From: Methanomassiliicoccales archaeon
GTDB taxonomy: Archaea > Thermoplasmatota > Thermoplasmata > Methanomassiliicoccales > UBA472
Assembly: GCA_028682915.1 (NCBI GenBank)
Contig: JAJRAN010000074.1
Coordinates: 1-32,652, forward strand
Direction: 5' to 3'
Length of the DNA: 32,652 nt
Part shown: positions 1-32,652 of the stretch, piece by piece
Layout of the letters: every line of letters starts with the position of its first letter
How positions within the stretch are numbered: the stretch's first letter is position 1
The notes under the pieces: generated by a model
Seen by the model: only the letters and a program-made list of their open reading frames with translations
Databases searched by the model: none
What the model was told of the DNA's origin: nothing
Program-made: the position numbers and the translations under genes

Positions 1-1136
1 AGATCAGGAAGGGCGACGCGGTAGTCCTCACGGCAGAGGAGGTCATCGACGTCGTCGAGCGCGAAGGCATCGAGAAAGCCACCAAGGAGGTGGACGTCGT
101 CACCACCGGTACCTTCGGCGCGATGTGCTCCTCCGGCGCCTTCATCAACTTCGGGCATTCCGAGCCGCCGATCAAGATGTCCAAGGTATGGCTGAACGAC
201 GTGCCGGCCTACACTGGCCTGGCGGCGGTCGACGCCTACATCGGGGCCGCGGAGCTGCGCGAGGATGGCGACATGAGCTACGGCGGGGCGCACGTCATCG
301 AGGACCTGATCGCCAGGAAGCCCGTGAGGCTCAGGGCCACCGCCTACGGCACCGATTGCTACCCCAGGAAGGAGATCGACACGTACATCTCGCTCTCGAC
401 CTTGAACCAGGCGTACATGTACAACCCCAGGAACGCCTACCAGAACTATGGTGTGGCGACGAACTCCTCCGAGAGGACGCTCTTCACCTACATGGGGAAG
501 CTGCTGCCGAAGTACGGCAACGCGACGTACTCGAGCGCGGGGCAGCTCTCGCCCCTGCTCAAGGACCCTCACCTCCGGACCATCGGCATCGGAACGCGCA
601 TCTTCCTCGGAGGCGCGCAGGGATACGTGGCCTGGGAGGGCACGCAGTACAAGACCACCACCGCGGAGCGCAACGGCGTCCCGACCGGGTCCGCCAGGAA
701 CCTGGCGGTGGTGGGGGACCTGCGGGACATGAGCACCGAGTTCATCAGGGCCCTGGTCTTCAACAAGTACGGGACGACCCTCGGTGTCGGTATCGGGGTG
801 CCGATCCCCATCCTGGACCAGGAGATGATGAGATGCGCCTCGGTCAAGGACTCTGAGATATTCGCCCCCGTGTTGGACTATTCCCTGCAATCGCGGAACC
901 GGCAGCCGATCCACGAGGTCTCCTATTCCGAGCTCCGCTCGGGCAGCATCGAGATCGGCGGCAAGAAGGTCCGCACCTCCTCGCTCTCCTCGTATGCTAA
1001 GGCAAGGTCGATCGCGGAGACCCTCAAGCGGAGCGTGCAGAAGGGCGAGTTCCTCCTCACCGAGCCCGTGGCAAGGCTTCCAGAGGAGAGGGCGATGGGC
1101 CCGCTCGATCTCCACAGCCGGGAGGAGGTGGCCTGA
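1..1136 (+). CDS. Homocysteine biosynthesis protein, DUF39/COG1900 family (MA1821-like), 5' truncated by window edge
   Basis: Open frame continues upstream of the listed 90 start (IRKGDAVVLTAEEVIDVVEREGIEKATKEVDVVTTGTFGAMCSSGAFINFGHSEPPIKM); VVTTGTFGxMCSSGAFxNFGHS is typical of DUF39. Next to NIL-ferredoxin and UPF0280 genes. Confidence 0.88.
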   Translation, partial: IRKGDAVVLTAEEVIDVVEREGIEKATKEVDVVTTGTFGAMCSSGAFINFGHSEPPIKMSKVWLNDVPAYTGLAAVDAYIGAAELREDGDMSYGGAHVIEDLIARKPVRLRATAYGTDCYPRKEIDTYISLSTLNQAYMYNPRNAYQNYGVATNSSERTLFTYMGKLLPKYGNATYSSAGQLSPLLKDPHLRTIGIGTRIFLGGAQGYVAWEGTQYKTTTAERNGVPTGSARNLAVVGDLRDMSTEFIRALVFNKYGTTLGVGIGVPIPILDQEMMRCASVKDSEIFAPVLDYSLQSRNRQPIHEVSYSELRSGSIEIGGKKVRTSSLSSYAKARSIAETLKRSVQKGEFLLTEPVARLPEERAMGPLDLHSREEVA

Positions 1137-1546
1137 TGACGGTGAAGAAGTTCCTGCTGACCTTTACGCCGGAGAACGTCTCCGAGCCGGTCACGTACCG
1201 CCTGGTGAAGGAGTTCGACATCATGATCAACATCCTCCGCGCCGAGGTGGACGAGAAGGGCGGGAGGCTGATGATCGCCTTGGAGGGCAGCGGCCTGCAG
1301 ATCGAGCGAGCGGTCAAGTTCCTCGAGTCCTCTGGCGTATGCGTCCAAGAGCTCAAGGAGTTCGTCAGGAAGGACGACGCCCGATGCACCAACTGCGGCA
1401 TGTGCGTTTCCATATGCCCCGTCTCCGCCTACCAGGTGGACAAGGGCACCTGGAAGGTGGTGTTCCTCAACGAAAAGTGCATCGCCTGCGGCATGTGCGT
1501 CGACGCCTGCCCGCCCGGGGCGATCAGGCTGCGCGCCCAGGTCTGA
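1136..1546 (+). CDS. NIL domain + 2x[4Fe-4S] ferredoxin protein (MA1822-like)
   Basis: N-terminal NIL-like domain, then two CxxCxxCxxxCP motifs (CTNCGMCVSICP, CIACGMCVDACP). Start overlaps the upstream stop. Confidence 0.9.
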   Translation: MTVKKFLLTFTPENVSEPVTYRLVKEFDIMINILRAEVDEKGGRLMIALEGSGLQIERAVKFLESSGVCVQELKEFVRKDDARCTNCGMCVSICPVSAYQVDKGTWKVVFLNEKCIACGMCVDACPPGAIRLRAQV

Positions 1547-1655
1547 GGCGCCGAGTGAGGAGCGCACCGGGCGAAATCGCCGCGACGATGGGGGCAAGTT
1601 TAAAATGAGCAATTGGCAATGCCCCTTCGACCTACGGGAAAACGGGGATGAGAGG

Positions 1656-1901
1656 ATGGCGGTTCGGACCAAGCTCTTGGCGTTGGGATTGACTTTCTGC
1701 TTCGTCGCATCATTGATGCTGTTCATCGCCTCCCCGGCACTGGCGGCCGAGGGGGAGGGAGGGGAGGACGGGGACCTGGGACCCTCGCCGGAGAACGGCC
1801 TGACGGTGGCCATCGGCGGAGTCATTGGCATGTACCTCTTCCTCGGGCTCATCCTGTTCAACACGCTGCGCAAGAGGAAGAAGCAGCAGATGAAGATGTG
1901 A
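1656..1901 (+). CDS. Small membrane protein, two predicted hydrophobic segments
   Basis: MAVRTKLLALGLTFCFVASLMLFIASPALA looks like a signal peptide, then an acidic linker, a C-terminal TM and a KRKKQQ tail. Internal Met preferred over the listed 1605 start. Confidence 0.6.
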   Translation: MAVRTKLLALGLTFCFVASLMLFIASPALAAEGEGGEDGDLGPSPENGLTVAIGGVIGMYLFLGLILFNTLRKRKKQQMKM

Positions 1902-1902
1902 G

Positions 1903-2652
1903 ATGAGCCAGAGCCATAGTAAAGATGGAATTGCAAGGCACCACTTCGAGCTGGGCGAGACGGCCGTCACCATCTTGGCCGATGAGCGCTTCTTGCCGAC
2001 GGCCAAGGAATCTATCTTCCGATCGCGCTCCATCATCCAGGGGTTCATCGCCCAGGACCCTTTCTTCAGGGACACCTTGGAGCCCTACGACGAACCGCAG
2101 GGCGCCGACCCGCTCATCAAGCGGATGTGCTCCGCCGCCAGGAAGGCGGGGGTCGGGCCCATGGCCGCGGTCGCCGGCGCCATCGCCGAGGAGGCCGTCC
2201 GAGCCATGGTCGGCGCGGGCGCTAGGCAGGTCGCGGTCGACAACGGGGGCGACATCTCCATGTTCCTCAACGAGCCCCTGGAGGTGGGGATATTCGCAGG
2301 CGAGTCCCCGCTCCGGGACGTCGGAATGCGCTTCCCGGCGGAAGGAAGGCTCTACAGCGTGTGCACCTCGTCCGGGACCGTCGGACCATCCATATCCTTC
2401 GGGATCGCAGACGCCGCCGTGGTCCTGGCGGAGGATGCCGCCCTGGCGGACGCCTGCGCCACCCGCCTGGGGAACGAGGTGCAGAGCCCTGACGAGGAGG
2501 GGATTATCCAGGCATTGGACGTCGTCCTGGGGATCGAAGGGGTGGATGGGGCGATGGTGATCGTCGGAGAGAAGGTCGCTATGCGAGGGCGGGTCCCTCG
2601 TCTCATCAAGGTCAGGATCCCGTCCGATTCGATGTCCAGGATACGGTTCTGA
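1903..2652 (+). CDS. UPF0280 (COG2122, ApbE-like) protein, MA1715-like
   Basis: GPMAAVAGAIAEEAVRAM...VDNGGDIS and CTSSGTVGPSISFGIADAAVVLAEDAALADACATRLGN are characteristic of UPF0280. Confidence 0.88.
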   Translation: MSQSHSKDGIARHHFELGETAVTILADERFLPTAKESIFRSRSIIQGFIAQDPFFRDTLEPYDEPQGADPLIKRMCSAARKAGVGPMAAVAGAIAEEAVRAMVGAGARQVAVDNGGDISMFLNEPLEVGIFAGESPLRDVGMRFPAEGRLYSVCTSSGTVGPSISFGIADAAVVLAEDAALADACATRLGNEVQSPDEEGIIQALDVVLGIEGVDGAMVIVGEKVAMRGRVPRLIKVRIPSDSMSRIRF

Positions 2653-2716
2653 GCCACTTTCGCCGCGCCCGGGACAACCTATTACTCTTCGGACGAGAAT
2701 CTCGCCATGGTGGGCC

Positions 2717-3688
2717 ATGGACATCGCCGACGAGACGCTTGATTGGATCATGGAGGGCCCATCGTGGATCAGGTATCGGGCGAGCATCGACCTCCTAGGG
2801 AGATCGAAGGCAGACCTGGTGGAGCTGTGGCGCGAGGTCAAGAAGGAGCCTTTGGTCAGCGACCTCGTGGCCCAAGTGGACGCCTGGCCGTGGCCAAGGC
2901 TGACCTCGCACAAGTCCGCCGCGCATCCCTTGCACAAGCTCGTTTTCCTGGCCGACCTGGGGTTCGGGGAGAGCGACTGCGAGATGCGCCCGACCGTCGG
3001 GAGGCTGATGGAGCATCGCGACCCGGAAGGTCCGTTCCAGGCCGTGGCGAACGTCAGCAAGAGCTATGGGGGGACAGGCCTGGACACGAAGGCCTGGGCG
3101 CTCTGCGACAGCCCCTCCATCGCATACTCCCTGGCTACCATGGGTTTGGCCAATGATGAACGGGTGGGGGGAGCGGTCGCGCACCTGCGCGGATTGGCGC
3201 GCTCGAACGGGTGGCCCTGCGCCGTATCCAAGGAGATGGGCAAGTTCCGAGGGCCAGGAAGGAAGGTGGACCCGTGCCCCTATGCGAACCTGGTGATGCT
3301 AAAGCTGCTCTCGGTGGAGCCCTCATGGAGGAGATATCCAGAGGCGAAGGACGGCGTGGAGGCGGCGCTTGCCCTCTGGTCCAGGAGCAGGGAGGAGCAT
3401 CCCTACCAATTCTACATGGGCACGGACTTCCGCAAGCTCAAGGCGCCGTTCGTCTGGTACGACATCATGCATCTGGCCGAAGTGCTGAGCCGCTTCCCCT
3501 TCGCCGCCAAGGACGAGCGAATGGCCGAGATCGCGAGCATCATCAGAGAAAAGATGGACGCCCAGGGGCGCCTCGTTCCGGAATCGGTTTGGATGGACTG
3601 GAAGAGGTGGGAGTTCGGGCAGAAGAACGAGCCGTCCAGGTGGTTGACCCTTGCAGCCTACCGCATCTTGGAACGATGCGATGGCTGA
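2717..3688 (+). CDS. Hypothetical protein, helical-repeat/toroid-like
   Basis: 323-aa ORF with archaeal-like codon usage; W-rich helical pattern (WIMEGPSWIRYRASIDLLG...). Family not firmly recognised. Confidence 0.6.
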   Translation: MDIADETLDWIMEGPSWIRYRASIDLLGRSKADLVELWREVKKEPLVSDLVAQVDAWPWPRLTSHKSAAHPLHKLVFLADLGFGESDCEMRPTVGRLMEHRDPEGPFQAVANVSKSYGGTGLDTKAWALCDSPSIAYSLATMGLANDERVGGAVAHLRGLARSNGWPCAVSKEMGKFRGPGRKVDPCPYANLVMLKLLSVEPSWRRYPEAKDGVEAALALWSRSREEHPYQFYMGTDFRKLKAPFVWYDIMHLAEVLSRFPFAAKDERMAEIASIIREKMDAQGRLVPESVWMDWKRWEFGQKNEPSRWLTLAAYRILERCDG

Positions 3689-4278
3689 GGTGCATGGTCC
3701 AAAAGCTCTCGATGCCGGTAGCATTCCACCAGGTGGTCGTTGACCATGCCCACCGCCTGCATGATGGCATAGCAGATGGTCGGCCCGACGAACTTGAAGC
3801 CCCTCTCGCGGAGGGCGGCGCTCATCCTCTCCGACTCGGGCGAGGAGGCGGGCACCTGCTTGAACGAGGAGTAGCTATGATGGATGGTCCTGCCCTCCAC
3901 GAAGCCCCAAAGGAAGGAATCGAAGCTCCCCTCCTCCCTCTGCACCTCCAGGAACCGTTGGGCGTTGTTCACCGCCGCCCCGATCTTCTGGCGGTTGCGC
4001 ACGATCCCTTTGTCCTGTAACAGGGAATCGAGCTTGCGGGCGTCGTATCTCGCGACCTTCCTGGCGTCGAAGCCGTCGAAAGCCCGACGGAACGCCTCCC
4101 TCTTGTGAAGTATGGTGCTCCAGCTGAGCCCGGCCTGCATGCAATCTAGGACTAAGTGCTCGAAGAGCAGGTCGTCGTCATGAACGGGGGTCCCCCATTC
4201 CTCGTCATGATAGGTAATCATGAGCTCATCATCCCCCCAGGGGCATCGTTTCTTCGGAGCGGGCATGAGCCCGAACAT
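3658..4278 (-). CDS. tag: DNA-3-methyladenine glycosylase I
   Basis: RCPWG...YHDEEWGTPVHDDDLLFEHLVLDCMQAGLSWSTILHKREAFRRAF...FKFVGPTICYAIMQAVGMVNDHLVECYRH. Start 4278 or 4266 preferred over 4356. 3' end overlaps the convergent gene by about 31 bp. Confidence 0.92.
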   Translation of the reverse strand: MFGLMPAPKKRCPWGDDELMITYHDEEWGTPVHDDDLLFEHLVLDCMQAGLSWSTILHKREAFRRAFDGFDARKVARYDARKLDSLLQDKGIVRNRQKIGAAVNNAQRFLEVQREEGSFDSFLWGFVEGRTIHHSYSSFKQVPASSPESERMSAALRERGFKFVGPTICYAIMQAVGMVNDHLVECYRHRELLDHAPQPSHRSKMR

Positions 4279-4466
4279 GCTTCCCTCGGAAATAAGCCAT
4301 TGCTCACCGGGGAATCGGCCTTGAGGCTTGAGGAGCTCGGCAACGCTCGCAAGCATTCTCGCTATCCTTATCGATAATGAAAAATTTTGGTATTTTTCTC
4401 GGCTTTTTTCGGCATCTGGATATTATCTAAAAAACTCGTATCAAAAGTGATTCTCAACTCTGATAT

Positions 4467-4476
4467 GTTATATATC
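4467..4476 (+). promoter_or_regulatory. Archaeal TATA box for wHTH gene
   Basis: gttatatatc, centred about 29 nt before the GTG at 4501; suggests a leaderless or near-leaderless mRNA. Confidence 0.5.
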
Positions 4477-4500
4477 GAACAGTCGGCTCAATGAAATAAA

Positions 4501-4893
4501 GTGAGGGACCCGAAGATGCAAGCCTTGGAAACTTCAAGCCTCTTGACCGAAGAATACTCCATAAAGGTGCTGGTCGCGCTGATGGGACTGCCCAAAAGCG
4601 TGAACGAGCTTAGCGAGAAGCTCGGCATCCCCATCGCCGCCTGCTACCGGAGGATAAGGTCTCTGGAGAAGGCCGGACTGCTCTATTGCGTGGACCGGGG
4701 CCTGACCCAGAAGGGCAAGCGCGTCTGCCTCTACAAAGCAAAGATCAGGAACGGCATGATCCTCTTGGAGAAGAACAAGGTCAGGGTCAGGCTGGACATG
4801 ATCGATGGCAGCATCGAGAACTACGATTACGACGCCATGGCGCCGCAGAACGCCCCCGGCGCGAAGGCGGAAGAGCGCCCGGCAGGCATTTAA
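4501..4893 (+). CDS. Winged helix-turn-helix (ArsR-like) transcriptional regulator
   Basis: TEEYSIKVLVALMGLPKSVNELSEKLGIPIAACYRRIRSLEKAGLLYCVDRGLTQKGKRVCLYKAK has a wHTH pattern. GTG start at 4501 or ATG at 4516. Confidence 0.75.
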   Translation: MRDPKMQALETSSLLTEEYSIKVLVALMGLPKSVNELSEKLGIPIAACYRRIRSLEKAGLLYCVDRGLTQKGKRVCLYKAKIRNGMILLEKNKVRVRLDMIDGSIENYDYDAMAPQNAPGAKAEERPAGI

Positions 4894-4955
4894 GGCCTAC
4901 TGGCCTCGGTCATTCGACAAAAACACAAATCCAAATCGACTCTCGCCCCCCCCCT

Positions 4956-5008
4956 GGGCTTGGCCCGCCGGCAAAGGCGGTGCCAAGCCCTTTCTTTCTA
5001 TTTTTTCT
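4956..5008 (+). terminator. Rho-independent-like terminator hairpin with U-tract
   Basis: GGGCTTGGC CCGCC ggcaaa GGCGG t GCCAAGCCC (9 bp + bulge + 5 bp stem), followed directly by TTTCTTTCTATTTTTTCT. Confidence 0.75.
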
Positions 5009-5093
5009 CAGGTGACACTGCCAGCGTTCCGCTCATTAGTCGAATTTAAGTAGCCATTGGTCATTGCGTGTTTAGATTGTCACAGGTGAGCAA

Positions 5094-5957
5094 GTGACAC
5101 TGCGATTGGCCGTGCCGAACAAGGGGAGGCTGAGCGAGCGCTCGGTCCAGATTCTGAAGCAGGCAGGCCTGGAGATCGAGGATTCGGACGACCGCAAGCT
5201 GTTCGCGAATGTGAAGAAGCGCGACTTCGCGGTCATGTTCGTGAGGGCCGCGGACATCGTCAGCTTCGTCTCGAAGGGGGCGGTGGACATCGGCATCACG
5301 GGCAAGGACCTCGTGCTCGAGGCCGGGTTGGATGTGAAGTCCGTCTACGACCTGAACTTCGGCCATTGCAGGCTGTCCGTCGCCGCCCCGGAGTCCTCGG
5401 GCATCGAGGACGTCAAGGACATCAAGGACGGCTCGGTGGTCGCCACCTCCTTCCCCAACCTGACCAGGAAGTACTTCGCCAAGGCGGGGAAGAGGATCGA
5501 GGTCACGACCATATCGGGCGCCGCCGAGGTCACCCCGCACATCGGCGTGGCGGACCTCATCGTCGATCTGGTGAGCTCGGGCTCCACCCTCAAGGTGAAC
5601 CACCTCAAGGAGGTGGCGGTGATCGCCCGCTCCAACGCCGTGGTCATCGTCAACGAGGGATCCTACAAGAGCAAGAGGGAGGAGATCGACGAGCTGGTGG
5701 CGGCCATCGAGAGCGTGGAGAACGCCGCCAACAAGAAGTACCTGATGGCCGACGTGCCCACCAAGTCCCTGGAGGCGGTGCGCAAGTACCTCCCCGGCAT
5801 CGCTGGCCCCACGGTCATGAACATAGCCGGGCGGGACGACGTGGTCGCGGTCCACGTGGTCATCGACAAGGACAAGGCGTACGACGCCATCACCAGGCTG
5901 AAGAAGCTGGGCGCGACCGGTATACTGATCGTGCCCATCGACCGCATGGTTCCGTAG
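5094..5957 (+). CDS. hisG: ATP phosphoribosyltransferase, long form
   Basis: MTLRLAVPNKGRLSERSVQILKQAG...VDIGITGKDLVLE; 287 aa with a C-terminal regulatory-type domain (KYLPGIAGPTVMNIAGRDDVVAVHVVIDK). Confidence 0.95.
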   Translation: MTLRLAVPNKGRLSERSVQILKQAGLEIEDSDDRKLFANVKKRDFAVMFVRAADIVSFVSKGAVDIGITGKDLVLEAGLDVKSVYDLNFGHCRLSVAAPESSGIEDVKDIKDGSVVATSFPNLTRKYFAKAGKRIEVTTISGAAEVTPHIGVADLIVDLVSSGSTLKVNHLKEVAVIARSNAVVIVNEGSYKSKREEIDELVAAIESVENAANKKYLMADVPTKSLEAVRKYLPGIAGPTVMNIAGRDDVVAVHVVIDKDKAYDAITRLKKLGATGILIVPIDRMVP

Positions 5958-5965
5958 GTGAGGCC

Positions 5966-7018
5966 ATGAAGCTCGAGTGGCAGAGATCCACCGTCCGGGA
6001 CATTCCCCTGTACTACAACCCCAAGGTCTCGGGGCTGCGCATGGACACCTCCACCAACCCACTTGGTGCCAACCCGGCGGCCAAGGAGGCCCTGAAGGAA
6101 TGCATGGAGATGGACCTCAATCAGTACCCATCCCCCTATTCCGACAGGCTGAGGGATGCGCTGGGCGAGCTCTACTCCCTTCCTCCAGAGGACTTCGTGG
6201 TCGGCAACGGCTCCGATGAGGCCCTGGACATTATCTTCAAGAGCTTCCTGGAGCCGGGGGAGGGCGTGATCCTTCCATACCCAGGCTATTCATTGCACTC
6301 CTATTTCGTCAAGGTGAACGCCGGCAGGCCGGTGTTCGTGGACCTCAAGGACGACTTCCAGCTGGACGTGGAGAAGCTGAACCGGGCCAAGGGCAAGGTG
6401 CTCCTGCTCTGCAACCCCAACAATCCCACCTCCAACACCTTCCGCCACCAGGACATCGAGGCGGTGATCGAGGGCGTCCCGGACCGGATAGTGGTGGTGG
6501 ACGAGGCCTACGGGGAGTTCGCCGGCAAGTCCTTCATCCCCGAGCTGGAGGACTACGAGAACGTCATCGTCACCAGGACCTTCTCCAAGGCCTACGCCCT
6601 GGCGGGCATGCGCATCGGATACGCCGTCTCCAACCCGGAGCTGGCCGACGTCATGCAGCGCGTCAAGATCCCTTACTCGCTGAACCGGGTATCGGAGGCA
6701 GTGGCGCTCAAGGCGCTGAAGGACCAGGAGTTCGTGAGGCACAGCGTGAAGGTCGTCAACGAGGGCAGGAAGCAGCTGCACGAGGGCTTGGAGAGGCTCG
6801 GCTTCCAGGTCTTCCTCAGCGAGGCCAACTTCATCCTGTTCAAGGGAAACCTGGACCACAAGCTCCTGGTGGAGAGGCTGGCCAAGAAGGGCGTGATGAT
6901 CCGGGACTTCGGGGACAAGCGCCGCATGGAGAACTGCGTCCGCACCACCATCGGCACCGAGAGGATGAACCAGCTGCTGCTGGATAAATTGGCGGAGGTG
7001 CTGCGCGAATGCCGGTGA
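5966..7018 (+). CDS. hisC: Histidinol-phosphate aminotransferase
   Basis: Starts at internal ATG 5966 of the listed 5366-7018 ORF; LCNPNNPTSNTF...VVVDEAYGEFAGKS...VTRTFSKAYALAGMRIGYAV. Confidence 0.94.
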   Translation: MKLEWQRSTVRDIPLYYNPKVSGLRMDTSTNPLGANPAAKEALKECMEMDLNQYPSPYSDRLRDALGELYSLPPEDFVVGNGSDEALDIIFKSFLEPGEGVILPYPGYSLHSYFVKVNAGRPVFVDLKDDFQLDVEKLNRAKGKVLLLCNPNNPTSNTFRHQDIEAVIEGVPDRIVVVDEAYGEFAGKSFIPELEDYENVIVTRTFSKAYALAGMRIGYAVSNPELADVMQRVKIPYSLNRVSEAVALKALKDQEFVRHSVKVVNEGRKQLHEGLERLGFQVFLSEANFILFKGNLDHKLLVERLAKKGVMIRDFGDKRRMENCVRTTIGTERMNQLLLDKLAEVLRECR

Positions 7019-7608
7019 GGGTGGCCATCGCCGACTACGGCGTAGGCAACCTGCACTCCATACGCAAGGCGCTGGAGAACTGCGGGGCGAGCCCCTACAT
7101 CGTCGAGGACATGCGCGAGCTCTTGGAGGCGGAGTGCGTGGTGTTCCCGGGGGTGGGAGCCTTCGACAAGACCATGGAGCGGCTCCAGCCTATCAAATCG
7201 GGCCTGGTCCGCAGGCTGGAGGAGGGTGTCCCTTCCTTGGGTATCTGCATCGGGGCTCAGATCCTCTTCGAGACGAGCGAGGAGGGCAGGCAGCCCGGCC
7301 TCGGCTTCTACCGGGGCAAGGTCGTCAGGCTCAAGGCGGAGAGGGTCCCGCACATGGGCTGGAACTCGGTGCGGACGGACGATCTCATCCTCAGGGGCGT
7401 CGGATCGCCCTACTTCTACTTCGCGCACTCCTATTACGGGCTGCCCAGCGAGGACATCGCCATCGGGGACACCGATTACTATGGCCAGGTGCCCACGCTC
7501 TTCCTCAAGAACAGGACATATGGCACGCAGTTCCACCCGGAGAAGTCGTCCGAGTCGGGGATGCGCTTCCTGCGCAACTTCGTCAAGTTCGCGGAGGCAT
7601 CCACATGA
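7009..7608 (+). CDS. hisH: Imidazole glycerol phosphate synthase, glutamine amidotransferase subunit
   Basis: IADYGVGNLHSIRKAL...FPGVGAFDKTM...GICIGAQILFE...GTQFHPEKSSESG; overlaps hisC by 10 bp. Confidence 0.95.
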   Translation: MPVRVAIADYGVGNLHSIRKALENCGASPYIVEDMRELLEAECVVFPGVGAFDKTMERLQPIKSGLVRRLEEGVPSLGICIGAQILFETSEEGRQPGLGFYRGKVVRLKAERVPHMGWNSVRTDDLILRGVGSPYFYFAHSYYGLPSEDIAIGDTDYYGQVPTLFLKNRTYGTQFHPEKSSESGMRFLRNFVKFAEAST

Positions 7609-8315
7609 TGGTCCTTCCCGCCGTGGACATACTCGACGGCCACGTTGTGCAATTGGTGGGCGGCAAGCCGGGCACGGAGCAGGTGGTGCTCCCCGACCCC
7701 TTGGAGGTGGCCAAGGAATGGGAGAGGAAGGGGGCCCCGATGGTCCACGTCATCGACCTGGACGGCGCTTTCGGCAAGGGGGGCAACCCCAACCTCATCC
7801 GCCGCATGCTGCGCGAGCTCAAGATACCGGTCCAGGTCGGGGGCGGGATACGCTCCACGGCCATGGTCGACCAGTACGTGGACTGGGGCGCTGCCAGGGT
7901 CATCGTGGGCACCAAGGCCATCACGGACACCAATTGGCTGGAGGACATCTCGTGCGCGCACCCAGGCAAGGTCGTCCTGGCCCTTGACACCGCCAAAGGG
8001 CACATCCAGGTAAAGGGATGGCAGGAGGCCTCCAAGCTGTCGCTGGAGCAGATGTTCGCCATCATTAAGTCATTGCCCTTGGCCGCGGTCCTGAACACGG
8101 ACGTGGACGTCGAGGGCCGGGCACAAGGAATAAATGCCGCAGAGGTGCGTAAGTTCGTGGAGCGATGCCCGCACAAGGTGATCGCCTCCGGCGGCATACG
8201 GGGCATGGAGGACATCCGGGCCCTGGAATCCATAGGCGCGGAGGCCTGCGTCGCCGGCATCGCGCTCTACACCAAGAGGATAAACCCGTCGGATATCTGG
8301 AGGCGTGCCAAATGA
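7605..8315 (+). CDS. hisA: ProFAR isomerase
   Basis: MMVLPAVDILDGHVVQLVGG...VQVGGGIRS...VIASGGIRGMEDIRALESIGAEACVAGIALY; starts at 7605 inside the longer listed ORF. Confidence 0.93.
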   Translation: MMVLPAVDILDGHVVQLVGGKPGTEQVVLPDPLEVAKEWERKGAPMVHVIDLDGAFGKGGNPNLIRRMLRELKIPVQVGGGIRSTAMVDQYVDWGAARVIVGTKAITDTNWLEDISCAHPGKVVLALDTAKGHIQVKGWQEASKLSLEQMFAIIKSLPLAAVLNTDVDVEGRAQGINAAEVRKFVERCPHKVIASGGIRGMEDIRALESIGAEACVAGIALYTKRINPSDIWRRAK

Positions 8316-8863
8316 ACCGAGTCGCGCTCATCGAGAGGGAGACGAAGGAGACTGCCATCGAGGTCTGGCTGGACCTTGACGGCTCTGGAAAGGTGGATGT
8401 GAACTGCGACGACCAGTTCCTGACCCACATGCTCGAGTCGCTGGCCAAGTACGCTGACTTCGACCTAACGGTCAAGGCCAAGGGGGACAACGAGCACCAC
8501 ATCCTTGAGGACGTGGCCATAGTGCTGGGCATGGCCCTGAGGGAGGCCATCGGCGAGCAGCCCATCCAGAGGATCGCCTCATCCATGGTCCCGATGGACG
8601 ACGCGCTGGTGGTCGTGGCCCTGGACCTCATCGACCGCCCCTACGTGGACATCGAGTGCCCGGACCCGCTCTACCACCACTTCCTCCGCTCGGTGGCGAT
8701 GTCCTCGGGGATGACCCTGCACGTCAAGGTGGTGAGGGGCTTCGACGACCACCATGTGGTGGAAGCGACGATAAAGGCGCTGGGAAGGGCGTTGAGGAAG
8801 GCTGTTGCGAAGAGGGAGCGGACGCTCAGCACCAAGGCCAAGCCGAAAGTGAGGAAGAAGTAG
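8312..8863 (+). CDS. hisB: Imidazoleglycerol-phosphate dehydratase (divergent)
   Basis: FLTHMLESLAKYADFDL...GDNEHHILEDVAIVLGMAL...PMDDALVVVALDLIDRPY...GFDDHHVVEATIKALGRALRKA; ATG at 8312. Confidence 0.92.
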   Translation: MNRVALIERETKETAIEVWLDLDGSGKVDVNCDDQFLTHMLESLAKYADFDLTVKAKGDNEHHILEDVAIVLGMALREAIGEQPIQRIASSMVPMDDALVVVALDLIDRPYVDIECPDPLYHHFLRSVAMSSGMTLHVKVVRGFDDHHVVEATIKALGRALRKAVAKRERTLSTKAKPKVRKK

Positions 8864-9616
8864 ATGCTCACCAAGAGGATAATTCCCTGCCTGGACGTCA
8901 GGGACGGCGTGACGGTAAAGGGGGTCAACTTCGTCAACCTTCAAGAGGTGGGAGAGCCGCCGGCGATGGCCTCCGCCTACGAGGCCCAGGGAGCGGACGA
9001 GATCGTCTTCCTGGACATCTCCGCCTCCGCCGAGGGGAGGAAGACGCTGATGCACGTGGTGGAGAGCACGGCGGAGCGCCTCTTCGTGCCGCTGACGGTG
9101 GGAGGTGGCATCCGCAGCAAGGAGGACATGCGCACCGCCCTGAACGCCGGCGCGGACAAGGTGTCCGTGAACACGGTCGCGGTGCAGAGGCCAGAGGTCA
9201 TCAGCGAGTGCGCCCAGGACTTCGGCAGGCAGTGCGTGGTCGTCGCCATCGATGCCAAGCGCGAGGGCTCCAGCTGGAAGGTCTACACCCACGGGGGAAG
9301 GCGCAGGACGGACAAGGACGCCATCGAATGGGCGGCCATGGCCCAGGACCTGGGCGCGGGCGAGATCCTGCTCACCAGCATGGACGCGGACGGGACCAAG
9401 GACGGCTACGACCTCCCTCTCACGGAGAAGGTTGCCGAAGAGGTTGACATCCCGGTCATCGCCTCCGGGGGGTGCGGCAACGCCCAGCACATCTACGAGG
9501 TGCTGTCCCGCACCGGGGCGGAGGCTGCCCTAGCGGCGTCCATATTCCATTACGGCGAGCTGACCGTTAAGCAGGTCAAGGATTACCTCAGGGAGAGGGG
9601 GGTGCCGGTCCGATGA
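8864..9616 (+). CDS. hisF: Imidazole glycerol phosphate synthase cyclase subunit
   Basis: [26 protein letters not shown]...TVGGGIRS...[18 protein letters not shown]...VIASGGCGN. Confidence 0.96.
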
Positions 9617-10215
9617 CGGAGCTGAAGTTCGACGAGAAGGGTCTGATACCAGTCATAGTCCAGGATGCGCTGACCTCGGAAGTGCTGATGATGGCCTACG
9701 CGAACCGCGAGGCGTACGACAAGATGATGGAGACCAAGCGCACGCACTTCTACTCCCGCTCGCGGCAGAGGCTGTGGATGAAGGGCGAGACCTCCGGCCA
9801 CGTCCAGGACATCGTATCCATGCAGGCGGACTGCGATGGCGATTGCCTCCTGGTCCGCGTCAACCAGACCGGGGTCGCCTGCCACCTGGAGCGGCCCTCG
9901 TGCTTCGAGGAGCTGCTGATGGGCGACCTGAAGGGGACGTCCGCCATCCTGCCGGAGCTCGTCCGGGTAATACACGACCGCAAGGTCAATCCCAAGGAGG
10001 GGAGCTACACCAGCTCCCTGTTCGCCAACGAGGACAAGATGCTGAAGAAGATCGTGGAGGAGGCCGCCGAGATCGCCCTGGCCTCGAAATCCTCCGACAA
10101 GAAGATGCAGGCCTGGGAGGTCGCGGACCTCATCTACCACCTGTTGGTCGTGCTCGAGGGCGAGGACATATCATTGGAGCAGGTCTATCGGCAGCTGTCG
10201 GAAAGGAGGAAGTGA
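9613..10215 (+). CDS. hisIE: Phosphoribosyl-AMP cyclohydrolase / phosphoribosyl-ATP pyrophosphatase fusion (HisIE)
   Basis: [20 protein letters not shown]...[22 protein letters not shown] (HisI), then [26 protein letters not shown]...[12 protein letters not shown] (HisE). Confidence 0.95.
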
Positions 10216-10216
10216 G

Positions 10217-10876
10217 ATGAGGATCGATCTGCACTCGCACACGCTGCTCTCGGACGGGGAGCTGATACCGATCGAGCTGGCAAGGCGCGCGGTAGTCAAG
10301 GGCCACACGGCCTTGGCGGTCACCGACCACGCCTCGCTCTCCAACCTCGACCGGCTCATCTCTGAAACCAGGAGGGACGTGGAGCTTGCCGCCGAGTGGG
10401 GTCTCGACCTGATCGTGGGCGTGGAGATAACCCACGTGCCGGCCAAGCGCATCGACCAGGTGGTGAAGGAGGCCAGGAGGAAGGGCGCGGAGCTCATCGT
10501 CATCCACGGGGAGACGGTGAGCGAGCCGGTGGAGAAGGGCACCAACCTCGCCGCGGTCTCCAACCCCGAGGTGGACATCCTCGCGCATCCCGGCTTCATT
10601 ACCAAGGAAGAGGCGGAGCTGGCCAAGCGCAACGACGTCGTGCTGGAGATAACCTCCAGGCGCTCGCACAACCCCACCAACGGGCACGTGGCAAAGATGG
10701 CGCTGGAGACGGGGGCGAGGATGGTGGTGAACACCGACACCCACTCCCCCTCGGACCTGATCGACGCCGAGGCCGCGCTCATGATCGCCCGGGCGGCCGG
10801 ATTGCCGGAGAGGGAAGCACAAAGGGCCGTCTACGACGTCCCGCAGGAGATGGTCAGGAGGCTGAGGGGAAGATGA
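10217..10876 (+). CDS. PHP-domain metallophosphoesterase, candidate histidinol-phosphatase
   Basis: RIDLHSHTLLSDGEL, VTDHASLSN, VGVEITHVP, ILAHPGF and NTDTHSP metal-binding motifs; co-directional within the his operon. Confidence 0.85.
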   Translation: MRIDLHSHTLLSDGELIPIELARRAVVKGHTALAVTDHASLSNLDRLISETRRDVELAAEWGLDLIVGVEITHVPAKRIDQVVKEARRKGAELIVIHGETVSEPVEKGTNLAAVSNPEVDILAHPGFITKEEAELAKRNDVVLEITSRRSHNPTNGHVAKMALETGARMVVNTDTHSPSDLIDAEAALMIARAAGLPEREAQRAVYDVPQEMVRRLRGR

Positions 10877-12246
10877 AGGTCATGAAGTTCGGGGGGTCGT
10901 CGCTGAAGAGCGGCGAGGGCATGAAGCGGGTGTGCAAGATCATCTCCTCGGACGACGAGCTCAAGGTGGTGGTGGTCTCCGCCCTGTCCGGCGTGACGGA
11001 GGAGCTTATCCAGTTCATGAGCGAGCTGCACAAGGAGGACGAGATCGAGTCCTTCATCAAGGGGATGGAGGACAAGCACATCGCCCTCCTGGTCGACAGC
11101 GTGGGCAACGAGACCATCAGGAAGGAGTCCTGCTCCAAGATAAAGGACAAGCTCACCCGCCTGGAAAGGGCGCTCTACGGCTTCGTCTACCTGGAGGAGC
11201 TGACCCCCCGCACCAAGGACATCATCCAATCGCTGGGGGAGAGGCTCTCGGTGATACTCGTTGCCGCGACCCTCCAGGACATGGGCGTCAAGGGCGTACC
11301 TATCGACGCGGACGAGCTGGGCATCATCACGGACGGCGTGTACGGAGGCGCGAGCGCCATCCTGGACGCTACCGCGAAGAACATCTGCCCGCGCCTCCGC
11401 CAAATGTTCGACCGGGGCGAGACGCCGGTGGTCACCGGCTTCTTCGGCCGGACCGTGGAGGGCCACGTCACCATCTTCGGGCGCAACGGCTCGGACTACT
11501 CCGCCGCGGTGGTGGCCAACGCTCTGAACGCGGACGCGTTGGAGATCTGGAAGGACGTGGACGGCTTCATGTCGGTCGACCCCAAGATCGTGAAGGAGGC
11601 GGTGCCCATAGACTCGCTCTCCTACGACGAGGCGGCCGAGCTCTCGTACTTCGGGGCCCAGGTCCTGCATCCCAGGACGGTGGAGCCGGCGCGGATGAAG
11701 AACATCACCATCTACGTGAAGAACGTGTTCAGGCCCGAGCTGCGCGGCACGGCCATCAAGCCGTCCGGGGTGCAGAAGGTGCAGGGCATCAAGTCCATCT
11801 CCTTCATGAAGAACATGTCCATCATCAAAATCTATGGCGCCGGCGCGGGGACCAAGACCGGCGTCATCTCCGAGATATCTAGCAAGCTCACGGACGCGGG
11901 CGTGAACATTTATTCGGCGGCTACGTCCCAGACCTGCGTGGCCTTCCTCATCGCCAAGCACGACCTGCACATGGCGCAGAAGGCGCTGGAGGCGTCGAGG
12001 AAGGGCGTGATAGAGAGGATCGAGACCACCGATGACGTAGCCCTGCTGTGCGTGGTGGGCGAGGGCCTGGGCTACGAGAAGGGGATCGCGGCCAGGGTGT
12101 TCACCGCCGTGGCCAAGGAGGGCGTGAGCGTTAACATGATCTCCGCCGGCGCGTCTTTGGTGGCGTACCACTTCACCGTGGACAAGAAGGACCTGGAGAG
12201 GACTACCAAGGCCATCCATAACGAGTTCTTCCACAAGGCAGGTTGA
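10873..12246 (+). CDS. lysC: Aspartate kinase with C-terminal ACT domains
   Basis: MKVMKFGGSSLKSGEGMKRV...VVVVSALSGVTEELI...GFFGRTVEGHVTIFGRNGSDYSAAVVANAL; ATG 10873 inside the longer listed ORF. Confidence 0.93.
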   Translation: MKVMKFGGSSLKSGEGMKRVCKIISSDDELKVVVVSALSGVTEELIQFMSELHKEDEIESFIKGMEDKHIALLVDSVGNETIRKESCSKIKDKLTRLERALYGFVYLEELTPRTKDIIQSLGERLSVILVAATLQDMGVKGVPIDADELGIITDGVYGGASAILDATAKNICPRLRQMFDRGETPVVTGFFGRTVEGHVTIFGRNGSDYSAAVVANALNADALEIWKDVDGFMSVDPKIVKEAVPIDSLSYDEAAELSYFGAQVLHPRTVEPARMKNITIYVKNVFRPELRGTAIKPSGVQKVQGIKSISFMKNMSIIKIYGAGAGTKTGVISEISSKLTDAGVNIYSAATSQTCVAFLIAKHDLHMAQKALEASRKGVIERIETTDDVALLCVVGEGLGYEKGIAARVFTAVAKEGVSVNMISAGASLVAYHFTVDKKDLERTTKAIHNEFFHKAG

Positions 12247-12247
12247 G

Positions 12248-13075
12248 ATGAGGCACAAGGTCGCGTTCCAAGGAGTGCATGGCGCGTTCAGCGAGGACGC
12301 GGTCTTCTCCTACTTCCATGACGACGCGGAGGCGGTGCCCTGCAACGAGTTCGAGGAGGTCTTCGAGCTGGTGGAGGGGGGTCAGGTATCGCACGCGGTC
12401 GTACCGGTGGAGAACTCCCTGGAGGGCAGCGTGACCTCCGTAAGCGACCTGCTGCTCGACAGCGACCTCACGGTCACGGGCGAGGTCTTCGTCCTGGTTA
12501 GGCATTGCCTAATCGGGCAGCCTGGCTCGAGCTTGGAGGGCGTCAGGAGGGTCTACTCCCACCCCCAGGCATTGGGGCAGTGCCGCCAATTCCTCTCCCA
12601 GCATCCAGAATGGGAGAAGGTGCCCTCCTACGACACGGCAGGCAGCGTCAAGCTGGTCAAGGAGCGCGGGCGGCTAGAGGAGGCGGCCATCGCCTCGAGG
12701 CGCGCGGCCGACTACTACGGCATGAAGGTGCTCCGGGAGGACGTCCAGTCGTCGACGCGCAACTTCACCCGCTTCTTCGTGGTGCAGAAGACCAACGCCA
12801 TCCCCGTCGACGGGGACAAGACCTCCTTGGCCTTCACCACCAAGAACATACCTGGGGCGCTGTACCAGTGCATCGGGGCCTTCGCGGAGCGGGGCGTGAA
12901 TTTGAGCAAGCTCGAGTCGCGTCCGCGCAAGGGCCGCACCTGGGAGTACGTGTTCTTCGTGGACGTCGACGGCCACGTCAACGACCCCAAGGTCAGCGAG
13001 GCGCTCGCCGACCTGGTCCGCAAGTCATCCTTCGTGAAGGTATTCGGGTCGTACAAGAAGGCAAAGGTCCCCTGA
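12248..13075 (+). CDS. pheA: Prephenate dehydratase with ACT domain
   Basis: VAFQGVHGAFSEDAV...HAVVPVENSLEGSV...VYSHPQALGQCRQFL...NFTRFFVV...FTTKNIPGALYQCIGAFAERGVNLSKLESRP. Confidence 0.94.
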   Translation: MRHKVAFQGVHGAFSEDAVFSYFHDDAEAVPCNEFEEVFELVEGGQVSHAVVPVENSLEGSVTSVSDLLLDSDLTVTGEVFVLVRHCLIGQPGSSLEGVRRVYSHPQALGQCRQFLSQHPEWEKVPSYDTAGSVKLVKERGRLEEAAIASRRAADYYGMKVLREDVQSSTRNFTRFFVVQKTNAIPVDGDKTSLAFTTKNIPGALYQCIGAFAERGVNLSKLESRPRKGRTWEYVFFVDVDGHVNDPKVSEALADLVRKSSFVKVFGSYKKAKVP

Positions 13076-13081
13076 GCCGGG

Positions 13082-14155
13082 TCACAGACGGTCCAAGGTG
13101 TCCGATATCTGCCCCAGCCCCTTTGACAGATCGTCGCTCTCGCATGAGAACGTCACTCGGACGCTGCCCGCCTCCCCGAAGTACCGCCCGGGGCAGACCG
13201 CGGTCCTATGACGCTTGAGCAATCGCTCGGAGAACCTCTCGTCGTCCGTTCCAGGCGGCAGCCGGAGGAGGAGGTGCAGGCAGCCGTCGGGCTCCACCAG
13301 CTCCACCCTCCTCTCCTCGGTCGCCCAGTCACGGATGACCGGCAGGTTGCGTCTCGCCACCTCCAGCACCCGTTTGCGGAACCACTCCTTCTTCTTGATG
13401 GCGTGGACCGCCAAGGCCATCGCCCGGGTGGGCAGATGCCAGGAGGAGTAGAGCCTGGCCTCGGTGACCATGGTTGCGATCTCCTTGGGCCCGATGAGCC
13501 AGCCGATGCGCAGCCCTCCCAGGCCCCAGAGCTTGGAGAGCCCGTTGGTCGCGACGCCGTTCGCGCCTAGCTCGAAGGCCCCTTTCGGCGGCCGGCCGTG
13601 CGCCATCTCGCGGTAGACCTCGTCGACGATCACCAATGCGCCCTTGGCCCCCGCCTGCTCCAACAGCTGCGTGAGCGATTCGTCGCTCAGCATCTTGGCG
13701 CTGGGGTTGTGCAGGTTGGTGAGGGCGACGGCCTTGGCCCCTTTCCTGAGCGCGGCTTTGAAAGAGGCCGGGTCCACGGCGTAGCCCGCCTGCCTCTTCC
13801 TGTCCACGGGGAGGACGGACTTGAACATGGCGTTGGCGCAGGCCCGGATCGGGGCATAGGTGGGCGACTCCACCGCCACCTTGTCACCGCGCTCGAGGCA
13901 TGACTGGAAGAAGGTGAAGTTGGCGCTCTGCGCGCCGCAGGTCAGGGCGATGTTCTCGCGCTTGACCCTGTAGGCGGAGGAGATCGCCTTGTACAGTTTC
14001 TCCTCGACCTCGAACTCGTTGAGGAAGGCCTCCCCGCCCACGCAGGGGTCGAAGCCGTCGCGCAAGGGGTTGGGGGCGCCCGAGTGGTCCAGGTCGATCT
14101 TGGCTCCCAGGCACCGGATCAGCCACTCTTCGAGGAGGAAGGGTTCGAATTTCAT
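13082..14155 (-). CDS. Class I/II PLP-dependent aminotransferase
   Basis: Start ATG at 14155 (MKFEPFLLEEWLIRCLG); ALTNLHNPSAKMLSDE, VIVDEVYREMAHG, ATNGLSKLWGLGGLRIGWLIG (PLP-lysine motif). Confidence 0.88.
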   Translation of the reverse strand: MKFEPFLLEEWLIRCLGAKIDLDHSGAPNPLRDGFDPCVGGEAFLNEFEVEEKLYKAISSAYRVKRENIALTCGAQSANFTFFQSCLERGDKVAVESPTYAPIRACANAMFKSVLPVDRKRQAGYAVDPASFKAALRKGAKAVALTNLHNPSAKMLSDESLTQLLEQAGAKGALVIVDEVYREMAHGRPPKGAFELGANGVATNGLSKLWGLGGLRIGWLIGPKEIATMVTEARLYSSWHLPTRAMALAVHAIKKKEWFRKRVLEVARRNLPVIRDWATEERRVELVEPDGCLHLLLRLPPGTDDERFSERLLKRHRTAVCPGRYFGEAGSVRVTFSCESDDLSKGLGQISDTLDRL

Positions 14156-14745
14156 TCTTCCTTGCCCTTGAGGCACTTGTCCGCCAGGCGGTACTCTCCG
14201 TCCCAGTAGAGCAGCGCCTTGGTGCGGTCGTATTCCTTCCAGGCGTCGGTGTGCACTATCTGGCCCAGGAACCAGGTGTGGTCCCCGATGTCCATCTCGC
14301 CCTCGTGCACCGAGTAAATGGACTTCTTCTTGGCGCTGGAGAGCTTCCTGACCTCGATGTTCAGCGGGCACTCCTTGATGATGGGGGAGGATACGCGCTT
14401 GCCCTTCTCCGGAGTCAGCTTGGCCTCCTTGAACTTGTTCTTGCGCGCGCCGGCTTCCCGGCCGCAGACCTCAACCGCCTGCAGCAGCTCGGCCGTGGGG
14501 ACGTTGATGGTGAAGTCCTCCGAGTCCGCGATCAACCGGTAGATGTTCCTCGAGGTCTTCACGCCTATCCCCAACACGATGGGGAAGAGCGAGAAGACGT
14601 TGAACATGCCGATGGTCGTCACATTCCAATTCTCCTCCTTGTCCCCGGAGCATACCAGCAAAACTGGTGCGTGGGGGAGGGCCGCGATGGCCTCTGACTG
14701 CTCGAGATCGATCCTTTCTGGCTCCTTCGCCATTAAATCCACCAT
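14152..14745 (-). CDS. Flavin reductase family protein (flavoredoxin-like), paralog 1
   Basis: NVTTIGMFNVFSLFPIVLGIGVKTSRNIYRLIADSEDFTINVP...IGDHTWFLGQIVH; overlaps the aminotransferase by 4 bp. Confidence 0.85.
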   Translation of the reverse strand: MVDLMAKEPERIDLEQSEAIAALPHAPVLLVCSGDKEENWNVTTIGMFNVFSLFPIVLGIGVKTSRNIYRLIADSEDFTINVPTAELLQAVEVCGREAGARKNKFKEAKLTPEKGKRVSSPIIKECPLNIEVRKLSSAKKKSIYSVHEGEMDIGDHTWFLGQIVHTDAWKEYDRTKALLYWDGEYRLADKCLKGKEE

Positions 14746-14814
14746 CGAAGCAATGAACGGTCTGCCTAGAAAAAGGTTGGTAATTCCAGAACGAGGGACT
14801 GGTATGGTCCCGTC

Positions 14815-15351
14815 TCAGCGCTTGCGGATGCAGTTCCCGATCAGGCGGAACTCGCCGCCCCAATAGAGGAGGGCCTTCTCGCGGATCTCGCCGTCGACGC
14901 TCTCCGCGTGCACGACGTCCCCCAGGAACCAGAAGTGGTCCCCCACGTCCAGCACCTGCTTCTTCCTGCATTCGAGGTTGACGAGGCACTCGTCGATGAC
15001 CGGCGCGCCCACTTTCTTCCCCGGCACCAGGGTGAACCCACACTCCTCGAACTTGTTCACCTCGCGGCCGCACTTCTGGCCGCAGAAGAGGGTCTCCTCC
15101 ACCAGCTCCTTCCCGGGAATGTTGATGGTGAAATCCTCGTACTTGTTGAGCAGGTCGTAGGTGTAGCGGCAAGGGGATACCCCGATGCCGATGACCGGCG
15201 GATCGAATGAGAACATGTGGACCAGGACGACGGTCATCACGTTGCAGTCGGAGTTGTCCTTGGCGTTCCCAACCCCCACTAAGGCTACAGGGAATGCGGG
15301 AAAGCCCCTGCACGCCCAGATAGGGTTGACCTCCGACTTGTGCTGCGTCAT
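14815..15351 (-). CDS. Flavin reductase family protein (flavoredoxin-like), paralog 2
   Basis: NVMTVVLVHMFSFDPPVIGIGVSPCRYTYDLLNKYEDFTINIPG...VGDHFWFLGDVVHAE...KALLYWGGEFRL; clear paralog of 14152-14745. Confidence 0.85.
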   Translation of the reverse strand: MTQHKSEVNPIWACRGFPAFPVALVGVGNAKDNSDCNVMTVVLVHMFSFDPPVIGIGVSPCRYTYDLLNKYEDFTINIPGKELVEETLFCGQKCGREVNKFEECGFTLVPGKKVGAPVIDECLVNLECRKKQVLDVGDHFWFLGDVVHAESVDGEIREKALLYWGGEFRLIGNCIRKR

Positions 15352-15441
15352 GAGTCCGGACGATGATGAGGGTTCACTAATAAAACTAGTGGCAGAGAAT
15401 CTTCGCTGGAAGGTGAAGCTTATTCCTCAAAAATTCGAAGT

Positions 15442-15478
15442 CCAGATATCTGGTGATATTCTTCGATGAACGAAGAAT
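15442..15478. promoter_or_regulatory. Adjacent palindromes in divergent intergenic region (candidate operators)
   Basis: CCAGATATCTGG (perfect 12-bp palindrome) followed by ATTCTTCG-atgaa-CGAAGAAT (perfect 8-bp inverted repeat). Confidence 0.5.
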
Positions 15479-15593
15479 CGTCTTTGTGGGGCCCGTTTCA
15501 AAAGAATTCTGCGGTCGGAGGATGAGCATTCGAGGCTAGGCATAGATTCATAGTCCCTCAGGTGAACGTCGCTACCAGCGGGAGGCATGGGGG

Positions 15594-16172
15594 TTGGAAG
15601 GCAACATCTGGTTACAGAACCAGTATCGTATCAAGAAGAAGGTCGTCGCCCTGACGAACCAATACTGGATCGAGGATTGGAATGGCAGGGAGCTTGGATA
15701 TTCGCGGCAGAAGCTCTTGCGGATCAAGGAGGACATACGCATCTTCACCGACGCTAGCATGTCCGCGGAGGTCTTTCGTATCCAGCAAGAAAATGTCATG
15801 AACGATTGGGGGACGTTCTCGGTGATCGATTCGCCCACCGGCCTAGTGGTGGGCAAGATCCGACGGAGTTTCGCCTCCAACTACGTATGGGACGAGTATC
15901 AGCTGCTGGACGCGAACGGGAATCAGTTCGGGAAGGTGGCCGAGAGGGCTGGGCGCGGGCTGGCCCGCAAGTTCGTCCCCTTCGGAGGTCTGGTACCAGA
16001 GCACATGTGCCTTGAGGTCAACGGGAAATTGGTCTGCGAGATAAAGCAGCAGTTCAAGATCGTGGGAGACACCTGGGAGGTAGACCTGTCCAGCATGCCC
16101 GACTACCTTGATAGGAGAATCATCCTGGCGGCCATGCTCATGATGGGCATGGTGGAGAGGGAGAAGAAGTAA
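15594..16172 (+). CDS. LURP-one-related / tubby-like domain protein
   Basis: QNQYRIKKKVVALTNQYWIEDWNGRELGYSRQKLLRIKEDIRIFTD...ENVMNDWGTFSVIDSPTGLVVGKIRR. TTG start; no ATG in a suitable position. Confidence 0.72.
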   Translation: MEGNIWLQNQYRIKKKVVALTNQYWIEDWNGRELGYSRQKLLRIKEDIRIFTDASMSAEVFRIQQENVMNDWGTFSVIDSPTGLVVGKIRRSFASNYVWDEYQLLDANGNQFGKVAERAGRGLARKFVPFGGLVPEHMCLEVNGKLVCEIKQQFKIVGDTWEVDLSSMPDYLDRRIILAAMLMMGMVEREKK

Positions 16173-16199
16173 AGGGAAGGTCAGCGCCCCATCAATGCC

Positions 16200-16208
16200 C
16201 TTATATTT
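16200..16208 (+). promoter_or_regulatory. TATA box for MTA phosphorylase gene
   Basis: cttatattt centred about 26 nt before ATG 16230; predicts a leaderless transcript. Confidence 0.5.
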
Positions 16209-16229
16209 TCCCTGGCCGATGACCAATCG

Positions 16230-17021
16230 ATGAAAGCCAAGGCGAGAATCGGCATCATAGGCGGCACTGGCGTCTATGACCCGGAGCTGTTCAAGCTCAA
16301 GCAGACCGTTAAGCTCTCCACGCCCTATGGGGCACCCTCCGATGAGATCCAGATCGGGGAGATCGAGGGCGTCTCGGTGGCATTCCTGCAACGTCACGGG
16401 AAGGAGCATATCTTTCCGCCCCACATGGTGAACTACCGCGCCAACCTTTGGGCGCTGAAGCAATGCGGGGTGGAGCGCGTGGTCTCTCCCTGCGCCGTCG
16501 GGTCCCTGCAGGAGGAGTTCAAGCCTGGCCAGATCGCCATCGTCGACCAGTTCATCGATTTCACCAAGAAGCGCGATTACACGTTTTTCGATGGCGCGCA
16601 GACCGTGCACATATCCACCGCCGACCCCATCTGCACCGAGCTCAGGGAGCTGTTCATCAAGGAGGCCAGGCGACTGAAAATCCCTCATCACAAGGATGGA
16701 ACCTACGTCTGCATCGAAGGCCCCCGCTTCTCCACCCGGGCGGAGTCGCGCATGTTCCGGGCCTTCGCCGACGTGATAGGGATGACCCTCTGCCCGGAGA
16801 TCCAGCTGGCCAGAGAGCTGGAGATGTGCTACGTGTCCCTGGCCATGATCACCGATTACGACGTATGGGCCGAGCATCCAGTCGACGTCGAAACCATACT
16901 CCGGACCATGGCGGAGAACATGGACAAGATCAAGGCGCTGGTCCAGGCCGCCCTTCCCAAGATACCGGAACCAAGGAAGCGGTGCGAGTGCCCCAAGACC
17001 CTCGAGGCCGCCGGCGCCTGA
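16230..17021 (+). CDS. mtnP: S-methyl-5'-thioadenosine phosphorylase
   Basis: RIGIIGGTGVYDPELF...LQRHGKEHIFPPHMVNYRANLWALK...CIEGPRFSTRAESRMFR...MITDYDVWAEHPV. The TDYD base-contact motif favours a 6-aminopurine nucleoside. Confidence 0.92.
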   Translation: MKAKARIGIIGGTGVYDPELFKLKQTVKLSTPYGAPSDEIQIGEIEGVSVAFLQRHGKEHIFPPHMVNYRANLWALKQCGVERVVSPCAVGSLQEEFKPGQIAIVDQFIDFTKKRDYTFFDGAQTVHISTADPICTELRELFIKEARRLKIPHHKDGTYVCIEGPRFSTRAESRMFRAFADVIGMTLCPEIQLARELEMCYVSLAMITDYDVWAEHPVDVETILRTMAENMDKIKALVQAALPKIPEPRKRCECPKTLEAAGA

Positions 17022-17027
17022 GCGCTT

Positions 17028-17053
17028 GGTTATTAGAGGGCCCTCAAATAACC
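17028..17053. promoter_or_regulatory. 26-nt near-perfect palindrome abutting TATA box
   Basis: GGTTATT a GAGGG CCCTC a AATAACC, immediately followed by TATATAAATA at 17054-17063. Confidence 0.5.
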
Positions 17054-17135
17054 TATATAAATATCACAAAAACATCCAATGCCGTAGGATGCACTAGCAA
17101 ACCTCTTCCCATTCACGATTAGGGCGAGAAGGCAC

Positions 17136-18464
17136 ATGACGACCATCCAGGCCGCGGTCATCGATGACGAGGAGCCGATGCTCGAGCTAGCCAAGGCCTT
17201 GCTGGAGATCGATGGCGATGTCCAGGTCGACGCGTTCGAGGTGGTCTGGGACGCCTTCTCGGCATTGAGCCACAGGACGTACGATGTAGTAGTGTGCGAC
17301 TACCAGATGCCGGAGATGGACGGCCTGCAAGTGCTCCGGACCCTGCGGGAGAACGGCAGCCATGTGCCCTTCATACTATTCACGGGCAAGGGCCGAGAGG
17401 AGGTGGCCATCGAGGCGCTCAACCTCGGCGCCGACCGCTACATCCAGAAGGGCGGGGATCCCAAGGCCCAGTTCATCGAGCTCAAGCACGCCGTGGTCCA
17501 GCTGCACCAGCGGGTCCAGACGGAGAGCGAGCTGCTGGAGAGCAAGCGGGAGCTCGAGGTGCTGTACCATGCCACGGAGGAGCTGGTGGGGGACCACGAC
17601 CTCCGCGAGATCTCCCAGACCATCTTCAAGGCCATACCCCTGGCCATGCAGACGGACGCCATGATGCTGACCTCCTACGATCAGAAGACCAATTCCATCT
17701 ACACCGAGGCGGCGTGGTCCAACGGCAAGATGCTCGATGCCACGAGGTTCCCTCCCGTGGGCCTGGATCACGAGGGGCATGGGACCCAGAGCCAGGTCAT
17801 CAGGTCGGGGAAGCCCCTCATCATCCCGGACTACCAGGCGTTGATCAAGGCCACTTCCTCCGACTATCACCTGGACGAGGAGGGTAAGGCACAGAAGCCG
17901 GCCAGGGAGATCACCGACCAGGCGAGGTCGGCGATACTTGTCCCCTTGAAGCGCGAAGACCAGGTGATCGGGGTGCTGTCGGTGATATCGGACTACAAGG
18001 GGGCGTTCTCCGAGGGGCACCTCAGGTTCCTGGAGCCGTTGGCCGGGAGCGCCGCGGCGGCCATATCCCTATCCAGGATGCATCAGGAGGAGGCTCTGGA
18101 GCTCGACCGCAGAGGATTGGCGGAGCACCAGCGCCTGCTCATGGAGGCGATGATAGAGGCGAGCGAGGAAGGCATAATGGTCTGGCACCTGGGCCGCGGG
18201 ACGGAGGAGTACCACCCGGTGATATGGAACCGCGCCTCGGCCATTCTGCTGCTCGGAAAGGAGGAGGGAAGCTTCACCACCCTCAAGGATTGCTCCCAGG
18301 GGCTAAGCCAGGACCTGGACGCATTGGCCCGCGAGGTCGGCCGCACCAGCAACCAGGTCAAGGTGCTGGTGGTGCGCGAGGGGGCTCCGGACCGTCAGCT
18401 GATGGAGGTCTCCATCACCCCCCTGGACTCGGAGCATATCGGCTTCATCGTCGCGCCGAAGTGA
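17136..18464 (+). CDS. Response regulator with REC + GAF (+ degenerate PAS-like C-terminus)
   Basis: AVIDDEEPMLELAKALLE...YDVVVCDYQMPEMDGLQVL...ILFTGKGREEVAIEALNLGADRYIQKGGDP (REC); GAF-like middle (SAILVPLKREDQVIGVLSVISDYKGAFSEGHLRFLEPLAGSAAAAI). Confidence 0.88.
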   Translation: MTTIQAAVIDDEEPMLELAKALLEIDGDVQVDAFEVVWDAFSALSHRTYDVVVCDYQMPEMDGLQVLRTLRENGSHVPFILFTGKGREEVAIEALNLGADRYIQKGGDPKAQFIELKHAVVQLHQRVQTESELLESKRELEVLYHATEELVGDHDLREISQTIFKAIPLAMQTDAMMLTSYDQKTNSIYTEAAWSNGKMLDATRFPPVGLDHEGHGTQSQVIRSGKPLIIPDYQALIKATSSDYHLDEEGKAQKPAREITDQARSAILVPLKREDQVIGVLSVISDYKGAFSEGHLRFLEPLAGSAAAAISLSRMHQEEALELDRRGLAEHQRLLMEAMIEASEEGIMVWHLGRGTEEYHPVIWNRASAILLLGKEEGSFTTLKDCSQGLSQDLDALAREVGRTSNQVKVLVVREGAPDRQLMEVSITPLDSEHIGFIVAPK

Positions 18465-18467
18465 GCC

Positions 18468-18929
18468 CTACTTGTTGATCTCCTTCAGGATGCGCAGCCC
18501 TTCCTCTATGTGCTTCTTCGGCTGCATCTGCGATGAGAAGACCATGCGGATGACCCCTTGCTTGTCGACGAGGAAGGTGACCCTTCCTGGGGTGTGCGCC
18601 AAGCCCCAAGCGCCGTACATGTCCCGGACCTTATTCTCGGTGTCGGCGAGGAGCTTGAAGGGGAGCTCGTGCTCGACGGCGAACTCCTTGTGCGTCTTGA
18701 CGTCGTCAGCGGAGATCCCGATGACCTCGGCGCCATTGGCCAGGAACTGCTCGTGCATGTCCCTGAACTCGTGCGCCTCCATGGTGCAGCCGGTCGTGAA
18801 ATCCTTGGGATAGAAGTAGATGACCAGCGCCTTCTTTCCTATCAAGGATCCCACGTCGACCGAATTCCCGTCCTGGTCCGGCAATGCGAACGCAGGGGCC
18901 TTGTCCCCGACCTTGAGCGTCTTGCCCAA
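18468..18929 (-). CDS. Peroxiredoxin (Bcp/PrxQ-like)
   Basis: LKVGDKAPAFALPDQDGNSV...VIYFYPKDFTTGCTMEAHEFRDMHEQF...AWGLAHTPGRVTFLVDKQGVI. Confidence 0.9.
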   Translation of the reverse strand: MGKTLKVGDKAPAFALPDQDGNSVDVGSLIGKKALVIYFYPKDFTTGCTMEAHEFRDMHEQFLANGAEVIGISADDVKTHKEFAVEHELPFKLLADTENKVRDMYGAWGLAHTPGRVTFLVDKQGVIRMVFSSQMQPKKHIEEGLRILKEINK

Positions 18930-18967
18930 ATTTCCACCTCAAAGCAAGAGACGGGCCTTATTTCATA

Positions 18968-19234
18968 ATGGTTTTGGCGAGCATTATGGGGGGCGAAAGG
19001 AATTCCTACGTCGATAAGATGAGCTGTTACCTTAGGCATCTGCGGGCGGAGCTGGAGCAGGCAGGGATCATGATCGACGAGGAGAGCCGAAAGAAGCTGG
19101 ACCAGGCCATTCATCGGGTTGTGGGCGTGGAGTACAAGGATTGCCCCAAGGCCTGGAAGGGAGTGAAGGCGCGCATGGCCTCGGACAAGAAGGCTTTCAT
19201 GGCCAAGGTCAAGAAGGAGTTGGAGGAGGCGTAG
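18968..19234 (+). CDS. Small conserved-looking hypothetical protein
   Basis: 88-aa ORF between divergent and convergent neighbours, charged and helical (ELEQAGIMIDEESRKKLDQAIHRVVGVEYKDCPKAWKGVKARM). Start may be internal. Confidence 0.6.
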   Translation: MVLASIMGGERNSYVDKMSCYLRHLRAELEQAGIMIDEESRKKLDQAIHRVVGVEYKDCPKAWKGVKARMASDKKAFMAKVKKELEEA

Positions 19235-19237
19235 CGC

Positions 19238-19648
19238 CTACTCCTCGATGACGCGCTTGTAGGCCGCCGCGTCCAGCATGCCCTTGACCTCACCGGGGTC
19301 GGACATCTTCACCACGGCCAGCCATCCCTTCTCATAGGGGCTCTCGTTGATCCATTGGGGCGAGTCCTCCAGCGGCTTGTTCGCCTCGACCACCTCTCCG
19401 GTCACGGGAGAATAAATGTCGGATACGGTCTTCACGCTCTCCACGACGCCCAAGGAGTCGCCCTTCTTCACCTTCTTACCGACCTTGGGTAGCTCCACGT
19501 AGACTATCTCGGTCAGCTCATGCTGGGCGTGGTCCGTGATGCCGACCCGGGCGTTAGCGCCCTCGACCTTCAGCCACTCGTGCTCCTTGGTGTAATGAAG
19601 CCCATCTGGTACCGAACTCATCTCTGTCCCCGGGGCGTAATTGGCCAT
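19238..19648 (-). CDS. gcvH: Glycine cleavage system H protein (lipoyl carrier)
   Basis: LHYTKEHEWLKVEGANARVGITDHAQHELTEIVYVELPKVGKKVKKGDSLGVVESVKTVSDIYSPVTGEVVEANK; lipoyl-Lys in ESVK. Start 19648 or 19621 preferred. Confidence 0.92.
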   Translation of the reverse strand: MANYAPGTEMSSVPDGLHYTKEHEWLKVEGANARVGITDHAQHELTEIVYVELPKVGKKVKKGDSLGVVESVKTVSDIYSPVTGEVVEANKPLEDSPQWINESPYEKGWLAVVKMSDPGEVKGMLDAAAYKRVIEE

Positions 19649-19844
19649 GCCAGAGATATAGGTTTTGATGCAGGTCATAGCTGAACAAGGCATTTTGAAG
19701 GTTCTAAAAAAAAATCTTAGAGTATTGAAAACGACTCCATCAAAGTAAATGAATGAGGCCTATGCGCAACGAAGCTCACTGGCCTGCTCTACACAACAAG
19801 CCAATTCCCTTGATTTTCCTTCGCAAATTTCTCCGGGAGGTGTA

Positions 19845-19982
19845 TCAAATCATCCCTATCAATAAAAGAATGATGATAACTATCGCTAGAGCGATCAAAC
19901 CTATCCAACCGGGAGTCCACCTATCCTGAGCTATAGGACCTCCTCCGATCTCTCTTGACCAGCCTCTCTTGCTATTGCCCAT
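19845..19982 (-). CDS. Small single-pass membrane protein (45 aa), absent from the ORF track
   Basis: ATG 19982 to TGA 19845: MGNSKRGWSREIGGGPIAQDRWTPGWIGLIALAIVIIILLLIGMI, a soluble N-terminus plus one clean TM helix. Confidence 0.45.
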   Translation of the reverse strand: MGNSKRGWSREIGGGPIAQDRWTPGWIGLIALAIVIIILLLIGMI

Positions 19983-20155
19983 CCAATACCTATTATCACA
20001 ATTGACTCAGGAACCTTAAGAATTGGCATGGATGTATGGGGATCAGGCTAGTAGAATCAGAAGCTTGGATCGTGAATGGAAGGTATGCGCAGCAAGTACA
20101 TGCAGCATCAGTTCATAATGTAATTTATGGACACGATTTTGAAACTGGAAAATGC

Positions 20156-20163
20156 TTTATATG
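20156..20163 (+). promoter_or_regulatory. TATA box for hypF
   Basis: tttatatg about 30 nt before ATG 20191. Confidence 0.5.
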
Positions 20164-20190
20164 CATATCGGGGATGATTCCCCCACCTCT

Positions 20191-22374
20191 ATGAGAATCG
20201 TCGTACGTGGCATAGTCCAGGGCGTGGGCTTCCGCCCCACCGTTCACAGGGTGGCCACGGCCATGGGCCTCAACGGCTATGTGCAGAACAACGGCTCCAA
20301 CGTGGTCATCGAGGTGGACCGGGAGGCGGACGAGTTCGTGAGTAGGCTGAAGGCCCAGCTCCCGCCCTTGGCCAAAATCGAATCCCTCGAGGTCGAGGAG
20401 GGGCTGCCACCTGGCGAGCTCGGCAAGGGGTTCAGGATCGTGCCCAGCCAGAAGGGGATGCGCGGGGTGGGGATACCGAACGATGTGGCCCTCTGCGAAA
20501 ATTGCCGTAGGGAGCTCTTCGATGGCGAGGACAGGAGATACCTCTACCCTTTCACCAACTGCACCGATTGCGGCGCTCGCTTCTCCATAATCGAGGACCT
20601 GCCGTACGACCGCGAGAAGACGTCTATGCGGGCATTCCCCATGTGCCAGGAGTGCAAGGAGGAGTACGATGACCCCTCGGACCGGCGATTCCACCATCAG
20701 ACCATATCCTGCCCGCGCTGCGGGCCGACCTTCTACCTCATGGACAAGGAGGGCAGGAGGATGGAAGGACCGCCGATACCGACCTTCGCCTCCTTGCTGG
20801 AGGAGGGCAGGATAGGCGTCTGCAAGGGCTGGGGGGGCATGCACATCTGCTGCACCTTGAACACTCTGCCGAGGCTCCGCCTCTGGTACCGCCGGAAGGA
20901 GAAGCCTTTCGCGGTCATGGTGCGTGACATAGATGCCGTCAGGCGTTATGGCAACCCCGATGAATTCGAGAGCGAGCACCTTCGATCCAGCCATAGGCCC
21001 ATCGTTCTTGTCCCGAAGGTCGAGAGCCAAATGACCGAGGCCATCTCCCCCGGCCTCGGCAATATCGGGCTCTTCCTGCCCTACACAGAGATGCAAACCC
21101 TGCTCTTCTCCTACCTGGACGAGGACGCCCTGGTGATGACCTCGGCCAACGTACCAAGCGAGCCGATGGTGCTCAGTGACGAGGATGCCCTGTCGTTGGG
21201 GGCGGAGTGCTACCTCATGCACGACCGCGAGATCGTGAACCGCTGCGATGACTCGGTCCTCAGGACCTTCGGGAAGAGCACCTTCTTCATCCGCAAGTCG
21301 CGGGGCCACATTCCATCTCATATCGAGCTAGGCCTCGGCGGGACGGCGCTGGGGGTCGGGGCGCAGGAGCACATCTCCGGCGCTGTGGCATATGGTGGAC
21401 GGGCCCATCTCACCCAATACATCGGTGACGGCTCCTCCTACGGCGTGATGGAGTTCCTGGAGAGCGCCCTGGATTACCAGATGAGGCTGCTGGGGGTGAG
21501 GGAGGTCCAGGCGGTGGCCGTGGACCTGCACCCTGGCTATAGCACCAGGCGCCTGGGCAAGAGGCTGGCTGAGGAGAAGGGGGCGGGGATCGTCGAGGTA
21601 CAGCATCACCACGCCCACGCCGCCGCCCTGATGGTCGATGCTGGCCTGGAGGAGATGGCGGTCCTGACGCTCGACGGGACCGGATACGGGGCGGACGGGG
21701 TGGCGTGGGGAGGGGAGGTCCTCATCTCCGACTTTGACTCGTACAAGCGGGTCGGGCACCTGCAGGAGTTCCCCTTGCTGGGGGGCGAGAAGGCGGTGTA
21801 CGACGTCCGCCGCCTGGCATTCTCTCTGGCCGAGGCGGGAGGGCTCGAGACCAGTTACTTCGAGGAACGGGAGGCGGAGATCATGCGCAAGATGGCGCCC
21901 TCCTCCCCTCGGACCACGGCCATGGGCAGGCTCCTGGACGCCGTCTCCTGCCAGCTCGGCGTCTGCGAGTACCGTTCCTACGATGGTGAGCCAGCGATGA
22001 AGCTCGAGCCCCTCTTGGAAAGGGGGAGGGACTCGGTCCCCATACCGATATCGAGGCGAGGGAACATCATCCATACCGCGGAGATGTTCAAGGCCATGGC
22101 CGAGGCCAAGGGAAGGCCGGAGGACAAGGCGCGCTCCTTGGTGAAGGCGGTTATGGGGGGGCTGGTGGATATTGCGGTCGAAGCGGCGCGGGACAAGGGC
22201 GTGGGGAGCGTCGGAATAAGCGGCGGCGTCTCCTACAACCGAGCCATCAGCTCCATGGCCAAGGAGCTCGTCGAAGCCCAAGGCCTGAAGTTTGTGTGCC
22301 ATGACCGGCTGCCCAACGGGGACGGTTGCATCGCGGTCGGGCAATGCGCGATAGCATTGAAAAGGATGAAGTGA
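20191..22374 (+). CDS. hypF: Carbamoyltransferase HypF
   Basis: MRIVVRGIVQGVGFRPTVHRVA (acylphosphatase), CENCRREL...CTDCGARFSI...CQECKEEY...CPRCGP zinc motifs, QHHHAHAAALMVDAG, LTLDGTGYGADGVAWGGEVL. Internal start 20191 fits family N-termini and the TATA position. Confidence 0.94.
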   Translation: MRIVVRGIVQGVGFRPTVHRVATAMGLNGYVQNNGSNVVIEVDREADEFVSRLKAQLPPLAKIESLEVEEGLPPGELGKGFRIVPSQKGMRGVGIPNDVALCENCRRELFDGEDRRYLYPFTNCTDCGARFSIIEDLPYDREKTSMRAFPMCQECKEEYDDPSDRRFHHQTISCPRCGPTFYLMDKEGRRMEGPPIPTFASLLEEGRIGVCKGWGGMHICCTLNTLPRLRLWYRRKEKPFAVMVRDIDAVRRYGNPDEFESEHLRSSHRPIVLVPKVESQMTEAISPGLGNIGLFLPYTEMQTLLFSYLDEDALVMTSANVPSEPMVLSDEDALSLGAECYLMHDREIVNRCDDSVLRTFGKSTFFIRKSRGHIPSHIELGLGGTALGVGAQEHISGAVAYGGRAHLTQYIGDGSSYGVMEFLESALDYQMRLLGVREVQAVAVDLHPGYSTRRLGKRLAEEKGAGIVEVQHHHAHAAALMVDAGLEEMAVLTLDGTGYGADGVAWGGEVLISDFDSYKRVGHLQEFPLLGGEKAVYDVRRLAFSLAEAGGLETSYFEEREAEIMRKMAPSSPRTTAMGRLLDAVSCQLGVCEYRSYDGEPAMKLEPLLERGRDSVPIPISRRGNIIHTAEMFKAMAEAKGRPEDKARSLVKAVMGGLVDIAVEAARDKGVGSVGISGGVSYNRAISSMAKELVEAQGLKFVCHDRLPNGDGCIAVGQCAIALKRMK

Positions 22375-22394
22375 ATCAGGTGGCAGGCGTACCG

Positions 22395-23399
22395 ATGCAC
22401 CGAAAGCTGCCTGCCTTGTTGCTGATATCCTTATTCCTCGTCTTCTCGCTAAGCGCCCACGCCGCAGCCGGGGCCCCTCCCGCCATTGGTACCGGACCAA
22501 CCGCGGCGCCGATGACCGGGGTGGTGATCGATTCCCCCGAAAACGGCTCGCACCTGAACGGGCTGAACATCACCGTCAGCTGGCACATGACCGGGTCGGT
22601 CGCCGCGATCCAATTCTACCTAGTGAGCGTGGACGGGGGCGGCTGGATCAACAACTCGCTCCGCACCAGCATCTCTCTGATCATGCCGCAGGAGGGAGCG
22701 CACTCTGTCCGTGTGCAAGCCTGGACGGAGATCGAGGTCGTCTACTCGGACATGGTCATCTTCTTCATGGACACCATCCCGCCGACGGTCATCGATTATC
22801 AGCCCATCGGCACCCAGGTCCCTGTCTCTGCTGAGATTGTCGTTACCTTCTCGGAGGAGATGAACAAAGACTCGGTCATCGTCACCGGCGTCCAAGGCAC
22901 CTCGACCTGGGATGGGCAGACGGTGACCGTGACCATCACCCCCTACGAGCCGCTCTTGCTCGAGCACAACTATCTGTTGATCGTCTACGGCCAAGACCTG
23001 GCCGGGAACAACCTTACCTGGTTCTCATGGAGCTTCAGCACCACCAGCCAAGGCTCCGTCACAGGCCAGGTCGTCGATGACCGTGGTGACCTGGTTGCGG
23101 ATGCAGACGTCCTCCTGCTCCACAACAACGAAGTGGTGGCCGAGACCAAGACCGACGATAACGGCCGGTTCCAGATTAGCGCCCCTGCCGGTTCCTACAA
23201 TCTTACCATTTCCAAGGACAGCATCATCGCCAAGACCGTCCCCGTGGAGATCACGGCGGGAGGGGCGCTCGACATCGGCGTTGTCCAGGTCCAACCGGCC
23301 CCTGATTACGAATGGGTCGTGATCGACGCGGTGATCGTCGTCGGCGCGCTGGGCCTCTTCTTCGTAGGCAATAGGAACCAGCGGCTTAGGAGGAAGTGA
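22395..23399 (+). CDS. Secreted/membrane-anchored protein with Ig-like and carboxypeptidase-regulatory-like domains
   Basis: Signal peptide MHRKLPALLLISLFLVFSLSAHA; IPPTVIDYQPIGTQVPVSAEIVVTFSEEMNKDSV (Ig-like); SVTGQVVDDRGDLVADADVLLLHNNEVVAETKTDDNGRFQISAPAGSYNLTI; C-terminal TM. Confidence 0.78.
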   Translation: MHRKLPALLLISLFLVFSLSAHAAAGAPPAIGTGPTAAPMTGVVIDSPENGSHLNGLNITVSWHMTGSVAAIQFYLVSVDGGGWINNSLRTSISLIMPQEGAHSVRVQAWTEIEVVYSDMVIFFMDTIPPTVIDYQPIGTQVPVSAEIVVTFSEEMNKDSVIVTGVQGTSTWDGQTVTVTITPYEPLLLEHNYLLIVYGQDLAGNNLTWFSWSFSTTSQGSVTGQVVDDRGDLVADADVLLLHNNEVVAETKTDDNGRFQISAPAGSYNLTISKDSIIAKTVPVEITAGGALDIGVVQVQPAPDYEWVVIDAVIVVGALGLFFVGNRNQRLRRK

Positions 23400-23402
23400 G
23401 CC

Positions 23403-24023
23403 CTACACCTTCTCCTTGCCCGGCGCTTCCATCCCCACCAGCCTCTCGTCGGGGAACCTGGTGGTGGGGAAGGAGAAGTGCATGAGGCGGAAGGCCCACC
23501 TGCCTTCGGACCTCTGCAGCACCGCGCTGAACCTCATCGGCCATACATAGCGTTCCCCCATCATCAGCTCCATGACCACGTTGGATGCGCCCCGGGCGAT
23601 CTCCGCCACCTTCTCCTTGGCGCTGAGGTCGCCGTCCACCACCGCCTTGACGTATTTCAGGTGGTTCTCGCACACCTGCTCGTCGGGCATCACCTTCTCC
23701 ACGAAGCCGTTGCTCTCGACCCAGGCCACGTCCCCGGCCACCCTTATCTTGGCGATGGCCACGTTGAAGTAGACGTCACCCCAGTTCCGCCAGTCGTTCT
23801 CCAGCAGCTTCCTCGCCCCGCCGCTGTGGCGAGGCCATTCGGTGTCCTCAGGCAGCAGGCCACTGGTGCCGATTATGGTCACATGGCCATCGGAGGGGAA
23901 CAGCTCCTTCATGTAATAATCCAGGGAGGCAGGGTTCCTCTTCAGGTAACCGTCCTGCAGCTTCTGGAGGGCTTGCCTCACCTGTTCCTCGTCAGTGGTC
24001 CGCGCCTTCGAGCTCCGGGGCAT
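23403..24023 (-). CDS. SnoaL/NTF2-like protein
   Basis: QVRQALQKLQDGYLKRNPASLDYYMKELFPSDGHVTIIGTS...VAWVESNGFVEKV...SEGRWAFRLMHFSFP. Confidence 0.72.
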   Translation of the reverse strand: MPRSSKARTTDEEQVRQALQKLQDGYLKRNPASLDYYMKELFPSDGHVTIIGTSGLLPEDTEWPRHSGGARKLLENDWRNWGDVYFNVAIAKIRVAGDVAWVESNGFVEKVMPDEQVCENHLKYVKAVVDGDLSAKEKVAEIARGASNVVMELMMGERYVWPMRFSAVLQRSEGRWAFRLMHFSFPTTRFPDERLVGMEAPGKEKV

Positions 24024-24093
24024 GTACTATGGAAGGGAGGGGAGGAAGTTACAACTTTCGAAGGTGGCCTGCGCACGTCTTGTCAATACCGTA

Positions 24094-24825
24094 TCAAGGC
24101 GAGGCCTCAGCCACGCTGGGAGCCTTGGCTCCGTAGGTGACCCGGAAGCGTTTCTGGAAGCGCTTGAACATCACGAGCACAGGCTTGCCCAGGGCGATGG
24201 CGAAGATGACGTTCCCTATGATATGTAAAAGCCCGAAAGGCAATCCAGCTATCAGGGTGGGGATGAGCAGGTCGGGGTCGCAGCGGTAGAAGACGATCCA
24301 GCTGCTGAAGTCCATCACCGTGTTATAGGCCATCCCCAAGATAATTCCGAGGAGGATGACCACGCGGACGCCGGCGTCCGGGTGGCGCTTTCCATAATAG
24401 CCAGCGACCAGCCCGACCATGGCCCAGGCCATCATCTCCCAGGGCGTCCAGGGGCCCTGCCCGAAGAACATGTTGCTCACCGCCGCGGTCAGGGAGCCGA
24501 CCATGGCGCCGGCCAATGAGCCGAACACCAGGCCGACGCAGATGATGAGGAAGGTGCAGGGCTTGATGTTGGGCAGGGCGGCGAACGGAATGCGCGAGGC
24601 GGCGGTGATGGCCGCGAGCACGCCGATGAGCGCGACCTCCTTGGAGCTGATCTTGGACTCCTCGAACTTGGCGAACAGCACCGCGAGGATGAAGAAGACC
24701 AGCATGATGGAGAGGAAGGCGGCGTAGTCCGCCAGCAGCGAGGTGGAAACCACGCCGAGTGCCACGATCGCCACGGCCGTGACCACCGCCCCCAGGCTCG
24801 CAAGCATGCTGGCCTTTATCTTCAT
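24094..24825 (-). CDS. ECF transporter substrate-specific (S) component
   Basis: Multi-TM protein; KEVALIGVLAAITAASRIPFAALPNIKPCTFLIICVGLVFGSLAGAMVGSLTAAVSNMFFGQGPWTPWEMMAWAMVGLVAGYYG. Downstream of EcfA/EcfT genes. Confidence 0.88.
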   Translation of the reverse strand: MKIKASMLASLGAVVTAVAIVALGVVSTSLLADYAAFLSIMLVFFILAVLFAKFEESKISSKEVALIGVLAAITAASRIPFAALPNIKPCTFLIICVGLVFGSLAGAMVGSLTAAVSNMFFGQGPWTPWEMMAWAMVGLVAGYYGKRHPDAGVRVVILLGIILGMAYNTVMDFSSWIVFYRCDPDLLIPTLIAGLPFGLLHIIGNVIFAIALGKPVLVMFKRFQKRFRVTYGAKAPSVAEASP

Positions 24826-24826
24826 C

Positions 24827-26287
24827 TCAAGCCTCCACGCATATCGCGCTCTTGGCCAGGCTCATGATGCTGTCCAGGGGCACGTCCGTCAGGCGCCCTT
24901 CCTCAAGCCTCATGACCCGGGTCGCGTGCTCCGCCACGAAGCGGTAGTCGTGGGTGACAAGGACGGTGGTCATGCCCTGTTCCCGCAGCGCGTCTAGGAT
25001 GGAGGCCATCTTCTCCTTGTTGCCGTAGTCCAAGCCCCGGGTGGGCTCATCGAGCACCAGGATCTTGGGCCTGCCCACGATGACCGAGGCCAGGGCCGCC
25101 CTCTCGCGCTCGCCGCAGCTCAGGTCACGTGGGAACATCTCCCTGTAGCGCTCCAGGTCGAGCACCTTGAGGGACCAGTCGATCCTCTCCTTCCACTCCC
25201 TGTGGTCGATGCTCAGGTTCTTCAGGGTGAACTCCAGCTCCTTGGTCAGCGTCTCCTCGAAAAGGTAGTTGTTGGGGTTCTGCCCCAGGTAACCTATCTG
25301 GTTGGCGAGGCTGGCCGTGGTGGACTTCTCGATGTCCTGGCCCATCAGGACGACCTTCCCAGCCTTGGGCCTCAGCAGCCCGTTGAGGTGCTTCAGGAGG
25401 GTCGACTTGCCGCAGCCGTTGGCCCCGACGATGGCCACTATCTCCTGGGACCTCACGTCGAGGCTCAGGTCCTTCAGGATCTTGGTCTCGCCATAGGCGA
25501 AGTCGAGCGATCGAGCAGAGAGCACCACGGATGAGTGCCCATCCTCGACGGTCTTCCTGCTGAAGTCGGCGATCAGCCCCTTCTCCCTCAGGGCAAGCAT
25601 CAGCTCCTTCGGCTTCCCGTCCAGGATGATGCGGCCCCCCTCCATGAGCACGATCCTCTGGGCATGGCGCAGGCAGCGCTCGAGCCGGTGCTCGACGATG
25701 ACGATGGCGATCCCCTGCTCCCGGTTGAGGCGCTTGAGGAAATCGAGGAAGAGCACGGCCGTCTCCTCGTCCAACTGGGAGGTGGGCTCGTCTAGGACGA
25801 TGTACTTGGGCCTCATGGCCAGCACCGAGGCCAGTGCCACCTTCTGCTTCTCGCCTCCCGACAGCTCGGGGATGAAGCGCTTGAAGAAGCGCTGCAGGTC
25901 GAAGTAGGTTGAGAGCTGAGCCACCCGGGAATGCATCTCCTCCCTCGACAGGGCGAGGTTCTCCATCCCGAAGGCCATCTCGTTCTCCACGTTGGTCATG
26001 ACCAGCTGGTTCTCAGGGTCCTGGAAGACCATGCCGATGATGCCAGCCAGCTTCGCCGGGGGGGTGTGCCGCGTCTCCTGGCCGTCCACGGAGACGCCGC
26101 CTTCGATGTTGCCGCCATAGAAGTGCGGTATCAGGCCGTTCAGCGCGCGGCATAGCGTCGATTTCCCGCACCCGGAAGGACCGACGAGGATGACGAACTC
26201 GCCCTCATTGATCTCAAGGCTTACGTCCCTGAGCGAGGGCTTGCCCGCGCCCCCGTAGGTGAAGGTGAACCGGTCCATTCGGATCAT
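24827..26287 (-). CDS. ECF transporter ATPase, two fused ABC domains
   Basis: ATG at 26287 (MIRMDRFTFTYGGAGKPSLRDVSLEINEGEFVILVGPSGCGKSTL); second Walker A GANGCGKSTLLKHLNGLL; LSGGEKQKVALA and LSCGERERAALA signatures. The listed N-terminal extension to 26878 is spurious. Confidence 0.93.
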   Translation of the reverse strand: MIRMDRFTFTYGGAGKPSLRDVSLEINEGEFVILVGPSGCGKSTLCRALNGLIPHFYGGNIEGGVSVDGQETRHTPPAKLAGIIGMVFQDPENQLVMTNVENEMAFGMENLALSREEMHSRVAQLSTYFDLQRFFKRFIPELSGGEKQKVALASVLAMRPKYIVLDEPTSQLDEETAVLFLDFLKRLNREQGIAIVIVEHRLERCLRHAQRIVLMEGGRIILDGKPKELMLALREKGLIADFSRKTVEDGHSSVVLSARSLDFAYGETKILKDLSLDVRSQEIVAIVGANGCGKSTLLKHLNGLLRPKAGKVVLMGQDIEKSTTASLANQIGYLGQNPNNYLFEETLTKELEFTLKNLSIDHREWKERIDWSLKVLDLERYREMFPRDLSCGERERAALASVIVGRPKILVLDEPTRGLDYGNKEKMASILDALREQGMTTVLVTHDYRFVAEHATRVMRLEEGRLTDVPLDSIMSLAKSAICVEA

Positions 26288-27156
26288 TTCCTCGCCCCCA
26301 GCAAAATCGGCGCGAAGAGCAGCACTTCCACTGCCACCACCAGAACGTCCATGGAGTCCACGGTGAGTGTGGACCCTCCGATGTAGTTGGCGTTGCCATA
26401 GCCGAGGATGAACATCGCCACGCCGAACGGCACCGCGGCCAGTGCGAGGTACATTATCGCCCTCTCCCTTCTGGACATTATCGGATCGTAATAGGAAGTC
26501 CTCCTCCTGGCCCCGAAGCCCCTCGCCTCCATGGCCTCGGCGATCTCCATGGAGCGGTCCATGGAGTTCAGCAGCAATGGCATCATCACCGGGGCCCTCA
26601 CCTTCGCCTTGGCGATGACGTTGCCTTTGTCGAACTCCACGCCTCGAGCCTTCATCGCGTCCTCGATGCTGCCCGAGTCGGCCGCTATCGTGGGGTACAT
26701 CCTGGTGGCTATGGACAGCCCGGTCATCGATTTCACCCCGAAGCGTGAGAGTATCTTGAGTAGGTCGTCCGGGTGGACGGTGAACGTCAGTACGGAGAAG
26801 GCCACGATGGCCAGGAACAGGCGGAGGCTCATCGAAGTGGCGAACAGAATGGACTCCTGCGTCACCTGGATGATCCATATGGTGAAGATGACGGTGCTGC
26901 CCTGCGAGAACAGGATGCTGAAGAGGAAGAGGAAGGCCGCCACGTAGACGGTGTACTTGAGCAGGCTGAGGGTGGCGCGCAGCACCTTGGCCGCCGTCAC
27001 CACCACTAAGGCGAACACCAGGAAAACTGCCAGGTAGAAAATGTCCGAGATGAGGATTGAGAGCAGGAAGATGGCCGCCACGAAGGCTATCTTCGGCCTA
27101 GCATCCATGCGATGGATGCGGGAATCCTTATCCTGGTAGGGGAAGAGTAGCGGCAT
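26284..27156 (-). CDS. ecfT: ECF transporter transmembrane protein EcfT
   Basis: RIHRMDARPKIAFVAAIFLLSIL...SIEDAMKARGVEF...MDRSMEIAEAMEARGFGARRRTSYY (two ARG coupling motifs). Confidence 0.92.
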   Translation of the reverse strand: MPLLFPYQDKDSRIHRMDARPKIAFVAAIFLLSILISDIFYLAVFLVFALVVVTAAKVLRATLSLLKYTVYVAAFLFLFSILFSQGSTVIFTIWIIQVTQESILFATSMSLRLFLAIVAFSVLTFTVHPDDLLKILSRFGVKSMTGLSIATRMYPTIAADSGSIEDAMKARGVEFDKGNVIAKAKVRAPVMMPLLLNSMDRSMEIAEAMEARGFGARRRTSYYDPIMSRRERAIMYLALAAVPFGVAMFILGYGNANYIGGSTLTVDSMDVLVVAVEVLLFAPILLGARK

Positions 27157-27162
27157 TTGCGC

Positions 27163-27663
27163 TCATCCGGCCAAGGGCGTGTACTTCCATTCCACGCTGT
27201 CACCGTTGGCGATGCTGATCATGTTGCAGGCGCGGTTCCCGTAGACGCCGTTCAGGTAGAACTGCCACCCCGGCCCGCCTCCAACCTGGTTGGTGAGGTC
27301 GGCGATGGACGTGACCAGCAGGCCCAAGGTCTGGTTCTGGGTCCCGACAGCGAAATCGGCGATGGACGCCGCCTCCATGAGCTGCAGATAGCAGTTCGAG
27401 CCGCTGGTGATGTTCTTGAACGTCCAGACCGAGTGGCCGGAGTTCTCCACCGTCGTGGCCTGCCATTCCCCGCTCACCATCTCCCAGGTCGTGATGTTCC
27501 CGGGGTGGATGGGCGCGGCAGTGTCCACGAAGTCTATGGACAGGTCCGTGGTCACGTCGTCCTCCGAGCCGCTCAGATCGGGGAAGGCGAAGACGGCGAT
27601 GATCACGATTATCACGATAACGATGGCGATCAGCGCCAGGTCCGTCCTTTTCAGCTTGCTCAT
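27163..27663 (-). CDS. Membrane-anchored DUF4430 (transcobalamin C-terminal-like) protein
   Basis: N-terminal TM; LLVTSIADLTNQVGGGPGWQFYLNGVYGNRACNMISIANGDSVEWKYTPLAG. ATG 27663 overlaps the upstream stop. Confidence 0.85.
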   Translation of the reverse strand: MSKLKRTDLALIAIVIVIIVIIAVFAFPDLSGSEDDVTTDLSIDFVDTAAPIHPGNITTWEMVSGEWQATTVENSGHSVWTFKNITSGSNCYLQLMEAASIADFAVGTQNQTLGLLVTSIADLTNQVGGGPGWQFYLNGVYGNRACNMISIANGDSVEWKYTPLAG

Positions 27664-29570
27664 ATGACTCTCCTTCTCATCAGCAAGATTGCTACTACTA
27701 CAACGATCGCGACTATTCCTATGGCTGCGGCAATCCACAGCAAGGTGTTGTCGTCAGTGGGTTCCGTGGACTCGATGTTGGCGAAGTCCGTCGCTGAGGA
27801 GGATTGACCAGCCGGGTTGGTGATCGTAAGAGTCACCGTGTAATTGCCGTCCTCGGCATAGGTATGGCTCACCGACCTCCCAATACTTGTGTTGCCATCG
27901 CCGAAGTCCCAGGCATATCCGAACAGGCTGGAACCGACCGCAGAGCTGACTACTAAGTCAACCTGTTTACCGTCGATGGTCTTCGTGAACGAGACTACCG
28001 GTGGAACCACGCTGTTCAGGGAGAAGGCATACACGTGCCCGTTGTCCGATGAGACGTAGAGCACGCCGTCGGCCACCGTAGGCGCGCTCAGCGCATATTG
28101 GGCGGGGTCGAGCGGCATCTGCCAGTAGAGCTCTCCCGACTCACTGATGGCCAGCAACCGACTCTGCGCCTCGTTGGTGACCAGGAATATGGAACCATCC
28201 ACGCAGGTGGGTGCCGCCCCGGCGAACATCGTTCCCAAGGACAGGTTCCAAAGCCTCTCACCGGCGAAGCTCACCAAATGAAGGTCAGTCGCGGTTATGG
28301 AAGCCACTCCATTGCTGGACAGTGCAGGCGAAGCCGGTGATGGTCCGAGTTCCGTGTAGCCTAGAACATCGCCGTCGAAGCTGACCCAAGCCAGACCTCC
28401 GTTGGTCGCCGAGGCTCCAGAGTAGTTGGAATAACTAACAACCACAAATGAGTCCATTACCAACGGGAAGCCGCGGATCTTGCTTCCCACGGCCATGCTC
28501 CATTTCTCCGTGCCATTGCTTGCGAAGAATGCATGAAGTTTCCCATCCTCCGCGCCTATGTAGATGGTCCCGTCCCATGCGGCGGGAGACGAGGAGTAGA
28601 TGGCGGCTGCGACGGTGCTGTTCCACGCCTCTGACCCATCGTCATGCAGGGCGTAGAGCTTTCCATCGCCCGATGCCACATAGATCAATCCGCGATAGGC
28701 GATAGGCGACGGGGAACCGTACACCATTCCCGACTTCGTGTCGAAGTCCCAGCGGGGATCGCCGGACGCGGCGTCGAAGGCATAGATCTTTCCGTTGGCC
28801 GAAGGGACGACCAGGAGTCCTCCATAGATCAACGGGGCGCCTACCTGGTAGCCTGTGCCTATCTCCTTGCTCCAAACGATCCCTCCGGATGAGTTAAGGC
28901 AGAAGACGGTCGAGTTGGTGTCGTAGCCGAAGGTGGTGAAGTTCAGCAAACCGCTGGTAACAGCGTACTGCAAACCGTTCGCGCTCACGATCGGAGCGTC
29001 GATGGCGCCATTGCCCAAGTCCACGTCCAATTTAAGGGTGACGTTATTCGGTGCGATTGCGGGCTGAGCGCCGGTGTTAAGGTTATCGTGACGGTAGCTG
29101 CTCCAAGGATAGCGATTCTCGGGAGTGGCGCCAGGGATCAGCGTCCATGAGGCGAAGTAGGTCCAGGCGATGGCCGGCACGCTGTTGGCTGGCGTCGCAG
29201 ATGCGCCCACCCACGAGCTCTCCCAGGCTCCCGTATCCGCGTTCCAGGTCCAGAAAGCCCAATATTCCCCGGTGTCCGGGTTCCAGCCTCCGATCGAATT
29301 GTTGTCCCCGATGCCCTCTATCGAGTTGACCGACCACCCGAACTGGGAGTTGGTGGCGTTCACGATGAAGCCCAGCTGGTCGGCCGCTTGCATGGTGGCG
29401 TCGAAGGCGGTCATGCCTGAGGTCACCTGTACGTCGGCCCAGGCGATCCGCCCGTCACCGAAATCGAATGAGACCGCGCAGGCGTCGTATGTCGCAGCCT
29501 GGGCAGGAATGGCAAATGATGCCATCAGCAGCAAGGAGGTTAGCGCTAAGATACCAAACTTCAAATTCAA
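27660..29570 (-). CDS. Surface protein: DUF4430-like N-terminus, PQQ-type beta-propeller, PKD domain, C-terminal TM
   Basis: Signal peptide; VQVTSGMTAFDATMQAADQLGFIVNATNSQFGWSVNSIEGIG...YWAFWTWN; repeats (GKIYAFDAASGDPRWDFDTKSGMVYGSP, GKLYALHDDGSEAWNS, GKLHAFFASNGTEKWS); PKD (FGYAWDFGDGNTSIGRSVSHTYAEDGNYTVTLTITN). Confidence 0.88.
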   Translation of the reverse strand: MNLKFGILALTSLLLMASFAIPAQAATYDACAVSFDFGDGRIAWADVQVTSGMTAFDATMQAADQLGFIVNATNSQFGWSVNSIEGIGDNNSIGGWNPDTGEYWAFWTWNADTGAWESSWVGASATPANSVPAIAWTYFASWTLIPGATPENRYPWSSYRHDNLNTGAQPAIAPNNVTLKLDVDLGNGAIDAPIVSANGLQYAVTSGLLNFTTFGYDTNSTVFCLNSSGGIVWSKEIGTGYQVGAPLIYGGLLVVPSANGKIYAFDAASGDPRWDFDTKSGMVYGSPSPIAYRGLIYVASGDGKLYALHDDGSEAWNSTVAAAIYSSSPAAWDGTIYIGAEDGKLHAFFASNGTEKWSMAVGSKIRGFPLVMDSFVVVSYSNYSGASATNGGLAWVSFDGDVLGYTELGPSPASPALSSNGVASITATDLHLVSFAGERLWNLSLGTMFAGAAPTCVDGSIFLVTNEAQSRLLAISESGELYWQMPLDPAQYALSAPTVADGVLYVSSDNGHVYAFSLNSVVPPVVSFTKTIDGKQVDLVVSSAVGSSLFGYAWDFGDGNTSIGRSVSHTYAEDGNYTVTLTITNPAGQSSSATDFANIESTEPTDDNTLLWIAAAIGIVAIVVVVAILLMRRRVI

Positions 29571-29599
29571 TCCCTCTCCTTTCCAATCAGTCAGTGTGA

Positions 29600-29618
29600 G
29601 TTGGATATATCATCCAAC
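29600..29618 (-). promoter_or_regulatory. Perfect inverted repeat at predicted TSS of the DUF4430/ECF operon
   Basis: GTTGGAT-atatc-ATCCAAC, about 25-45 nt downstream (minus strand) of TATA-like sequence at 29639-29649. Confidence 0.5.
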
Positions 29619-29719
29619 TGATACAGAATCACAGACTCCGTATATATCCTTTTTTCTCGTGAATAGCTAAGACAATTCGCCATTCTGGAAAAAAATTGTG
29701 CGGAGTGTATCCGAGGCTC

Positions 29720-29734
29720 GAACCTCACGGCATC
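29720..29734 (+). repeat. Island direct repeat, copy 1
   Basis: GAACCTCACGGCATC. Confidence 0.8.
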
Positions 29735-29752
29735 CCCCGCCACAACTCCGCC

Positions 29753-30280
29753 ATGCTAAATGATATTAAAACGCACATCCCTATTTATCTAGAGCCAATG
29801 AAAGATTACATTAGTGAGTTAAGTGACGAGCAATGGCAAGCTCTCAGAGAAAATATCCGTGTTGTGGCATGTCAGATATCGGTGAACGCCTTTCTGGATG
29901 TCGCGGATAGTAATAGCGTTATCAACAGCACACGTCCTTATTTTATTATGTCTGGCAAAGCCTTTGCGATAAATATTATCAATCTTTTTCATATCGAAGG
30001 AGACGACATCGATAAAATGGGAGATTGCTGCCTTATTTTCCACAAAATTTCCGACCATGATATGAATGAAATCGAAAGAACAAAAGATAAGATAGTTTGC
30101 GTCGGGGGGACAAAGTGTCATTGGAGGGACAATCCAAAGGAGATGTGCATAACGCATGGCGCCATATTCTTGAACGCTGTTTGCGAAGCCATCAATCCTG
30201 AGTACGAGTGTAAATTCACCCATATGATCACTAAAGGCGATCCTTTCTGCTCCTGGGTCATCGAGAAAAAGAAGAAGTGA
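29753..30280 (+). CDS. V4R/ATC-hydrolase-like single-domain protein
   Basis: CVGGTKCHWRDNPKEMCITHGAIFLNAVCEAINPEYECKFTHMITKGDPFCSWVIEKKKK resembles Cys-containing V4R/ATC-hydrolase-like C-termini; ATG 29753 preferred over 29696. Confidence 0.65.
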   Translation: MLNDIKTHIPIYLEPMKDYISELSDEQWQALRENIRVVACQISVNAFLDVADSNSVINSTRPYFIMSGKAFAINIINLFHIEGDDIDKMGDCCLIFHKISDHDMNEIERTKDKIVCVGGTKCHWRDNPKEMCITHGAIFLNAVCEAINPEYECKFTHMITKGDPFCSWVIEKKKK

Positions 30281-30307
30281 ATGGCTCCAGCTCACCTCTC
30301 AAAGCCC

Positions 30308-30322
30308 GAACCTCACGGCATC
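30308..30322 (+). repeat. Island direct repeat, copy 2
   Basis: GAACCTCACGGCATC, preceded by AGCCC as in copy 3. Confidence 0.8.
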
Positions 30323-30340
30323 TCGATAAGTCCTGGACCT

Positions 30341-30418
30341 TTACCTGATGTTCAAATGAAGATAGATCTGCGTCATCGCAGTGTCCTCGTGGCCGAGGTT
30401 CTCCCTGACGACCTCCAA
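30341..30418 (-). pseudogene. C-terminal remnant of tyrosine recombinase/integrase
   Basis: Minus-strand translation LEVVRENLGHEDTAMTQIYLHLNIR*: LGHxDxxMTxxYxHL box with the catalytic Tyr. No catalytic N-terminal part is present upstream. Confidence 0.72.
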
Positions 30419-30446
30419 GGAGGATAATCTTATCCAGTTGCGAGCT

Positions 30447-30656
30447 TTACCATTGCTTTCTTATTATAGCAGACGAACCGAGCAAGCCAATCCCAATAAT
30501 ACCAATAACTGCTGCTATGCCAGATTCAATCATACCTAGAAACAATAACCCTGCAGCGATCAAACAAGTTACCAATCCAATGATAAAGAGAATTTTATTC
30601 GTAATCGATTCATCTCCTTCAGAATCTTGCGAGTCATCCTAGAAATATCCTTTCAT
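30447..30656 (-). pseudogene. Small two-TM membrane ORF with in-frame TAG at codon 6
   Basis: MKGYF(TAG)DDSQDSEGDESITNKILFIIGLVTCLIAAGLLFLGMIESGIAAVIGIIGIGLLGSSAIIRKQW*. Confidence 0.4.
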
Positions 30657-30704
30657 GCTAGCGTTCGTTGATTGCCGAAGAATAACTGGTTCGATTCACA
30701 GCCC

Positions 30705-30719
30705 GAACCTCACGGCCGC
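30705..30719 (+). repeat. Island direct repeat, copy 3 (variant)
   Basis: AGCCC-GAACCTCACGGCcgC; last bases differ from the other three copies. Confidence 0.75.
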
Positions 30720-30741
30720 GTAACATACCGAACGGAGCCTC

Positions 30742-31224
30742 CTAAAGTGTAATTGTACCATTCAAGTCGTAAGGAACGCTCACAGTACCCAGGAACATGT
30801 CGAAATAGGCAGTTCCTACGAGCCTCCAGTCCGCCCCACCCTGCTGGATCAATGACCAGATGGTCTGAAGTCCCCCTGAATATGAGACGGTGAACAGTTG
30901 GGGAATGACTACGGAACCCCCAGCTGGGATGGTCGTCTTCTCCAGGTTCTGTCCGCTCCCCACGTTGATGTCGTTGATATACAATGTATAATCGGTCCTA
31001 TCGAGGGTGGCCGCGTTGGCGTTCGGGTTTGTAAAACGAAGTATGATGTTGAGGGTCGCGCTGGATGTGTTTAAACTCACCAACTTTACCCCATCTGCGC
31101 TTACCTGGATGTCCTCTAATGCCTGTCTTTGCTGGACCTGTTGATAGCTAAGAAACCCTACTACAATTGCAATGATGATCACAACGACCAACAAGGCAAT
31201 AGTACCTCTCTTCAAGCATACCAC
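30742..31224 (-). CDS. LEA type 2 / WHy-domain membrane-anchored protein
   Basis: N-terminal TM (RGTIALLVVVIIIAIVVGFLSY), then VKLVSLNTSSATLNIILRFTNPNANAATLDRTDYTLYINDINVGSG. Start is GTG 31224 or TTG 31215. Confidence 0.78.
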   Translation of the reverse strand: MVCLKRGTIALLVVVIIIAIVVGFLSYQQVQQRQALEDIQVSADGVKLVSLNTSSATLNIILRFTNPNANAATLDRTDYTLYINDINVGSGQNLEKTTIPAGGSVVIPQLFTVSYSGGLQTIWSLIQQGGADWRLVGTAYFDMFLGTVSVPYDLNGTITL

Positions 31225-31240
31225 CTTACGGTATCCCTGA

Positions 31241-32365
31241 TTACCTAGGATAATGCTTCTTGATGATCGCCATCTTCTCCTCGTATTCTTCCTTGGCAAT
31301 CTCCTCGTCGATGTACTTGTTGGTGAGTCGCTTTATCGGGTCGTCGGCAGTCCCTTCTTCCTTCGCCTTCTCCTTTGTGGCTTCGCCCTTCTTCCTTATC
31401 GTCCAGTGGCAGGTCTTGTCGCCCTTGGTCATCATGCAGTCGTAAGCGAACTTGTAATCGGGGTCGATGGCTTCGCAGATGCCATTGCAGAAGGCTTCGA
31501 ATTGCTGACAGACCGCTACCGGGGCTTCTCTAAAGGGACAATCCACGATAGTACGCTCCACCATGTTCAGTTCTGGAAGTGTGCTTGACGGCTCCATATG
31601 CAGCGCCCCATCAATAAGACATATGCTTGAGGTGATGCGCAGTAGGTCGAATGCACCATGGCTGGCTGAGGACCTTTTTAAGCCAAAGGAGGCTCCTCTG
31701 TGCTTCATATAAGGTGCTAGCATAGATGCCACCCGCTCTTCTCCCAAGTGATCTATGAGGGCTTTAGTGGCCAAAATCCAAAATTCCGCTAGGTATTGGA
31801 CGGAGAAGCTATCCACCATTTCCTTTGGAAGCTCCCAATTGAGGATATCGGCTATCATAGGGCCCAGGTCGCTTTCGTCCTTTAGATCCTGGCGACCGAA
31901 TGGCTTCATGACCCACTTACACTCCTTGTCCCCTCGCGCTGCGCATGATACCAAGGTGGATTGGTATGGGACCTCAAGCGCCTTGTTATAAGTCTCTTTT
32001 TCACAAAAAACCGTACAAATGGCATCAGGCCCATCCGAAAACGGACAACCGGATACTGTGGATATTGCCCCCCTCTGGAATACTCTAGCCCTCACTACTG
32101 GCGTTCGAGAGATGAAATTCCAAGTGACTGCAAAATAGAATCCCATCGCAATTCTGTCTTTCTGGTCTAGTCCAAAAGCCTTCATGATGATTAGGAGCGC
32201 TGCGTTCTCTGCGTTTCGGAAATATGGCCAAAGCAGTTTGACCGCTTCTTCTGATCCAGCGGTGTCCACTAAGGCTTGAACGCCATTGAGAAACCAATCG
32301 ACGAGCAATTCAGACGCAAGCTCTCCTTGCTCCGCGGACAGCTCCAAAGGTTGATTCTGCCCCAT
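31241..32365 (-). CDS. Tandem V4R/ATC-hydrolase-like protein with C-terminal SHOCT-like motif
   Basis: Two related units (SGCPFSDGPDAICTVFC...SCAARGDKECKWVMKP and VDCPFREAPVAVCQQFEAFCNGICEAIDPDYKFAYDCMMTKGDKTCHWTIRKK), then ADDPIKRLTNKYIDEEIAKEEYEEKMAIIKKHYPR. ATG 32365; TATA (CTTATAAG) at 32396-32403. Confidence 0.68.
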   Translation of the reverse strand: MGQNQPLELSAEQGELASELLVDWFLNGVQALVDTAGSEEAVKLLWPYFRNAENAALLIIMKAFGLDQKDRIAMGFYFAVTWNFISRTPVVRARVFQRGAISTVSGCPFSDGPDAICTVFCEKETYNKALEVPYQSTLVSCAARGDKECKWVMKPFGRQDLKDESDLGPMIADILNWELPKEMVDSFSVQYLAEFWILATKALIDHLGEERVASMLAPYMKHRGASFGLKRSSASHGAFDLLRITSSICLIDGALHMEPSSTLPELNMVERTIVDCPFREAPVAVCQQFEAFCNGICEAIDPDYKFAYDCMMTKGDKTCHWTIRKKGEATKEKAKEEGTADDPIKRLTNKYIDEEIAKEEYEEKMAIIKKHYPR

Positions 32366-32420
32366 CTTTCCCCGATGATGATTGGTATCGGTGTTCTTAT
32401 AAGGCATCGCTCCATCGCCA

Positions 32421-32435
32421 GAACCTCACGGCATC
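32421..32435 (+). repeat. Island direct repeat, copy 4
   Basis: GAACCTCACGGCATC. Confidence 0.8.
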
Positions 32436-32581
32436 CCTGACGACTACGGACGAAACGGCCCCGACCTTGAAACAATCTAATAAAATAAGAAAAAAAATAT
32501 TAAATTAAGCAGACCAGATGGCCCAATAGTAAGCATTATATACCCCGACAATTCGCGGAATTATCTATATCCCCTTCGGAA

Positions 32582-32652
32582 TGGTGCGAGGGGCCGGATT
32601 TGAACCGGCGGACCTCTGCAGGAACAGATCTTGAGTCTGTCGCCTTTGACCT
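32582..32652 (-). tRNA. tRNA-Leu (CAA), 5' end beyond window
   Basis: Reverse complement ...ACAGA CTCAAGA TCTGT TCCTGCAGAGGTCC GCCGG TTCAAAT CCGGC CCCTCGC A CCA: anticodon CAA, long variable arm (type II), encoded CCA. Confidence 0.9.

Follow-up and report, generated by a model that had tools for sequence, protein, structure and literature searches.

Capture of gene cassettes by site-specific recombination is known mainly in the form of the integron. SCC-type elements, which are bacterial, tens of kilobases long and dependent on serine recombinases, stand in tandem between direct repeats at the 3' end of rlmH. For archaea, integrons with standard attC sites and IntI are on record (Ghaly et al. 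2022, PMC9668308), in a text where a word search found neither Thermoplasmatota nor Methanomassiliicoccales named. Att sites inside SSV-type integrase genes are covered by a review of archaeal tyrosine recombinases (PMC8371274), in which word searches returned no mention of cassettes. Here we consider a window of 32,652 nucleotides, the whole stretch of DNA that was analysed, from contig JAJRAN010000074.1 (C1) of a Methanomassiliicoccales genome (G000; 1.84 Mb, 148 contigs, 94% complete). Judging from sequence comparison, the window probably contains a site-specific recombination array, in which small units would have been captured in tandem at a site into which an integrase gene extends with its 3' end.

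A preliminary description of the window had reported a 15-bp repeat in four copies, GAACCTCACGGCATC at 29720, 30308 and 32421 and the variant GAACCTCACGGCCGC at 30705, all on the + strand and with no copy elsewhere. All four were recovered as described, and nothing else in the window comes closer than two mismatches; at up to three mismatches, the window holds six matches to the 15-mer against 1.29 expected, a number reached in 0 of 100 shuffles. The AGCCC upstream of copies 2 and 3 was likewise correct. The repeat is longer than the 15-mer, extending to GATGCCGTGAGGTTCGGGCT when read on the - strand, and alignment of the copies on that strand gave the core GATGCsGTGAGGTTCGGGCTnTGAgA. The 15-mer is thus part of a 24-bp core, GATGCsGTGAGGTTCGGGCTnTGA. 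Numbered as the original copies, the core sites lie on the - strand at 29715..29734 (GATGCCGTGAGGTTCGAGCC, genome-wide E 1.1e-4), 30303..30322 (the consensus GATGCCGTGAGGTTCGGGCT, 4.8e-7), 30700..30719 (GCGGCCGTGAGGTTCGGGCT, 2.3e-4) and 32416..32435 (GATGCCGTGAGGTTCTGGCG, 1.8e-4).

Read as codons, the core (GAT GCG GTG AGG TTC GGG CTC TGA) gives DAVRFGL and a stop, and its 24 bp are those with which a XerA/IntI-like tyrosine recombinase gene ends, seven codons and the stop. The broken tail of such a gene does sit directly before copy 2, as had been noticed. This remnant (30302..30412, - strand) reads VVRENLGHEDTAMTQIYLHLNIR-stop-RSRTYRDAVRFG, a recombinase C-terminus with a stop in it; 37 codons are left, the last of which are core site 2. 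The commonest solo copy of the core encodes DAVRFGL, and within the core interior variation is greatest at a third codon position. On these grounds the repeat originated, by sequence, as the 3' end of an integrase gene, which ties it to a tyrosine recombinase more firmly than the preliminary description had guessed. A tRNA origin of the core, prompted by a resemblance to the T-arm, was ruled out by the codon match to integrase tails and by tRNA scans, and a tRNA-His called by ARAGORN on contig C69, which overlaps a core site, was taken as false.

Intact relatives of this recombinase were found in three genomes (G023, G024 and G041) as catalytic-domain proteins of 177-214 aa that end HLNIRQRSRxYxDxTRFGI/V. 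Among proteins of solved structure, they come closest to archaeal XerA and Vibrio IntI4 (3e-24 for IntI4). They score too low to pass the curated thresholds for XerA, XerC/D and integron integrase, matching integrase_gron at 8.8e-29 yet scoring 75-101 bits against a cut-off of 265, and the N-terminal part of integron integrases is missing from them. No intact integrase of the DAVRFGL type was found in any of the array genomes, and G000 gave no tyrosine recombinase match at all; the array genomes thus show no present machinery of this type, which counts against the array reading. The same is true of a second result, that none of the three genomes with an intact integrase carries convincing repeats of that gene's own 3' end. 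Integrase tails of differing length do remain beside sites in G000, G006, G007 and G010. Both the tails and the lack of an intact integrase in the array genomes would suit a different history, in which larger integrative elements with the integrase 3' end as att accumulated one behind another and were worn down by deletions to fossil scars with residual genes in between, involving no cassette traffic and much as SCC or integrative elements accrete in tandem; we consider this unlikely, and return to it below.

The search for a recombinase yielded some further observations. Serine recombinases occur just as much in the site-free G001 as in array genomes. At L072:1-1800 (contig C138 of G010), a tyrosine-recombinase frame of 377 aa and a gene for a resolvase lie upstream of five core sites. 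G037 contains 25 degenerate matches, against 2 in the control, to the integrase 3'-end pattern GANGCGACGAGGTTYGGNRT; they are unclustered and perhaps reflect codon bias. A general inverted repeat, GGTTCGGGCTC-TGAGAGAT-GAGCTAGAACC, was attractive by eye and turned out to be merely a shared unit end. Inverted arms around the core, which at a tyrosine-recombinase core site would enclose a spacer of 6-8 bp, show a slight downstream excess (4.28 vs 4.01 +/- 0.10) and none upstream, and this weakness also counts against the array reading.

The flanks of the sites speak for that reading. If the core is the point of recombination, two copies may have one flank in common, but not both. Comparison of 95 sites in pairs revealed homology of the left flank in 60 pairs, of the right in 17 and of both in one, the pairs with flank homology coming mostly from a few gene families, a point against the array reading; a first, smaller set had given 51, 11 and 1. 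Of that first set, 39 pairs have homology that runs up to the core, where the related flank is 79% identical and the other side 28.6%, which is the chance level. Pairs that abut fall into eight groups, four of them defined by the left flank and four by the right, and G010 and G040, members of different families, have a right flank in common up to the core. An example of cassette shuffling involves the window itself: unit 3 begins at site 4 with DNA 92% identical to the beginning of the second unit of contig C2, the left sides being different, and the first site on C2 has the same leader as window site 4 but a different unit behind it, so that the unit 3 start is first behind the leader in one array and second in the other. 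Unrelated DNA is therefore joined exactly at the core, which is the general test of a site-specific recombination array. A dispersed short repeat of transposon origin (MITE- or REP-like), clustered by chance, would share with the core its shortness and high copy number; insertion of such a repeat into homologous DNA leaves both flanks related, a pattern seen in the one pair, and free insertion gives both orientations, so we regard this origin as very improbable.

Orientation is in fact fixed. In the 446 kb of array contigs fetched, we detected 104 core copies against 0 in the reversed-sequence control, and neighbouring sites less than 3 kb apart have the same orientation in 51 out of 51 pairs. 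Gene strand relative to the sites is mixed, both within and between arrays. This constancy beside a varying gene strand, from which the preliminary description had argued against a promoter element, thus extends to all 51 pairs. That the core might be a regulatory element, an activator-binding site before co-regulated genes, finds a point in its favour in a small secreted-protein family, where it lies directly before a TATA-like box. The idea nevertheless has very little to recommend it, as array orientation disregards gene strand, sites occur behind genes too, homology stops at the core whether followed from the left or from the right, and a coding sequence has the core for its 3' end. Sites are separated by 201-2515 bp (median 700 bp) with genes between them. 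A CRISPR array, with even repeats and short spacers, was rejected on this spacing, the uneven distances having already been held against it. The low GC of the island was borne out, at 45.9 +/- 2.9% for inter-site DNA against 61.5% in the first 29.5 kb of the window. Since flank homology stops at the core, orientation is fixed and the island is missing in relatives (see below), the core is, on sequence grounds, a breakpoint of recombination and divides one small gene unit from the next, much as sites do between integron cassettes.

The units consist mostly of one or two low-GC accessory genes, usually intact. Unit 1 of the window holds the gene for a 175-aa protein (29753..30280, + strand), which has 27% identity to part of the 388-aa protein of unit 3. 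Unit 2 contains a hydrophobic open frame of 63 codons without an in-frame ATG (30447..30638, - strand), probably a broken membrane-protein gene. Unit 3 comprises a gene for an LEA_2-domain protein (30742..31299, - strand), whose LEA-like character was upheld by a match to PF03168 (4.5e-13) and whose annotated start is too early, the real one probably lying near 31215, and the gene for the 388-aa protein (31241..32407, - strand), which has a SHOCT-like tail by eye. The 388-aa protein carries two copies of a domain related to the unit 1 protein and belongs to no Pfam or NCBIfam family. The name V4R, given earlier to both proteins, is not supported, as neither has any match in Pfam; their homologues have sub-threshold matches to MetOD1 and ATC_hydrolase only. 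Relatives of the 388-aa protein lie in arrays on contigs C2, C28, C45 and C69, and a family of nine is related to the two window genes. Among the array contigs compared, the recurrent family of the 388-aa protein was seen in G000 only. Other recurrent unit families encode small signal-anchored (8), surface-repeat (7) and sensor-like (4) proteins. Unit types are met with repeatedly, at many sites and beside differing neighbours. Decay of large elements predicts neither this recurrence nor units of such even and modest size (median 700 bp), in which the one or two genes are usually intact.

One unit fits less well. A ketopantoate reductase-like (panE-like) gene at L334:5525-6620 (G009) is 86% identical over 943 bp to that at L079:15080-16077 (G007), and probably passed between the two genera recently. 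It stands in opposite orientation to the sites in the two genomes, and its homology ends 37-72 bp from them; gene and site thus do not form one fixed cassette there. The opposite orientations fit fossil scars, and, as the link of the array to a recombinase is itself indirect, they make accretion and decay of larger elements the main rival of the array reading.

The window array starts beside a tRNA gene. The tRNA placed at the window end by the preliminary description has an Rfam match (32585..32652, - strand) and is a tRNA-Leu(CAA) truncated by the end of the contig; over 71 nt it does not differ from the tRNA-Leu(CAA) on contig C29. Between its 3' end and site 4, the first site after tRNA and leader, lies a leader (32436..32584, - strand) recognized by its homology to the array leaders on C29, C45 and C2 of G000 and on C68 and C47 of G010; about 150 bp are common to all six. 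The arrays on C29 and C45 start behind intact tRNA-Leu genes, that of the window behind the truncated one, those on C2 and G010 C47 behind tRNA 3' fragments, and that on G010 C68 behind a tRNA-Leu 3' end interrupted by N. This adjacency to tRNA-Leu genes or their 3' fragments is a further point for fossil scars. The leader begins GGGG(G)ATATAG or GGGGTTATAG (window:32436-32652, - strand; L033:6140-6376; L034:7401-7621) and is able to base-pair with the acceptor end of the tRNA; a portion of it also stands behind tRNA-Leu(UAA) in G005, a genome without sites. The two tRNA-Leu(CAA) copies with their leaders (window:32585-32652 and L033:6140-6227, the same 71 nt) are possibly the duplicated att end of an older tRNA-integrating element.

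At the MetAP-tRNA-Leu locus, sites are present in G000, G007 and G010 and absent from G001, G006 and G008. The block of EcfT, DUF4430-like and PQQ-PKD genes flanking the window array is free of both array and sites in G005, G006, G007, G008 and G010. As five relatives lack the array at the same locus, the window island is an insertion and not ancestral content. The preliminary description had named findings that would speak against its proposal, among them copies scattered about and an identical island in every relative; neither appeared.

The 15-mer has nine exact and ten one-mismatch copies in G000, where the reversed pattern has none. The core occurs in about 20-30 copies each in G000 and two relatives, all Methanomassiliicoccales wetland MAGs; in a survey of 61 relatives, high numbers of the 20-mer were confined to G000, G007 and G010 (the latter two from the family of the window, in another genus), with a few copies in G040 and G006. 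An exact 20-mer scan of all GTDB r220 genomes retrieved Methanomassiliicoccaceae/-ales wetland MAGs and three stray bacterial matches. With a sequence model built from 53 copies of the core, strong matches were numerous in G000, G007 and G010 and scarce in G040, G006, G009 and G013; G001, which belongs to the same genus as the window and is 99% complete, had none. Viral contigs contained no 20-mer, with stray 17-mers and distant recombinases only, and phage and plasmid collections likewise gave only distant recombinases. Every site-rich array genome is a fragmented MAG, which also counts against the array reading.

We propose that a short XerA/IntI-like tyrosine recombinase gene, ending in DAVRFGL and a stop, originally had the recombination site across its 3' end, with the repeat as the core of that site. 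Units of 0.2-2.5 kb would have been joined successively at copies of the site in fixed orientation, often starting beside tRNA-Leu, to give a head-to-tail array; that of the window would be one example, its integrase decayed to a 37-codon tail. The recombinase may have made the joins by strand exchange inside the core of about 20 bp, formerly in cis or now in trans, and the units may have travelled as circles. The att-like site or cassette array first suggested for the island thus stands as regards clustering, shared orientation, site-bounded units, breakpoints at the core and absence of the island from relatives, while the action of a recombinase is something we infer. Whether these arrays represent a distinct archaeal gene-capture system that is not an integron, with a XerA-like recombinase now acting in trans, the 3' end of its own gene as the site, shuffled arrays behind tRNA-Leu and units spread between genera and families of Methanomassiliicoccales, is a more tentative suggestion, to which we give somewhat less than even credence.

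Integrons and CALINs are the closest comparison. As in those, same-orientation sites stand in tandem between small, low-GC, mostly unknown genes, the recombinase belongs to the Xer/IntI branch and the integrase is often not nearby. One- or two-gene units without a neighbouring integrase, and the relationship to IntI noted above, could even suggest a true archaeal integron. That identity is hardly credible in view of the sites: the attC pair R''/R' (RYYYAAC...GTTRRRY) was found at 0 of 50 sites, GTTRRRY occurs in 0 cores, and a conserved attC fold is lacking (z -0.01 at the sites vs -0.16 in the shifted control). The site is instead 24 bp from the 3' end of an integrase gene, gene strand is mixed where integron genes have mostly one orientation relative to their sites, and the recombinase, where an integron has IntI with its additional domain, is a catalytic-domain protein, short of the N-terminal part and under the integron-integrase cut-off. 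With SCC elements, the arrays have in common that units added in one orientation are separated by a short direct repeat which stems from a gene 3' end; they differ in that the target is the gene of the recombinase itself and the units measure about 0.7 kb. SSV-type ('suicidal') and pNOB8-type integrases are also archaeal, tRNA-associated tyrosine recombinases, with att within the integrase gene in SSV, whereas here the site is at the extreme 3' end, the gene is not split and there are many tandem copies. An SSV-type integrase element was rejected, the core being no tRNA sequence and sitting at the gene 3' end. If our reading is correct, methanogens possess a second arrangement and cassette arrays arose more than once; the site would be a sequence-defined double-strand one, identical to the stop-codon end of the gene for the recombinase, and, being short and defined, it makes that recombinase directly testable. 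The 24-bp core would then serve as a marker for a hidden pool of mobile genes in methane-producing archaea of wetlands.
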